In this document: piece after piece, positions 1-64,000 of the stretch
How the letters are laid out: every line of letters starts with the position of its first letter
Numbering within the stretch: the stretch's first letter is position 1
Assembly (NCBI RefSeq): GCF_000381825.1
Contig: NZ_KB907121.1
Span: 20,001 to 84,000, forward strand
Direction: 5' to 3'
Length of the DNA: 64,000 bases
From: Thioalkalivibrio sp. ALJT
GTDB lineage: Bacteria > Pseudomonadota > Gammaproteobacteria > Ectothiorhodospirales > Ectothiorhodospiraceae
Made by a program: the position numbers and the translations under genes
Notes under the pieces: model-generated
Told to the model about the DNA's origin: nothing
What the model saw: only the letters and a program-made list of their open reading frames with translations
Database searches by the model: none

Positions 1-489
1 AATAGCGATCGGCTGCTGTGCGGTATAACGCTTGTGGAAATCGTCGCGCTCGAGCATGCGTGCGACGGTGTGGCGGGCGGCGAGCTGCACCATGCCAGCC
101 GCCCCCATCGGCTCCATCCACGTTGAGTTAAAGACCACTTCAGTGCGTTCGGGATCGAGGATGCGAAACACCTGCTCCCGGTAGGTCGCGGCATTGCGCT
201 CGATATCCGCCGCGGACAGGGGCGGGCGGGTCGCATTCTTGCCCGAAGGATCACCGATACGCCCGGTGAAGTCGCCGATGAGGAACAGGATGTGGTGACC
301 GAGGTCCTGCAACTGGCGCAGCTTGTTGATCAGCACGGTGTGTCCGAGATGCAGGTCCGGCGCTGTGGGATCAAAGCCGGCCTTGACCCGCAGAGGTCGG
401 CCGGTCTTGAGACGCTCAACGAGGTCATCCTCGAGCAAGATTTCATCGGTGCCGCGACGAATGACGGCCAGCTGGTCTTCGAGTTCCAT
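1..489 (-). CDS. tyrS: Tyrosyl-tRNA synthetase, N-terminal part (truncated by window edge)
   Basis: Charges tRNA-Tyr with tyrosine in the cytoplasm. The first 163 codons are present and the reading frame runs off the left edge without a stop. The class I signature HLGH lies at residues 47-50 within [15 protein letters not shown], and [13 protein letters not shown] follows, as in the TyrRS type that Pseudomonas carries beside anmK. The ATG at 489 is the natural family start. It is divergent from anmK, and a family A repeat begins only 15 bp upstream of it. The missing C-terminal half would carry the KMSKS loop. Confidence 0.93.
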
Positions 490-504
490 GACGCCCCCTG
501 GTTG

Positions 505-647
505 AGGGAAACACTGGTTGATACCCACGGTCGCGCGCCCGTTTTGCGCAACAACGGGCAAGCAGAATCACCCCCGCTGCCCGACAGGAATGGTCTCGGA
601 AAACCTGAGGCAGCAACGCGCGCGAATACTTTAAGCAGCGTTTCCCT
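505..647. repeat. Family A inverted-repeat element (143 bp)
   Basis: A non-coding element in the tyrS/anmK gap. The left end reads AGGGAAACACTGGTTGA and the right end, reverse complemented, AGGGAAACGCTGCTTAA. An internal block near 592-620 (TCTCGGAAAACCTG followed by CAACGCG) matches the same block of the copy at 13162-13430, which ties the two together. The left end lies 15 bp upstream of the tyrS ATG. The rest of the 275-bp gap shows no open frame I would call a gene. Confidence 0.7.
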
Positions 648-764
648 GGATCGGAATCCGGCCGGGATGGCCGACAACGCGCAAGGATACCGCGAGGCCC
701 GACCGGACGCGAAATGGCCCGGTAGTCCAGAATGGGCGCTGCCCGACGCGACAGGATCTGCGCC

Positions 765-1889
765 ATGACCGACCGTTATATAGGATTGATGTCCGGCACC
801 AGCCGGGATGGGATTGATGCCGTTCTGACCGAGTCCCTTGGCGGCGGCCGCATGCAGGTCCTGGATCACTTGCAGCTCGAGTTCCCGGACGACCTGGCCG
901 CAGAACTGGCGACTGCCGCGACCACGACGACACTGCGCTACGCGCAGCTGGGCACGCTGGATGCGAAGCTCGGGGACCTGTTCGGGCAGGCCGTGCTGGC
1001 GCTACTGGAGCAGACTGGCCTGCCCCCCGCGACGATCCGCGCGATCGGCAGCCATGGCCAGACCGTGCACCACGCCCCTGACCGCAACCCGGCCTTCACC
1101 TGGCAGATCGGCGACCCGTTCCGGATTGCCGAGATCACCGGAATCGACACGGTTGCCCAGTTCCGCCCCCGCGACATCGCGGCCGGAGGCCAGGGCGCGC
1201 CCCTCGCCTGCGGCTTTCACGCCGCACAGTTCGCCAGCCCGGACGAGGCCCGGGCAGTCCTGAACCTGGGTGGCATCGGGAACATCACCTGGCTGGCACC
1301 CGGCCGGGCCGTCACCGGCTTCGACTGCGGGCCGGCGAACACGCTGCTGGACGCCTGGAATCGGTGCCATCAGGGCACAGCGTTCGACCGAAATGGAAAC
1401 TGGGCGCGCAGCGGCCAGCCGGATCCGCACCTGCTGGCCAGACTGCTGGACGACCCCTTCTTCGAACGGCCACCCCCCAAGAGCACCGGCCCCGAATACT
1501 TCTCACCCGCGTGGCTGCGCGCCCGTACCGGCGAGGCCCTGGAACAGGCGCGCCCCGAGGACATCCAGGCCACCCTGGTCGAACTGACCATCACCAGCGT
1601 GCGCCGCGCGCTGCAGGCAGTCGACATCCGCCCCCCGGCGCGGCTGCTGGTCTGCGGCGGCGGGGCGCTCAACACCTACCTGATGGAGCGCCTGCAGCAG
1701 ACCCAGACCGGAACCCGGGTCGAAACCACCACAGGCCATGGCATCCCACCGCAACAGGTTGAGGGAGCGGCGTTTGCCTGGCTGGCAGCACGCACGCTGG
1801 CCGGCCACACCGGCAATCTGCCCGAGGTCACCGGCGCGCGCGGCCCTCGGGTGCTCGGCTGCATCATCCCCGGCGGAACCGGCCGGTAG
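765..1889 (+). CDS. anmK: Anhydro-N-acetylmuramic acid kinase
   Basis: Phosphorylates and hydrolyses 1,6-anhydro-MurNAc to MurNAc-6-phosphate, a step in recycling murein fragments in the cytoplasm. The protein is 374 aa, the normal family size. The N-terminal ATP-binding segment GLMSGTSRDGID (residues 7-18), LNLGGIGNIT (about 166) and FDCGPANTLLDAW (about 186), which carries the catalytic aspartate region, are all present. I chose ATG 765 over the in-frame start at 732 because AGGA at 753-756 is well spaced and the family begins right before the first motif. Pseudomonas often has a murein endopeptidase gene between tyrS and anmK; here that position holds only a repeat. Confidence 0.95.
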   Translation: MTDRYIGLMSGTSRDGIDAVLTESLGGGRMQVLDHLQLEFPDDLAAELATAATTTTLRYAQLGTLDAKLGDLFGQAVLALLEQTGLPPATIRAIGSHGQTVHHAPDRNPAFTWQIGDPFRIAEITGIDTVAQFRPRDIAAGGQGAPLACGFHAAQFASPDEARAVLNLGGIGNITWLAPGRAVTGFDCGPANTLLDAWNRCHQGTAFDRNGNWARSGQPDPHLLARLLDDPFFERPPPKSTGPEYFSPAWLRARTGEALEQARPEDIQATLVELTITSVRRALQAVDIRPPARLLVCGGGALNTYLMERLQQTQTGTRVETTTGHGIPPQQVEGAAFAWLAARTLAGHTGNLPEVTGARGPRVLGCIIPGGTGR

Positions 1890-1975
1890 CACCACGACCG
1901 GCTGTACCACGCGCCTGATCTTGGAAAACCCGGGGATGCCAACATGAGTGTGTGCATTCATCCGTGCTTCCCTGA
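1889..1975. repeat. Family A element, right-hand fragment
   Basis: Directly after the anmK stop, the stretch from CACCACGACC through TTGGAAAACCCGGGGATGCCAAC to GAGTGTGTGCATTCATCC and CTTCCCT matches the right half of the element at 13162-13430 block by block. No matching left end is visible, so this is a solo or truncated end. Nothing else is recognisable before the erpA terminator hairpin. Confidence 0.6.
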
Positions 1976-2084
1976 GAGCCCTCTTGCAGCCTGCTTCGAA
2001 AGTGAGCACTTGCCGGGGCCGATTCCGGCGGCACATACCTGTGCCGCCGCGAAACGCCAACCAAGCGGTGCCCCTGAAACGCAG

Positions 2085-2116
2085 AAGGCCCGCCGCGGAG
2101 AACCGGGGCGGGCCTT
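2085..2116 (-). terminator. Hairpin downstream of erpA
   Basis: A perfect 10-bp stem, AAGGCCCGCC paired with GGCGGGCCTT around a 12-nt loop, starts 20 bp beyond the erpA stop. The run of T after it is poor (CTTCTG on the minus strand), so it may be a weak terminator or an mRNA-end stabiliser. It also faces the end of anmK. Confidence 0.6.
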
Positions 2117-2135
2117 GCAAAGGTAACGGTCCGGA

Positions 2136-2510
2136 TCAGACCGAGAAGCTGGAACCGCAACCGCAGGTCGTGGTCGCGTTCGGGTTGCGAATCACAAACT
2201 GCGCACCCTCCAGACCCTCGGAGTAATCGATCTCGGCGCCGGCCAGATACTGGAAGCTCATCGGATCAATCAGCAGGGTCACGCCCCCGTTCTCCACCAC
2301 AGTGTCGCCTTCGCCGACGGTCTCGTCGAAGGTGAACCCGTACTGGAAGCCGGAGCAACCACCACCGCTGACAAAAACCCGAAGCTTCAGGTTTTCGTTG
2401 TTCTCTTCTTCGATCAGCCCCTTCACCTTGGTCGCCGCAGCGTCGGTAAAGATCAGCGGGCTGGGGATCTCAATGTCCATTTCCGCTTCGGACGTCATGG
2501 GCTCGGACAT
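2136..2510 (-). CDS. erpA: Iron-sulfur cluster insertion protein ErpA
   Basis: An A-type carrier that delivers Fe-S clusters to apo-enzymes, including those of isoprenoid synthesis. The protein is 124 aa. The three conserved cluster cysteines are C52 (in SGGGCSGF) and C116/C118 (in the C-terminal CGCGSSF). ATG 2510 is chosen over an in-frame ATG 11 codons upstream because AGGAGG sits 6 nt before it. The N-terminal 15 residues are a little longer than in E. coli ErpA. It could be confused with IscA, but the gene order beside anmK/argC and the sequence favour ErpA. Confidence 0.92.
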
Positions 2511-2567
2511 GCAGGGCCTCCTGTGTTCAATATTTTCTGACACGCTACGGAAAGCCGACCCTCAGAG

Positions 2568-3002
2568 TCAAGAATGCGCATCTTCCGTAGGATTAGCCAG
2601 GCTGCGGGTCTCACCCGGCCCTTCCAGCTCACCCTGCAGCGGGTGGTCGACCCGTTTCAGCAAGCCGTCGACCTGGGCCCCCTCCGACATCTGCAACGCC
2701 GTGTAATAGAGGTTGCCCGCAAGCCGCGCGGTCTCGCCCAGTTCCACGTGTTCACCGACATGGACGTCCCCCTGCACCTCGCCGTTCATCAGCAGGCGGG
2801 GCACGGCGATATGGCCTTCGACCACGCCGCCCTCGGCCACCACCAGCACCGCGCCCGGATCGGATGCGGCCCGGATATCCCCAACCACCCGGCCCTCGAT
2901 ATGCAACCCGCCCCCGAACTCGACATCGCCGTGAATCACCGTAAGACTCCCCACCAGCGTATCCACCTTTTTCGCGCGGCGGCCTCGCTTGCGTCCAATC
3001 AT
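2568..3002 (-). CDS. Bactofilin family cytoskeletal protein
   Basis: Bactofilins polymerise without nucleotide and scaffold cell-wall or polar machinery. This 144-aa protein has a basic N-terminus (IGRKRGRRAKK), then a beta-helix core of short repeated turns (residues about 14-110: GDVEFGGGLHIEGRVVGDI, GVVEGHIAV, GEVQGDVHVGEHV) and an acidic, probably disordered tail. ATG 3002 has a strong SD (GGAGG) 7 nt upstream. The start overlaps the stop of the upstream coiled-coil membrane gene by 4 nt (ATGA), so the two are translationally coupled and probably work together. Confidence 0.88.
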   Translation of the reverse strand: MIGRKRGRRAKKVDTLVGSLTVIHGDVEFGGGLHIEGRVVGDIRAASDPGAVLVVAEGGVVEGHIAVPRLLMNGEVQGDVHVGEHVELGETARLAGNLYYTALQMSEGAQVDGLLKRVDHPLQGELEGPGETRSLANPTEDAHS

Positions 3003-3775
3003 GGTATTTCCTCCAACAGACGATCCCATGCGACCTGCTCGGCGACGGGCTCGATATTTTCCTCATCCTTGGCGACCGCACGCAGGGTCAGACGCTGCGG
3101 CTCGAAACCCTCCGGCAGTCGTATCCGCACCCGCTGGCCACGCAGCAGGCGGAGCCCTGCAACGCTGCGGTCGGCATCTACACCCAGGGCATCGGCGTCG
3201 AGGACGATCCGGTCCTCGCCTTCCGCCGCGTAGCCCTCAACCTCCAGGGACCATTCCAGATCCAGCGACCGATTCAGCCCCGGACGGTAAAGTTGAAAAG
3301 TCACATCAAAGCCCCTGGCCTGCCCGGTGCGCTGCAACCGCAACGCGCGAATGCCAAGGCCGTCCCCCTCCGCCCCCTCAGCCAGGCGGCGATAAAACGC
3401 GAGCTCGTCGCGCAGCATCAATAGCTCGGACTCCTGCCGTTCGATATCGGCGGCGAACGCCTGGACCTCGGCGCGCTGCATCTCCAGCTCCTGCTGGGTC
3501 CGGCGCAGGGCTGCCACGGCCGCCTGATGCGCGGCAGTCTCCCGTTCCAGCTCCGCCTGCAGCGTCTCGATACCCTCATGGGCATCCGCAACAACCTCCA
3601 GGGAATCGGGCAGCGATCCCGTCCACCACAGGGCAATGACAACAACCGGCACCACCAGCGCGATCGTCAGCGGCGGCACAACCCACCACGCCCATCCGCG
3701 GCGGCGCCCGCGACGCGAGCGCCGCGCCGGGGGGATTCGCGGCAAACGGGGCGGACGCGGGAATTGGGGCGTCAT
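2999..3775 (-). CDS. Single-pass membrane protein with periplasmic coiled coil (DUF6776-like)
   Basis: A 258-aa protein of no certain function. The N-terminus is proline/arginine rich (residues 1-27), followed by one membrane span at about 30-50, a predicted coiled coil at about 60-130 (heptad-rich, Q/E/L/A), and a beta-rich C-terminal domain at about 140-250 (GFDVTFQLYRPG, LRGQRVRIRLPEGF). This layout matches the DUF6776-type proteins that I recall near bactofilin genes in gammaproteobacteria; the family assignment is from memory. The 4-nt overlap with the bactofilin suggests it is the membrane partner of that polymer. Confidence 0.7.
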   Translation of the reverse strand: MTPQFPRPPRLPRIPPARRSRRGRRRGWAWWVVPPLTIALVVPVVVIALWWTGSLPDSLEVVADAHEGIETLQAELERETAAHQAAVAALRRTQQELEMQRAEVQAFAADIERQESELLMLRDELAFYRRLAEGAEGDGLGIRALRLQRTGQARGFDVTFQLYRPGLNRSLDLEWSLEVEGYAAEGEDRIVLDADALGVDADRSVAGLRLLRGQRVRIRLPEGFEPQRLTLRAVAKDEENIEPVAEQVAWDRLLEEIP

Positions 3776-3791
3776 ACGGATCTTCCCGGCA

Positions 3792-4844
3792 TCAAGGGAA
3801 CACGGGCAGCCCGCTCAGACCTGCGGTCTCCTCCAGGCCGAACATCAGATTCATGTTCTGCACCGCCTGCCCGGCCGCGCCCTTGACCAGATTGTCGATA
3901 ACCGACAGGACCATCAGTCGGTCCGAATGCGGCGGCTGCGCCAGTGCAATACGACACAGATTGGTACCCCGCACGCTGGACGTTTGCGGATGTGACCCTG
4001 CGGGCATCACATCCACGAATGGCTCGTTGTGGTAGCGCTTCTCGAAGCAGGCCTGCCAGTCCGCCTGCCCGTGCGGGCGCAGATAAAGCGTCGCATGAAT
4101 GCCCCGGGTCATCGGCACCAGGTGCGGCTGGAAGATCAGGCCCACCGATTGCCCCGCCACACCGCTCAGGGTCTGCTGGATCTCCGGCCAGTGCCGGTGA
4201 CCACCACTGGCATAGGCCCGGAAGTCCTCCTGCACCTCGGCGAACAAACCGCCGATCTGCGCCTTGCGACCCGCGCCGCTGACCCCGCTCTTGGCATCCG
4301 CGATCACGTCGTCAGGGTCCACCAGACCGGCCTCCAGCAGCGGCAGCACCGCCAGACTGACCGCCGTAGGATAACAGCCGGGCACGGCGATCAAGCGGGC
4401 AGCGCGAATCTGCTCACGGTTGAGCTCGGGCAGACCGTAAACGGCCTCGTCCAGATACTGCGGCGCCCCGTGCGCCTGACCGTACCAGCGCGCCCACAAC
4501 TCGGGATCGCGAATGCGGAAATCCGCCGACAGGTCAATAATGCGCACGCCCCGCTCCAGCAGGGGAGCGGCAAGCCCGTGCGCGACGCCGTGGGGCGTGG
4601 CAAAAAAGACCACATCGCAGTCGCCAAGAACCGCCTCGTCCGGGGCCTGAAACACCGCATCCACTGCCCCCCGCAAGCTGGGAAACATCGTGGCCACCGG
4701 CGTCCCGGCCTCGCCACGCGAAGTCACCACATGCAGGTTGGCGGCCGGGTGACGCGCCAGCAGGCGCAACAACTCGACACCGGTGTATCCGGTCGCACCG
4801 ACAACCCCGATGCGGATAGGCTTGCTACTGGTTGCAGTCGTCAT
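3792..4844 (-). CDS. argC: N-acetyl-gamma-glutamyl-phosphate reductase
   Basis: The NADPH-dependent third step of arginine synthesis. The protein is 350 aa. The N-terminal nucleotide-binding loop is [10 protein letters not shown]. The catalytic cysteine is C157 in AVPGCYPTA, and a His-rich segment GGHRHWPEI follows. ATG 4844 is used rather than an upstream in-frame ATG at 4934 because the extra 30 residues do not belong to the family and would run into the divergent gene. It lies 16 bp upstream of the coiled-coil membrane gene and probably leads that transcript. argG of the same pathway is 18 kb away. Confidence 0.95.
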
Positions 4845-4939
4845 GCTGCGGCATGATACCGGCTTGATCGCGGCCACGGAACGCAAGCCGCTGCAGCCAG
4901 TCCACATTTGCAGACCATCCACCAACGAGACCACATCTC

Positions 4940-5455
4940 ATGAGCAAGGGCAGGATCGACCGCAAGGCCATCTTCGGAGGCATCTTCATCATCGCGCTGA
5001 TTGCCATCGCCGCGACCATCTGGCTGACCGATGACGGGATGCGACCCGCACCTGCCTTCGCCGCCACCACACTGGATGGCGAAGCGGTCGCGCTCGAGGA
5101 CTACGAGGGTCGCCCCGTGATGATCTCGTTCTGGGCGACGAACTGCCCGTCCTGCGTGCGCGAGATACCGAAACTGACTCATCTGCACGAGACCTACTCC
5201 GACCACGGTTTCGAATTGCTGGCGGTCGCCCTCTCCTACGACCCGATCAACCGCGTGGAAGCGATGCGCGAGGACCGTGAAATCCCCTACAAGGTGATCC
5301 ACGACAGCGACGACACCTTCTCCCAGGCCTACGGCGGAGTGCGCCTGACCCCCACGACCTTCCTGATCTCGCCCGGCGGTCGCATCGTCTATCAGAAGCT
5401 GGGCGACCCGGACTTCGAACAGATCGAACGCCACCTGGAACGCTGGTTGTCGTAA
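4940..5455 (+). CDS. TlpA/ResA-like membrane-anchored thioredoxin
   Basis: A periplasmic thiol-disulfide protein, probably a reductant for cytochrome c maturation or a related process. Residues 10-30 form an uncleaved membrane anchor. The thioredoxin fold then carries the active site CPSC (C69, C72) in FWATNCPSCVRE and a cis-proline in LTPTTFLI (P138). Its 171 aa are typical of TlpA-like proteins. It sits 30 bp before hemJ on the same strand, so the pair may be a haem-related operon. The exact thiol partner cannot be read from sequence. Confidence 0.88.
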   Translation: MSKGRIDRKAIFGGIFIIALIAIAATIWLTDDGMRPAPAFAATTLDGEAVALEDYEGRPVMISFWATNCPSCVREIPKLTHLHETYSDHGFELLAVALSYDPINRVEAMREDREIPYKVIHDSDDTFSQAYGGVRLTPTTFLISPGGRIVYQKLGDPDFEQIERHLERWLS

Positions 5456-5485
5456 GCACGGCGCCGCCCGACGAGAAAAACGACC

Positions 5486-5998
5486 ATGCAAGCCTATAAC
5501 TGGTACCTCAGCCTCCATGTGATCTTCATGGTCACCTGGTTCGCCGGGCTGTTCTATCTGCCGCGCCTGTTCGTCTATCACGCGATGACCGCGGACGTCC
5601 CGGGCCGGGAACGCTTCAAGATCATGGAGCGCAAGCTGTTCTACGGGATCATGACCCCCGGCGCCCTGCTCACCATCGCCTTCGGGGTGGTCATGCTGAT
5701 GGATCGCTCGTTCTACCTGGCCGAGCCCTGGATGCACTTCAAGCTGACCCTGATCGCCGTGCTGATCGCCTATCACGTCTGGTGCGGCAAGATCGTGCGT
5801 GACTTCCGTGACGAGCGGAACCGCCGCGATCACACCTGGTATCGCTGGTTCAACGAGGCCCCGGTACCGATCCTGGTCGGCGTGGTGGTGCTGGTGATCA
5901 ACCGCTCCATCCCGGATGCCCTGATCGCCATAGGCGTCGTGCTGAGCATCTTTGTCGTAACAGCCCTGGTTGCGCGGATGCGCGCCCGGCGTACCTGA
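5486..5998 (+). CDS. hemJ: Protoporphyrinogen IX oxidase HemJ
   Basis: The membrane enzyme that oxidises protoporphyrinogen IX late in haem synthesis. The 170-aa protein has four to five hydrophobic spans. The family signature LHVIFMVTWFAGLFYLPRLF includes the conserved H11, and a second conserved block, PWMHFKLTL, lies at about residues 79-87. It follows the TlpA-like gene by 30 bp. Other haem genes, hemL and hemA, are elsewhere in the window. HemJ is the usual oxidase in gammaproteobacteria that lack HemG. Confidence 0.92.
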   Translation: MQAYNWYLSLHVIFMVTWFAGLFYLPRLFVYHAMTADVPGRERFKIMERKLFYGIMTPGALLTIAFGVVMLMDRSFYLAEPWMHFKLTLIAVLIAYHVWCGKIVRDFRDERNRRDHTWYRWFNEAPVPILVGVVVLVINRSIPDALIAIGVVLSIFVVTALVARMRARRT

Positions 5999-6042
5999 CC
6001 CGAAGCCAGCGGCGGCCACGGACCGCAGACACAGTCGTTGCC

Positions 6043-8334
6043 TCAGGTCTTGCCGGCGCGCACCAGCCCGCCCAGCCCGGCCTGGACCAGGGCGTTGTTG
6101 AGCAGCGAGCGGATCTGGTCCGCATTCTCCAGCAGCCGGCACTGCGCCAGCAGGGCCTCGGCGCGATCGGTGGAGAAGCTGCGGATTACCCATTTCACCC
6201 GCGGGATGGCGGACACGCTGACACTGAGGCTGTCGATCCCCATGCCCAGCAGCAGGATTACCGCGGCCGGATCGGCCGCCATCTCCCCGCAGACACTGAC
6301 CGGCTTGCCGGCCCGATGCGAACCCTCGGTGATGGTCTCCAGCGCATGGATACAGGCCGGATGCAGGGTGTCATAGAGGCTGGCGACGCGCGCGTTGTTG
6401 CGGTCCACCGCGAGCAGGTACTGCACCAGGTCATTGGTGCCCACGGACAGAAAATCCACCCGCCGCGCCAGCATCTCCGACATATACACCGCCGCCGGCA
6501 CCTCGACCATCACGCCAATGCGCGGCACCGGGATACGGAAGCCCTCGTCCAGCAACTCCTCGCGCGCCCGATTGAGCAGGCTCATGGAGCCCTTCAGCTC
6601 GTCCAGGGCCGAGATCATCGGGAACAGGATCTGCAGATTGTCGTGGGCGCGGCTGGCCTTGAGCATGGCCCGCAGCTGGGTCAGGAAGATCTCCGGGTGG
6701 TCCAGCGAGATACGGATGCCGCGCCAGCCCAGAAACGGGTTGTCCTCCTTGACCGGGAAATACGGCAGCGCCTTGTCGCCGCCGATATCCAGCGTGCGCA
6801 GCGTCACCGGCATCGGGTCGAACGACGCCAGCACCTGCTCGTAGAGCTGGACCTGTTCCTCCTCGCCCGGGAAGCGGTCCCGGATCATGAACGGGACCTC
6901 GGTGCGATAAAGCCCCACGCCCTCGGCCCCGGACTCCAGCGACGGCTTGATGTCCGCCAGCAGACCGGAGTTGGCGAGCACCGGGACCGCCACCCCGTCA
7001 CGAGTCTCGGCCGGATCCTTCGCCAGGGCACGCAGATCCTCGGCCAGCTCGCGCTCCTCACGCACCAGGCGTTCGAACTCGGCGCGCAGCTCCGCGTTCG
7101 GATTCACGAACAGCCGCCCCCGGTAGCCATCCACCAGGATCTCGCGCCCTTCCAGGCGCCCGACCGGCAGCTCGGAAACCCCCATCACCGCCGGAATGTT
7201 CAAGGCCCGCGCCAGGATGGCGATATGGGACGACCCGGTACCCTTGGCCGAGACCATCGCGCCCAGGCGCTCGATCGGCACCTCCGCCAGATGCGAGGCA
7301 GTCAGGTCATCGCCCACCAGGATGCCGCCATCGGGAAACTCCTCCTGACTACGCTCGGCGGGCAGCAGGTGCGACAACACCCGTCGCCCGAGATCGCGCA
7401 CGTCGGCCGCGCGCTCGCGCAGATAGGGGTCTTCCATGTCCTCGAACACCCGCACGCTCTCGCGCACCGTGTCGCGTAGCGCGGCCGGCGCCCACTGGCC
7501 GTTGCGGATGCGCGCCTCGGTCTTGTGCACCAGCGAATCCGAACCCAGCAACAACAGGTAGGCGTCGAACAGCACCTGCTCGTCCGGACCGAGGGCCTCG
7601 CCCATGCGCTGCTTCAGGTCCTCGATCTCGGTCCGGGTATCGGCCACCGCCGTCGCCAGGCGCTCGAGCTCCTCGTCCACCCCGGCCCCCTCGCGGTCCG
7701 GGATGGACTCGAGATCCGCCAGCCGATAGGCCACCACGGCACGCCCGATCGCGACCCCCGGGGAACCGGCGATGCCGGTCGCCTCGACATTCACATGCCC
7801 GATCAGCGGGGTCTCCGAGGAGATCTCGTCATTAAACTCGGCGTAGGCGATCGCACCGGCCAGCTGCGCGGCCAGCGTAATCAGGAAGGAAACATGTTCG
7901 TCATCGAACTTGCGCGCCTGGTGCTGCTGCACGACCAGCACCCCGAGCAGGTTGCGCTGGTGAATGATCGGCACCCCGAGAAAGGCCAGGAAGTGCTCCT
8001 CGCCGGTCTCCGGGAAGTAGCGAAAGCGCGGGTGATCCTGGGCACTGTCCAGGTTGACCGGCTCGGCACGCGAAGCGACCAGACCCACCAGACCCTCGGA
8101 CGGGTCCATCTCCACATGCCCGACGGACTCCTCGCGCAACCCCTCCGAAGCCATCAGGACCAGGCGTCCCGACTGCGGCGATTTCAGATAGATCGAGCAG
8201 ACATCGATCGCGAGCGCGGCCTTCACGCGGGTCACGATGATATGCAGCGCTTCGAAAAAATCGGCCGCGCCATTCACCTCCTGCACCACACGGCGCAGGA
8301 CCTCCAGCATCGACGGCGGGCTCGGGTTCGTCAA
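6043..8334 (-). CDS. ptsP: PEP-protein phosphotransferase of the nitrogen PTS (EI-Ntr)
   Basis: Autophosphorylates from phosphoenolpyruvate and passes phosphate to NPr (PtsO), a regulatory rather than a sugar-import chain. The protein is 763 aa. An N-terminal GAF sensor domain covers about 1-165, then come the EI N-terminal and phosphohistidine domains with the active His near residue 370 ([13 protein letters not shown]), and the C-terminal PEP-binding barrel ([33 protein letters not shown]). The start overlaps the rppH stop by 4 nt. The rppH-ptsP pairing is conserved in gammaproteobacteria. Confidence 0.95.
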
Positions 8335-8903
8335 CGCGAAGACACCGGCAGGGCGCGCGACGGGGGCGGATCACCGGAGTCTCCGCTGCACGCGCGGCGC
8401 GGGCCCGCGCGCCCGTCTTCCAGCTCCGGGAACATCAGCGGCACCAGCTCGCACAGCGCGCGGCGGTAGACCTGACGCTTGAAATGCACGACCTCGCGCG
8501 CCGGCCGCCAGTAGTCAATCCAGCGCCAGTCGTCGAACTCCGGGGTTTCCATTGCATCCAGCACCACGTCGTTCTCGTCTCCCACCATGCGCAGCAGGAA
8601 CCAGCGCTGCTTCTGCCCGATGCAGACCGGGCGCTTGTGGCGCCGGACCATGCGCTCCGGCAGACGATAGCGCAGCCAATGACGCGTATAGCCCAGCACC
8701 TCAACGTGCCGGGGCAGCAGGCCCGTCTCCTCGCGCAACTCGCGAAACATCGCCTCTTGCGGCGTTTCTTCCGCGTGCACGCCACCCTGAGGAAACTGCC
8801 AGGCCTCCTGACCAACCCGCTTGCCCCAGAACAGCTGCCTTTCCGCGTTGCACAGGATGATGCCTACGTTTGCGCGATACCCGTCACAATCAATCACTTG
8901 CAT
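8331..8903 (-). CDS. rppH: RNA pyrophosphohydrolase
   Basis: Removes pyrophosphate from the 5' end of triphosphorylated mRNA and so exposes it to RNase E decay. The protein is 190 aa. The Nudix box spans residues 40-62 ([11 protein letters not shown], then REETGL), with the typical RppH N-terminus [13 protein letters not shown] and the conserved [10 protein letters not shown] 28-residue Pro/Ser/Arg-rich tail beyond the catalytic domain is probably disordered. It heads a two-gene operon with ptsP. Confidence 0.95.
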
Positions 8904-9065
8904 CAGCCAGATACGTTTCTCTTACTGGCATTGTTCCACAGCCGGCGTCCCGGCGGCAAAACCCCTACCCGGTTTCCGGTGCCGGTCCGACGAGAGCATC
9001 AGGCTGCAGGCCGCCACGCCCGCCGGTACACTTTCGTCCGACTCATGCCAACCCGAGAACCACCG

Positions 9066-9752
9066 ATGAATCTGGCTCTGTTCGACCTCGATAACACCCT
9101 GCTCGCCGGCGACAGTGATCACGCCTGGAACCAGTTCCTCGCCGAGGTAGGCGCCGTGCATCCGACCTGCCACGCCGAGACCAATGACCGCTTCTATAAG
9201 GAATATGTGGCAGGGACCCTCGACATCCACGAGTTCTGTCGCTTTGCGTTCAGCCCGCTGGCCGAACACCCACGCGCGCAGCTGGAGGCGTGGCGGGAGC
9301 AGTTCATCGACACCCTGATCCAGCCGATGATCGCCCCCGGGGCCCGGCCGCTTCTGGCAAGGCACCGGGCCGCGGGCGACGAGCTGGTGATCATCACCGC
9401 GACCAACCAGTTCGTGACCCAGCCGATCGCCGACATCCTCGGCGTGGACCACCTGATCGCCACCCTGGCCGAAGAGCGTGAAGACGGGGCGTTCACCGGC
9501 GAACTGACGGGCGTGCCCTGCTTCCAGGAAGGCAAGATCGAACGCCTGCGCCAGCACCTCGCGGATCATCCGAACCCCGAGGGCGCGATCACACAGGCCA
9601 GCTTCTACAGCGACTCGCGCAACGACATCCCGCTACTGGAACAGGTCGGCCGCCCCGTGGCCGTGGACCCCGACCCGGCCCTCGCGGAACATGCCCGCCA
9701 AAAGGGCTGGCCGGTCATCTCGCTGCGCGAGCCGGCAGGCGCAGTCAGCTGA
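9066..9752 (+). CDS. HAD-superfamily phosphatase, SerB-like (HAD-IB)
   Basis: A soluble phosphatase or phosphotransferase of 228 aa. The catalytic DxD is D7/D9 in LFDLDNTLLAGDSD. Motif II lies in VIITATNQF, and the metal-binding motif is YSDSRNDIPLLE near the C-terminus. It belongs to the group with an extra helical cap (HAD-IB, TIGR01490-like); the physiological substrate cannot be told from sequence. ATG 9066 is right at the conserved start, although the frame is open far upstream. It is divergent from rppH and overlaps the convergent gene at its 3' end by 8 bp. Confidence 0.85.
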   Translation: MNLALFDLDNTLLAGDSDHAWNQFLAEVGAVHPTCHAETNDRFYKEYVAGTLDIHEFCRFAFSPLAEHPRAQLEAWREQFIDTLIQPMIAPGARPLLARHRAAGDELVIITATNQFVTQPIADILGVDHLIATLAEEREDGAFTGELTGVPCFQEGKIERLRQHLADHPNPEGAITQASFYSDSRNDIPLLEQVGRPVAVDPDPALAEHARQKGWPVISLREPAGAVS

Positions 9753-10191
9753 ACAGACCGGCCATCTGATCCAGGCGCTGGCCGGCCGGGGTATCCCCCT
9801 TGCCGGCGGCCACGACCGCATCGCGGTAGCCCGCCACCAGCTCCGGCACCACGGCCGTCACCTGCTTGCGGCGCAGACGCCCGGCGCCGGTAACCGGCCA
9901 GGTCGCGCGGAAGTCACAATTATCCAGCGCATCGCAGACCCACAGGCTCCACTCGTGCCGCGTCACGTCGATCTCGTGCTGACGGATCACCAGGCGATAG
10001 ACATGCTCGGCATTCATATCCGCCATGCCCACCCCGGGGCCCACGTGCTCCACCTGCAGCTCGGCGGCGATCCGGTTGATCGCCTGCTCCAGCGCGGCCA
10101 GGGCCTGGTCGACCTCCGCATTCAGCGTACCGCCGGCCTTCGCGGCGGCGACCAGGGGACGGATGGACTCGACTTCGAACTCGTGGCTCAT
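9745..10191 (-). CDS. Conserved hypothetical protein (148 aa)
   Basis: I do not recognise this family. The protein is soluble and acidic, with no signal peptide or membrane span. It has a helical N-terminal half (about 5-50, Ala/Glu/Leu rich), a central segment with several aromatics (HEWSLWVCDALDNCDF, about 80-95) and a helical C-terminus ending in DQMAGLFS. The start at 10191 is chosen because translation upstream of it is arginine/proline rich and unlike the rest. It is divergent from thiD and convergent with the HAD phosphatase, overlapping that gene by 8 bp. Good codon bias supports a real gene. Confidence 0.7.
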   Translation of the reverse strand: MSHEFEVESIRPLVAAAKAGGTLNAEVDQALAALEQAINRIAAELQVEHVGPGVGMADMNAEHVYRLVIRQHEIDVTRHEWSLWVCDALDNCDFRATWPVTGAGRLRRKQVTAVVPELVAGYRDAVVAAGKGDTPAGQRLDQMAGLFS

Positions 10192-10223
10192 GCTGCGTAC
10201 ACTCCCGGGATTCGGAACAGGAA

Positions 10224-10244
10224 CGCCCCGGGGGTGCCGGGGCG
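10224..10244. other. Perfect hairpin in the thiD leader
   Basis: CGCCCCGG and CCGGGGCG form an 8-bp stem around a 5-nt loop, 30 bp upstream of the thiD ATG and 33 bp upstream of the divergent hypothetical gene. It could be a terminator-like or regulatory stem for either transcript. It does not contain the conserved core of a TPP riboswitch. Confidence 0.4.
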
Positions 10245-10274
10245 CGCGCAACCTTAGCACGGGAGTCCTCATTC

Positions 10275-11063
10275 ATGAATCATCCCCCGATCGCGCTGAC
10301 CATTGCCGGCTCCGACCCCGGTGGCGGCGCGGGTCTGCAGGCCGACCTGACTACCTTTACCCGGCTCGGCGTACACGGGGCCACGGCGGTGACCGCGATC
10401 ACCGTGCAGGACACTCGCAACGTGGTGGATTTCACCGTGCTCCCGCCGGAGCAGCTGCGCGCCCAGATCGAGGTCACCCTCGCCGATCTCGAGGTCGCCG
10501 CGATCAAGATCGGCATGCTCGGCTCGGTGGAGAACGTGACCGTCGTCTCCGCGCTGCTCGGCGCGCACCCGCACATCCCGGTGGTACTGGACCCGGTGAT
10601 GGTCGCCGGCGGCGGCGGGGCGCTGGCCACCGAGGCGGTGGTCGACGCCACGCGCGAGGCCCTGCTGCCGCGGGCCACGCTGATCACCCCGAACGGCCCC
10701 GAGGCCGCCCGTCTGGCCCGCACCGAGACGCCCGAAGAATGGGGGCCCCGGCTGCGCCAGCTGGGCGCGCGCAACGTGCTGATCACTGGCGGGCACGAGG
10801 GCGCCGAGCAGGACCCGATCATCAATCGCCTCTACCGCGAGGACGACCACATGCGCCCGTTCGAGCTGCCGCGCCACCCGGCCGGCTACCACGGCTCCGG
10901 CTGCACCCTGGCCGCGGCGATCGCCGCCTTCCTCGCCCGGGGCCGTGACATCGAACCGGCCGTGATCGAGACCCAGGCGTTCATGAACGATGCCATCGCC
11001 CGCGGCTATGCCCCCGGCCACGGCCAGCACATCCCCAACCGCCTGTGCCCGCATGACGACTGA
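10275..11063 (+). CDS. thiD: Hydroxymethylpyrimidine/phosphomethylpyrimidine kinase
   Basis: Phosphorylates HMP and then HMP-phosphate to HMP-pyrophosphate for thiamine synthesis. The 262-aa protein has the ribokinase-fold substrate motif AGSDPGGGAGLQADL at residues 11-25, LDPVMVAGGGG at about 107-117 and the anion-hole/catalytic motif HGSGCTLAAAIA near 202-213. Thr or Leu replacements common in the family are absent, so it looks fully functional. It overlaps thiE by 11 bp, so the two are co-translated, and hemL follows on the same strand. Confidence 0.95.
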   Translation: MNHPPIALTIAGSDPGGGAGLQADLTTFTRLGVHGATAVTAITVQDTRNVVDFTVLPPEQLRAQIEVTLADLEVAAIKIGMLGSVENVTVVSALLGAHPHIPVVLDPVMVAGGGGALATEAVVDATREALLPRATLITPNGPEAARLARTETPEEWGPRLRQLGARNVLITGGHEGAEQDPIINRLYREDDHMRPFELPRHPAGYHGSGCTLAAAIAAFLARGRDIEPAVIETQAFMNDAIARGYAPGHGQHIPNRLCPHDD

Positions 11064-11697
11064 TAGCCGAGCGCCCCTGCGCGGGCTTTACTTCATCACC
11101 CCCGCGGTGCCGGAGGGCGCGGACCCGCGCGCCACCCACCTCGCCCATGCCGAGGCCGCACTGCGCGGCGGCGCCAGCCTGATCCAGTTCCGCGACAAGC
11201 AGCTCGCGGACGACGCTCGCGAGGGGATCGCCCGCGAGCTGGTCGCCCTCGCCCACACGCACGGCGCGCGCTGCATCATCAACGACGACACCGAGCTGGC
11301 CGCGCGCATCCAGGCCGATGGCGTGCATCTGGGCCGCGACGATCCGGACCCGACCGCGGCCCGCGCGCTCCTGGGGCCGGACGCGGTCATCGGGGTCTCC
11401 TGCTACAACGAGCTGGCGCACGCCGAGGCCGCCGCCCGGGCCGGCGCCAGCTATGTCGCCTTCGGCACCCTGTTCGCCTCCCCGACCAAGCCGGAGGCCG
11501 CCTATGCCGGGCCGGAGCTGCTCCGCCAGGCGCGCGCGGCACTGGACCTGCCGATCTGTGGCATCGGCGGCATCACCCCGGACAACGCGGCCGAGGTGGT
11601 CGCGGCCGGGGCAGACCTGGTCGCCGTGATCCAGGGCATCAGCGCCGCGCCCGACCCGGAAGCCGCCGCCCGACGCATCAGCACACTGTTCGACTAA
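11053..11697 (+). CDS. thiE: Thiamine-phosphate synthase
   Basis: Joins HMP-pyrophosphate with thiazole phosphate to give thiamine phosphate. The 214-aa TIM-barrel protein has the expected motifs: GLYFITP at the start, LIQFRDKQ, DGVHLGRDD, GVSCYNELAHA, FGTLFASPTK and GIGGITPDNAAEV. ATG 11053 lies inside the 3' end of thiD and starts the family-typical N-terminus. An open frame further upstream is low-complexity thiD shadow. ThiD and ThiE make adjacent steps, so the overlap keeps them in balance. Confidence 0.95.
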   Translation: MTTDSRAPLRGLYFITPAVPEGADPRATHLAHAEAALRGGASLIQFRDKQLADDAREGIARELVALAHTHGARCIINDDTELAARIQADGVHLGRDDPDPTAARALLGPDAVIGVSCYNELAHAEAAARAGASYVAFGTLFASPTKPEAAYAGPELLRQARAALDLPICGIGGITPDNAAEVVAAGADLVAVIQGISAAPDPEAAARRISTLFD

Positions 11698-11778
11698 CCC
11701 CTTTGCACCGCCCGGCGGCCGCCGCTATGGTTGCCAGGCCTACCGACACCCGAACTCAACGAAACACAGGACACCGTC

Positions 11779-13056
11779 ATGCAGGAAACCGAGCGTCTGT
11801 TCGAGGCCGCCAAAGAACACATCCCCGGGGGCGTGAACTCCCCGGTCCGCGCGTTCAAGGGCGTGGGCGGCACCCCGATCTTCATGGACCGCGCCAGTGG
11901 CGCCTACATGTGGGACGCCGACGGCCAGCGCTACATCGACTACATCGGCTCCTGGGGCCCGATGGTCGCCGGCCACGCCCACCCCGAGGTGATCGAGGCG
12001 GTGCGCGAGGCCTGCAACAACGGCCTGTCCTTCGGCTGCCCGACGCGGCTGGAAAACGACATGGCCGCGAAGGTCTGCGAACTGGTGCCGTCGATGGACC
12101 TGGTGCGCATGACCAACTCGGGCTCCGAGGCCACGATGAGCGCGATCCGGCTGGCGCGCGGCTACACCGGGCGCGACCGCATCGTGAAGTTCGAGGGCAA
12201 CTACCACGGCCATGGCGACTCGCTGCTGGTGAAGGCCGGCTCCGGCGCCCTGACCCTCGGCCAGCCGAGCTCCCCCGGCGTGCCGAAGGAGCTGGCCGCC
12301 CTGACCAGCACCCTCACCTACAACGACCCGGACGGCGTGCGCGCCTTCTTCGCCGAGAAGGGCGACGAGGTCGCCTGCATCATCGTCGAGCCGATCGCCG
12401 GCAACATGAACTGCATCCCGCCGGAACCGGGCTTTCTCGAGACCCTGCGCGAGGTCTGCGACCAGCACGGCGCGGTACTGATCTTCGACGAGGTGATGAC
12501 CGGCTTCCGCGTGTCGAAGAACTGCGCCCAGGGCTATCTCGGCGTCACCCCGGACCTGACCACGCTGGGCAAGATCATCGGTGGCGGCATGCCGGTGGGG
12601 GCCTTCGGCGGCAAGCGCGCGATCATGGAACACCTCTCGCCGCTGGGCCCGGTCTACCAGGCCGGCACCCTGTCCGGAAACCCGATCGCGATGACCGCCG
12701 GGCTCAAGACCCTGGAGATCCTGTCGCGTCCGGGCTTCCACGACGAACTGGAGCAGCGCACGAAGAAGGTCGTCGCGGGCTTCGAGGAAGCCGCGCGCGA
12801 GGCCGGGGTCGCCCTGACCACCAACCAGGTGCCGGGCATGTTCGGCCTGTTCTTCTCGGACCAGAAGGTCACCGACTTCGCCGGCGCCACCGCCTGCGAC
12901 ACCGCCGCCTTCGGCCGCTTCTTCCACGCGATGCTGGGCGAGGGCATCTACCTCGCCCCCAGCGCCTTCGAGGCCGGCTTCATGTCCAACGCCCACTCGG
13001 ACGCGGACCTCGACGCCACCATCGAGGCCGCTCGCAAGTGCTTCAAGGCGCTCTGA
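11779..13056 (+). CDS. hemL: Glutamate-1-semialdehyde 2,1-aminomutase
   Basis: The PLP enzyme that makes 5-aminolevulinate from glutamate-1-semialdehyde, the step after HemA in the C5 haem pathway. The protein is 425 aa. The PLP lysine is K265 in [17 protein letters not shown], and the N-terminal signature [12 protein letters not shown] and the GSEATM loop are intact. ATG 11779 is preceded by CAGGA. It lies 81 bp after thiE and is followed by a GC-rich inverted repeat (GGGCCGGC and GCCGGCCC, about 13076-13106) and a family A element. Confidence 0.97.
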
Positions 13057-13161
13057 GCGCCTGCCCCCTCTCGCCGGGCCGGCCGGCTCCATCCCAGCCG
13101 GCCCGGTCCCTGCCTGACGCCCCCACCCTCTCGTGCTTGAGGCCCTGACCCAGTCGCCGCC

Positions 13162-13430
13162 AGGGGAACACTGATCAATGTACACACTCGCGCTCGAGTC
13201 GCTTTTGCGTGCGAACAAGGCACGGCGACTGCCGTGCAGTCATTCTGCACAAGGGAGCCGGAACGCCGTTCCCGCGCAAAAGCGGCCGAGCCCCTTGGGG
13301 TTGGTACCCCAGGTTCCCCGATCCTGCGTTGCGCCGCTTGCGGGTAGAACCACTACCCACTGCGCGACGCGCCTTGTCTCGGAAAACCTGGGGTACCAAC
13401 GCGAGTGTGTACATTGATCAGTGCTCCCCT
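13162..13430. repeat. Family A inverted-repeat element, best-preserved copy (269 bp)
   Basis: The ends are a 30-bp terminal inverted repeat with one mismatch. The left end (13162-13191) begins AGGGGAACACTGATCAATGT and the right end (13401-13430) ends TGATCAGTGCTCCCCT. A second, inner inverted repeat pairs GGTTGGTACCCCAGGTT (about 13299-13315) with AACCTGGGGTACCAAC (13385-13400). There is no open frame of its own beyond overlap with the downstream transporter, and no transposase. It looks like a MITE, a non-autonomous element. No clear target-site duplication is visible. It fills most of the 348-bp space between hemL and the transporter start. Confidence 0.8.
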
Positions 13431-14220
13431 AGGCCTGGGCCTGCTATTTGTGCTTCTGGGCCTGGTCGCCGGCATCCCGGCCGGGATGTTCGGCATTGGC
13501 GGCGGGCTGATCCTGGTGCCGGTATTCGTCGCGATCTTCAGCCTGCTGGCCTTCGACTCGGCCAGCCTGGTGCAGCTCGCGGTCGGCTCCTCGCTGGGCG
13601 CGATCATCCCCACCGCGGTCCTCTCCGCCCGCGCCCATCACCGCCGCGGCGGGGTGGACGGCACGGCCGTGCGCCGCCTGCTGCCGGGGATCATCGTCGG
13701 GGCCCTGCTCGGCGCCTGGCTGGCCACGCGCATCGACTCCGACCACCTGGGTCGCATCTTCGGCGCCTTCGAAGTCGCGATCGGGATCTGGATGCTCCTC
13801 AACATTCAGCCGCCGAAGGCGCCGGTGCCGAGGCGCAGCGTCTGGCTGGGCGGCGGCACCGTGATCGGGGCCGTCTCCGCGCTGATCGGCATCGGCGGCG
13901 GCACCCTGACCACGCCGTTCCTGGTCAGCCAGGGGCTGGAACTGCGCCGGGCGATCGGCTCGGCCGCGGCCCTCGGCGTGCCGATCTCCATCGGCGCGAG
14001 CCTGGTGTTCGCATTGCCGCAGTGGACCGACCCGGCCTACCAGGCGCCGGAGTGGGCGCTGGGCTATCTCTATCTGCCGGCCATCCTCGGCGTGGTGATC
14101 GGCACGGCCATCAGCGTACGCGCAGGTGTCTGGCTCACCCATCACCTGCCCGTAGCCACCCTCCGCCGCGGCTTCGCCGGCGTGCTGATCCTCGCCGGCA
14201 TCCTGATGCTCCTGCGCTAG
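13405..14220 (+). CDS. TSUP (TauE/SafE) family membrane transporter
   Basis: Probable exporter or importer of sulfite, sulfonate or another small anion. The 271-aa protein has seven to eight hydrophobic spans. The two family repeats are visible: AGMFGIGGGLILVPVF near the N-terminus and IGIGGGTLTTPFLV at about 157-170. The start is unsettled. The frame opens with GTG 13405, then TTG 13414, both inside the right terminal repeat of the family A element, and no ATG occurs before the first membrane span. A TauE-type exporter would fit a sulfur-oxidising organism, but the substrate is not known. Confidence 0.85.
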   Translation: MCTLISAPLGLGLLFVLLGLVAGIPAGMFGIGGGLILVPVFVAIFSLLAFDSASLVQLAVGSSLGAIIPTAVLSARAHHRRGGVDGTAVRRLLPGIIVGALLGAWLATRIDSDHLGRIFGAFEVAIGIWMLLNIQPPKAPVPRRSVWLGGGTVIGAVSALIGIGGGTLTTPFLVSQGLELRRAIGSAAALGVPISIGASLVFALPQWTDPAYQAPEWALGYLYLPAILGVVIGTAISVRAGVWLTHHLPVATLRRGFAGVLILAGILMLLR

Positions 14221-15014
14221 CCCTCATGGGTCAGCGCTCCCCTGTGCGTGAACGGGCGGTTGCGCCATGGCGGTGGCAGCGACTGTTTCGCCATTCGGTG
14301 TTTACGACGCCTTCGGTCCACCGCCTGCCTGATGGTGGCTGGTCCTGGAGTGGCATCCGGTGTTTATGGTGGCTTCGGTCCGCATACTGCCAAGCGCTGA
14401 CTCGCCAGCGCGCCGCGAGGTACTTCTTTGCTCGTGCAAAGAAGTACCCAAGAAACACGCCCGACTGCCGCGACCCCGGCCCGCTGCGCGGGCCGGGGTT
14501 TCCCTCGCTCCGAGGCTTTTCGCGGGCGGCGCTGAACTCGCTGCGCCTTCGGCTCCGCTCAGACATCCAGCGCCTTGAATCCCGCGAAAACCCTCTCCGC
14601 TCGGCGCGACGACAACGGGGGGTCAAGGTCAAGACAACGGCCATCCCCACATTCGAGCTATTGGTGGGAGGCTGGGCTTTCCGACATCTCGGGCACGCTC
14701 GGCCTTTGGCCGTTGCGTGCCGCGCCCGCGAGCGGGCGCCGGGGGCTTTCAGGCGGCAGGGCCGTTGTGGTTTCGTGGGGCTGGGATACCTTCTGTCTTG
14801 ACCTTCCTCTCCCGTATGGAAAGGGTTCCCGGGCGGAATCCGGTTGCCCTTCTTTGGGTCCTTTCTTGGGCAAGCAAGAAAGCCAGTTGTTGATCAAAAA
14901 CGGGCGGGGCGCGCTGGCGAGTCAGCGCATGGCAGGTCGCTGACCGAAGGCACCGTAAACACCAGAGGATGAACCAGGCCCAGCCACAGCCAGACGGCGG
15001 GGGAAGCCCCAAAG
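14221..15014. repeat. Composite non-coding repeat island (about 790 bp)
   Basis: This gap has no credible gene. It is bounded by a long imperfect inverted repeat of about 75 bp (about 14335-14414 and 14908-14985), whose perfect 21-bp core is at 14394-14414 and 14908-14928. Inside are a perfect 12-bp stem (GGTACTTCTTTG with CAAAGAAGTACC, 14419-14448), a terminator-like 11-bp stem (14473-14499) and a wide inverted pair TTTTCGCGGG/CCCGCGAAAA (14517-14526, 14581-14590). A shorter direct copy of the left end (CGGTGTTTACGACGCCTTCGG) starts near 14296. The hairpin-plus-CCCAAGAAA pattern resembles intergenic repeats common in gammaproteobacterial genomes. Confidence 0.65.
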
Positions 15015-15956
15015 TCAGGCGATGAGGTGGGTGGCGAGGGCAAACCACAGCGGCAGGGTGATCAGCGACAGCGCCGTCGTCAGCGTCACCGCCGCCGCAT
15101 AAAGCCCGGTATCCAGCCGGAACCGATCACAGAACACGAGACCAAGCACCATCGCCGGCATCGCCGCCTCCAGCACCGACCCGACCCCCGGCACACCCTC
15201 CAGCCCGATCCACAGCACCATCCCCAGCGCAAACAGCGGCGCCAGCACCAACTGCACCCCGGCGACCACCGCCAGTGGCCGCGCATCACGGCCGCGAAAA
15301 CGATTGAACACCAGCGCGAGACCCAGCGAAAACAGCATCAAGGGCGCGACACTGTCGGCCAGGAAGCCAAGGAAGACATCCAGCCAGTCGATCAGCGGGA
15401 TGCCGGCAAGATTAAGGCCCACACCCAGCACGGCCGCCCAGATGGAAGGCACGGCAGCCAGACCGCGCAGCGGGCTGCCACCCCCGTACAGACGCACGGC
15501 CTCGGGGTCGCCGTAACGCCGCGCCAGCAGCACGCCGAGCGTCAGCACCAGGGGCAGACAGGCAAACAGATCGTACTGGATGGCGACCGCGCGCCCGGCA
15601 TCCCCGAACAGGCTGTCGAGGATCGGAAGCCCCAGATAGGTCGCATTGGGCCAGGCCGCCGCCAGCAGCATTGCGCCAACGGCCGCACGTTCCGCCATGC
15701 AGACCCGACAGGCCAGCAGGGTGGCCGCTACCATCGCCAGGACCGTAAGCCCGGCAACCAGGGCGATGCGCAGCGAATCCAGTCCCAGCGGCGCCGTCCA
15801 CAGGACCTGGAGCACCAGGGCCGGCAACAACAGGTAATAAACCAGGGTGGTCAGGACGCGGCGGGCGGTGTCGGCATCCAGCCCGCCCGGTTGCAGCGCG
15901 CGCCAGATCACGCCCGCCACGATCAACGCCCCCATCTGGGTCATCACGGCGAGCAT
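15015..15956 (-). CDS. AEC-family (auxin efflux carrier-like) transporter
   Basis: A 313-aa integral membrane protein with about ten hydrophobic spans in two five-helix halves, the usual shape of bacterial AEC permeases that move malonate, malate or similar anions. Family features are the N-terminal LLLPALVLQVL, AAAWPNATYLGLPILDSLFG with the conserved Asn/Pro/Gly segment, and the C-terminal AMPAMVLGLVFCDRF. The substrate cannot be assigned. It stands alone between the repeat island and the trxA terminator. Confidence 0.88.
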   Translation of the reverse strand: MLAVMTQMGALIVAGVIWRALQPGGLDADTARRVLTTLVYYLLLPALVLQVLWTAPLGLDSLRIALVAGLTVLAMVAATLLACRVCMAERAAVGAMLLAAAWPNATYLGLPILDSLFGDAGRAVAIQYDLFACLPLVLTLGVLLARRYGDPEAVRLYGGGSPLRGLAAVPSIWAAVLGVGLNLAGIPLIDWLDVFLGFLADSVAPLMLFSLGLALVFNRFRGRDARPLAVVAGVQLVLAPLFALGMVLWIGLEGVPGVGSVLEAAMPAMVLGLVFCDRFRLDTGLYAAAVTLTTALSLITLPLWFALATHLIA

Positions 15957-16146
15957 CAGTTGGCCGCCTGTCGGTCCTGAGTGCCCATAGCGGACCGCAT
16001 GGAAAAACGAGAGCTATTTTTGATGATCACAAGGCTGCCAGCGGAATCCCTGCGCCGTCGGGGCATGGCGACGACATCCCTCCCGAAACGGGGCGCGACC
16101 CACCCCACCGGGCCCATTCTACGGGTGTTGGCCGTGCCCCACATGC

Positions 16147-16181
16147 AAAAACCCGGCAGGGGCAGGCCCGGCCGGGTTTTT
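16147..16181. terminator. Bidirectional rho-independent terminator
   Basis: AAAAACCCGGC and GCCGGGTTTTT form an 11-bp stem flanked by A and T runs, so it works on both strands. On the minus strand it ends the trxA transcript, and the operon upstream of it, 50 bp after the trxA stop. Confidence 0.85.
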
Positions 16182-16230
16182 GCGGCAGGCGCCGAAACGG
16201 CCCCGCGGTCATGTGGTGCGCTGGATACGC

Positions 16231-16617
16231 TCAGGCACCGCCAGCCTGCTGCTGTTCCTGCTGCTGGCGTTCGATATCGGCACGCACCTGTTCCATATCC
16301 AGCTCGCGCACCTTGCCCAGCACTTCGTCCAGCTGTCCGGCGGAGAGCACGCCCGGCTGCGAGAACACGATGATCTGCTCGCGGAAGATCATCAGGGTGG
16401 GGATGGAGCGGATCTGGAAGGCACCGGCGATACCCTGTTCTTCGTCGGTATTCACCTTGGCAAAGACGACATCGTCGTGCTTGCCCGAGGCCTCCTCGAA
16501 GGTCGGAGCAAATTGCTGGCACGGGCCGCACCACGGGGCCCAGAAGTCCAGAATGACGATGTCGTTTCCGGTGATGGCGGCTTCGAAATTGTCCTGCGTA
16601 AGTTCCTGAACGGCCAT
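16231..16617 (-). CDS. trxA: Thioredoxin
   Basis: A cytoplasmic thiol-disulfide reductase partner. The 128-aa protein has the canonical WCGPC active site (C30, C33) in LDFWAPWCGPC and the cis-proline in RSIPTLMIF. A C-terminal extension of about 25 residues, rich in glutamine (RQQQEQQQ), goes beyond the E. coli TrxA length. There are no zinc cysteines at the N-terminus, so it is not TrxC. It may be a secondary thioredoxin rather than the main one. It is the last gene before a strong terminator. Confidence 0.85.
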   Translation of the reverse strand: MAVQELTQDNFEAAITGNDIVILDFWAPWCGPCQQFAPTFEEASGKHDDVVFAKVNTDEEQGIAGAFQIRSIPTLMIFREQIIVFSQPGVLSAGQLDEVLGKVRELDMEQVRADIERQQQEQQQAGGA

Positions 16618-16673
16618 GATGGCGGACTCCGGTTAAGTGTGTGCGAGAACCTTAACAGCCTCGCCGCCCGGTT

Positions 16674-17276
16674 TCAGGATTTCGACGCCGCGAGCATGGC
16701 CGCTCGCAGGCGCTCCAGGCGCTCGATCGGATCGTCCGCCTCCAGCAGCTGCTGCTTGATCGGCAGGTCAATGGGCAACAACTCGGTCAGGCGGGCGGCC
16801 ACCCAGGTGGAGTCATCAAAGCGTCGTTCCAGATGTGACCACGGCGTACCCAGTTGGTCCAGCAGGCGCTCCAGCAGGTCCGCCAGCGAGGCGTAGTCCA
16901 CCGGCAAGCTGACCTCCGGGTATTCCTGCAGCGGCTCCACATCGCCCAGCCACAGGCCATCATCGGCACGCCGGGCATTACGAATCATGCGCCGCCCCTC
17001 GCCTTTCACCAGAATGCCCAGCAATCCGTCCGGGCGCTGATCCCAGTCCACGATGGCCGCTTCGGTACCGACCTCATGAAAGCCGACCGCCGGGTCCGTC
17101 TCCGCAGGCTGGTCAGCGGCGTCCTGCTGGGCGTCGATCGCCACGACCACGAAGCGACCGTCATCGCGCAGGCAGCGCCTCACCATGTCCAGATAGCGTG
17201 TCTCGAAGATCCTCAGGGGCAGCAAGCCCTCGGGGAACAGCACCGTATTCAGCGGAAACAGCGGCAACGTGCTCAT
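16674..17276 (-). CDS. Lon N-terminal (LON substrate-binding) domain protein
   Basis: A 200-aa protein made only of the LON substrate-recognition domain, without the AAA+ ATPase or protease part of Lon. The start [22 protein letters not shown] is the hallmark, followed by [10 protein letters not shown] and a C-terminal helical segment ([14 protein letters not shown]). The role is unknown; relatives are thought to bind unfolded peptides. ATG 17276 overlaps the ubiX stop by 4 nt (ATGA). The long frame upstream is ubiX read in another frame. Confidence 0.88.
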
Positions 17277-17908
17277 GCGTCCTCTCCCGACGCGGGCGGC
17301 ATCCCCCAGCGCGGCCCCAGGGTATGCTCCACCCCGAGGTGGTCCAGCACCCGCGCAACCATGAAATCGACCAGATCGTCGATAGACTGCGGTCGATGAT
17401 AAAAGGCCGGATTGGCCGGCATCACTACCGCGCCCATGCGCGCCAGGCGCAGCATGTTCTCCAGGTGGATCTCGGAGAACGGCGTCTCGCGCACCACCAG
17501 CACCAGACGACGGCGCTCCTTCAGGACCACGTCGGCGGCCCGTTCGATCAATCCGCGCGAGGCACCGGTCGCAATCGCCGAGAGCGTCGCGGTGGTGCAG
17601 GGGCACACCACCATCGCCCCCGGCACCGCGGACCCGCTGGCCACCGGCGCGGTCCACTGTTCCGGGCCATAGCAACGGATCTGACCCTCACCAGCTCCGT
17701 GACGCTCGCTGAAGAAACGGGCGATCTCGGCCGGGCGCCCGGGCACATCGAGATCGGTCTCCAGCCCCAGTACGACCTGGGCCGGCTTCGACAGCATCAG
17801 GTGCACCTGCACCCCGGCCGTCACCAGGCACTCCAGCAGACGCAGGCCGTAGGGCGCGCCGGAGGCGCCGGTCAGGGCCAGGGCGATACTGCGCGGGCGA
17901 TCGTTCAT
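17273..17908 (-). CDS. ubiX: Flavin prenyltransferase UbiX
   Basis: Makes prenylated FMN, the cofactor needed by the UbiD decarboxylase in ubiquinone synthesis. The 211-aa protein carries the N-terminal flavin loop [33 protein letters not shown] and [20 protein letters not shown], all UbiX signatures. Its start overlaps the mpl stop by 4 nt and its stop overlaps the LON gene, so mpl-ubiX-LON are translationally coupled. No ubiD is in the window. Confidence 0.95.
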
Positions 17909-19293
17909 GCGGTCGTCCCCTGCAGGGCCGCGATCAGACGCCGATGCAGGCCATCGAAGCCGCCATTACTCATGATCACCAGCGTATCCCCCGGACGCAC
18001 CTGCGCAAGAATCCCCTCCAGCAGCGGCTCGATCCCGGGGGCCACCGCAAGCCGCTCGCCCAGCGCGCGCTGCAGGTGGGCGGTGGACCAGTCGATCTCC
18101 GGTGCGTGGTACAGGTGCACCGCATCGGCCTGCGCCAGCGCCGCGCCCAGGGCCTCGGCATGCACGCCCATCCGCATGGTGTTGGAGCGCGGCTCGAGGA
18201 TGGCCACCAGCCGCCCGCCCGGGGTCACCTGCCCGCGCAGTCCCTCCAGGGTCAGGCGGATCGCCGTGGGGTGATGGGCGAAGTCGTCGATCACGCGGAC
18301 ACCGTCAATCTCGGCGCGCAGTTCCTGGCGCCGTCGCACACCGCGGAATTCGGGCAGCGCGGCCAGACCCGCCGCCAGCGGCACCCCGGCATGACGGGCC
18401 GCCCCCAGGGCCGCCAGGGCATTCGCCAGGTTATGGCGGCCGCTCATCGACCACGCGACCCGGCCAACCACGACACCGTCCGCCAGCACCTCGAACTCGG
18501 AGGCGTCGGCATTCAACGCGCGGGCGGCGAGTGCCGTCGTCGTCCCCGCATCGGGATCGGTACTCAGGCGTTCCACCGGGGTCCAGCAGCCCATCTCCAG
18601 CACCCGCTCCAGCGCGGCATCAGCGGCCGGCAGCAGGATACGGCCCTGCCCCGGAACCGTACGTACCAGGTGGTGAAACTGGCGCTCGATTGCGGCCAGG
18701 TCCGGGTAGATATCCGCATGGTCGAACTCGAGGTTGTTCAGCACCAGGGTACGCGGGCGGTAGTGAACGAACTTGGCGCGCTTGTCGAAGAAGGCCGAAT
18801 CATATTCATCCGCCTCGATCACGAAGAACGGGGCCGCGCCCGGACGCGCACTGACCCCGAAATTGCCGGGCACACCGCCGATCAGGAAACCGGGATTCAG
18901 CCCGGCATATTCCAGGATCCAGGCCAGCAGGCTGGCCGTCGTGGTCTTGCCATGGGTACCGGCCACCGCCAGCACCCAGCGGTCATGCAGGACATGCTCG
19001 GCCAGCCACTGCGGACCGGAGACGTAGGACAGGCCGCGATCCAGCAAGGCCTCGATGATCGGCATGCCCCGGGTCATCACGTTTCCAACCACGACCGGCC
19101 CCTGCTCCGGCAGGGTCGCCGGATCGTATCCCTCGTGCCAGGCAATACCGGCCTGTTCCAGCTGCTCGCTCATCGGCGGATAAAGCTTCTGATCGGAACC
19201 GGTCACCTGATAGCCGCGCGCACGGGCAAGCTGGGCCAGACCGCCCATGAAAGTGCCACCGATCCCCAGCACGTGGAGAGGCCCCGCAGTCAC
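17905..19293 (-). CDS. mpl: UDP-N-acetylmuramate:L-Ala-gamma-D-Glu-meso-DAP ligase
   Basis: A murein-recycling ligase that reattaches the salvaged tripeptide to UDP-MurNAc. The 462-aa protein has the Mur-ligase N-terminus [19 protein letters not shown], the ATP loop [27 protein letters not shown] and [14 protein letters not shown]. The start is GTG 19293, whose GTGA overlaps the stop of the upstream membrane gene; there is no ATG before the first motif. It complements anmK, another murein-recycling gene in this window. Confidence 0.95.
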
Positions 19294-19814
19294 TGCAGCA
19301 GACCGACCGCGGTCTGGGTCGCCACGCTGGAGACCACGATATAGCCCAGCGCCACCAGCATGCCGACCAGACGCGATCCCATGTCCAGCGCCTGCTGCAG
19401 GATGTGGCCGAACACGAGCAGCAACCAGGCGAGCAGCACAAGCATCCCGAACACCACGCCCGTGGCGATGTCTTCCGGCTCGCGGCCCGGGTCCGGACCA
19501 CCTGCCAGCAACATCAGCAAGGCCATGAGCAGGCCCAGAATGGCGCCGGTGCCGGCCATCGCGGTGAAGGTCTGACGCCATCGGTCCGGGACGCCGCGCG
19601 TATTGAGCACAATCATCACAAAGGCGTACAGCACCACCAGATCCATCACGTTCAGGGCCAGGGCGCCACCGAAACCGTACAGCGGTATCCCGATCACCAT
19701 GCCAGCGATCAGCGCAATCCCCACCCAGAACATCAGGGTGGCATTGTCCGCCGGCAGATCCTGGGGTCCGGCCCCCAGGCGCAGGATGTTCAGCATCGGC
19801 GCCAGGCCGCTCAC
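19290..19814 (-). CDS. Multi-pass inner-membrane protein, unknown function
   Basis: A 174-aa hydrophobic protein with about five membrane spans and short loops, including GIPLYGFGGALALNVMDLVVLYAFVM-like helices and RGVPDRWRQTF in a loop. The layout resembles the Yip1/DUF family of small polytopic proteins, but I cannot name it firmly. It probably starts at GTG 19814, whose GTGA overlaps the mlaA stop; an ATG seven codons downstream is the alternative. It is coupled on both sides (mlaA upstream, mpl downstream), so a cell-envelope role is likely. Confidence 0.7.
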   Translation of the reverse strand: MSGLAPMLNILRLGAGPQDLPADNATLMFWVGIALIAGMVIGIPLYGFGGALALNVMDLVVLYAFVMIVLNTRGVPDRWRQTFTAMAGTGAILGLLMALLMLLAGGPDPGREPEDIATGVVFGMLVLLAWLLLVFGHILQQALDMGSRLVGMLVALGYIVVSSVATQTAVGLLQ

Positions 19815-20596
19815 TGCACATCCTCCCCGGCTTCCATCGCCTCCAGCGCCTCCAGCTCGTCGAGTTCGTCCAGCATCTCGCTGGCACGCTCGTCGCTGGA
19901 GCCCCGCACGAGGAAGTCGCGGCGCTGTAACCAGGCCTCGCGCATCGCGATGTAGGGGTCGTCCGACAGCTGTTCCAGCATGCGTTCGGTGGAGATCAGA
20001 CCGGCACGCATGTCGATGATGTCCAGCGCAATCAGTCCGACCCACCAGCTGCTGTGATCCTGGCGCAGGTTGCTCTGATAGAGCGGATCGGTGTAACCGT
20101 CGACGATCCGCGCAGGGGCATCGCGCGCGGTACTCGGCCCGAGCAGCGGCAACTGCAGGTAGGGCCCACGAGGTACACCCCAGACACCGAGGGTCTGACC
20201 GAAGTCCTCGTTGTTCTTCTCCAGCCCCATCGGCGAGGCGACATCAATCAGACCGAACAGCCCGAAGGTGCTGTTGAACAGTATACGGCCGGTATCCGAT
20301 GCGGCATTCTCGAGGTTGCCCTGCAACAGATTGTTGAACAACACGGTGAAGTCGTTCAGGTTCGAGAAGAAATTACCGACCCCCGTCTGCACCGTATCCG
20401 GAACACGCTGATACTGCACTGCTGCCGGACGCAGCAACGACTCGTCGAAATCCTGGTTGATCTCGAATACGGCACGGTTGTAGGACTCCCAGGGATCATC
20501 CGGGTGACGGTCCTCGCTGGGCACCGTTGCGCAACCGGTCAGGAAAAGAAGGGCCGTGGCCAGCAGGCCCGTTCGCAAGCGGGAGACAATAGACAT
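19811..20596 (-). CDS. mlaA: MlaA (VacJ) outer-membrane phospholipid-transport lipoprotein
   Basis: Takes misplaced phospholipids from the outer leaflet and hands them to the Mla pathway. The 261-aa precursor has a lipoprotein signal with lipobox LTGC (cysteine about residue 22), then DDPWESYNRAVFEINQDFD, VPDTVQTGVGNFFSNLND and DFGQTLGVWGVPRGPYLQLP, all VacJ signatures. The C-terminus is acidic and helical (EMLDELDELEALEAME). It is the first of a chain of overlapping genes, mlaA-membrane protein-mpl-ubiX-LON. No mlaFEDCB is visible here. Confidence 0.93.
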   Translation of the reverse strand: MSIVSRLRTGLLATALLFLTGCATVPSEDRHPDDPWESYNRAVFEINQDFDESLLRPAAVQYQRVPDTVQTGVGNFFSNLNDFTVLFNNLLQGNLENAASDTGRILFNSTFGLFGLIDVASPMGLEKNNEDFGQTLGVWGVPRGPYLQLPLLGPSTARDAPARIVDGYTDPLYQSNLRQDHSSWWVGLIALDIIDMRAGLISTERMLEQLSDDPYIAMREAWLQRRDFLVRGSSDERASEMLDELDELEALEAMEAGEDVQ

Positions 20597-20690
20597 GTAA
20601 TTCCTTTCTTTCGAACCGGCACCGCACCGGTTTCACATGGACCACACCGGCACGCAGCGCGTTCCGCGCCGGCCGGGGACCGGATCGCTC

Positions 20691-22724
20691 TCAGGCTCCG
20701 GCAATCGGGTGGATATCCGCCTTGCGGGCGAGCCCGACCTGGCCGCGGCCCTGGTCCTTGGCCTCGTAGCAGGCCCGATCGGCGGCGACGAACGCCTCGT
20801 CCACGCCGGGGATATCCGGCCCCAGCTCGAGCACGCCCACCGATGCACCAATGGTGACGTCACCTGCTTCGACCTGCAACGGCCGGCCGCCGAGGGCCGA
20901 ACAGATGCGCTGGCCCAGAATACGCCCATACTCGGCGTTGGTGTCACGGGCAATGATCGCAAATTCGTCGCCCCCGATCCGGGCCACGGCGTCATGGCCG
21001 CGGGTCAACTGGCGCAGGACATGGGCCACCTGACGCAGGAGGTCGTCGCCCACGCGGTGTCCATGACGATCGTTGACCTCCTTGAAGTAGTCGAGGTCCA
21101 CCATCAACAGGCTGGCCACCGCACGATTCTCGCGGGCCGCATGCATCGCGATCTCCAGCTCGCGCTCGAAGGCGCGCCGGTTCAGCAGGCCGGTCAGGCC
21201 GTCGTGGCTGGCCTCGTGCACCAGGCGGTCGACCAACCGGCGCTCCTCGGACACGTCTGTCAGCACCAGCAGGGTGCGGACCGAACTGCCGGCCACCGGA
21301 TCCAGGGTCGTGCGAGCGATGCGCACGATTACCTCGTGACCGTCGCGCCGTACCAGGCGCGCATCCGAACGCTCGCCCAGGACCTGGGCAAGCCGCTCTC
21401 CCCGGGCATTGTCCGGCAACAGCGGGCGGCCGGTCCCGAGCTCGCGCAGATCGAGGAGCTGGTCCAGCGAGCAGCCCAGGACCTGGTCGCGGGTCAGTCC
21501 GGCCAGGTCCCGCGCCGCCGGGTTCACGTAGGAGATTCCGCCATGCGAATCCAGGGTGATCACCGCATCGGGGATCGCCTCCATGCTGCGTTCCAGGTTG
21601 TGCCCGGAGCGCCGCACCCGGGCATGGACCCGGGACACATACAGCAGCGCCAGCAACGCAATCGCCGCCAGCGCCGACACCAGCCACAGGAGATGACCGC
21701 GCAGCCAGACCAGGACATCGAAGGGCTGCGGGGCGTACAGGCCCACCCCCAGTTCGTGCATCAGGCCGTGCACGTCCTCGTAGGAACGCGGCGCGGCCCA
21801 TCCCGAGATGCCGGCCGCCTGGCTGGCCGGGTGCCCCGCGTCCAGCGAGAGGGTCGCCAGCAGGATCGCGTGGGCCAACCCGGCGTCCAGGTCACCACTC
21901 ATGGCCAGCGGCCACTCCGGATACAGCCGCGTACTGGCGCGGTAGGTAAACGCGGGAAAGGCGCGTTCGCCGACCACCCGGATCCGATCCACCCGCGGGT
22001 CCCCGCGCGCTTCGAGATCCTCCAGGATGCCGGTGCGGAAGGTCGCGGCATCGACCTCGCCCTGCAGCACCCAGTCGAGCCCGCGACTGACCGGGAAGCC
22101 GGTGAACACCAGCGCCGCCAGGTCGCTTTCGACATCCACTCCGGCCGCCTGCAATTCGCGCCATGTCATCCACCAGCCACCGAAGGCATCGGAGTGCACG
22201 GCCGACAGTCGCTGCCCTCGCAGGTCGTCCAGCTCTACCAGGTCCTCGCGGTCGGCCCGCGTGATCACCACCGCGCCAAAACGATCCTCGGCTCGGCCGA
22301 CCTTGCGCGGCTGCATGGTGGCGATGCGGGAGATGCCGTGCTGCTGCTCCAGCATCACGTAGGAGCCGCTGTTGGTCAGAATCAGGTCAAAGCGGCCTTC
22401 CGCTACCGCCGCCTGCAGCCCATCGTTGTCCACGGGTTCAAGTGCGAAGGACGCGCCGTCCACCTGCTCCGACAGGTATTCGGTGAACGGGGTCCAACGG
22501 CTGCGCGCGACCTCGTCCCCGCGGTGCGCGAGGACCCCCAGCACCAGGCGCTGTTCGGCGGGTGCCTCGGCGTCGCCAGCTCCCGCGGGCGGCGGAACAC
22601 CGAGCATCCACCAGCCGAGCAGTACCAGCAGCAACAGGCCCGCTCCTCCCAGCCCCCACGCCACGCCGGTGTGCCCTGCCAGGGTACATCGGGACGGCGG
22701 AGGCTTGTGGTCGCGGGCCGTCAT
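20691..22724 (-). CDS. Diguanylate cyclase with periplasmic PhnD-like sensor and PAS domain
   Basis: Predicted to make cyclic di-GMP in response to an extracytoplasmic ligand. Of the 677 aa, residues about 20-43 are a membrane span. About 60-310 resemble a periplasmic binding protein of the phosphonate/phosphate PhnD type (LGVLAHRGDE, LTNSGSYVML, SDAFGGWWMT, VLQGEVDAATFRTGIL). A second span at about 345-370 is followed by a PAS domain (AIPDAVITLDSHGGISYVN). The C-terminal GGDEF domain has an intact GGDEF at about 583-587 and an inhibitory-site RGHD five residues upstream. No EAL domain is present. It is separated from argG by 1 bp. Confidence 0.9.
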   Translation of the reverse strand: MTARDHKPPPSRCTLAGHTGVAWGLGGAGLLLLVLLGWWMLGVPPPAGAGDAEAPAEQRLVLGVLAHRGDEVARSRWTPFTEYLSEQVDGASFALEPVDNDGLQAAVAEGRFDLILTNSGSYVMLEQQHGISRIATMQPRKVGRAEDRFGAVVITRADREDLVELDDLRGQRLSAVHSDAFGGWWMTWRELQAAGVDVESDLAALVFTGFPVSRGLDWVLQGEVDAATFRTGILEDLEARGDPRVDRIRVVGERAFPAFTYRASTRLYPEWPLAMSGDLDAGLAHAILLATLSLDAGHPASQAAGISGWAAPRSYEDVHGLMHELGVGLYAPQPFDVLVWLRGHLLWLVSALAAIALLALLYVSRVHARVRRSGHNLERSMEAIPDAVITLDSHGGISYVNPAARDLAGLTRDQVLGCSLDQLLDLRELGTGRPLLPDNARGERLAQVLGERSDARLVRRDGHEVIVRIARTTLDPVAGSSVRTLLVLTDVSEERRLVDRLVHEASHDGLTGLLNRRAFERELEIAMHAARENRAVASLLMVDLDYFKEVNDRHGHRVGDDLLRQVAHVLRQLTRGHDAVARIGGDEFAIIARDTNAEYGRILGQRICSALGGRPLQVEAGDVTIGASVGVLELGPDIPGVDEAFVAADRACYEAKDQGRGQVGLARKADIHPIAGA

Positions 22725-22725
22725 C

Positions 22726-23949
<1,224 letters not shown>

Positions 23950-24004
23950 AAGAAGGCCTGTCCTTGTCTTGGTGTAAAGATATAGTCGTATTTGGTGATG
24001 GCCG

Positions 24005-25006
24005 CTACCACCCCGGGCTCGTCGCTGGTGGCGCGCTCCCGGGCGCAACCTCCGGCCCCTCCGCCCCGGCGGCACCCGGGGTCTGCAGGGGCCGCGGCGC
24101 GCCCGGATCCACGGCTGCGGCATCCGTGTCCAGCCACCAGATGTCGGCCCGTCGCGACGCCGCCCGTTCGCCCACGGCAGCGGGGTCCACGCCAGGGGCG
24201 ACGATCTCGATCTGCCCCCGTGCAATCCCGGACTCGACCAGGGCGTCGCGAACTACGTTTGCACGTTCACGGCTGAGGGTCCGGTTTACCGCCAGCGAGC
24301 CTTCGGCATCCGTCCAGCCGACCACCCGAATCTGCGGCGCCGCGGTCGCCTTCAGGGCCTGTACTGCCTGCTGCAGGGTCGCTCGCGCCGCGGTGTCGAG
24401 ACCTGCACTGGCAGTCTCGAAGTAGACGCTCCAGCGCTCCAGGGCCCCGGTCTCCGGCGCCGCCGGGGGCGGAGAATGATCATCCCCGCAGGCCCGGAAC
24501 GCCTGCGCACGCAGGGCGAAACGCATGCCGCGAAACTGCACCGACGCATCGCTATCGGGAAAGTCGACACGCACATCATGGCCCGCCAGTAAACGCGTCT
24601 GCAGGGGCTGCACCTGCCCCGGGGGGACCCGGAACAGATGCTCGCCCCCGGCCTGCAGCCGCAGATCCAGGGGCGCCTTCGCGGCCGGCCGCAGCCATTC
24701 CGGGGCAGCGGTGCGCAAACGAGGAGCAGCATCCACGGACAACGCATGCGGCGCGCGCCAGAAGGCCGCTGGCCGCAGTCCCGGACGCTGCTCGACATAC
24801 AGGCTGCCCCCGTGTCGTACGGCCTGCTCGATACGGCAGACCGCCTCCTCCTCGACCAGCGACCAGTCGCTATGCTCCAGGGGCTCCACAAAGGGCGCGG
24901 GCGCGGCTGGCGCCGCAGTCGCGACCAGAACGGCCAGCAGCGCCACCCCCGGAACGAAGCCACAGGGCCACTGGTGGCGGATTCGGGTCAGGGGAACACG
25001 GATCAA
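24005..25006 (-). CDS. OmpA-domain periplasmic protein, MotY-like
   Basis: A secreted protein of about 333 aa. After a signal peptide ([18 protein letters not shown]), an N-terminal domain starts [18 protein letters not shown] and resembles the N-domain of sodium-motor protein MotY. The C-terminal half is a peptidoglycan-binding OmpA-like domain ([40 protein letters not shown], residues about 195-300). A Pro/Ala-rich tail follows. No ATG fits the start. TTG 25006 inside a family A terminal repeat gives a good signal peptide; GTG 24946 gives one with no positive n-region. No other flagellar gene is near, so MotY is a tentative label. Confidence 0.7.
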
Positions 25007-25250
25007 TATGCACGCTCGCTGCGTCGTCGCATTTTTATGCGTGCAACGCGCGGCGACTCCCGTGCAGTAGTCGTTCTGCACAAAGGCGTCGCAACGCCCT
25101 GCGCGCACCCGTTTCTGTTCACAGCTCCGCTCACAACGGGCGGCCGGGCCCCTGCGTTGATCAAGTTGCAGGGTTGGCAGACCAGGTTACCCGATCCTGC
25201 ATTGCCGCCCGAATCCATCAGAAACGGGCCGGCAGCACCACTGGCGGATG
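24990..25250. repeat. Family A element, divergent copy
   Basis: The left end AGGGGAACACGGATCAATAT is clear, and internal blocks match the 13162 copy: CGGCGACTCCCGTGCAGTAG against CGGCGACTGCCGTGCAGTCA, TTCTGCACAAAGG, and CCAGGTTACCCGATCCTGCATTG. The right terminal repeat is not recognisable, so that end is decayed or deleted. It fills the 283-bp gap between lpd and the MotY-like gene, and its left end overlaps the 5' end of the latter. Nothing else is visible in the gap. Confidence 0.65.
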
Positions 25251-25289
25251 GTGCACGCTCAGCACATCCGTACCGAATCCCACAGGTGC

Positions 25290-27074
25290 CTAGCTCTTCC
25301 TTGGCGGCAGGATGTCGGTGATCGATCCGTGCGCGACCTCGGCGGCGAAGGCTACCGTCTCGCTGAGGGTCGGGTGCGGATGCACGGTCAGGCCGATGTC
25401 CTCCATCTCCGCGCCCATCTCCAGTGCCAGCATGGCCTCGCCGATCAGATCCCCGGCGGAGGGCCCGACCAGGCCCGCACCAATAACCCGGCCCTCGGCG
25501 TCGAACAGCAGCTTGGTCATGCCGTCCTCGGCGCCCAGCGCGATCGCGCGCCCGGAGGCGGCCCAGGGGAACACGCCCTTGGTGTACTCGATGCCATCGG
25601 CCTTGGCCTGTTCCTCGGTCACGCCCATCCAGGCGACCTCGGGGTGGGTGTAGGCCACCGACGGGATCGCGCGGGCGTCGAAGTGCACCTTGTGCCCGGC
25701 AATCACCTCGGCCGCGACCTTGCCCTCGTGGGTGGCCTTGTGCGCCAGCATCGGCTGCCCGACTACGTCGCCGATAGCGAAGATGTGCTCGACATTGGTA
25801 CGCTGCTGGCTGTCGACCTCGATGAAGCCACGCTCGGTCACCTGCACGCCCGCCGCCTCGGCGTTGATCTTCGCGCCATTCGGGCTGCGCCCCACCGCGA
25901 CCAGCACACGGTCGAAGGTATCCTCTTCCGGCAGGCCCTTGGCCTCGCCCTCGAAGCGGCAGACAATGCCCTGGTCGGTGGCCTCGGCCCCGGTCACCTT
26001 GCTGTTGAGGAAGATATTCTCGAAGCGCTTCTTCGCGCGCTTCTCGAACGGGCGCACGATGTCGCGATCCGCGCCCGGCATCAGGGTCCCGGACAGTTCC
26101 ACCACCGTGACCTTCGCGCCCAGCGACTCGTATACGCAGGCCATCTCCAGGCCGATGATACCGCCGCCAACGACCAGCATGCGCTCGGGGATATCCGCCA
26201 GATCGAGGGCGCCGGTGGAGTCCATCACCCGGTCGTCGTCCCAGGGGAAACCGGGCAGCCGGATCGCCTGCGAACCGACCGCGATGATCGCGTGCTCGAA
26301 GCCGATCACCTCGCGGCCGGCGTCCCCCTCGACCGCGATGCTGTTGGCGCCGGTGAATTCGCCAACGCCCTGCACCACACGCACCTTGCGCTGCTTGCAC
26401 AGTTGCTTGAGCCCGCCGGTCAGCTTCTTGACCGTCTTGTCCTTGTAGCCGCGCAGCCCATCGAGATCGATCTCCGGCTCGCCGAACTTGATACCCAGCG
26501 CGGCAAAGCGCTCGGCCTCGTGCAGCACCTCGCCGGCGTGCAGCAGCGCCTTGGACGGGATGCAGCCCACGTTCAGGCAGACCCCGCCGATCTGCGGGTA
26601 GCGCTCGACCATCACCACGTCCAGGCCCAGGTCTGCGGCGCGGAAGGCGGCGGTGTAGCCACCGGGGCCGGAGCCCAGCACCAGCACCTGGCACTGGCTG
26701 TCGGTGTTCGGATCGGCGGCGGCCTTGGGCGCGGCCTGCTGCGACTCGCTCGCGGCGGCCGATTCCGCCTTGGTGGATTCGGTCGTCTCGCCGTCGGATG
26801 CGGGGGCGTCCTCGCTTCCGCCCGCGGCATCGCCACTGGCTTCGAGGTCCAGGAGCTTGCTGCCCTGGGAGACCTTGTCGCCGACCTTCACGTGCATCTT
26901 CTTGACCGTGCCGGCCTCGGGGGCAGGCACGTCGATGGTCGCCTTGTCGGACTCCAGCGTGATCAGCGGATCCTCCGGCGCGATCTCGCTGCCCGGCTGT
27001 ACCAGGACCTCGATGATCTCGACGTCCTTGAAATCCCCGATATCCGGGACTTCGATGGTCTTGGTCTGGCTCAT
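25290..27074 (-). CDS. lpdA: Dihydrolipoamide dehydrogenase with N-terminal lipoyl domain (E3 of PDH)
   Basis: Reoxidises lipoyl groups of the pyruvate dehydrogenase complex with NAD+. Of the 594 aa, residues 1-80 are a lipoyl domain with K44 in LESDKATID as the lipoylation site. A 45-residue Ala/Ser/Glu-rich linker follows, then the flavoenzyme. It has the FAD loop LGSGPGGYTAAFRA, the redox disulfide C166/C171 in GGVCLNVGCIPS, the NAD loop VVGGGIIGLEMACVYES and the catalytic His-Glu region LTVHPHPTLSETV. It is the third gene of aceE-aceF-lpd, 19 bp after aceF. Confidence 0.96.
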   Translation of the reverse strand: MSQTKTIEVPDIGDFKDVEIIEVLVQPGSEIAPEDPLITLESDKATIDVPAPEAGTVKKMHVKVGDKVSQGSKLLDLEASGDAAGGSEDAPASDGETTESTKAESAAASESQQAAPKAAADPNTDSQCQVLVLGSGPGGYTAAFRAADLGLDVVMVERYPQIGGVCLNVGCIPSKALLHAGEVLHEAERFAALGIKFGEPEIDLDGLRGYKDKTVKKLTGGLKQLCKQRKVRVVQGVGEFTGANSIAVEGDAGREVIGFEHAIIAVGSQAIRLPGFPWDDDRVMDSTGALDLADIPERMLVVGGGIIGLEMACVYESLGAKVTVVELSGTLMPGADRDIVRPFEKRAKKRFENIFLNSKVTGAEATDQGIVCRFEGEAKGLPEEDTFDRVLVAVGRSPNGAKINAEAAGVQVTERGFIEVDSQQRTNVEHIFAIGDVVGQPMLAHKATHEGKVAAEVIAGHKVHFDARAIPSVAYTHPEVAWMGVTEEQAKADGIEYTKGVFPWAASGRAIALGAEDGMTKLLFDAEGRVIGAGLVGPSAGDLIGEAMLALEMGAEMEDIGLTVHPHPTLSETVAFAAEVAHGSITDILPPRKS

Positions 27075-27093
27075 CCAGTCACTCCGGTTACGA

Positions 27094-28419
27094 TTACAGA
27101 AGCATGCGGCGCATGTCGGACAGCAACGCGCTCAGCGTGGTAGCAAAACGGGCGCCCAGCGCACCGTCGATCACCCGATGATCGTACGACAGCGCCAGCG
27201 GCAGGATCAGGCGCGGCTCGAACTCCTTGCCGTTCCAGACCGGCTTCATGCTGGAGCGCGAAACACCGAGGATCGCGACCTCGGGGGCGTTCACGATCGG
27301 GGTGAACTGGGTCCCGCCGATCCCGCCGAGGCTGGAGATCGTCAGGCAGCCGCCCTGCATGTCCGCAGGCTTGAGCTTCTTGTCGCGGGCGCGCTGGGAC
27401 AGGTCCATCAGCTCGGCGGCGATGTCGACCAGGCTCTTGCGATCCACATCGCGCACCACCGGGACGACCAGGCCGTCCGGCGTATCCACCGCGATACCGA
27501 GGTTGTAGTACTGCTTCAGGATCAGGTTCTCGCCGGTCGCGTCCAGCGAGGCATTGAAGCGCGGGTACTGCTTGAGCGCGGAGACCACCGCCTTCATCAG
27601 GAACGGCAGGAAGGTGACCTTCACGCCCTTCTTCTCGTACTCGGCCTTCAGCGACTTGCGGAAGTCCTCGAGTTCAGTGATATCAGCCTCGTCGAACTGG
27701 GTGACGTGCGGGACGGTGACCCAGTTGCGGTGCAGATTCTTGCCGGTGAGCTTGTTGATCTTCGACAGCGCCTGGGTCTCGATCGGACCGAACTCGGAGA
27801 AGTCGATCTCCGGCATCGGCTCGACGCCCAGGCCACCGCCGGAGCCCTGACTCAGCGCACGCTTGACGAAGCCCTGCACATCCTCGCGCAGGATGCGACC
27901 CTTGCGCCCGGAGCCTTCGACCTTGCTCAGGTCCACGCCCAGCTCGCGCGCGAACTTGCGCACCACCGGCGAGGCATGGGCCTTGCGGAAGGCCGATTCG
28001 TCACGGATGTGTTCAGTCGGCGACGGACGCGGATCGGCCCGGCCGGCGGCCTTCGGTGCCGGGGACGGCTGCGGTTGCTCGGTCCCGGGGGCCGGCTCGG
28101 CCGGGGCAGCCGCGGAAGACCGCGCTTCCTGCTTCGGCGCCTCGTCCCTGGCGGGGGCATCCTCGGCCGCACCCTCGTCGGAGGGCTCCAGCTCCAGGAT
28201 CGGGTCACCCTCGTTGACGCGGTCGCCGGCCTTCACCTTCAGCGCCTTCACGGTACCGCCCTGCGGCGCCGGGATCTCGATGGAGGCCTTGTCGGACTCC
28301 AGCGTAATCAGCGGATCCTCGGGGGCCACGGTATCCCCGGGGCTGACGATGACCTCAATGATCTCGACGTCCTTGAAGTCGCCGATATCCGGGACGTGCA
28401 CAGTAGTCGTGTTGCTCAT
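27094..28419 (-). CDS. aceF: Dihydrolipoamide acetyltransferase (E2 of PDH)
   Basis: The acetyl-transferring core of pyruvate dehydrogenase. The 441-aa protein has a single lipoyl domain (residues 1-80, K44 in LESDKASIE), a Pro/Ala linker, a peripheral-subunit-binding domain at about 135-170 (ASPVVRKFARELGVDLSKV) and the catalytic domain with SYDHRVIDGALGARF carrying the active-site histidine. ATG 28419 is chosen over an upstream in-frame ATG at 28536, which lies inside aceE. E. coli AceF has three lipoyl domains; here one is on E2 and one on E3. Confidence 0.96.
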   Translation of the reverse strand: MSNTTTVHVPDIGDFKDVEIIEVIVSPGDTVAPEDPLITLESDKASIEIPAPQGGTVKALKVKAGDRVNEGDPILELEPSDEGAAEDAPARDEAPKQEARSSAAAPAEPAPGTEQPQPSPAPKAAGRADPRPSPTEHIRDESAFRKAHASPVVRKFARELGVDLSKVEGSGRKGRILREDVQGFVKRALSQGSGGGLGVEPMPEIDFSEFGPIETQALSKINKLTGKNLHRNWVTVPHVTQFDEADITELEDFRKSLKAEYEKKGVKVTFLPFLMKAVVSALKQYPRFNASLDATGENLILKQYYNLGIAVDTPDGLVVPVVRDVDRKSLVDIAAELMDLSQRARDKKLKPADMQGGCLTISSLGGIGGTQFTPIVNAPEVAILGVSRSSMKPVWNGKEFEPRLILPLALSYDHRVIDGALGARFATTLSALLSDMRRMLL

Positions 28420-28447
28420 GTCTGCTCCTGCCTCGGGTCCGACGGCC

Positions 28448-31111
28448 TCAGGCCTGCAACGGGTTGGGCCGTTCGACGTCGATCGCATACTTCTCGATCG
28501 CGTCAGCCACAGTCTTGACCTCCACGGTCCCGGCATCGGCCAGGGCCTTCAGCGCCGCGACCGCGATGTGGAAGCGATCGACCTCGAAGTGCCGACGCAG
28601 CGCAGCGCGGGTATCGGAACGGCTGAAGCCGTCCGTCCCCAGCACACGGTAGTCCGCCGGCACGAAGGCACGGATCTGATCGGCATAACCCTTCACATAG
28701 TCGGTCGCGGCAATCACCGGATCGTCCGAACCACCCAGGCATTCCTCCACCCAGGACGTGCGCGGTTTGGCCTCCGGATGCAGGCGCGCATGGCGCTCGG
28801 CATCGCGGCCATCACGGGCCAGCTCGTTGAAGCTGGTCGCACTCCAGACCTCGGCAGCGACGCCGAAGTCCTGATCCAGCAGTTCGGCGGCGGCAATGGC
28901 CTCGCGCAGGATGGTGCCGGAGCCCAGCAGGCGTACCTTCTTTTTCTTGCGTCCGCCGGCCTGCAGCCGGTACAGGCCGCGACGGATACCTTCCTCCGCG
29001 CCCTTCGGCATGGCTGGCTGCGGGTAGTTCTCGTTCATCACGGTGATGTAGTAGAAGACGCTTTGCTGCTCCGCATACATGCGGCGCATGCCGTCCTGCA
29101 CAATCACCGCCAGTTCATAGGCGAAGGTCGGATCGTAGGCGATGCAGTTGGGCACGTTGGCGGCCATCATCAGGCTGTGGCCATCATCGTGCTGCAGGCC
29201 CTCACCCGCCAGCGTGGTACGCCCGGCGGTGGCCCCCATCAGGAAGCCGCGGGCGCGCATGTCGCCGGCGGCCCAGATCAAGTCGCCGATGCGCTGGAAG
29301 CCGAACATCGAATAGAAGATGTAGAACGGCACCATCGCCACACCGTGCGTGGAGTACGACGTGGCCGCCGCAATCCAGGAGGACATGGAACCGGCCTCGT
29401 TGATCCCCTCTTCCAGGATCTGGCCCTTCTTGTCCTCCTTGTAATACATCACCTGGTCCCTGTCCTGCGGCTCGTAGAGCTGGCCGACCGAGGAGTAAAT
29501 CCCCAGCTGACGGAACAGCCCTTCCATGCCGAAGGTCCGCGCCTCGTCGGGCACAATCGGGACGATGTTCTTGCCGATCTTCTTGTCCCGCGCGAGCAGG
29601 GTCAGCAGGCGCACGAAGGCCATGGTGGTGGACATCTCGCGCTCACCGGAGGACTCCAGCAGGCTGTTGAAGGCCTCCAGCCCCGGGATCTCCAGCGGTG
29701 TGGCCAGCGGGCGACGCACCGGCAGGTAGCCGCCGAGGTCCTTGCGCCGCTCGTGCATGTACTTCATCTCTTCGGATTCGGGGTCCGGCTTAATGTACTC
29801 GGCACGCTCCACCTGCTCGTCGGAAAGCGGGATATTGAAGCGGTCCCGGAACTGCTTCATGTCGTCCGCGTCCATCTTCTTCTGGCTGTGGGTACGGTTC
29901 TGGGCCTCGCCTGCGGACCCCATGCCATACCCCTTCACCGTGTGCGCGAGGATCACGGTCGGCTGCCCCTTGTGCTCGGCCGCTGCCTTGTAGGCCGCAT
30001 AGACCTTGACCGGGTCATGGCCGCCGCGGTTGAGGCGCCAGATGTCCTCGTCGGACATGTTGGCCACCATCGCCTTCAGCTCGGGGTACTTGCCGAAGAA
30101 GTGCTCGCGCACATAGGCACCGTCATTCGCCTTGTAATTCTGGAAATCGCCGTCGACCGCCTCCATCATGCGCTTCTGCAGCAGGCCGTCGGTGTCCTTC
30201 GCCAGCAGCGGATCCCAGTAGCGACCCCACAGCACCTTGACCACGTTCCAGCCCGCGCCGCGGAAGATCGCCTCCAGCTCCTGCACAATCTTGCCATTGC
30301 CGCGCACCGGGCCATCCAGGCGCTGCAGGTTGCAGTTGACCACCCAGGTCAGGTTGTCCAGCTTCTCCCGCGAGGCCAGGGTGATCGCCCCCAGGGTCTC
30401 CGGCTCGTCCACCTCACCGTCGCCGACAAAGCTCCAGACGCGACGGTTCTCGGTCTGTGCCAGGCCACGATCCTGCAGATAACGCATAAAACGCGCCTGG
30501 TAGATGCTCATGATCGGGCCCAGCCCCATGGACACGGTCGGGAACTGCCAGAAGTCCGGCATCAGCCAGGGATGCGGATAGGACGACAGGCCCTTGCCGT
30601 CGACCTCGCGGCGGAAGTGGTCCAGTTGTTCCTCGCTCAGGCGGCCTTCCATGAACGCACGGGCGTAGATACCCGGCGAGGAGTGACCCTGGGCGAACAG
30701 CAGATCGCCACCATGATCATGCGACGGGGCATGCCAGAAATGGTTGAACCCGACGTCATAAAGAGTGGCAGCGGAGGCAAAAGTCGCAATATGCCCCCCC
30801 AGCTCGGCCGAGGCGCGGTTGGCCTTGACCACCATCGCCATCGCATTCCAGCGGATATAGGACCGGATGCGATGCTCCACCGCACCATCGCCCGGATACT
30901 CCGGCTCCAGGTGCGTGGGGATGGTGTTCACATAAGCGGTATTGGCGGAGTACGGCAGATAGGCCCCGCTGCGCCGCGCCTTGTCCACCAGCCGTTCCAG
31001 CAGGGCATGTGCCCGCTCGGGGCCGTCGGTCTCCAGCACCGAGGCCAGGGCGTCAATCCACTCCTGGGTCTCCTGCGGGTCGATGTCGTGTTCGGTCGCG
31101 TTCGGGTCCAT
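28448..31111 (-). CDS. aceE: Pyruvate dehydrogenase E1 component (homodimeric type)
   Basis: The thiamine-diphosphate enzyme that decarboxylates pyruvate and acetylates the lipoyl groups of E2. The 887-aa protein matches the E. coli-type homodimeric E1. The TPP-binding motif WSFVGDGEVDEPETLGAI and downstream NCNLQRLDGPVRGNGK are present, as are HDDGHSLMMA and the C-terminal VLGTDGFSRSDTR. ATG 31111 begins MDPNATEHDIDPQETQEW. It is the first gene of the PDH operon, divergent from rnt across a 296-bp gap that holds a promoter candidate. Confidence 0.97.
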   Translation of the reverse strand: MDPNATEHDIDPQETQEWIDALASVLETDGPERAHALLERLVDKARRSGAYLPYSANTAYVNTIPTHLEPEYPGDGAVEHRIRSYIRWNAMAMVVKANRASAELGGHIATFASAATLYDVGFNHFWHAPSHDHGGDLLFAQGHSSPGIYARAFMEGRLSEEQLDHFRREVDGKGLSSYPHPWLMPDFWQFPTVSMGLGPIMSIYQARFMRYLQDRGLAQTENRRVWSFVGDGEVDEPETLGAITLASREKLDNLTWVVNCNLQRLDGPVRGNGKIVQELEAIFRGAGWNVVKVLWGRYWDPLLAKDTDGLLQKRMMEAVDGDFQNYKANDGAYVREHFFGKYPELKAMVANMSDEDIWRLNRGGHDPVKVYAAYKAAAEHKGQPTVILAHTVKGYGMGSAGEAQNRTHSQKKMDADDMKQFRDRFNIPLSDEQVERAEYIKPDPESEEMKYMHERRKDLGGYLPVRRPLATPLEIPGLEAFNSLLESSGEREMSTTMAFVRLLTLLARDKKIGKNIVPIVPDEARTFGMEGLFRQLGIYSSVGQLYEPQDRDQVMYYKEDKKGQILEEGINEAGSMSSWIAAATSYSTHGVAMVPFYIFYSMFGFQRIGDLIWAAGDMRARGFLMGATAGRTTLAGEGLQHDDGHSLMMAANVPNCIAYDPTFAYELAVIVQDGMRRMYAEQQSVFYYITVMNENYPQPAMPKGAEEGIRRGLYRLQAGGRKKKKVRLLGSGTILREAIAAAELLDQDFGVAAEVWSATSFNELARDGRDAERHARLHPEAKPRTSWVEECLGGSDDPVIAATDYVKGYADQIRAFVPADYRVLGTDGFSRSDTRAALRRHFEVDRFHIAVAALKALADAGTVEVKTVADAIEKYAIDVERPNPLQA

Positions 31112-31224
31112 GCGTCTACCCCTGAAAACGGGTTGGGAATCAGGATGCCATCTTGGGTTCCAGGCCACCGGGCAGGCAGGCTTTTGCTACCATGCGCCGA
31201 TGTCAGGCGGGCATAAAGGACGCA

Positions 31225-31254
31225 AGTATCCCGACTGTGCCGGCAACAGGTCAA
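31225..31254 (-). promoter_or_regulatory. Candidate sigma70 promoter for aceE
   Basis: On the minus strand TTGACC (31249-31254) and GATACT (31225-31230) are separated by 18 bp, giving a 5' leader of about 105 nt before the aceE ATG. No palindrome like the PdhR operator is evident. The rest of the 296-bp aceE/rnt gap is AT-richer around 31290-31330 (including TACAAT on the minus strand), and I see no other feature there. Confidence 0.4.
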
Positions 31255-31407
31255 GCGAACGCCATGTATGGCGCCGATCGTCGGCAAAAAACGCGACAAA
31301 ATCTCCAAACATCCGTAAATTGTACACGCGGGCGCACGCCCGGGAGACACCCTTCCCGGCCACCGCGCCCGCGAACCGTAACGGCTTACCCGCAACCGAG
31401 TACCCCG

Positions 31408-32094
31408 ATGCCCGAATCCCTGCAGCTGGACCCCAAGCACCGCCCAATGGCCAACCGTTTCCGCGGCTTCCTGCCGGTGGTCGTCGATGTCGAGACCGGG
31501 GGATTTGACTGCCGCCGCCACGCCCTGTTGCAGATTGCCGCGGTGTTTCTGCGCCGCGACGAAAACGACCACCTGGTGCGCGAGCGCACCGTCAGCCTGC
31601 ATGTGCGCCCGTTCGAAGGCTCGGAGCTGGACCCGAAATCACTGGAAGTCAACGGGATCGACCCCTACCACCCGTTGCGAGCGGCCTGGCCGGAGGATCA
31701 GGCCATGGGCAAGCTCTTCAGCGAAGTGCGGCGGGAGGTAAAGGTCAACCACTGCAAGCGCGCCGTGCTGGTGGGACACAATGCACACTTCGACCTCGGG
31801 TTCGTACATGCGACCGCCGAGCGCTGCGGCATCAAGCGCAATCCGTTCCATCCGTTTTCCAGCCTGGATACGGTGTCGCTTTCAGCGCTGGCGTTCGGCC
31901 AGACCGTGCTGGCACGAGCGGCCGACGCCGCCGGGCTGGGCTGGGATACGGCGGCGGCCCACAGCGCGGCCTTCGATGCAGAAAAGACGGCGGATATCTT
32001 TTGCCAGATCACGAACCGCTGGCAAGACGGGGTCGGGGTCCCACAAAATGCCTTGCGGCTGCCCGACCCGGAAGAACTCCCGCCGGGGAGCTGA
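31408..32094 (+). CDS. rnt: Ribonuclease T
   Basis: A 3'-5' exoribonuclease of the DEDDh type that trims tRNA and other stable-RNA 3' ends and takes part in tRNA end turnover. The 228-aa protein has the exonuclease motifs [23 protein letters not shown] and [18 protein letters not shown] 31408 gives the family N-terminus; another ATG 13 codons downstream (before ANRFRGFLP) is the alternative. Divergent from aceE. Two other RNases or RNA-end enzymes, rnd and rppH, are elsewhere in the window. Confidence 0.93.
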
Positions 32095-32114
32095 ATCCAT
32101 CCCGACGGGGCCAA

Positions 32115-32157
32115 CTCATCCCGGCCTTACGCGCCCCGGGCGGGGCGCATGATGAGG
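32115..32157. terminator. Nested hairpin after rnt
   Basis: The inner stem GCGCCCC/GGGGCGC (32131-32147) is enclosed by ACTCATC and GATGAGGT arms. It lies 20 bp beyond the rnt stop and could end that transcript. No T run follows. Confidence 0.4.
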
Positions 32158-32185
32158 TCTCCGGGCTGCGAGACCCCACAGGGCA

Positions 32186-32240
32186 CAGGAGCCTGTCGGA
32201 TTCAGGACGGATCGGGTGCGCGGCCCCTTTCGCCGCTCAC
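32186..32240. repeat. Family B repeat fragment
   Basis: GGAGCCTGTCGGATT, then GGACGGAT, TCGG and TGCGCG, matches the right end of the complete family B element at 42704-42873 read on the other strand. Only one end is present. It lies between rnt and the convergent grxD. Confidence 0.5.
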
Positions 32241-32287
32241 CCGCCCTGTGCGTGCCTGAACCCGGCAGGCGCCTGGCACACCGCGTT

Positions 32288-32617
32288 TCAGCTCGCGGCG
32301 CGCTTGGCGTGAGCCTCGTCGACCATCTTCTTCAGCTCGCCGCTCTCGAACATCTCGAGCGTAATGTCGCAGCCGCCGATCAGTTCACCGTCGATATAGA
32401 CCTGCGGGAAGGTCGGCCAGTCAGCGAAACGCGGCAGGTTCTGCATGACCTCCTGGTCGGCGATCACGTTCACGTACCCGAACTCCTGCTCGCAGCGCTT
32501 CAGCGCCTCCACCGCACGGCTGGAAAAACCGCACATGGGGAACTGCGGGGTGCCCTTCATGAAGATCACCACCGGATTGTCTTCCACCTGCTGGCGGATG
32601 CGATCCATTACGTCCAT
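32288..32617 (-). CDS. grxD: Monothiol glutaredoxin (Grx4 type)
   Basis: Binds and transfers [2Fe-2S] clusters with glutathione and BolA-type partners. The 109-aa protein has the CGFS active site at residues 29-32 (TPQFPMCGFSSRAV), the glutathione-binding K21, WPTFPQVYIDGELIGGCDI and a C-terminal helix. This is the normal Grx4 size and pattern. It follows ychF by 78 bp but has its own extended -10 promoter candidate. Confidence 0.96.
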   Translation of the reverse strand: MDVMDRIRQQVEDNPVVIFMKGTPQFPMCGFSSRAVEALKRCEQEFGYVNVIADQEVMQNLPRFADWPTFPQVYIDGELIGGCDITLEMFESGELKKMVDEAHAKRAAS

Positions 32618-32685
32618 CGAAGTACTCCCAAGATTGGATGCCAGAACCGGACGGCGACTACCGCCGCGACCCGGGTTTATTTCCT

Positions 32686-32714
32686 ACTATAGCACTCAGA
32701 CATTGAAGCGAAAA
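32686..32714 (-). promoter_or_regulatory. Candidate extended -10 promoter for grxD
   Basis: On the minus strand TGCTATAGT is a good extended -10 (TATAGT at 32686-32691). TTTTCG, 17 bp upstream inside the end of ychF, is a weak -35. It would give a leader of about 60 nt before the grxD ATG. Confidence 0.45.
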
Positions 32715-33790
32715 TGTACCACGTCGCCTTCGTGCATTACGTATTCCTTACCCTCCAGACGCCATTTCCCCGCGTCCTTCGCACCCTGCTCGCCGTTGTT
32801 CGCGACAAAGTCGTCATAGCCCACCACCTCGGCACGGATAAAGCCGCGCTCGAAATCGGTATGGATGACCCCGGCGGCCTGCGGCGCGGTAGAACCCCGC
32901 CGCACTGTCCAGGCCCGGACTTCCTTTTCACCCGCGGTAAAGAAGGTCTGCAGGTCCAGCAGCCGGTAGGCAGTGCGGATCACACGGTCCAGCCCCGGTT
33001 CCTCGAGCCCGAGATCGGCCAGGAACTCGCTCCGCTCCTCCGGGTCCAGCACGGCGATCTCGGCCTCGATGGCTGCACAAACGCTGACCACCTCGGCCCC
33101 TTCCTCGGCGGCCTTCGCCTGCACCGCCTCGACCATCGCGTTGCCACTGGCCAGAGACGCCTCGTCAACATTGGCTATATACATCAACGGCTTGATGGTC
33201 AGCAGGTGCAGATCATAAAGCAGGCGCCGCTCATCCTCGTCCAGGTCCTGAGCGCGCGCCGGAACGCCCTGATCCAGACCTGCCGCGACCTTCTCCGCCG
33301 CCTTCAACTGCGCAATGGCCGTCTTGTCCTGCGACTTCGCGGCACGTGCCAGACGGGTCAGCGCCTTGTTGGCAGTCTCGAGATCCGCCAGCATCAACTC
33401 CGTGCTGATGGTCTCGATATCGGCCAGCGGATCGACCTTGCCGGCCACGTGGACGATGTCGTCATCCTCGAAGCAGCGCACGACCTGGGCAATCGCATCC
33501 GTCTCGCGGATATGAGCCAGAAACTGGTTGCCCAGTCCCTCGCCCTGCGCGGCACCGGCCACCAGACCGGCGATGTCGACGAACTCCACCGTGGTGGCCA
33601 GTGTGCGCTCGGGCTTCACGATCTCGGTCAATCGCGCCAGGCGTGGATCCGGCACCTCCACCACGCCCACGTTCGGGTCGATGGTGCAAAACGGATAGTT
33701 CTCCGCCGCGATCTCCGCGCGGGTCAGGGCATTGAACAGGGTCGACTTGCCGACATTCGGCAGGCCAACGATCCCGCACTTCAGACTCAT
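32696..33790 (-). CDS. ychF: Ribosome-binding ATPase YchF (OBG family)
   Basis: A P-loop protein that binds ribosomes and favours ATP over GTP. The 364-aa protein has G1 [16 protein letters not shown]3 [16 protein letters not shown] and the altered G4 motif NVDE (in [11 protein letters not shown]) that marks ATP specificity. The C-terminal TGS domain ends in [12 protein letters not shown]. The start overlaps the pth stop by 4 nt. The pth-ychF pairing is conserved in many bacteria. Confidence 0.97.
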
Positions 33791-34398
33791 CGGGTTTCCT
33801 CGGATTTGGCGCGGGCCGCCTTCGACCCGCCGCCATGCAGATTACGTACCGCCTCGTCCCAGCGCCCGGCGATCAGGGCCGGCACCTGATCCAGCGCGGC
33901 ATCGATGGCATCCTCGATGGCACGCGCCGCATCCCGGCCGGGCCGATCCAGCACGAACGGCACGACCTCGTCACGGTGCCCGGGATGACCAATTCCCAGA
34001 CGCAGCCGGGCGTAGTTCGGCCCGCCCATGTGGCGATGCAGATCTCGCAGGCCATTGTGACCGCCGTGCCCGCCCCCCAGCTTCAGGCGCGCAACACCAG
34101 GGTCCAGATCCAGCTCGTCATGCACCACCAGGATCGCCTCCGGGGGGATGCGGTAAAAGGCCGCACATTTGCGCACCGGCAGGCCGCTCTTGTTCATGAA
34201 GCTCATTGGCTTGAGCAGCCAGCAGTCTCCCTCGGGCAGGGTCAGACGCGCCGCTTCGCCATCGAAGCGGCTCTCGTTGCGGAACTCGGTGGCGTGACGG
34301 CGGGCCAGGGCATCCACAAACCAGAAGCCCGCGTTATGCCGGGTCTCGGCATAACGCGGGCCCGGATTACCCAGCCCGACGATCAGACGTATCGCCAT
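33787..34398 (-). CDS. pth: Peptidyl-tRNA hydrolase
   Basis: Frees tRNA from peptidyl-tRNA dropped by ribosomes. The 203-aa protein has [18 protein letters not shown] with N11 and the catalytic H21, [21 protein letters not shown] and the [18 protein letters not shown] loop. It is in the conserved prs-rplY-pth-ychF order, 32 bp after rplY and overlapping ychF by 4 nt. Confidence 0.97.
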
Positions 34399-34430
34399 GG
34401 GTCAGCAGGAACCAGGAACGGCCGTGAGGC

Positions 34431-35099
34431 TTATTCCTTGCCCTCGGACTCGCCTTCCGCACCGTCGGCAGCTTCTTCGCCACCCGCGGCCTCTTCGCCC
34501 TCTTCCTCGGCCTTCGCGGAACGCGGAAGCAGGATGCTGACCACAGCGTAGTCGTATTCCTCGCCGTGCATCAGGGCCACGCTCTCCACGCCTTCCGGCA
34601 GTTTCAGCTCGGAGATGTGCAGGGTTTCGCCAACATCGAGGTCGATCACATCGATCTCGATGGATTCGGGCAGATTCCCCGGCAGGCACTCGACCTCGAT
34701 TTCGTTGAGCATGCGGCTGATCATGCCACCGCCCAGCTTCACGCCCTTGCAATCTTCCTCATTCAGGAAGTGCAGCGGCACGCTGACGCGGATGGCCTGG
34801 TCGGCGCTCACGCGCATCAGGTCCACGTGATAGATGGTCGGCTTGAACGGGTGGCGCTGCACGTCGCGCAGAATCGCCTTCTCGGTATTGCCATCCAGCT
34901 TCACATCCAGGATATGCGAATAGAACGCATCTTCCTTGAGGTTATGGACCATCGCATTATGGTCCAGCGTGATAGCGACGGCGTCCTTGTCCGCACCATA
35001 CAGGATGGCGGGCAGTTTGCCGGCGCGACGCAGGCGGCGGCTCGCACTCGAACCCTGTTCGTCACGCTTCTCGGCTTCAACGGTAAAACTCATGCTCAT
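34431..35099 (-). CDS. rplY: 50S ribosomal protein L25, long (Ctc/TL5) form
   Basis: Binds 5S rRNA in the large subunit. The 222-aa protein has the L25 beta-barrel at residues about 1-95 ([38 protein letters not shown]) and a C-terminal domain ([27 protein letters not shown]). It ends in an acidic Glu/Ala/Gly tail of about 25 residues. Start 35099 has GGAGG 8 nt upstream; an in-frame ATG two codons later is the alternative. A hairpin with a U-rich run sits just before that SD. Confidence 0.94.
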
Positions 35100-35121
35100 T
35101 GCTACAGCCTCCAAAATGAAA

Positions 35122-35141
35122 GGCGCTTCACCCGAAGCGCC
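35122..35141 (-). terminator. Terminator-like hairpin in the prs-rplY gap
   Basis: Read on the minus strand, GGCGCTTC-GGGT-GAAGCGCC is an 8-bp stem followed by TTTCATTTT and then the rplY SD. It may end prs transcription or act as an attenuator for rplY. The prs side of the gap also holds a 22-bp perfect palindrome (35207-35228, GGCAGCGGCC repeated inverted) and a GGGGA/TCCCC pair near 35185-35200. Confidence 0.6.
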
Positions 35142-35230
35142 CTGAACGCACCCCGCCCGCGACCAGACGGGGCGCACACTGGAAGGGGATTCCCCTCCGA
35201 ATTTCTGGCAGCGGCCGCGGCCGCTGCCTG

Positions 35231-36169
35231 TCAGTCCATGAACAGCGAGCTGACGGATTCCTCGCGATTGATACGGCGGATCGTCTCCGCCAGCATCTCT
35301 GCGACCGACAGTTGCCGAATCTTCTCGCAACCCAGCGCATTGGGCTGCAGCGCCAGCGTGTCCGTGACCACCAGCTCGTCAAGCGCAGAACCGTTTATGT
35401 TATCAATTGCCGCCCCGGAAAGCACGGGATGCGTGGCATAGGCCATTACCGAGTGCGCCCCGTGGTTCTTCAGGGCCTTCGCCGCCTGGCACAGGGTACC
35501 GGCGGTATCCACCAGGTCATCGATGATGATGCAGGACTTGCCCCGCACATCACCGATGATGTGCATCACCTCGGACTCGTTCGCCCGCGGGCGGCGCTTG
35601 TCGATAATGGCCAGATCGGCATCGTCCAGACGCTTGGCGATCGCCCGCGCACGCACCACCCCGCCGACATCCGGCGACACCACAGTCAGATCCCCGGAGA
35701 CATGCCGCCAGACATCGCCCAGCAGCACCGGCGAGGCGTAGATGTTATCCACCGGGACATTGAAAAAGCCCTGCACCTGGTCGGCGTGCACATCGATGGT
35801 CAACACGCGATCTGCGCCCACCGCCTCGATCATGTTCGCGACCACCTTGGCCGAGATCGGCACGCGCGCAGAGCGTACCCGGCGATCCTGGCGGGCGTAG
35901 CCGAAGTACGGGATCACCGTGGTGATCCGCCCGGCGGAGGCGCGCCGCAGCGCATCCACCATAATCACCAGCTCCATGATGTTCTCGTTGGTCGGCTGCC
36001 CGGTCGGCTGAATCAGGAAGACGTCTCGACCGCGGACGTTCTCCAGGATCTCGACCTGCACCTCGCCGTCACTGAAACGGCCCACGGTTGCCTTGCCCAT
36101 CGGCAGGCCCAGGTGTTCGGCAACGCTCTGCGCCAGACGCGGGTTGGCATTACCCGCGAAGATCATCAT
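35231..36169 (-). CDS. prs: Ribose-phosphate pyrophosphokinase
   Basis: Makes PRPP for nucleotide, NAD, His and Trp synthesis. The 312-aa protein has [33 protein letters not shown] (ATP site), [13 protein letters not shown] and the PRPP loop [16 protein letters not shown] 36169 (MMIFAGN) is chosen; a GTG six codons upstream (36187) is possible because the SD is weak for both. It lies downstream of tRNA-Gln in the conserved ispE-tRNA-prs order. Confidence 0.95.
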
Positions 36170-36249
36170 ACGACTCTTGTCGACCACGGTTCGTCCCGGT
36201 CTGGATGGATATGGAGCGGACGGCTTTGTCGCGCAGGCCCCAAAGTATA

Positions 36250-36306
36250 GACCCCGGCGCGGGGCCGGGGTCCTGGTAGCCGGTGACCCGCGCACACGGC
36301 GCGGGT
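36250..36306 (-). terminator. Two hairpins after tRNA-Gln
   Basis: Downstream of the tRNA on the minus strand, ACCCGCGC/GCGCGGGT (36286-36306) is followed by GACCCCGG/CCGGGGTC (36250-36272) and then TATACTTT. The second hairpin with its short U/A run could terminate the tRNA transcript. The TATACT also looks like a -10 for prs. Confidence 0.5.
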
Positions 36307-36315
36307 TTCGTTGTA

Positions 36316-36390
36316 TGGCTGGGCCGGCAGGATTCGAACCTGCGCATGGCGGGATCAAAACCCGCTGCCTTACCGCTTGGCTACGGCCCA
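36316..36390 (-). tRNA. tRNA-Gln (anticodon TTG)
   Basis: A 75-nt gene read on the minus strand. The acceptor stem TGGGCCG pairs with CGGCCCA, with an encoded CCA end. The anticodon stem-loop GCGGG-TTTTGAT-CCCGC gives anticodon TTG (UUG), which reads CAA and by wobble CAG. The T arm GCAGGTTCGAATCCTGC is intact. It lies between ispE and prs, a position also known for tRNA-Gln in Pseudomonas. TACAAT (36411-36416) lies 20 nt upstream as a likely -10; no clear -35 is seen. Confidence 0.95.
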
Positions 36391-36610
36391 ATGTCTCGCT
36401 TAACTTTCAAATTGTACTGTCAGCGCCGGACTCGTACCCGAGCTTACCGCGGACCGGCGGGGCCGATCCGGGCCGGCAGGATGATGGCGCTGCGCGCCAC
36501 CCTTACGGGCCGTCACCTTCGGCGACGATCGGTCGCGGCTGCGCCGCTCGCGTCGAACCTCGCGCTTGGCGGGATCAAAACCCGCTGCCTTACCGCCTGG
36601 CGACGGCCCA
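36391..36610 (-). pseudogene. Tandem unit 1: promoter region plus split tRNA-Gln copy
   Basis: A 220-bp direct repeat unit upstream of the real tRNA. It holds a tRNA-Gln copy read on the minus strand. The 5' part (36553-36609) runs from GGGCCGTCGCC through the same TTTTGAT anticodon loop to GGTTCGA. A 70-nt insert (36483-36552) then interrupts the T loop, after which ATCCTGCCGGCCC (36470-36482) resumes. The encoded CCA is lost. The insert is GC-rich with small stems (GGCGC-GCA-GCGCC). A TACAAT box precedes the true tRNA from within this unit. Confidence 0.75.
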
Positions 36611-36829
36611 ATGTCTCGCTTAACTTTCAAATTGTACTGTCAGCGCCGGACTCGTACCCGAGCTTACCGCAGACCGGCGGGGCCGATCCGGGCCGGCAGG
36701 ATGATGGCGCTGCGCGCCACCCTTACGGGCCGTCACCTTCGGCGACAATCGGTCGCGGCTGCGCCGCTCGCGTCGAACCTCGCGCTTGGCGGGATCAAAA
36801 CCCGCTGCCTTACCGCCTGGCGACGGCCC
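36611..36829 (-). pseudogene. Tandem unit 2: second split tRNA-Gln copy
   Basis: Nearly identical to unit 1, with only a few substitutions visible (for example CGCGGACC against CGCAGACC), so the duplication is recent or maintained. The tRNA-like 5' part is 36773-36829, the 70-nt insert 36703-36772 and the 3' part 36690-36702. The first base of the acceptor stem is lost here. TACAAT boxes occur at 36631-36636 and at 36848-36853, about 20 nt before unit 1's copy and this one. The rest of the gap up to ispE (36830-36923) shows nothing else. Confidence 0.75.
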
Positions 36830-36923
36830 GGGAACACGCTGAGGTCTATTGTACTGCCTGACCGACACGACGCCCGAAACCCCACCACCGTCATTGCGAT
36901 CGGCACACTGGCCAGCGCAAATC

Positions 36924-37802
36924 TTACGCCCCCGGAGAGACGGCAGGCGGAAGCCAGGCCTGCAGCGGCGAGACGTTGAGCAACGGCGTCACCCAGCTCG
37001 CCCAGGCCTCGGGCTGACTGGATTGCGCCTGCTGCGCCGCCGCCTGATCGGGAAATATCCCGAACACGCATCCGCCACTGCCGCTCAGGCGGGCGCTCGG
37101 CGTCTCGGATGCCAGCCAGGCCAGGGCCCGGTCGACCTCGGGGTACCGCGCTCGCACAACCGGCTCGAACACGTTGCCGAAGCGTCCGGCATCGAATTCG
37201 GACGAAATTGTCTCGGTGGGACAGTCCCGTGTCAATTCCGCCGCGCCGAACATCGCACCTGTGGTCACGCTGACACCGGGATCGATCAGGAGGACCCAGC
37301 CCTGACCCGGGGCCACCGGCGTCAGACGCTCCCCGACTCCTTCGGCCCAGGCGGCGCATCCGGCAACAAATACGGGTACGTCCGCGCCGAGCTCCAGCCC
37401 CAGCGCCGCGAGGCGGTCCACCGGCTGGCCCAGTCCGAACAGGTGATTCAGCGCGACCAGGGTGGTTGCGGCATCGGAGCTGCCTCCGCCCAGGCCACCA
37501 CCGACCGGAATGTGCTTGTCCAGGTGGATGCGCACGCCAAAGTCCCTGGCCGCCTCGGCCGCCAGGCGACGCGCAGCGCGCAGACAGAGGTTGTCGGCCC
37601 CATCGATGGCCGCGCCGGCCATCTCGTAACGGCCTGCAGGCAGGGGCTCAAAACGCAACTGGTCCGCCAGCCCGAGAAACTGGAAGACCGTCTGCAGCTC
37701 ATGATAGCCATCGGCCCGGCGCCCGGTAACGTGCAGGAAGCGGTTAATCTTGGCGGGGGCCGGGAAGACGCTGTCGAACCCGCCGTCTGCGCGTATGCTC
37801 AC
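36924..37802 (-). CDS. ispE: 4-diphosphocytidyl-2-C-methyl-D-erythritol kinase
   Basis: The ATP-dependent fourth step of the MEP isoprenoid pathway. The 292-aa GHMP kinase has the N-terminal PAPAKINRFLHVTGRRADGYHEL-type motif (about 15-37), the ATP loop PVGGGLGGGSSDAATTL and the C-terminal LSGSGGCVFGIF. Its start overlaps the lolB stop by 4 nt. The lolB-ispE-tRNA-prs order is conserved with Pseudomonas. Confidence 0.96.
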   Translation of the reverse strand: MSIRADGGFDSVFPAPAKINRFLHVTGRRADGYHELQTVFQFLGLADQLRFEPLPAGRYEMAGAAIDGADNLCLRAARRLAAEAARDFGVRIHLDKHIPVGGGLGGGSSDAATTLVALNHLFGLGQPVDRLAALGLELGADVPVFVAGCAAWAEGVGERLTPVAPGQGWVLLIDPGVSVTTGAMFGAAELTRDCPTETISSEFDAGRFGNVFEPVVRARYPEVDRALAWLASETPSARLSGSGGCVFGIFPDQAAAQQAQSSQPEAWASWVTPLLNVSPLQAWLPPAVSPGA

Positions 37803-38452
37803 GGTTGACCCAACTGCCAGCGACCGATACGCGCACGCAGCTCGATATCGTCACGCTCGAGATCGTCACGCTCGAGGACCATGGCCACCGGCATGGGCAC
37901 GCCATCCACCTCCTCGAACTCGCTGTACTCGATACGCCAACCGGACTGCTGAATCCGCAACGGGCGACCCTCGGCATCCACATCCAGCTGGTGCGAGGCC
38001 TCCGGGTCCAGCAGGCCGCGCACCCAGTAGGTCATACCCCCCACCGGGATCGACTCGCCCAGAACACGGGCCACGAGGGTATCCGGGTCCTGCGCCTGGA
38101 AGCGCTCGCCGGTGCGAGTCACCAGCAGGGCCTGACCACCGGACAGCGTCAGGCGCCCGCCACCTCGCCCCATGGGCCCAGACAAATCGAGCACCTGTTC
38201 ATCCTCCAGCATCCGCCAGTTGAGCTGAGCCGACCAGTATTCCTCGCCGGACGACAGCCCCAGGCGCGCGACCAGACGCCAGGCGTCCAGCGCCTGCAGC
38301 TGCTCGGTGCGCGCCTCGAATGCGGCTTCCGCGACTGCGGAGCGGTCGGCCTCCGGCAATGGCGCCGCGCACCCGGCAAGCGCCAGCACCACAACCCCCA
38401 GGATCACCCCCGACCACGGCAGGGCCGACCTCGTATTGACGGCCCGGCTCAT
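37799..38452 (-). CDS. lolB: Outer-membrane lipoprotein receptor LolB
   Basis: Receives lipoproteins from LolA and inserts them into the outer membrane. The 217-aa precursor has a signal peptide and lipobox LAGC (cysteine about residue 28). The mature part shows the LolB pattern: LDAWRLVARLGLSSGEEYWSAQLNW, the exposed-loop region LDLSGPMGRGGGRL, and VGGMTYWVRGLLDPEA. A short repeated acidic stretch (ERDDLERDD) near the end reflects a 15-bp tandem in the DNA. It overlaps both neighbours by 4 nt. Confidence 0.93.
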   Translation of the reverse strand: MSRAVNTRSALPWSGVILGVVVLALAGCAAPLPEADRSAVAEAAFEARTEQLQALDAWRLVARLGLSSGEEYWSAQLNWRMLEDEQVLDLSGPMGRGGGRLTLSGGQALLVTRTGERFQAQDPDTLVARVLGESIPVGGMTYWVRGLLDPEASHQLDVDAEGRPLRIQQSGWRIEYSEFEEVDGVPMPVAMVLERDDLERDDIELRARIGRWQLGQP

Positions 38453-40164
38453 TCGTCAAGTTCTTTGCGGACGCGTTGCAGACGCTCATGGTCGGGTTCA
38501 CGTGCAAGCGCCGCTTCGAGAATCTCGCGCGCCTCGTCACGCGCGCCACGCTCCCACAGCACGACCGCCAGATTGCTGGCGATCTCACCGTCCTCCATCA
38601 GGGCATAGGCACGTCGCAGCTGAGTCTCGGCCTCTTCCAGCCTTCCAAGCCGATACAGCACCCAGCCATAGCTGTCGATAATGGCGGCATCGTCCGGCGC
38701 CTGCTCGTAGGCCCGCAGGATCAGCTCGTAGGCCTCCTCGTAGCGGTCGGTTCGGTCGGCCAGGGTATACCCCAGGGCATTCAGTGCCGCGACGTTCTCG
38801 GGGTCGGATTCAAGAATGGTGCGAAAATCCGCCTCCGCGGCTGCGATGTCGTCCGCGCGTTCGTGAACCAGCCCGCGCAGATAGAGCAGCCGCGTATCCC
38901 CGGGGAACTGGACCAGCCCCCGGTTCAGGCGGCTGCGCGCCTCCGCGTATTCGCCAAGCTCGCGCAGGGCATTGCCCTCGGCGAGGTAGGCCCGGCGCGC
39001 AAGATCGTCATCCACCCCCTGCTGCAGGGAGCGAAACCGCTCGCGCGCGGCCTCCATGCCATCATGCTCGAACGTGAGGCGGGCCGTGCGCAGACGCGCA
39101 TCGTCGGCATGGTCACCGGACTCCACTCGCGCATACGCTGCCAGCGCGGCTTCCGGCTCGTCGGCCATCTCGTGCAGGCGCCCAAGATAGTAGGCCACCT
39201 CGTTCTCGCGCCCGCCCAGGGCATCCAGTCGCTCCAGATACTCACGCGCGGGTTCCAGCTGCTCCGCCTCGAGATTCATCAGGGCCAGTGCAAGCAGCAG
39301 CTGCGCATCCTCCGGTGCCGCCTGCACCAGACGGTCCATCTCGCGGCGCGCATAGGCTGCATCGTCATGCTCGGCGAGGACACGGGCATAGCCCAGACGG
39401 GCCTCACGACTGTCCGGATGCGCATCCACGGTAGCGCGCAGGGCCGCAGCGGCGGCCTCGACCTCACCGGCCTCGCGCAGGGCCCGCGCGTGCAGTAACT
39501 GCAGCGGGACCGACTCGGGGAAACGCTCCACCGCCTGCCCGGTCACGGCCAGCGTTGCATCACCTTGCTCGGCGAAGCGCAGCGCCGCCTCCGCATACAC
39601 GCGATGCACGCCGACATCGTCGGGGCGCCGATCGCTCAGCAGGCGCAGCGCCTCAAGGGCCGCCTCGGAATCCCGGGTCTGACCGATCACGCTCCCCAGG
39701 GTGGGGTACGGATCCAGGCCCTGCACCAGCAGCCTGTCCAGCAGCGAGTCAAGCTGCTCTGCGGCCTGCTCGGCGTCACCGGTATTGATCCGCAGCACCG
39801 TGGAGACCTGGCTGGCCTCCAGGCTGTCAGGCGCAAGGCGCAGCCAGCGGTCCGCCGAGCGCTGGGCCTGCTCGAAATCCCGCGCGAACAGGGCAATGCG
39901 GGTAGCCCGTTCGGCAATCGCCGGATCGTCACTCATCAGGGCCGCGGCACCATAGTAGCGGGCGGCCTCGCCATGCTCCCCGGAGCGTACGGCGATCTTC
40001 GCCACCAGCACGTTGAACATCAGCGCCGCCTCCGGGTCCTCACCGGCTGCCACCGGCACCAGGACGGGGCGATCCGTCTGTGGCGTCGTGGAGGCATCCA
40101 GCTGGGTTTGCGCGCAACCCGCCAGTGAGAGCATGGCCGCCAGCGCGAGCAGGCTTCGAATCAT
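38449..40164 (-). CDS. TPR-repeat lipoprotein
   Basis: A 571-aa protein with a lipoprotein signal (MIRSLLALAAMLSLAGC, cysteine at 17) and at least ten tetratricopeptide-like repeats across residues 50-560. The last ones are the most regular (DPENVAALNALGYTLADRT, DSYGWVLYRLGRLEEAE, EIASNLAVVLWERGARDEA). It is probably an outer-membrane-bound scaffold; its partners are unknown. ATG 40164 is at the lipoprotein signal; the open frame continues 63 codons upstream but reads as intergenic. It heads the TPR-lolB-ispE chain and is divergent from hemA. Confidence 0.88.
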   Translation of the reverse strand: MIRSLLALAAMLSLAGCAQTQLDASTTPQTDRPVLVPVAAGEDPEAALMFNVLVAKIAVRSGEHGEAARYYGAAALMSDDPAIAERATRIALFARDFEQAQRSADRWLRLAPDSLEASQVSTVLRINTGDAEQAAEQLDSLLDRLLVQGLDPYPTLGSVIGQTRDSEAALEALRLLSDRRPDDVGVHRVYAEAALRFAEQGDATLAVTGQAVERFPESVPLQLLHARALREAGEVEAAAAALRATVDAHPDSREARLGYARVLAEHDDAAYARREMDRLVQAAPEDAQLLLALALMNLEAEQLEPAREYLERLDALGGRENEVAYYLGRLHEMADEPEAALAAYARVESGDHADDARLRTARLTFEHDGMEAARERFRSLQQGVDDDLARRAYLAEGNALRELGEYAEARSRLNRGLVQFPGDTRLLYLRGLVHERADDIAAAEADFRTILESDPENVAALNALGYTLADRTDRYEEAYELILRAYEQAPDDAAIIDSYGWVLYRLGRLEEAETQLRRAYALMEDGEIASNLAVVLWERGARDEAREILEAALAREPDHERLQRVRKELDE

Positions 40165-40326
40165 CAGGGTTCCAGTCGGAATCAGTTCGGTCTTATCGTG
40201 TGGGACGGTCAGGCCTTCGTCGGGGTTCCGTGGCCGGCCATCATTACCGTCACCCAGCGTACAGCACAGTACACTACCGGGAAATTCGGCCACGCGCCTG
40301 CGTTTTCCGGCACAATACGCGCCAGC

Positions 40327-41622
40327 ATGTTGTGCACTCTCGGAATCAATCACAAAACGGCCCCGGTCGCGATTCGCGAGCGGTTATCCGTCAACGAGCA
40401 CGAGCTCGGCGAGGCCCTGCACTCGCTGCGCTCCGGTGTGCTGTTGCCGGAAACGGCCATCCTGTCGACCTGCAACCGAACCGAGGTGTATTTCCGCGAA
40501 GGCAAGCAGCACAGCGAACAGCGCGTGCTCGACTGGCTCGGGGGCTACCACGGAATCGGCCGCGACGAACTGAAGCCCTACCTCTACCTGCACCATGACG
40601 GCTCGGCGGTGCGCCACACCCTGCGGGTAGCCAGCGGCCTGGATTCCATGGTTCTGGGCGAACCGCAGATCCTCGGGCAGATGAAAACGGCCTACCAGTA
40701 CGCGCACGAGGCCGGCACCCTGGGGCGCTCGCTGGAGCGCCTGTTCCAGCACGCCTTTGCGACGGCCAAGGATGTCCGCACCCAGACCGCCATCGGCCAG
40801 AGCGCGGTCTCCGTCGCCTTTGCCGCCGTGTCGCTGGCCCGCCAGATCTTTGGCGACATGAAGCCACTGACGGCGCTGGTCGTCGGTGCCGGCGAGACCA
40901 TCGAACTGGCCCTGCAGCACCTCTCCAGCGCTGGTATCGGCAATGTCATTGTTGCCAACCGCACCGTGGAGCGCGCCCGCGCCGTAGCCGGACGCTTCGA
41001 GGCCGAGGCCATCAGCCTCGACCAGCTCCCCGAGCGCCTGGCAGAGGCCGACATCGTGATCTCCTCAACCGCCGCCCCCCTGCCGATCCTGGGCAAGGGC
41101 GCGGTGGAGCGCGCGCTGCGCAAACGGCGCCACAAGCCCATGTTCATGGTGGACATCGCGGTCCCGCGCGACATCGAACCGGAAGTGGGCCAGCTCGAAG
41201 ATGTTTACCTCTACACCGTCGACGATCTACAGGAGGTCATCGACGAAAACATGGCCTCGCGCCAGGCCGCGGCCGAGCAGGCCGAGGAGATCATCACCCA
41301 GCGCGCCGGCGAATTCATGCGCTGGTTGCGGGCCCGCGATTCGGTGGACAGCATCCGCCAGCTGCGCCAGCGCGCCGACCGCGTCAAGGCCGAGGCACTC
41401 GCCAAGGCCGAGGCCATGTTGCGCGCCGGCAAGCCACCGGAAGAGGCGCTGCAACTGCTCGCGCACAACCTCACCAACAAGCTGATGCACGCCCCCTGCA
41501 AATCCCTGAACACGGCTGCTCACGAGGGCGATACACGCCTGCTGAACGCCGCTCACCGGCTGTTCCAGCTGCCCGCTCCGGAAGACGACCCCGGAAACGA
41601 TTCCAGCTCCGGATCGCAATGA
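40327..41622 (+). CDS. hemA: Glutamyl-tRNA reductase
   Basis: Reduces glutamyl-tRNA to glutamate-1-semialdehyde, the first committed step of haem synthesis. The 431-aa protein has [15 protein letters not shown] and the catalytic C49 in [12 protein letters not shown], then [22 protein letters not shown], the NADPH loop [15 protein letters not shown] and a helical dimerisation domain. ATG 40327 starts MLCTLGINH. It overlaps prfA by 4 nt, and hemA-prfA-prmC is a conserved operon. HemL, the next enzyme, is at 12 kb. Confidence 0.97.
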
Positions 41623-42707
41623 TGAAGGACTCGTTCCGCGCCAAGCTCGAGGGCCTGTCCGAGCGCCACGCCGAGATCGCGCAGCTGCTGGCCACGCCGG
41701 ACGCGGCCGCTGACCCGGACCAGCTGCGCCGCCTGTCGCAGGAATACAGCCAGCTGGAACCGGTCGCTGCCGCCTGGAAGGCCTGGCACGACAACCAGGG
41801 CGCGCTGGAGGAGGCACGCGCGATGCTCGCGGAGGACGACCCCGAACTGCGCGCAATGGCCGAGGCCGAAATCGAGACCCTGACCGAGCAGACCGAGGCG
41901 CTGGAGGCGGAGCTGTACCGCCACCTGATCCCGAAGGACCCGCACGACAACGCCAACGTGTTCCTCGAGATCCGCGCCGGCACCGGCGGCGACGAGGCCG
42001 CGATCTTCGCCGGCGACCTGCTACGCATGTACACCCGCTATGCCGAACAGCAGGGCTGGAAGCTGGAGATCCTCAGCGCCAGCGAGGGCGAGCACGGCGG
42101 CTACCGCGAGGTGATCGGGCGTCTGGCCGGCCAGGGGGCCTTCTCGCGGCTCAAGTTCGAATCCGGCGCCCACCGCGTACAGCGCGTGCCGGAGACCGAA
42201 TCCCAGGGCCGCATCCATACCTCCGCGGCCACCGTGGCCATCCTGCCGGAACTGGACGAGGTCGAGATGCCGGAGATCAACCCGGCCGACCTGCGTGTGG
42301 ACACCTTCCGCGCTTCCGGGGCCGGCGGTCAGCATGTCAACAAGACCGACTCCGCGATCCGCCTGACCCACCTGCCCACCGGCATCGTGGTCGAGTGCCA
42401 GGAAGAGCGCTCTCAGCACAAGAACCGCGCCAAGGCGATGACCTACCTCGCCGCACGCCTGTTCGAGGCCGAGCGCGAGGCCCAGGCCGCTGCGCAAAGC
42501 GCGGAACGCAAGAGCCTGGTCGGCAGCGGCGACCGCTCCGAGCGCATCCGCACCTACAACTTCCCGCAGGGCCGCGTAACCGACCACCGCATCAACCTGA
42601 CCCTGTACAAGCTCGAACAGGTCATGGCCGGCGACCTCGACCCGGTCGTCGACCCGCTGATCCATGAATACCAGGCCGAGCAGCTCGCCACTCTGGCAGA
42701 GTCCTAG
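41619..42707 (+). CDS. prfA: Peptide chain release factor 1
   Basis: Ends translation at UAA and UAG. The 362-aa protein has the tripeptide anticodon PxT (here PET in [16 protein letters not shown]) and the GGQ motif in [19 protein letters not shown], whose glutamine is methylated by the downstream prmC product. The start overlaps hemA by 4 nt. The stop is TAG (42705-42707), and that TAG is part of the CTAG left edge of a family B repeat, so the native stop may have been replaced by the insertion. Confidence 0.97.
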
Positions 42708-42873
42708 GGGCTTGTCGGGTTTGGGCGATCATCGCGAGCGTTGTGGGGAAGCGAGGCCCTTTTTTCGGCCTCTCAAGGCGCATCGTGAGGACGATGCATC
42801 AAGAGAGAACGGGAACAGGGGGCGTGCCCCCGTGCGCGCAGCCGATTCCGTCCCAAATCCGACAGGCTCCTAG
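42704..42873. repeat. Complete family B inverted-repeat element (170 bp)
   Basis: CTAG marks both edges (42704-42707 and 42870-42873). Inside them GGGGCTTGTCGGGTTTGGG faces the inverted CCCAAATCCGACAGGCTC, a terminal inverted repeat of about 18 bp with a few mismatches. It separates two genes that are normally adjacent or overlapping. The left CTAG supplies the prfA stop and the final G of the right CTAG begins the prmC GTG start. Homologous sequence (GTCGGGTTTGGGCGATC, CGCGAGCGT, TTTTTTC) occurs inverted at 55030-55177. No coding content. Confidence 0.75.
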
Positions 42874-43730
42874 TGGGGGCCCCGACCACGCTGGATGCCC
42901 TGCTGCGCGAACTGCGCGGCCGCCTGCAAGCGGCCGGATCGGAGGAGCCGGGCCTTGAGGCGCGGCTGCTGCTGGGCGCGGCAACCGGACTCGACACCAG
43001 CGCCCTGATCGCCCGCGGGCTGGATGCCCCCACGACGCTGCAGCGCAAGCGCGCCGACACCCTGTGCCGGCGCCGCGAAGCGGGCGAACCGATCGCCCAT
43101 ATCCTCGGCCGGCGCGCCTTCTGGAGCCTCGACCTCGAGGTCTCCCGCGCCTGCCTGATCCCGCGCCCGGAGACCGAACTGCTGGTCGAACAGGCCCTCG
43201 CGGCCATCGACGCCTGCGGCCGCGCGCATCCCCGGGTACTGGATCTGGGCACCGGCAGCGGTGCGATCATCCTCGCACTGAAGACCGAACGCCCGTCCAT
43301 CGTGGCCGTCGCCACCGATCGCAGTCCGGACGCCCTGCGCCAGGCCCGGGCCAATGCCGATACGCCGGGGCTGACCGTCACCTTCCTGCAGGGGGCATGG
43401 CTCGCCCCGTTCAAGCCCGGCGACGCCTTCGACGTGATCGTCAGCAACCCACCCTACATCGCGCCGGACGACCCCCATCTGACCCGTGGTGACCTGCGCT
43501 TCGAGCCACGAGAGGCACTGGCCGCGCCGCAAGCCGGGCTGGGCGATCTGTACACCATCATCGACACCGCCCCCGCCCACCTGACGCCGGGTGCACCGCT
43601 GCTGCTGGAACACGGCTTCAATCAGGCCCGCGCCGTGCGGGCGCGCATGGAACAAGCGGGTTATCGCAAGGTACAAAGCCTGCGAGACCCCGCCGGGCAT
43701 GAACGCATCACGCTCGGAACCCGGGCGTAA
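42873..43730 (+). CDS. prmC: Release-factor glutamine methyltransferase
   Basis: Methylates the glutamine of the GGQ motif of RF1 and RF2. The 285-aa protein has a helical N-terminal RF-binding domain, the SAM motif VLDLGTGSGAIILAL and the catalytic NPPY at 192-195 (VSNPPYIAPDD). The best start is GTG 42873, formed at the edge of the family B element; no ATG occurs nearby and no strong SD is visible. Translation may therefore depend on the element. The rest of the protein is intact and of normal length. Confidence 0.94.
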   Translation: MGAPTTLDALLRELRGRLQAAGSEEPGLEARLLLGAATGLDTSALIARGLDAPTTLQRKRADTLCRRREAGEPIAHILGRRAFWSLDLEVSRACLIPRPETELLVEQALAAIDACGRAHPRVLDLGTGSGAIILALKTERPSIVAVATDRSPDALRQARANADTPGLTVTFLQGAWLAPFKPGDAFDVIVSNPPYIAPDDPHLTRGDLRFEPREALAAPQAGLGDLYTIIDTAPAHLTPGAPLLLEHGFNQARAVRARMEQAGYRKVQSLRDPAGHERITLGTRA

Positions 43731-43853
43731 GCCCCCCCCCGATGGACGTGCCCCCGACGGGCCCGCAGAAACCACCCGGGCATGCGCACCCCCGGCGCGG
43801 CCACCCCGAGCGTAACGGCGGTTACAATTCCGCACCGACTCCGGAGGCCCCCG

Positions 43854-44609
43854 ATGAAAGACGAACAACTCCTGCGCTACAGCCGCCAGATCATGCTCCC
43901 CGGCGCAGGAGTGGAAGGACAGCAACGACTGCTGCAGGCGCACGCCGTGATCATGGGACTCGGCGGCCTGGGCTCGCCGGTCGCCGCCTACCTGGCAGCA
44001 GCCGGGGTGGGCCACCTGACCCTGGTGGATCCGGACCACGTCGAGGTAACCAACCTGCAGCGCCAGATCCTGCATACCGACGCCGACATCGGCCGCGACA
44101 AGGTCGTCTCCGCCGCTGCACGCGTCGCGGCCATGAACCCCGCCTGCCGGGTCGAGACGCACGCGGAACACCTGGACGCGGAGGCCATGCGGCACCTGTT
44201 CGCCACGGCGGACGTCGTTCTGGATGGCACCGACAACTTCGCTGCGCGCGGCGCAATCAGTCGCGCCGCGCTGGCAACGGGGACGCCTCTGGTCTCCGGG
44301 GCAGTCATCCGCTTCGAGGGCCAGATCACGACCTTTGATTACCGCGAGGCAGATGCCGCCTGCTATCACTGCCTGTACGGGGAAGGCGGCGGTGACGAGG
44401 ACACCTGCGCCACCAACGGCGTACTGGCGAGCCTGCCGGGTGTGGTCGGGAGCCTGCAGGCAACCGAGGCGCTGAAACTGCTGATGGGACTACCGACGCT
44501 GAGCGGCCGGCTGCTGATCCTCGACGGCCTGGCCATGCAGTTCCGCGAGATCCGACTGCGACGCGATCCGGCCTGTCCGGTGTGCAGCCCGCACCACGCC
44601 CCCGCCTGA
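43854..44609 (+). CDS. moeB: Molybdopterin-synthase adenylyltransferase-like protein (MoeB/ThiF/HesA)
   Basis: Adenylates the C-terminus of a ubiquitin-like sulfur carrier such as MoaD or ThiS. The 251-aa protein has RYSRQIMLPGAG, the ATP loop VIMGLGGLGSPVAAYLAAAGVG, VTNLQRQILH, DGTDNFAARG and zinc-binding pairs CYHC and CPVC. The E1-type cysteine region DEDTCATNGVLASLPG is present. GGAGG lies 6 nt upstream of ATG 43854. Whether it serves molybdopterin or thiamine synthesis cannot be decided; thiD and thiE are 33 kb away and no moa genes are seen. Confidence 0.9.
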   Translation: MKDEQLLRYSRQIMLPGAGVEGQQRLLQAHAVIMGLGGLGSPVAAYLAAAGVGHLTLVDPDHVEVTNLQRQILHTDADIGRDKVVSAAARVAAMNPACRVETHAEHLDAEAMRHLFATADVVLDGTDNFAARGAISRAALATGTPLVSGAVIRFEGQITTFDYREADAACYHCLYGEGGGDEDTCATNGVLASLPGVVGSLQATEALKLLMGLPTLSGRLLILDGLAMQFREIRLRRDPACPVCSPHHAPA

Positions 44610-44680
44610 AAGCCGGCGCACGGGCCTCAACGGCGCAAAAAGACTCCCGCCAGGGAAACGCCGATCCATCCGTTTGTCCC

Positions 44681-45097
44681 TCAGGCGCAGGAACGCGGCT
44701 GGAACGGCAGCACCTTACCCGGCGGTGAGGTCGGGCACGCCGTTGCAAGGGCCGCACCCAACTCGCATTCCATCTCCCTCAGGGCATGCTTCATCACGCT
44801 GCCGCCCATGGCGTGGAACAACCACAACTCGCAGGCGATCGGGCGATGGAGGCAGCTCCGCCTGCGGACATGGAACGCAGTCCACGCCACTACGGGCATG
44901 TCGTTCAACACCGGGTCGACCAGGATCCAGGCGCCCCGCTGCAGGATCAGATCCAGATGCCTGAGGCCTGGCGGCGACAGCCGGACTTCCGGCCCCAACC
45001 GAACCAGCGCCCGTTGCACCAGGTTGAAATAGCGGGCCTCAACCCGCCATCCGGGCCGAGTCTCCAGGGTCGGGATTGCGGTGTGCCGGGAATACAT
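44681..45097 (-). CDS. Hypothetical protein (138 aa)
   Basis: I do not recognise it. It is predicted soluble, with an alpha/beta mix, three to four cysteines and a WILVDPVLNDMPVVAWTAFHVRRR segment that reads like a real protein core. No signal or membrane span. It fills the gap between moeB and hslO on the minus strand, and the minus reading is less repetitive than the plus-strand frame in the same place. Its start at 45097 has no strong SD. It may be a lineage-specific gene. Confidence 0.5.
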   Translation of the reverse strand: MYSRHTAIPTLETRPGWRVEARYFNLVQRALVRLGPEVRLSPPGLRHLDLILQRGAWILVDPVLNDMPVVAWTAFHVRRRSCLHRPIACELWLFHAMGGSVMKHALREMECELGAALATACPTSPPGKVLPFQPRSCA

Positions 45098-45215
45098 CGC
45101 GCCCTCACTCTGTCACACGCCGAAACGCGGGACTGCATCTATAGCAAGTCGGGCAAAGACGCGGGGCACAGCGACGCCCGTGACGGGCATCCGGAAGTCA
45201 CGCTCGCCTAACGAG

Positions 45216-45238
45216 GCCCGCGCCCGGAGGGCGCGGGC
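45216..45238 (-). terminator. Perfect hairpin overlapping the hslO stop
   Basis: GCCCGCGCCC-GGA-GGGCGCGGGC is a perfect 10-bp stem with a 3-nt loop that overlaps the first base of the hslO stop complement. No U run follows, so it may protect the mRNA end rather than terminate. Confidence 0.5.
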
Positions 45239-46134
45239 TACTGGCGGGTATCCGGTGTGGGCGGCTGCGTGCCTTCGGGCGCACAAACCGCCTCGGCATC
45301 CACAGGATCGAAGTGATAGTGCGCGTTGCAGAACTCGCAGGTCACGTCCACGCTGCCCTGCTCGGCCAGGATGCTGCGAATCTCGTCGCGGCCCAGGCTG
45401 CGCAGGGTCTCGCCCACGCGTTCGCGCGAGCAGGAACAATGGAAACGGACCGGCGCACCATCAAACAGGCGCACACGTTCCTCCGCAAACAGCCGCCCCA
45501 GCAGGGTGCCGGCGTCCAGCTCGAGCAGCTCGCTGGCGCCGGTGGTTTCGGCGAGAATCGTCACCCGGTTCCACGTCTCCGAGCCCCGGGTGACGGCATG
45601 GCCATCCTCGCCCGGCATCGCCTGCAGGAGCATGCCGGCCGCGGCGTCGCCGTTGGCCGCCAGCCACAACCGGGTGGGGAGCTGCTCGGAGCGTTCGAAG
45701 TAGACATTCATCGCATCGGCCAGGGTCGCGCCTTCCAGCTCGACCACGCCCTGGTAGCGCTCGCCGCCATTGCCCGGGTCCAGCGTCAGCATCAGGCGTG
45801 CATCTGCGCCGGCGCATTCGGCCAGCGTTGCCGCCTCCGGCGGCGTCTCGCGGAAACGGGCAAGCCCGCGCAGCCGACCCTGGCCATCCGCCTGGGCCAC
45901 GATCATGTGCACGGGGCCACTGCCGGTCACCTGCAGGATCAGCGAGCCATCGAACTTGAGCGTGGCGGCGGTCAGTGCGACGGCCGCATAAGCCTGGCCC
46001 AGCAGGTCGCGCACCACCGGCGGGTATTCGTGGCGTTCCAGCAGGGCCTGCCAGGCGGCATCCAGGTGCACCCACTCGCCACGCACCCCGGCCTCCTCCA
46101 GCATGAAGCGGTGCAGGGTATCGGTCTCACGCAT
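45238..46134 (-). CDS. hslO: Redox-regulated chaperone Hsp33
   Basis: A holdase activated by oxidation, protecting unfolding proteins under oxidative and bleach stress. The 298-aa protein has the C-terminal zinc centre formed by CxC (FHCSCSRERV) and CxxC (CEFCNAHYHFD). The N-terminal core carries LLGQAYAAVALTAATLKFDGSLILQ and VHMIVAQADGQGRLRG. It ends in a Pro/Thr-rich tail. It lies 30 bp downstream of gatB on the same strand and may share its transcript. Confidence 0.95.
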   Translation of the reverse strand: MRETDTLHRFMLEEAGVRGEWVHLDAAWQALLERHEYPPVVRDLLGQAYAAVALTAATLKFDGSLILQVTGSGPVHMIVAQADGQGRLRGLARFRETPPEAATLAECAGADARLMLTLDPGNGGERYQGVVELEGATLADAMNVYFERSEQLPTRLWLAANGDAAAGMLLQAMPGEDGHAVTRGSETWNRVTILAETTGASELLELDAGTLLGRLFAEERVRLFDGAPVRFHCSCSRERVGETLRSLGRDEIRSILAEQGSVDVTCEFCNAHYHFDPVDAEAVCAPEGTQPPTPDTRQ

Positions 46135-46164
46135 CGAGGCGGCTTCCCGGTCGCATCGCGGGGC

Positions 46165-47598
46165 TCATCCGTCCAGCTTGGCCTTCAGGCGCTCGTTCAC
46201 CTGCGCCGGGTTCGCCTTACCCTGGGTGGCCTTCATCACCTGGCCGACGAAGAAGCCGAACAGCTTGTCCTTGCCGCCGCGATACTGCTCGAGCTGCTTC
46301 GGATTGCTGGCCATGACCTCGTCGATGATGGCGTCGATCGCGCCGGTGTCGGTGATCTGCTTGAGGCCCTTGGCCTCGATCACCGCGTCGGCATCGCCCT
46401 CGCCATTCCACATCGCCTCGAAGACCTCCTTGGCGATCTTGCCGGAGATGGTCTCGTCCTGGATGCGCGCGAGCAGGCCGGCCAGACCCTCGGCGTTGAC
46501 CGGGGCCTCGCCCAGTTCCACCTCGGAGCGGTTGAGCGCGGCGGAGAATTCGCCCATCACCCAGTTGGCGGCCAGCTTGGGTGCATCGCACCCGGCGGCC
46601 ACGGCCTCGTAGAAGTCGCCCATCTCGCGGGTCGCAGTCAGCACGCCGGCGTCGTAGTCGGACAGGCCGTACTGCTCGACGAAGCGCGCGCGCTTGGCAT
46701 CCGGCAGCTCCGGGAGCTTTTCGCGCACGGTCTCGATGAAGGCACTATCCACGACCAGCGGCAGCAGATCCGGATCGGGGAAGTAGCGGTAGTCGTTGGC
46801 CTCTTCCTTGCTGCGCATGGAGCGCGTCTCGTCGCGATCCGGGTCGTACAGGCGGGTCTCCTGGACCACCGTGCCGCCACCCTCGATCACGTCGATCTGG
46901 CGTTCGACCTCGAAGTTGATCGCGCGCTCGACGAAGCGGAAGGAGTTCAGGTTCTTCAGTTCCGCGCGGGTGCCGAACTCGGTCTGACCCTTCGGCCGGA
47001 TCGAGACGTTCGCATCACAGCGGAAGCTGCCTTCCTGCATGTTGCCGTCGCAGATATCGAGATAGCGCACCAGCGAGTGCAGCTTCTTCATGTAGGCGAC
47101 GGCTTCCTTCGCGGAGCGCAGCTCCGGCTCGGAGACGATCTCGATCAGCGGGGTACCGGCGCGGTTGAGGTCGATACCGGTCATCGCCTCGAAGCCCTCG
47201 TGCAGGCTCTTGCCGGCGTCTTCCTCCAGGTGCGCGCGGGTCACCCCGATGCGCTTGGTCGTGCCGTCTTCCAGCTCGATATCCAGGTGCCCCAGGCCCA
47301 CGATCGGCAGCTCGAACTGCGAGATCTGGTAGCCCTTGGGGAGGTCCGGGTAGAAGTAGTTCTTCCGGGCGAACACCGAACGCGGGGTGATCTCGGCATT
47401 GATCGCCAGACCCAGCATCACGGCCCGCTCCACCGCGCCCTGGTTCAGGACGGGCAGCACACCCGGCATGCCCAGATCTACCGGGCAGGCCTGGCGGTTG
47501 GGCTCGGCGCCGTAGGCGGTGGGCGCCCCGGAAAAGATCTTGGAGACGGTATTGAGCTGGGCGTGAATCTCCAGCCCGATGACGGTTTCCCATTCCAT
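46165..47598 (-). CDS. gatB: Aspartyl/glutamyl-tRNA amidotransferase subunit B
   Basis: With GatA and GatC it converts mischarged Asp-tRNA(Asn) and/or Glu-tRNA(Gln) to the amide form. The 477-aa protein has the N-terminal kinase-like domain ([33 protein letters not shown]) and a C-terminal helical YqeY-like tail domain. ATG 47598 is used; an upstream ATG adds 11 unrelated residues. It is 10 bp after gatA. The organism also has tRNA-Gln here; whether GlnRS exists is not visible in this window. Confidence 0.97.
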
Positions 47599-47608
47599 GC
47601 GGCGATCC

Positions 47609-49063
47609 TCAGGCGAAGGCCGCCGGCACACGCGTGTGCCAGTCGGTCTCTTGCTGATACTGGTGAGCGACGCCGAGCAGGCGCGCCTCGTCGAAATAAT
47701 TGCCGATCAGCTGCAGCCCCACCGGCAGGCCGTCGATCTCGCCGGCCGGCAGCGACATCGCCGGCAGCCCGGCGAGGTTTGCGGCGATGGTGTAGATGTC
47801 GGACAGGTACATGCTGACCGGGTCGGCCTTGGCGCCGAGGGCGAACGGCAGCTCCGGGGTGGTCGGGGCCAGCAGCACGTCCACGTCCGCAAACGCACGG
47901 CGGAAGTCGTCGGCGATGATACGGCGGACCTTCTGTGCCTTCAGGTAGTAGGCGTCGTAGTAGCCGGCGGACAGCACGTAGGTGCCGACCATGATGCGGC
48001 GCTTCACCTCGTCGCCGAAGCCCTCCCCGCGCGAGCGGGTGTAGAGGTCCATCAAGTCCTCGGGGTTCTCGCAGCGGTAGCCGTAGCGCACGCCGTCGAA
48101 ACGCGCGAGGTTGGAGGAGCATTCGGCCGGTGCAACCACGTAGTAGGCCGGCACCGACAGATGGCTGTTGGGCAGGCCGACCTCGCGCACCTCGGCGCCA
48201 CGGCCCTTGAGCACCTCGATGGCCGCGTCGATCACGCCGCGCACGCGTTCGTCGAGGCCCGCCTCGCCGAAGAACTCGGTCGGCAGCCCGATGCGCAGGC
48301 CCTTGAGGTCCTGGTTCAGACCGGCGGTGAAGTCCTCGGCCGGGCGTTCGACGCTGGTGGAGTCGCGCTCGTCGAAGCCCGCCATCGCGTTCAGCATCCG
48401 GCCGCAGTCCTCGGCGGTCGCGGCCATCGGACCGCCCTGATCGAGGCTGGAGGCAAAAGCGATCATCCCGTAGCGCGACACGCGGCCGTAGGTCGGCTTG
48501 AGCCCGGTAATGCCGCAGAACGCGGCCGGCTGGCGGATCGAGCCGCCGGTGTCGGTGCCAGTGGCCCCCGGCACGAGGCGCGCGCCCACCGCCGCGGCGG
48601 AGCCACCGGAGGAGCCGCCCGGGACACGCTCGGTATCCCAGGGGTTGCGCACCGGCCCGTAGAAGCTGGTCTCGTTGGAGGAGCCCATCGCGAACTCGTC
48701 CATGTTGGTCTTGCCCAGCATCACCGCGCCCGCGGCGTTCATGCGCTCGACCACGGTGGCGTTGTAGGGCGAGACGAACGGATCCAGCATGCGCGATCCA
48801 CAGGAGGTGCGCACGCCCTCGGTGCAGAAGATGTCCTTCTGCGCGATCGGCACGCCCAGCAACGGCGTCTGCTCACCCTGAGCCAGACGCGCATCGGCGG
48901 CATCGGCCTGGGCCAGCGCCTGCTCGGCGGTCACGGTGATGAAGCTGTTCAGTTGCGGATCGAGGCGCTCGATCCGGTCCAGATACAGCTGGGTCAGTTC
49001 GCGCGAACTGATCTCGCGGGCCTGGAGCTTGCGCACCCAGCCGGACAGGGTTTCCTGGGCCAT
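47609..49063 (-). CDS. gatA: Aspartyl/glutamyl-tRNA amidotransferase subunit A
   Basis: The glutaminase/amidase subunit that releases ammonia for the transamidation. The 484-aa protein has the amidase signature with the Ser-cisSer-Lys triad: K76 in [11 protein letters not shown], and [18 protein letters not shown] with the two serines, then [15 protein letters not shown]. The C-terminal part [12 protein letters not shown] closes it. It lies between gatC (74 bp upstream) and gatB (10 bp downstream). Confidence 0.97.
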
Positions 49064-49137
49064 GGTTTCGGGGACTCTTGCTGGCTAGAAGCGTGACGGG
49101 TTCAACCGAACGGGAACAGCGTGGCTCGCGCGCCTGG

Positions 49138-49425
49138 TCACTCGATGACGCGCGGAACCAGGTACAGGCCACCCTCGACCGCGGGGGCAATCGCCTGATA
49201 GGCGTCGCGCCGATCCGGCTCGGTAACCGCGTCCGGCCGCAGGCGCTGCTCGGCGTCCAGAGGGTGGGCCATCGGCTCGACACCTTCGATGGCCGCACCA
49301 TCCAGTTGTTCGACAAAGGCGAAGATATCGCTCAGCCCGCCCGCGAAATCCCGGGCCTGGTCGTCGTTCATGGCCAGGCGGGAGAGGTGGGCGATGCGCC
49401 GGACTTCAGAGGTATCGACGGACAT
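49138..49425 (-). CDS. gatC: Aspartyl/glutamyl-tRNA amidotransferase subunit C
   Basis: A small belt subunit that holds GatA and GatB together. The 95-aa protein has the family patterns VRRIAHLSRLAM at the start and LRPDAVTEPDRRDAYQAIAPAVEGGLYLVPRVIE at the end (shown in part by residue positions 62-95). ATG 49425 gives the normal length; the open frame further upstream is repeat sequence. It is first in gatC-gatA-gatB, divergent from mreB across a 311-bp gap. Confidence 0.95.
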   Translation of the reverse strand: MSVDTSEVRRIAHLSRLAMNDDQARDFAGGLSDIFAFVEQLDGAAIEGVEPMAHPLDAEQRLRPDAVTEPDRRDAYQAIAPAVEGGLYLVPRVIE

Positions 49426-49462
49426 GGCGTAATGGGTCCTGTAGCGTTCGGAATCCTTAAGA

Positions 49463-50783
<1,321 letters not shown>

Positions 50784-50885
50784 TCCGCACTACGGGTCTC
50801 CAGCCATCGGGGACCCGGGGTAAACTCCACGCCCAACAGGTCGCAAGCGACGCAGGAGCGTCTCCGTTTTCCGCATCCTGGCGCG

Positions 50886-51836
50886 TTGCCGCATTCCGTA
50901 ACCGGAGGTCTCGCCATCAGCAAGCCGCTGTTCAGACTGGGTGTGTCGCCCACTCTGCGCCTGCTCGCGGTCATCCTGCTGGGGCTGGTGCTGATGGCGC
51001 TGGACCACCGCGTAAACGAACTCCAGGCGGTACGCAGCATCCTGGGTACGCTCACTCACCCCCTGCAGATCGCGGTGGACGCCCCCGTCCGCGCCGCCAG
51101 CCGTGTCCTCGACTCGTTCACCAGCCGCGAGGACCTGATTACCGAGAACCGGATCCTGCGCAGCGAGAACGCACAGCTGCGGGCACGGCAGCTGCGCTTC
51201 GAGGCCCTGCAACAGGAAAACGACCGCCTGCGCGCCTTGCTGAGCACCGCCGAACAGGCTGAGGAACGAGTGCAGATCGCCAAGCTCCTGGCCGTGGACC
51301 TCGATCCCTTCCGCCAGCAGATCGTTCTGAACAAGGGGAAGCGTGACGACGTATACGTCGGCCAGCCCGTGATCAACGCAGACGGCGTGATCGGCCAGGT
51401 ATTGTCGACCCGCCTCAACAGCTCCATCGCCTTGCTGGTCTCCGACCCCGCCCATGCCCTGCCGGTGCTGAGCGCGCGCACCGGGCTGCGCGGTCTGGTG
51501 GTCGGCACCGGCAACCCGCAACGCCTGGAGATGCGCCACGTTCCGCTCCAGGAGGATGTCGAGCCCGGGGAGCTGCTGCTGACCTCGGGCCTTGGCGGAC
51601 GCTTCCCGGCCGACCTCCCGGTCGCCCGTGTCGTGTCGGTGGAACGCCTCCAGGGCCAGCCCTTCCTGAGTATCAAGGCCGAGCCGCTGGCAGCCCTGGA
51701 CCGTTCGCGCGAGGTCCTGCTGCTGTGGACCGACGGGATCACTCCGCTCGTGGACCCCATCAACGCGGACGCGGCATCGGACGGCAACACCGGGTCTCAG
51801 GATCCGGAACCCGCCACCAGCCCGGACCAGCCGTGA
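50886..51836 (+). CDS. mreC: Cell-shape protein MreC
   Basis: A membrane-anchored periplasmic partner of MreB and PBP2. The protein has about 307-316 aa: one membrane span at about 20-38, a coiled coil at about 75-115 (ENRILRSENAQLRARQLRFE region) and the beta-barrel MreC core (about 130-285), with a Pro/Ser-rich tail. The start is odd. GGAGG at 50904-50908 is followed 7 nt later by ATC (50916) exactly where the family begins (SKPLFRLG); no ATG, GTG or TTG is there. The only standard in-frame start is TTG 50886, which lies upstream of that SD. Confidence 0.92.
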   Translation: MPHSVTGGLAISKPLFRLGVSPTLRLLAVILLGLVLMALDHRVNELQAVRSILGTLTHPLQIAVDAPVRAASRVLDSFTSREDLITENRILRSENAQLRARQLRFEALQQENDRLRALLSTAEQAEERVQIAKLLAVDLDPFRQQIVLNKGKRDDVYVGQPVINADGVIGQVLSTRLNSSIALLVSDPAHALPVLSARTGLRGLVVGTGNPQRLEMRHVPLQEDVEPGELLLTSGLGGRFPADLPVARVVSVERLQGQPFLSIKAEPLAALDRSREVLLLWTDGITPLVDPINADAASDGNTGSQDPEPATSPDQP

Positions 51837-52324
51837 CGCGGAGCATCGGCATTCCCTGGCCGGTACTGGGGACCCTGCTGGTGGCCCTGGCCCTGGCGAT
51901 CATCCCGATCCCGGAAGCGCTGCGCCCGGCCCGCCCCGAATGGCTGGCGCTGGCCATGATCTACTGGGCCATGGCGTTTCCGTCACGCATCGGCATCCTG
52001 ACGGCCTTTGCCGCCGGCCTGCTGCTCGACGCCCTGCTCGGCCAGTTGCTGGGGCAAAATGCGATCGCACTGGCGGTGATGACCTACATCGTGCTGCAGA
52101 TTCACCCGCGCCTGCGGGTCTACCCAATCTGGCAGCAGATGATCGTGGTCTCCATCCTGATCGGCCTGTACAAGCTGCTGGCCCTGTGGCCGCAGGGCAT
52201 CACCGGGTATCCGCCGGGCAGCGTCCTGTACTGGTTACCGATCATCACCAGCGCCCTGGTCTGGCCGCTGGTCTTCCTGCTGCTGCGCGACCTCCGCCGC
52301 CACTGGCTGCTGCACCTGACCTGA
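51833..52324 (+). CDS. mreD: Rod-shape-determining protein MreD
   Basis: A small inner-membrane member of the elongasome. The 163-aa protein has five hydrophobic spans and the family pattern LRPARPEWLALAMIYWAM and FAAGLLLDALLGQLLGQNAIAL. It starts at GTG 51833, whose GTGA overlaps the mreC stop. Last gene of mreBCD. Confidence 0.93.
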   Translation: MTRSIGIPWPVLGTLLVALALAIIPIPEALRPARPEWLALAMIYWAMAFPSRIGILTAFAAGLLLDALLGQLLGQNAIALAVMTYIVLQIHPRLRVYPIWQQMIVVSILIGLYKLLALWPQGITGYPPGSVLYWLPIITSALVWPLVFLLLRDLRRHWLLHLT

Positions 52325-52425
52325 GAAAAGGCGGCATGCGATGCAATCAGCGCCCTCCTCCGGGTCTCTCGAAGTAGACCGCATCCCTCCGCATACTGTT
52401 CGCCATCCGGATCAAGGAGCCCGCA

Positions 52426-52728
52426 GTGAATCCAAACAAGCAAACCGAGATCGAAGCCGCCGTTTTCCGCCGCCTGCTGCAGCACCTGGACGAACGCAAG
52501 GACGTGCAGAACATCGACCTGATGAATCTGGCCGGGTTCTGCCGCAACTGTCTGTCCAAGTGGTATGTCGCCGCCGCCGAGGAACGCGGCGAGGCCATCG
52601 GCTACGAGGATGCCCGCGAGATCGTCTACGGCATGCCCTACAGCGAATGGAAGGATCGCTACCAGCAGGAAGCAACACCCGCACAGAAGGCCGCCTTCGA
52701 AGCCAGCCAGAAGACGCCTGATGCGTGA
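52426..52728 (+). CDS. DUF1244 family protein
   Basis: A 100-aa soluble protein of unknown function, common in proteobacteria. The family core is LMNLAGFCRNCLSKWYVAAAEERG with its CxxC-like pair (C44, C47 in FCRNCLSKW), then EDAREIVYGMPYSEWKDRYQ. It starts at GTG 52426 behind AAGGAG. It overlaps rnd by 8 bp, so the two are co-translated; an RNA-related role is possible but only by association. Confidence 0.88.
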   Translation: MNPNKQTEIEAAVFRRLLQHLDERKDVQNIDLMNLAGFCRNCLSKWYVAAAEERGEAIGYEDAREIVYGMPYSEWKDRYQQEATPAQKAAFEASQKTPDA

Positions 52729-53869
52729 CCACGGCCTGATTGAACACAAGGACGACCTTCAGGCCTTCCTCGACGCGATTGCGGGGGCCGACTGGGTCGC
52801 GCTGGACACCGAGTTCATGCGCGAGAAGACCTACTACCCCCGGCTGTGCCTGATCCAGCTGGCCACCCTCGACCAGATCGCCTGTGTGGACCCACTGAAG
52901 GTGGATATCCGGCAACTGGAACCACTGCTGTTCGATGCCGACGTCACCAAGGTCTTTCACTCGGCCTCGCAGGACCTCGAGGTCCTCTATCGCGAATTCG
53001 CACGCGTGCCGGCACCGGTGTTCGATACCCAGATCGCCGCAGGGCTGCTCGGGCATGGCGAACAAATCGGCTACGCCAACCTGGTCAAGGCCCTGCTCGA
53101 CCGCGAACTGGACAAGAGCCAGACCCGTACCGACTGGGCGCGGCGCCCCCTGAGCGAGCAACAGGTCCGTTACGCCGCGGACGACGTACGCTTCCTGGCG
53201 ACGGTCTACATGCGCCTGGTGCACGAGCTCGAAAGCCTCGACCGCATGCACTGGCTGAGCCCGGAGATGGAGGCCCTGAGCAACCCGACCCTGTACGAAC
53301 CGGCCCCGGAGAATGCGTGGCAACGGGTGTCCGGTGCCAAGCGCCTGAAGCCGCGCGAGCGCGGGGTGCTCAAGGTCGTCGCGGCCTGGCGCGAGCGCGC
53401 CGCACAGGAAAGCGACCGGCCAAGGCGCTGGATCCTGGCCGACGACATCCTGATCGACATTGCCCGGCGCACGCCGCAGGACCTCGACGGCCTGCGCCAG
53501 CTACGCGGCTTCCCCGATGGCATGAAGGCCCCGCGCCAGGAGGCACTTCTGCAAGCGATCCGGGAGGGTCAGGCGCTGCCCCGCGAGGCATGGCCGCAAC
53601 TACCGGAAAAGGCCCGACTCACCGAGGCCGAAGAGGTCCTCGTAGATATCGGCATGGCCCTGCTGCGCGAGTGCGCACGGAGCAACCAGATCACCGCCAG
53701 CGCCATCGCGCAGCGCAAGGATGTCATTGAACTGCTTCGGGGAGACGGAACAACCAGCCGCCTGAGCAGTGGCTGGCGCCTCGAGATCGCCGGGCGCCGC
53801 ATACGCCGCTGGTTTGCCGGCGAGGACGCGCTGAGCTGCTCGGGCGACGGCCTTGTGATCCAGTCATGA
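52721..53869 (+). CDS. rnd: Ribonuclease D
   Basis: A DEDDy 3'-5' exoribonuclease that matures tRNA ends. The 382-aa protein has exonuclease motifs WVALDTEFMREKTYYP, KVFHSASQDLEVLYREF and YAADDVRFLATVY. Two HRDC-type helical domains follow (about 205-290 and 300-375). ATG 52721 lies inside the DUF1244 gene end. An in-frame open stretch upstream is DUF1244 read in another frame. Confidence 0.95.
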   Translation: MRDHGLIEHKDDLQAFLDAIAGADWVALDTEFMREKTYYPRLCLIQLATLDQIACVDPLKVDIRQLEPLLFDADVTKVFHSASQDLEVLYREFARVPAPVFDTQIAAGLLGHGEQIGYANLVKALLDRELDKSQTRTDWARRPLSEQQVRYAADDVRFLATVYMRLVHELESLDRMHWLSPEMEALSNPTLYEPAPENAWQRVSGAKRLKPRERGVLKVVAAWRERAAQESDRPRRWILADDILIDIARRTPQDLDGLRQLRGFPDGMKAPRQEALLQAIREGQALPREAWPQLPEKARLTEAEEVLVDIGMALLRECARSNQITASAIAQRKDVIELLRGDGTTSRLSSGWRLEIAGRRIRRWFAGEDALSCSGDGLVIQS

Positions 53870-53893
53870 ACCGTCGCCCGAGTACAAAGGGCC

Positions 53894-54337
53894 TTACGCG
53901 CTCTGGTAGACCCCCCGACGCGGCGACGTCAGGCGGCCCTGACGCTTCAGGTAGGCCAGCGTCTGACTGATGTTCTTGGTATCCAGGCCGGCCTTTTCAG
54001 CCTGCGCCTTGATCTCCTGGGTGCCCATCTCGGGTTTGGAGGCGACGATCTCGCACAGCTTCTGGCTGATGGATTCCCCGCCCGCACGCCGCCCGCGCTG
54101 CCCGCCGCCCGTGCCGACCCGGCCCACACGGCCACCCAGCTCGCGAATCTGGCGCTCCAGCTCGCTGAGTTCCTTGCGATGGCGCGCCAGCATTTCCTTG
54201 CGCTGCTCCATCAGCTTTTCACGCTGCTGGCGGCGCTCGGCCTCCTTGCGCTCGGCCTCTTCCTTTTCTCGCTGACGGGCAAGGGCGTAAAGTTCTTCCG
54301 CCGACAGGTCGGCCGCCTTTTTACTTTCAATACTCAT
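53894..54337 (-). CDS. Coiled-coil protein with C-terminal winged-helix-like domain
   Basis: A 147-aa highly charged protein. Residues about 12-68 are a long coiled coil (Glu/Lys/Arg/Gln; REKEEAERKEAERRQQREK). A Gly/Arg linker (GGRVGRVGTGGGQRGRRAGG) follows. The last 55 residues look like a winged helix that could bind DNA or RNA (KLCEIVASKPEMGTQEIK, ISQTLAYLKRQGRLTSP, RRGVYQ). I do not know the family; a nucleoid or regulatory role is plausible. ATG 54337 is chosen; upstream is AT-rich. It is convergent with rnd and divergent from the SprT-like gene. Confidence 0.75.
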   Translation of the reverse strand: MSIESKKAADLSAEELYALARQREKEEAERKEAERRQQREKLMEQRKEMLARHRKELSELERQIRELGGRVGRVGTGGGQRGRRAGGESISQKLCEIVASKPEMGTQEIKAQAEKAGLDTKNISQTLAYLKRQGRLTSPRRGVYQSA

Positions 54338-54473
54338 ACAAAACTCCCGGGCTCTGAAAAATATTCGATAATGAAACCATGCACCGCGCACTCCGGTACG
54401 CGAACTTTTCCGGGGACACACCGATCGACGCATCCCGGTTCAAAATTAAACTTGCCCATGCCAGGCCGGTCTC

Positions 54474-55031
54474 ATGGAACAACGCCACAAAGATTATTAC
54501 AAAAACAGCAACACAAAAACCCCGAAAGCTGCGCTTTGCGAAAAAGGCGAGACCCTCATACGCGCAGAAGTCGTACGCCTTTTTCGAAAGTTCATGCCCT
54601 TGCAGGAAACAGCTGTTCCTGCAATCCACTTCAATCTTAAAGGTCGTGCCGCCGGACAATGGCGCCTGCAGGGTGGCCAGGAGATGCTTCGCTTCAATCC
54701 CGAAGCCTTCGTACTGGACTGGGAAAGGCACTTCCCCGAGACCGTCGCGCACGAAGTCGCACACGCACTGATTTATCGCCGTTACGGCGCGCGCCGGGTA
54801 CGACCACACGGGAAGGAATGGCAACAACTGATGCAGGCGATGGGGGTTGCCCGCCCCCGGGTCACACACACAACACCCCTGACAGCGCGCAAGATGCGCG
54901 AATACCTGTACGAATGCAGTTGCAGCCGCCACACCCTGAGCGCGCGACGGCATTATCTGATTCGCGAGCGGGGATATCGGTACCAGTGCCGGCAATGCGG
55001 GGAATGGCTCACCCACGTGCGAACACCATGA
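54474..55031 (+). CDS. SprT-like zinc metalloprotease domain protein
   Basis: A 185-aa protein with the HEVAH zinc-protease motif at 93-97 (ETVAHEVAHALIYRRYG), a possible third ligand H112, and a C-terminal zinc ribbon (ECSC at 147-150, CRQC at 172-175). This is the SprT/Spartan-type fold, which is linked to DNA-protein-crosslink repair in eukaryotes; the bacterial role is unclear. The first 60 codons and the upstream region (54340-54560) are AT-rich compared with neighbours, which may mean recent arrival or an unusual leader. ATG 54474 is the likely start. Confidence 0.85.
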   Translation: MEQRHKDYYKNSNTKTPKAALCEKGETLIRAEVVRLFRKFMPLQETAVPAIHFNLKGRAAGQWRLQGGQEMLRFNPEAFVLDWERHFPETVAHEVAHALIYRRYGARRVRPHGKEWQQLMQAMGVARPRVTHTTPLTARKMREYLYECSCSRHTLSARRHYLIRERGYRYQCRQCGEWLTHVRTP

Positions 55032-55245
55032 TGGCTTCGCTCAGGGAGACGCTGATTGAAGCCATCCCGGTATGCCGAGTCGCACGCGGCGCTGGTGCTT
55101 GTTGCATGGCCTTGCGCTGAAAAAAGCGCCTCACGCTCCCACTACGCTCGCGACGATCGCCCAAACCCGACAGGCTCAGGCGCCTGGCGACGACCACGGC
55201 ACGGCAGTCGCCGCGCCTTGTTTACATGCAAAAGCCACGCAGTCT
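55030..55245. repeat. Side-by-side family B and family A repeat fragments
   Basis: After the SprT-like stop, a 9-bp perfect inverted pair GATGGCTTC/GAAGCCATC (55030-55038, 55058-55066) encloses AGGGAGACGCTGATTGA. Family B-like sequence, inverted relative to 42704-42873, then runs to CCCAAACCCGACAGGCTC (55160-55177). From about 55189 to 55240, CACGGCAGTCGCCGCGCCTTG and CATGCAAAAGCCAC match an internal part of the family A copy at 13162-13430 read on the other strand. The repeat reaches the last codons of waaA. No gene is visible in it. Confidence 0.6.
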
Positions 55246-56493
55246 TCAGCCGTGTCTTTCCAGGTACTGAAGCAGGCGTCCGGTCGCACCCTGATGCGAC
55301 TGCAGGAACGCCTCCGAGCGAGCCCGCAAGGCGTCACGTTCATCGGCACCCAGCGCCAGCAGGGCGCGGATCTTTGCGATAACCTCGGCCGCATCACCAG
55401 CACGCTGCAGCACATCTGCCGCCTGCATGGACGCGACCAGTTGTTCAAAGTTATCCACATGCGGCCCGATCACGACAGGGCAGTGCCATAAGACGGCCTC
55501 CAGCGGGTTGTGTCCTCCCACCGGCACCAGTGACCCGCCGACGAAGGCCACGTCGGCCAGGCCAAAAAAGCGTTTGAGCTCGCCCAGGGTATCCAACAGC
55601 CACACCTGCGTGGCAGGGCCGGGACCGCCCTCACTGCGGCGCACGAAGGACTCACCGGCACGTTCGAGCAAGTCCGCGACCTCGCCAAAACGCTGCGGGT
55701 GGCGCGGCGCGATAATGGTCAGGAGGTCCGGATATTTACTCCGCAGTGCGCGCAGCCCCGGCAACAGCCTCGCCTCTTCGTCCACATGGGTGCTGGCGAG
55801 AATGACCACCGGTCGCGCCGCCACCCATGCGCGCAAGGTATCGACCTCAGCGCGATCCTCCCGGCCAATGAGGACATCAAACTTGATGTCGCCATTCACC
55901 GTGACCCGATCGGCCATAGCCCCCAGCTCGACGAATCGGTTGCGGTCAAGCGCGTTGCGGCAGGCGATCCAGTCGAACCGGCGCAACGCCGGCCCGATAA
56001 GACGGGGAATACGCGCATAGCGCCGCGCAGAACGTCCGGAGAGCCGCGCGTTGGCCAGCACCACCGGGACCCGGGCCCGCCAGGCCGCGGCCAGCAGGTT
56101 GGGCCAGATCTCGGTCTCCATCACCACCACACAGCGAGGGCGCACCGCCCGCAGAAAGCGACGCTGCAGCCAGGGCAGATCCAGCGGCAGAAATCGGTGG
56201 GTGACCTGCCCGCCCAGACGCTCCGCCAGCATGGCCGCTCCGGTGGGGGTGGTGGTCGTTACCAGTGGCCGCACCCCGCTCGCCAGCAGGCCACGAATCA
56301 GCGGCTCCGCCGCCAGGACCTCGCCAACCGAGACCGCGTGGATCCACACCGGCGCGGGCGCGGGCATCGCCGCCCAGCCCATGATCTCGCCCAGACGCAC
56401 GCGCACCGGCGCGCGGCGACTGCGCAAAAGGTGCCGAATCAGCAGCAGGGGGCTCAGCAACGCCAGCAGCGCCGTGTAGACTACGCGGGTCAT
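55246..56493 (-). CDS. waaA: 3-deoxy-D-manno-octulosonic acid (Kdo) transferase
   Basis: Adds Kdo to lipid IVA at the inner membrane, the first step of LPS core synthesis. The 415-aa protein has an N-terminal membrane anchor (about 5-25) and the GT30 N-domain (WIHAVSVGEVLAAEPLI, VVVMETEIWPNLL). The C-domain has NGDIKFDV, STHVDEEARLLPGL, FVGGSLVPVGGHNPLEA and the acceptor-side segment PHVDNFEQL. ATG 56493 is the family start. It is divergent from an lpxL-type acyltransferase with 20 bp between starts. The C-terminus ends beside repeat sequence. Confidence 0.94.
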   Translation of the reverse strand: MTRVVYTALLALLSPLLLIRHLLRSRRAPVRVRLGEIMGWAAMPAPAPVWIHAVSVGEVLAAEPLIRGLLASGVRPLVTTTTPTGAAMLAERLGGQVTHRFLPLDLPWLQRRFLRAVRPRCVVVMETEIWPNLLAAAWRARVPVVLANARLSGRSARRYARIPRLIGPALRRFDWIACRNALDRNRFVELGAMADRVTVNGDIKFDVLIGREDRAEVDTLRAWVAARPVVILASTHVDEEARLLPGLRALRSKYPDLLTIIAPRHPQRFGEVADLLERAGESFVRRSEGGPGPATQVWLLDTLGELKRFFGLADVAFVGGSLVPVGGHNPLEAVLWHCPVVIGPHVDNFEQLVASMQAADVLQRAGDAAEVIAKIRALLALGADERDALRARSEAFLQSHQGATGRLLQYLERHG

Positions 56494-56513
56494 TCGCAGG
56501 GAGACTCCGATCC

Positions 56514-57443
56514 GTGACGGTACGGCCCGAACCACCGACCACGACCGAACACCCGCCCCGCGGCCCATCCACCTGGCCCATGTGGATGGTGATCGGCCTG
56601 GCGCGACTCCTCATCCGGCTGCCCATTCGCTGGCAACAGACCCTGGGTCGCGGCATGGGACGGCTGTTCTACCGCCTGGGTCATCAGCGTCGGGCCATTG
56701 CCCGCACGAACCTGACGCTGTGCTTTCCCGACCAGCCGGCCGAGCGCCGCGAACAATGGCTGCACGAACACTTCGAGGCGGCCGGGATCGGCATACTGGA
56801 GATGGCCCTGGCCTGGTGGGGGCGCGACGCGCAGTTCAATGGGCATTACACCATCCATGGGCTGGAACATCTGGACCGGGCACTGGAGCAGGGCCAGGGC
56901 GCCCTGCTGGTGAGCGCCCATTTCACCACACTCGAGCTTTGCGGGCGCCTGCTCGCCCTGCATCGACCGTTCGCCGCGATGTACCGCCCCAGCGAACGTC
57001 CGCTGATCAATCATCTGTTCAAGGTTAATCGCAATCGGCATACCGCCGGCGTCATCGCACGCGACGACGTCAAGGAGCTGCTGCGCACCCTGCGCAGAAA
57101 CACGCCGGTATGGTACGCACCCGACCAGGCGACCACCGGCCGTCAGACCGAGCTGGTCCCGTTTTTTGGTGAGCCGGCCAACACCCAGACGGCCACGCAC
57201 CGCATCGCCCGCATCAGCGGCGCCCCGGTCCTGCCCTTCTTCGGATACCGCCGGGACGACGGCCACTACGTCGTGACCATCCACCCTCCGGTGGAAGACT
57301 TCCCCACCGAGGACGCCTACGCCGACACCCTCTGCATCAATCAGCTCATCGAACAGGCGGTGATGGATGCCCCGGGCCAGTATTTCTGGACCCACAAGCG
57401 CTTCAAGAAACGCCCGGGCCTTCCCGACCCCTACACGCGCTGA
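56514..57443 (+). CDS. Lipid A lauroyl/myristoyl-type acyltransferase (LpxL family)
   Basis: Adds a secondary acyl chain to lipid A, usually after Kdo. The 309-aa protein has one membrane span at about 22-38 and the HX4E catalytic motif (H136, E141 in SAHFTTLEL), with YRPSERPLINHLFKVNR and TPVWYAPDQATTGRQTELVPFFG, all LpxL/LpxM signatures. It starts at GTG 56514. It shares a very short divergent region with waaA, which makes Kdo-lipid A, its likely substrate. LpxL and LpxM cannot be separated from sequence alone. Confidence 0.9.
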   Translation: MTVRPEPPTTTEHPPRGPSTWPMWMVIGLARLLIRLPIRWQQTLGRGMGRLFYRLGHQRRAIARTNLTLCFPDQPAERREQWLHEHFEAAGIGILEMALAWWGRDAQFNGHYTIHGLEHLDRALEQGQGALLVSAHFTTLELCGRLLALHRPFAAMYRPSERPLINHLFKVNRNRHTAGVIARDDVKELLRTLRRNTPVWYAPDQATTGRQTELVPFFGEPANTQTATHRIARISGAPVLPFFGYRRDDGHYVVTIHPPVEDFPTEDAYADTLCINQLIEQAVMDAPGQYFWTHKRFKKRPGLPDPYTR

Positions 57444-57456
57444 GTCCCCCGCTGGA

Positions 57457-58416
57457 TCAGTCCGACAGCCCCAGCACACCCCGGATGTGCGCCGCGACCT
57501 TCGGCGTATCATCCACCGGCGTATAGGACCACTGATCGAGCTCACCGGTGAATGGCCGAGTCACGCCTTCCGCCTCCAGCGCCGCATGGAAGGCCCGCAG
57601 GCGCTGGCCAAGCGGCCCCAGCGCCACGGTATAGACAGGCACACCCGTAGCGGCTGCCTCGGATACCATGGACACGGAATCGGCACTGACCACAATGTGG
57701 TCGGCATTCGCCAGCATGGCCATGTAGGGGTTTTCCCCCGCCCCGTCCCAGACAAACCCCGGGACCTCCGCCAGCCCCTCCACCAGACGCCGGGTACTGG
57801 CCTCCCCCGTGCGCCGCGAAGGCGTCACCAGCACACTGCCACCGGCCCTGGCCGAGGCCTCGCGCAGATCCCGGACCAGACGGTCCAGCCGCTCCTGCCC
57901 CAGGTCGCCACGCTGGGTCTCGCCACCGACCAGTACCGCAATCCAGGGCCTGGGAAAGGCGGCCCAGGCCTCGCCCGGAGCGGCCCGTGCGGCATCGAGC
58001 CCCTCGGCGGTGACCCGATGCAGGGCACCGCGCGTCGCAATCACATTGGGGCCCGCCAGCCCGTCATGACGCGGCGGCACCACCCAGTCGAAATGGCGGG
58101 GAGCGATCTGCGGGTCCTGCACATGGACGGTGGTGATGGCACCACCACTGGCACGCTTCAGCGCCACCGCCACCATCGCACTGCGACGGCCGCAAGAGAT
58201 CAGCAGCCGCGGCCACGGCGGCTCCAGAGCATCGCTGTCAGCGGTCAGGCCCCGCAGCACACCCGGGGCAAAGGAGCCGGGCATCCAGCGCCAGGGGCGG
58301 CGCAGGGTCACGGTCTTGTGCTCGTAGGGCAGTCCAACAGCCTCGGCCAGGCCGCGGACCTGGCTGGTCATCCCGGCTTCACCGGTGGTCAGGGTCCAGC
58401 AGGGGACCGAACTCAC
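57457..58416 (-). CDS. ELM1/GtrOC1-like glycosyltransferase-fold protein
   Basis: A 319-aa protein of the family annotated as mitochondrial fission ELM1-like, found in many bacterial LPS loci. It has a two-domain GT-B-like layout: WTLTTGEAGMTSQVRGLAEAVG at the start, GRRSAMVAVALKRASGG, HVQDPQIAPRHFDWVVPPRHD, then AVLVGGETQRGDLG and VSADSVSMVSEAAATGVPVY, which resembles a nucleotide-sugar-binding C-domain. The reaction is unknown. It is convergent with the LpxL-type gene (13 bp apart) and 28 bp downstream of the oxygenase gene. Confidence 0.8.
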   Translation of the reverse strand: MSSVPCWTLTTGEAGMTSQVRGLAEAVGLPYEHKTVTLRRPWRWMPGSFAPGVLRGLTADSDALEPPWPRLLISCGRRSAMVAVALKRASGGAITTVHVQDPQIAPRHFDWVVPPRHDGLAGPNVIATRGALHRVTAEGLDAARAAPGEAWAAFPRPWIAVLVGGETQRGDLGQERLDRLVRDLREASARAGGSVLVTPSRRTGEASTRRLVEGLAEVPGFVWDGAGENPYMAMLANADHIVVSADSVSMVSEAAATGVPVYTVALGPLGQRLRAFHAALEAEGVTRPFTGELDQWSYTPVDDTPKVAAHIRGVLGLSD

Positions 58417-58434
58417 AGCGAGGAAATCACCGCC

Positions 58435-58460
58435 CGGCGTGCCGTCATGCCGGCACGCCG
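58435..58460 (-). terminator. Perfect hairpin at the 2OG-oxygenase stop
   Basis: CGGCGTGCCG and CGGCACGCCG form a 10-bp stem with a 6-nt loop that contains the stop codon of the oxygenase gene. Without a U run it may mark the mRNA end or couple to the downstream ELM1-like gene. Confidence 0.45.
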
Positions 58461-59116
58461 CGTTGCACCGGGGTGTCGGGAGAGGCCAGCTCGTGCCGAT
58501 TGCGCCACTCTTCGGTGACGTAGTTGATAATCAGGGACCGGCGCACGCCTTCGAGCGGACGCCGATGATAGCCGTGCCAGGTGTTATCGGCCGGCACAAA
58601 TACCAGGGCGCTGTTGTAAGTCCCGGGGGCGGTCTCGTAGTGCGTGTCGGCGTCCACGTACACATCCGTGCCCCAGTTCTCGTAGCCCGGATCGGTGGAC
58701 AGGTACAGCAGCATGGTGAATTTCTTCACACCCAGGTCCGTGTGTGGTGCCAACCAGAAACCCTCGGTATCCAGACAGTGCTCGATGCGCAGGTAATTGC
58801 CGCTCACGTCCACGCCACACACCTCAAAGATCGCATCCAGCACCTGCGGACTCTCGAAGGCCGCCGCAACGCTCTCGCAGACCTCGAAGGCCTTCCGATT
58901 CTCGGCGTCGAAGAAGCGGCGGGAGCTGTTGTGCGTCTCGCGCTTGCCCTCGGTATCGCCGATCGCCGGCGGCGCGAACGGCAGCGCCTCGACCGCGCGC
59001 GCGGCCGCCTCCGGCAACACCGCCTGCGGATACCAGCGCCGATACGGGTATGCCTCCGACGCTGCCCGCCGCAGCGATGCCTCGACCTGCTCTGCCACCT
59101 CTGCAAACGGGTTCAT
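58445..59116 (-). CDS. 2-oxoglutarate/Fe(II)-dependent oxygenase
   Basis: A probable hydroxylase of an LPS, sugar or peptide substrate. The 223-aa protein has the HxD iron motif (H125, D127 in APHTDLGVKKF), a distal His (H181 or H184 in NTWHGYHRRPLEG) and an Arg for 2-oxoglutarate (RRSLIINYV). ATG 59116 has AGGAAAG upstream, and the leader holds an AT-rich palindrome CAAAAATTTTTG (about 59133-59144). Its place between LPS genes suggests modification of core sugars, for example Kdo hydroxylation, but the protein is shorter than known KdoO, so this is only a guess. Confidence 0.8.
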   Translation of the reverse strand: MNPFAEVAEQVEASLRRAASEAYPYRRWYPQAVLPEAAARAVEALPFAPPAIGDTEGKRETHNSSRRFFDAENRKAFEVCESVAAAFESPQVLDAIFEVCGVDVSGNYLRIEHCLDTEGFWLAPHTDLGVKKFTMLLYLSTDPGYENWGTDVYVDADTHYETAPGTYNSALVFVPADNTWHGYHRRPLEGVRRSLIINYVTEEWRNRHELASPDTPVQRGVPA

Positions 59117-59340
59117 GCCTTTCCTCGAAAAATCAAAAATTTTTGATCGTTCGATTGTAAAGCAACGGGCACAATGACCAAAATGCCCCGAGACCCGAAT
59201 TGCCGGGAGCCCGCGCGTTTGAGAACGGATCCACAGCGCGCACGGGAGAACCACCGCTTTCTCCCTTCCAGCGCACGGCAATGCACACAACCTTCACCAC
59301 GCATGTCCGTTCGCACGTGCGCCGATATCCGTGCGTCAGC

Positions 59341-59370
59341 ACGAGCGTGTACATTACCCGGGTGTTTCCC
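59341..59370. repeat. Family A terminal repeat upstream of the glycosyltransferase
   Basis: GCGTGTACATTACCCGGGTGTTTCCCT, read outward, matches the right terminal repeat of family A (GTGTACATTGATCAGTGCTCCCCT). It ends 24 bp before the ATG of the glycosyltransferase. The rest of the 278-bp gap back to 59117 shows no clear left end, only loosely similar GC-rich blocks near 59270-59340. Confidence 0.5.
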
Positions 59371-59394
59371 TGGAACCCGCCGGCACCCCCGATC

Positions 59395-60546
59395 ATGCAT
59401 GCGATCCTGCAAGTAGTTCCCGCCCTGGAATCCGGGGGGGTTGAGCGAGGCACACTGGAGATCGCCCGGGCGATCCACGCAGCCGGCCATCGCTCCATTG
59501 TGATGTCCGCGGGTGGGGGCCTGGTCGCGCCTCTGGAATCACAGGGAAGCGAACACATTACATGGCCCGTTGGCAGAAAATCGCTACGATCCCTCCGCCT
59601 CGTGCGGCCGCTGCGCGACTTCATACGCGAGCAAGGCATTGAGCTGATTCACGCGCGTTCCCGCGTACCCGCCTGGATTGTCTGGCGAGCATTACAGGGG
59701 ATGCGGACTGACGAACGCCCTGCTTTTGTTACAACCTTCCATGGTTTCTACAGCCCGGGACGGTACAGCTCGGTCATGACGCGAGGAGACCGTGTGATCG
59801 CCGTCTCCAACAGCATCGCAGAATACATTCAGCAACATTATCCGGCCTGCCCGCCGGAACGCATTCACATCATCCACCGCGGGGTCGATCCAGCGGAATT
59901 CCCCCATGGTTACGCACCTGCGGAGGCGTGGAAGGAGACATTCCTGCGGTCACTGCCAGAGCACGCCAGGGGCCGTGCACTGCTGACCCTCCCCGGGCGC
60001 ATTACCCGCTGGAAGGGGCAGCTGGATTTCATAGAGGTCATCGACGCCCTCATACGGGAGGACCACCCCGTACACGGGCTCCTCGTGGGCGGAACCGAGC
60101 GGCGCCGACGGCGCTACGAACTCGAGATCCGAAAGGCAATTTCGGAAAGGGGGCTGGACAGCCACATCACCTGGCTGGGGCAGCGGTCGGATTTGCGTGA
60201 AATCATGACCGTCTCATTCGCCGTTCTCTCCCTCTCCCGCGATCCCGAGGCCTTCGGACGGGTATCCCTCGAGGCCCTGTCGCTTGGTCGCCCTGTCGTT
60301 GCCTACGCACACGGGGGCGTTGGTGAACAAATGGCGGCCCTGTTCCCGCAAGGCGGCGTCCCGCCCCGCAATCCTCGGGAAGCGACGCGCATCCTGTCCG
60401 ATTGGCTGAAGCATTACTCACCGCCCACTCCGGCTCCGCTGACCCGCTTCACCCTGCAGCAAATGCAACGGGAAACGCTCGGCGTGTACGACCGGCTGTT
60501 CCAGCCCGAATCGTTCATGAATTCGCGCGATGATCGCGCAGGATAG
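59395..60546 (+). CDS. Glycosyltransferase family 4 (LPS core type)
   Basis: Predicted to add a sugar to the LPS core from a nucleotide sugar. The 383-aa GT-B protein has the N-terminal VVPALESGGVERGTLEIARAI loop, HARSRVPAWIVWRA, the LPGRITRWKGQLDFIEVIDAL acceptor/donor region and the EX7E-like DPEAFGRVSLEALSLGRPVVAYAHGG in the C-domain. ATG 59395 is chosen because the frame further upstream is repeat and intergenic sequence. The sugar cannot be assigned. It is divergent from the oxygenase gene. Confidence 0.9.
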   Translation: MHAILQVVPALESGGVERGTLEIARAIHAAGHRSIVMSAGGGLVAPLESQGSEHITWPVGRKSLRSLRLVRPLRDFIREQGIELIHARSRVPAWIVWRALQGMRTDERPAFVTTFHGFYSPGRYSSVMTRGDRVIAVSNSIAEYIQQHYPACPPERIHIIHRGVDPAEFPHGYAPAEAWKETFLRSLPEHARGRALLTLPGRITRWKGQLDFIEVIDALIREDHPVHGLLVGGTERRRRRYELEIRKAISERGLDSHITWLGQRSDLREIMTVSFAVLSLSRDPEAFGRVSLEALSLGRPVVAYAHGGVGEQMAALFPQGGVPPRNPREATRILSDWLKHYSPPTPAPLTRFTLQQMQRETLGVYDRLFQPESFMNSRDDRAG

Positions 60547-60662
60547 TGACACAGCGGGGCGTGCCCGAGGCAGCGCCGTATCGAGCTGTATGGCCTCCTG
60601 AAGATACCCCCTCTGCGGACAAGGTACCCGCGAGGGCACGTGCAATTCATGGATCCTTCGGG

Positions 60663-61958
60663 CTAAGGCCCCGGCGGATCTGGAGCGGATCGGCCCGGCG
60701 TGTGGAAGAGCGGTGCCAGAGCCACCGCGAGCACAAGCCAGAGGACCGCGGCGGTATACGAACTGTAGACAGTCCAGTGCGCATTCAGGGGATTGAGCGC
60801 GGAAAAAATGGCGATCCCCGCCATGACGAACAGGGGGATGTGCGCTCCGGAGCCCACGGCGTGGCGCCACAACGCGAGGAGGACCCCGAGTAGTGCCATG
60901 AGATAGGCCGCAAGCCCGACCAGTCCGGTGGAAACCCAGACGTCAAGAAGATACAGATGGGTGTGCGAAAACGCCCCATCGGCATACCCCCGCTCCTTGG
61001 CAACAGGCTCCACGCCTCGTACCCCGACCCCGCGTAGCGGTTCATCCTCGATCACCCGCCAGGATGCAAGCCAGATGGTTCCCCGGTTTGCGGTCGCCTG
61101 ATCCAGACCCTCGACACTGAACGCCGCCATCCCGGAGATCACGGCCAGGCGATCACGCGTCTCGGGAGATGCCCAGAGAGCACCCGCCACGCCCAAGATC
61201 AGGGCCACGACCAACGCGAACACCATGCGCGCTCGCAGGCGATAAAACCCGACCAGAAAGACTCCATAGACCAGCAGCGTGACGGCTGCAGCCAGCATGC
61301 CTGCGCGCGACCCGGAAAGGAGGATCGCGATCACGACCACCAGAGGCAGAAGCGCCGCAAGCCGGTTGGACGCAGCCAGCCGCCGCGACGCCTCCAGAAC
61401 AAACGGCAGAAGATGAGCCAGTACAACCCCCATGCGCAAAGTCGGGTGAAACAGACCATCGATGCGACGTCCATCGTAGGGGTAGCCCACGATGTTACTG
61501 CCCGCAAGGAACTGCAGAATCCCGTCCAGAGACCAGAACACCGCAAGCGCCAGCACCACGTACAAAAGCGCGTTCGTCAGCTCGCGGCGGCGCGCTACCC
61601 AGAGAATCGGGATGATGGCCATCGCAAACAGGGGGTAAGTCAGCGCGGTTCGCAAAGCACGATCAAAATCAACCGCAACCGTCAGCGCGAACACCTGAGG
61701 CAACCAGAGGGCCAGGAGCAGCACCAGGGCCCAGCGCATCCATCGCTCCCGCCAGAGCGTTGCAGGGTACGTCGCAACAAGGCCCATGCCCACAAGGGCC
61801 AGGATGGCCAGCGGAACAAACACCCCGTGACCAAACGGCAACAGGAACAGGGCCAGCACCGTCAACCCCACCACAAACAGCAAGTGCCAGTCGCGTTGTG
61901 CAGCCCTTCCATCCATACCCGATTTTCCTGATTCTCTCCGCAGGCCGCCGCTCACCAT
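60663..61958 (-). CDS. waaL: O-antigen ligase family protein
   Basis: A polytopic membrane enzyme that joins O-antigen to lipid A-core in the periplasm, or a related Wzy_C polymerase. The 431-aa protein has about 11-12 hydrophobic spans, the periplasmic loop with ATANRGTIWLASWRVIEDEPLRGVG and FSHTHLYLLDVWVSTGLVGL, and the GSRAGMLAAAV membrane motif. ATG 61958 has GGGAGG 6 nt upstream; 61916 is an alternative. It is convergent with the upstream glycosyltransferase and divergent from the next. Ligase versus polymerase is not certain. Confidence 0.85.
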   Translation of the reverse strand: MVSGGLRRESGKSGMDGRAAQRDWHLLFVVGLTVLALFLLPFGHGVFVPLAILALVGMGLVATYPATLWRERWMRWALVLLLALWLPQVFALTVAVDFDRALRTALTYPLFAMAIIPILWVARRRELTNALLYVVLALAVFWSLDGILQFLAGSNIVGYPYDGRRIDGLFHPTLRMGVVLAHLLPFVLEASRRLAASNRLAALLPLVVVIAILLSGSRAGMLAAAVTLLVYGVFLVGFYRLRARMVFALVVALILGVAGALWASPETRDRLAVISGMAAFSVEGLDQATANRGTIWLASWRVIEDEPLRGVGVRGVEPVAKERGYADGAFSHTHLYLLDVWVSTGLVGLAAYLMALLGVLLALWRHAVGSGAHIPLFVMAGIAIFSALNPLNAHWTVYSSYTAAVLWLVLAVALAPLFHTPGRSAPDPPGP

Positions 61959-62101
61959 ACCTGACCTCCCCTCATCCAGTCGTCTCCAGCGCCTGACACC
62001 CGGCACGCTTTCGGCGACAATCCGTGACCAGACTTCGCATGCGCTGCCTCGCTCATTGCCGGCATCGTCGCCCGGGACAGCCCCGGAAGGATCCACGACC
62101 T

Positions 62102-62932
62102 ATGGAACAGAACCACCGGGGCCTCGAAGCCTCCGTATCGCATCCGAGACAAGTGCTCTGCATGAAATGGGGGACTCTGTACGGTCCGGAGTACGTGAAC
62201 CGGCTGTATGCGAGTGTGCGCCGGCAGGTGAGCGGCCCCCTGCGCTTCGTTTGTCTTACAGACGATGCAAACGGCATACGCGAAGAGGTCGAGACACACC
62301 CGTGTCCGGAGATCGCGATCCCCGAACCATGGCGCAATACGACGTGGCGAAAAATGGCCCTTTACCTGGAGCCGTCCGCGCTCGCCAACCTCGAAGGTGA
62401 CTGGCTGTTCCTCGATCTGGATGTCGTGATCACCGGGCGGCTTGACCCGCTTTTCGAGTACGCGCCGGATCACCCGTTCGTGGTCATGCAGAACTGGACC
62501 CAGCGCGGCAAGGGCATCGGGAACACCTCGGTTTTTCGGTTCCGGATGAACACGCACGGCTACCTGCTCGAGAGGCTCCTTGAGGACTTTCCAGGCTATC
62601 TCGAGCGTGACCGCAACGAGCAGACGTACATCAGCCGCGAGATCAACTCCCTGCAGTTCTGGCCGGATGCCTGGTGCGTGCTATTCAAGGTGCATTGCGT
62701 ACCGGCCTGGCCCTTGCGCCTGTGGCGCACACCCGCGATTCCCGAAGGCGCAAGGGTGGTGGCATTCCCCGGTTCACCGAATCCTCCCGACGCGCTTCAG
62801 GGGAAGTGGCCAGAAAAACGCTGGCGGAAGAGGCTCTACAAAAAGATCCAGCCCGCCAGCTGGATCGAGACCTACTGGACCCGATCCGAAGAACTCCTGG
62901 CCAAGGAGACCGGGGAAAAAGCAGAAGCCTGA
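62102..62932 (+). CDS. Putative GT-A-type glycosyltransferase
   Basis: A 276-aa protein with a DxD metal-binding motif (D105, D107 in WLFLDLDVVITGRLDP) and KWGTLYGPEYVNRLYASVRR near the N-terminus. The acceptor-side segment is YISREINSLQFWPDAWCVLFKVHCVP-like (residues about 180-205), followed by a basic C-terminal part. It resembles the small glycosyltransferases found in LPS core clusters. ATG 62102 with GGAAGGA upstream is the likely start. It lies 143 bp from the divergent waaL-type gene and its 3' end is 42 bp from the convergent asnB. Confidence 0.75.
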   Translation: MEQNHRGLEASVSHPRQVLCMKWGTLYGPEYVNRLYASVRRQVSGPLRFVCLTDDANGIREEVETHPCPEIAIPEPWRNTTWRKMALYLEPSALANLEGDWLFLDLDVVITGRLDPLFEYAPDHPFVVMQNWTQRGKGIGNTSVFRFRMNTHGYLLERLLEDFPGYLERDRNEQTYISREINSLQFWPDAWCVLFKVHCVPAWPLRLWRTPAIPEGARVVAFPGSPNPPDALQGKWPEKRWRKRLYKKIQPASWIETYWTRSEELLAKETGEKAEA

Positions 62933-62973
62933 CCCGCCAGCAGGGCGCGGCCCGGTTTCATTCCAGCCGGCTC

Positions 62974-64000
62974 TCATTCCAGCAGCCAGGCGAGGGGTTC
63001 CGCCTGCCGGGGCGGCGCTTCGCCCGAGCGTTCGATGAACAGCTTTGACCAGATCGCGAACTGCACCAGTGCAGCCAGGGGCTCAACCAGTCGCCTGTCG
63101 AGCGGCCCTGAGGCTTTCAGACTGGACGCCAGGGCCTGCATATCCAGTAGCGGCTGCAAGGCCGCTGAACGGGTCAGGGCCAACAGCAACTGCTGACGAT
63201 CCAGGGACTGCACCCAATCCACGACGGGCACCGAGAACCCCCGCTTGCGACCCTTCGAATTCACGCCCGCTTGCGCCTGCAGCCAGGCACGGGGCACCTG
63301 CTTGCCGATACGCCCCTGAATCTTGATCGGGGCCGGCAGGGACAAACCGAACAGGACCAGCTCGTGATCCAGGAACGGTACGCGGCCTTCGACACCCTGC
63401 GCCATCAACATCCGGTCGGCCTTGGTCAGCAGATCGTCGGCCAGCCAGGTCTGCATATCGGTGAGCTGTAGCTTTTGCAGGTCATCCAGGCCCTGTGTCT
63501 CCCGCCACTCTTGCTGAAAAGGCGCGCGCCAGCCCTGGTGCATCTGGCGCCGCCAGTCCGGTCTCAGCAAGGCTGCCGGCAATGCCTTGTCGAATCGCCC
63601 GCGCGTGCGAAACCCACCACTTCCGGGGGCACGCAGCGAATGCAGCCAGCGCTGCAAGCGCGGCATCCGATAACGCCCGTATCCCGCGAAGACTTCATCC
63701 CCGCCCTCGCCTGTCAGCACAACCTTGTGTGACGCCGACGCCGCTGCGGACGCCAGGAGCAACGTGGGCAAGGAGGCGAAATCCCCCATCAACTCGTCCG
63801 CCGCCCAGGTGGCATACACCAGATGGTCAAACAGCTCGATCGGGTTCGCCCTGACCAGGTCCAGCTCGATGCCGCAGGTCTGTGCGATCTCCATCGCAGC
63901 CACCGACTCGTCCTGCACCGACTGACTCTCGAAGCCCATACTCCAGGCTCGCGGCCGGCCGTTCGGGGCAGGCTGGCGCGCCAGCTGCATTGCGAGGATG
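62974..64000 (-). CDS. asnB: Asparagine synthetase (glutamine-hydrolysing), C-terminal part
   Basis: The synthetase half of an asparagine synthase-like amidotransferase, truncated by the right edge of the window; the N-terminal glutaminase domain is not seen. The signature VVLTGEGGDEVFAGYGRYRMPR, SYDLQ-like helices, LTKADRMLMAQGVEGRVPFLDHELV and the C-terminal KGRKRGFSVPVVDW are present. Such genes often sit in O-antigen or capsule loci, where they can amidate uronic acids. The frame continues beyond 64000 without a stop. Confidence 0.88.
   Translation of the reverse strand, partial: ILAMQLARQPAPNGRPRAWSMGFESQSVQDESVAAMEIAQTCGIELDLVRANPIELFDHLVYATWAADELMGDFASLPTLLLASAAASASHKVVLTGEGGDEVFAGYGRYRMPRLQRWLHSLRAPGSGGFRTRGRFDKALPAALLRPDWRRQMHQGWRAPFQQEWRETQGLDDLQKLQLTDMQTWLADDLLTKADRMLMAQGVEGRVPFLDHELVLFGLSLPAPIKIQGRIGKQVPRAWLQAQAGVNSKGRKRGFSVPVVDWVQSLDRQQLLLALTRSAALQPLLDMQALASSLKASGPLDRRLVEPLAALVQFAIWSKLFIERSGEAPPRQAEPLAWLLE

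Follow-up and report, generated by a model that had tools for sequence, protein, structure and literature searches.

RtT-type cores as probable insertion cassettes: two split tRNA-Gln copies in Thioalkalivibrio sp. ALJT

Why should two nearly identical tRNA-Gln copies, each interrupted in its T loop at the same point, stand in tandem just upstream of an intact gene of the same kind? The question is raised by a locus of Thioalkalivibrio sp. ALJT (assembly of 2.66 Mb in 21 contigs), whose nearest named relatives in a comparison of IspE include the Thioalkalivibrio strains AKL19, ALE31, ALJ3 and ALMg11. The window, as we call the whole stretch of 64,000 nucleotides that was analysed, covers positions 20001–84000 of contig 1; all coordinates below are those of the window unless another contig or locus is named.

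The split tRNA-Gln locus

The locus occupies the minus strand between two genes that, from their translations, we take to be ispE and prs, and comprises two split units followed by the intact tRNA-Gln(TTG) at 36316–36390. The units, 36611–36830 and 36391–36610, differ at 3 of 220 positions, in agreement with the preliminary description of two near-identical 220-bp direct repeats upstream of the intact gene; a repeat finder gives 98% identity in a slightly shifted register. When the two units were used as a query against the whole assembly at E 0.001, they matched themselves and the intact tRNA-Gln and nothing else. Each unit consists of 57 nt of tRNA-Gln through GGTTCGA (36773–36829 in copy 1 and 36553–36609 in copy 2, delimited by sequence and repeat comparison), a 70-nt insert (36703–36772 and 36483–36552), the 3' strand of the T stem and acceptor, ATCCTGCCGGCCC (36690–36702 and 36470–36482), and, in the place of CCA, an 8-pair hairpin that directly adjoins the acceptor strand (36671–36689 and 36451–36469). 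The split point is GGTTCGA^ATCC in both copies and the anticodon arm is intact, and the interruption by 70 nt with resumption of the acceptor side, as first described, matches in its coordinates in both. Compared with the intact tRNA, the split copies diverge in the D loop, ahead of it and at the base of the T stem.

Set against a functional tRNA, which has a complete cloverleaf, an uninterrupted T loop and CCA, the split copies fall short through the insert and the missing CCA. At this locus ARAGORN and Rfam, the latter at its gathering threshold, leave them uncalled and call the intact tRNA alone (66.8 bits in Rfam). The sequence TACAAT, previously noted upstream of all three genes, is present on the minus strand at 36848–36853 (copy 1), 36631–36636 (copy 2) and 36411–36416 (intact tRNA) as a possible −10 box; a sigma-70 scan of 36150–37000 found no promoter-like site, the three boxes included. 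Single-sequence folding of the split units is unexceptional (z −1.6 and −1.1), and the structural case rests on the comparison of relatives.

Elsewhere on the minus strand of the window, an aceE-II RNA motif (RF04317, 204 bits) was seen at 31103–31293, where an aceE-like gene begins.

The insert and RtT RNA

The insert is an RtT-type core. The RtT family model RF00391 matches core 2 with 31.6 bits over 36465–36601 and core 1 with 28.0 bits over 36685–36821, both below the gathering score of 45. The window copies resemble RtT RNA (rttR of the E. coli tyrT locus) in a core that runs from GGTTCGA, through hairpins round CCCGnAGGG, to ATCC and a tRNA 3' end. They differ from it in keeping the full tRNA 5' part, the body of the tRNA itself occupying the place of the complementary, inverted 5' arm, and in sitting upstream of an intact tRNA, without CCA and below the family cut-off. 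R1, a model restricted to the core and trained on 30 tRNA-adjacent cores, none of them from a Gln-TTG split copy and one (L207) from a Ser-TGA split copy, gives 45.5 bits for core 2 and 41.8 bits for core 1; it has no more than 9 pairs and works largely as a profile of sequence, because the RNAalifold structure missed hairpin 1, which MAFFT had not aligned. The Gln-TTG split cores end in ATC, the usual end of an RtT core being GTA. A tandem GA motif in RtT is noted in part of PMC7657543.

Related inserts do occur in other genomes, contrary to one outcome envisaged in the preliminary description. R1 finds the core in 30/30 genomes of the genus at E 0.001 (33 matches in G010, 34 in G003 and 30 in G024) and in 26/114 sampled genomes of the class at E 1e-5. 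With RF00391, 23 of the 30 genus genomes, the window genome not among them, have a match over the cut-off and 26 have one at E 0.01, while a class-wide sample of 369 genomes yields 66 at E 0.001 and 23 over the cut-off. E. coli K-12 carries four RF00391 units of 133–138 bits at tyrT/tyrV, one of them between two tRNA genes.

The surroundings of these units were examined for 86 RF00391 matches, 80 of them from other genomes, out of a longer list, and six from the window genome. Sixty follow a tRNA or tmRNA gene of the same strand at a distance of at most 120 nt (four overlap its end), 17 have no upstream tRNA in the fetched stretch and 9 are farther away; the last two groups include orphans and split copies as well as later copies in tandem and matches at contig ends. 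The host genes are tRNAs for Gln, Ser, Tyr, Arg and Glu, and tmRNA. An exact 13-nt copy of the 3' half of the host's own tRNA follows the core in 51/60 units, the 3' halves of other tRNA kinds matching these units at no more than 11/13 positions. From the 60 units 55 could be extracted (5 dropped), and 44 of these had a recognisable 5' arm (11 dropped); 263 outer pairs join this arm to the tRNA-derived 3' end, whereas permutation yields 189 on average (sd 7), and 0 of 5000 permutations reached the observed value. The exact own-tRNA 3' halves and the pairing of the arms thus indicate that the core is common whereas the flanks follow the host tRNA. At one locus (L077), a tmRNA gene is followed after 30 nt by a unit that bears an exact copy of the tmRNA 3' half.

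Split copies, interrupted repeats and a probable insertion cassette

Core-split tRNA copies are found well beyond the window. Two scans combined give 19 distinct copies, of Gln-TTG and Ser-TGA, and all 19 lie upstream of an intact tRNA of their own kind. The first scan covered 178 units and flagged 26 rows, in eight of which the upstream sequence was the intact tRNA itself, leaving 18; the second covered 163 units and flagged 21 rows, three of which overlapped the intact tRNA, again leaving 18, with L207 added and L007 missed. Identical copies were counted once, which leaves L010, and two copies out of three in L112, outside the 19. The two split kinds occur in Thioalkalivibrio and again in another family (G157), and homologous inserts at the identical Gln-TTG point are present in 10 loci of the genus. 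In a third family (L065), a Ser-GCT copy upstream of the intact Ser-GCT has cores in both its T loop and its D loop, with a one-base difference to the right of the D-loop core. The window genome holds a second split locus, a Ser-TGA copy with a changed variable arm (L046, contig 10:35603–35701), whose core is shortened to 40 nt; that of the relatives G002, G004 and G009 measures 74 nt. In G004, a truncated second Ser-TGA copy was seen upstream of the full one (L207, 2030–2120), with core, tRNA 3' part and hairpin kept and the tRNA 5' part gone.

The core also interrupts sequences other than tRNAs. It lies inside CCCTCTCCCGC palindromic hairpins at 5 or 6 of nine loci in one reading and at 12 in another, the right flank of this host not being an exact match to the uninterrupted repeat; the second reading of non-tRNA loci covered 20 fetched loci, two of which gave no output. 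Five further loci, and one in the window genome, have the core inside GTCATTGCGAG-type repeats. In the class sample a core was readable at 24 of 28 loci; at five of the 24, in other families, the fetched stretch lacks a tRNA on the strand of the core (at one of them a tRNA-Phe lies on the opposite strand), and a GTCATTCCGG repeat houses one class-sample core. Near gatY, cvpA and rbfA of E. coli, where part of PMC2965389 suggests dispersed cores, R1 detected none in three 25-kb regions at up to E 1. At L333, a core without a tRNA lies in a stretch that by eye appears open in one frame, possibly an in-frame insertion; the open-frame test raised no flag there.

The GTCATTGCGAG repeat, which we take to be a MITE, offers the closest comparison of occupied and unoccupied sites. 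A survey of six genomes gave 74 matches, from which 30 loci with 31 distinct ends were fetched. A core of 60–62 nt fills six ends, exactly at GAAGCA^; the other 25 lack one at this point, six of them having a core in the opposite-facing end. Five of the 6 filled ends have GAAGCA^A flanks that show no duplication, the right flank of L407 being different. One precise point in sequence that is otherwise alike thus either has the core or lacks it, as expected of a mobile element, and this is what insertion predicts; the filled and empty states, read from static genomes, may also reflect loss of the core from filled ends.

Comparison of these loci suggests that RtT cores are probably short non-autonomous insertion cassettes and that one such cassette came to lie in a spare tRNA-Gln of the window genome, the resulting unit being later duplicated and homogenised. 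The cassette would be about 60–80 nt long, with four hairpins and no evident target duplication, its mobility being something we infer from comparison. Entry would occur between two A's at sites resembling A^A[TC]C, within a hairpin or next to one (for example TTCGA^ATCC, CTGA^A and GAAGCA^A[TC]C), T loops being a favoured case. In the window, the core would have entered the upstream, spare tRNA-Gln, which could be interrupted because the downstream gene stayed intact, and the unit would then have been duplicated. Gene conversion with the intact gene may keep the tRNA part of the split units fresh, and in the RtT repeats downstream of tRNAs an inverted copy of the tRNA 3' half would enclose this same core. 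The ATC end of the Gln-split cores, in place of GTA, is not explained by this account. Further points against it are the scores of the window copies below the RF00391 cut-off, the inexact right flanks of the CCCTCTCCCGC host, of L407 and of the D-loop copy, and a search of Y1-transposase loci that tied no transposase to the core.

Recent duplication and a tRNA-targeting element, offered as alternatives in the preliminary description, are therein supported jointly. Tandem duplication and homogenisation account for the near identity of the two units; the RtT-type core is found in T loops, in one D loop and in non-tRNA repeats as well. A transcribed decoy or small RNA, the third alternative offered there, would fit the structure maintained in several species, and fits less well with the loss or truncation of the split copy in some close relatives.

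The proposed cassette shares features with several known systems. Like REP/BIME elements and other non-autonomous palindromic repeats (REPs with their RAYT transposases, IS200/IS605 derivatives), the core is short, hairpin-rich, non-coding and nested in palindromes. It differs from them in its four hairpins without a GTAG or CGTC tag at the end, in its A^A target with no duplication seen, and in the lack of a convincing core beside 25 Y1-transposase loci. These 25, fetched out of 40 matches, were searched with R1, the best match having 13.7 bits and E 0.22; Y1 transposase matches are present in 11 of 12 genomes searched, and G049 has the core and no Y1 match. REPs inserted in palindromes are described in part of PMC3733652, and rtT-like sequences among BIMEs are reported in part of PMC2965389. 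With bacterial MITEs the core has in common that it is dispersed and present or absent in otherwise alike sequence; it differs from them in having no long terminal inverted repeats, in leaving no target-site duplication at 5 of the 6 filled ends, and in itself sitting inside the GTCATTGCGAG repeat. Rickettsia RPE and similar inserts, RPE being mentioned in the same part of PMC3733652, are likewise small palindromic inserts at a precise point, but the targets of the core are tRNA loops and repeats, and no insertion in a known protein gene has been established. The part of PMC2267715 consulted makes no mention of RtT.

RtT, described as a by-product of tRNA operons, is thus recast here, with its core as a likely insertion cassette, and a cassette with host-matching flanks would explain why related repeats end in different tRNA 3' ends. 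We propose more tentatively, as a conjecture that we ourselves hold to be somewhat less probable than its negation, that RtT, instead of being first of all a tRNA-operon RNA, is the tRNA-nested form of a new mobile hairpin cassette, which would enter A^A[TC]C sites within hairpins or next to them, tRNA T and D loops included, and leave no target duplication, and that the split chimera has in addition been kept as an RNA gene. A search of open-licence papers, covering titles and the starts of abstracts, returned none on RtT as an insertion cassette or on core-split tRNAs. The locus offers a testable case of a mobile element caught in tRNA loops together with split tRNAs that preserve structure.

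Conservation of the split copies and competing explanations

Whether the split copies are decaying or maintained was assessed in a full-length alignment of 14 Gln-TTG split copies from 10 loci of the genus, forming 13 distinct rows. Nine helices with 46 pairs, from the cloverleaf, the core (four hairpins) and the 3' hairpin, are 99.3% paired over the 13 distinct rows; the stem of the 3' hairpin is paired in 14/14 aligned copies and its loop is variable. The insert, for which small stems of its own had been noted, has four hairpins whose pairing is kept in the aligned relatives. Pairs changed on both sides number 2 of 46, without excess over shuffles; the cells with both-side changes (11) and the covariation score exceed 500 of 500 shuffles, an excess that kinship of the sequences can yield without structure. 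Of the core columns, 5/40 paired ones vary vs 11/29 unpaired ones (Fisher p 0.02). Among five genomes of clade B, the tRNA part has a pairwise identity of 0.95, the core 0.89 and the spacer 0.72; the 30 nt that precede the intact tRNA have 0.65 and four-fold sites of ispE 0.60, the synonymous-site comparison being of clade B values only. The core and its structure are thus better kept than a purely neutral insert predicts, which counts against the cassette reading.

Maintenance of the tRNA part has a further aspect. At 9 of the 10 loci a clade-specific pair in the anticodon stem is common to the split and intact tRNAs, which points to gene conversion; in the exception, L003, the intact anticodon stem is unlike that of both split copies.

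This conservation bears most directly on the best-surviving alternative, namely that the split copy is an exapted RNA gene, with promoter, tRNA body, T-loop core and a 3' hairpin for CCA, serving as a tRNA mimic or as a leader in the transcript of tRNA-Gln. The nine nearly fully paired helices, the lower variability of paired core columns and the excess of core identity over the four-fold sites of ispE all argue for it, as does the recurrence of the hairpin adjoining the acceptor strand, which by eye is present at Gln-TTG and Ser-TGA copies in Thioalkalivibrio and at both G157 loci. RtT RNAs are moreover expressed in Actinobacillus (part of PMC4986893), and release of an RNA from the tRNA transcript is described for E. 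coli. Against it, the split copy is absent from the relatives L013 and L015 and reduced to a remnant in L012, the Ser-TGA split core of the window genome is down to 40 nt, and L065 is without the acceptor 3' strand and hairpin; the both-side changes are as frequent as in shuffles, and gene conversion could maintain the tRNA part. We regard an RNA gene as an unlikely, though possible, alternative.

In L012, where the split tRNA has been lost, its 3' hairpin survives beside ispE with a compensating base-pair change; this hairpin is perhaps a terminator.

That the units are ordinary tRNA pseudogenes in decay, their GC-rich hairpins being unremarkable and their likeness due to recent duplication alone, would fit the 3 differences in 220 positions, the unexceptional single-sequence folding and the loss of the copy in some relatives. 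It is contradicted by homologous inserts that occupy one and the same point at 10 loci of the genus and recur in other families, by conservation above that of synonymous sites and by the kept pairing, and on these comparisons the reading appears largely refuted; we give it very little weight.

Equally improbable is a relic att site, in which an integrated element used the T loop of tRNA-Gln and left tandem copies of the 3' end. Integrases often target T loops, and downstream duplicates of tRNA 3' ends do occur; the repeated item, however, is a structured core of about 60–80 nt found at tRNAs, at a tmRNA and in non-tRNA repeats, and this reading was rejected as the main one on account of the tmRNA and non-tRNA occurrences.

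An intron excised to yield a working tRNA-Gln, for which the exact insertion point and flanks that join as a normal T loop would speak, is the least credible reading and was rejected: Rfam found no intron family match in 36100–37000 at up to E 5, the copies lack CCA, carry the adjoining hairpin and stand beside an intact tRNA, and cores of this kind also split non-tRNA repeats. A permuted tRNA was rejected since the halves are in normal order.

The probable insertion of a cassette into spare tRNA copies also touches on annotation. ARAGORN reports core-split copies as tRNA-Gln in L003, L004, L005, L006, L008, L009, L010 and L011, and the Rfam tRNA model gives the split copies of L004 30–35 bits, above its cut-off. 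Standard tools thus call some split copies tRNAs, a warning that tRNA annotation counts in the genus may be inflated.
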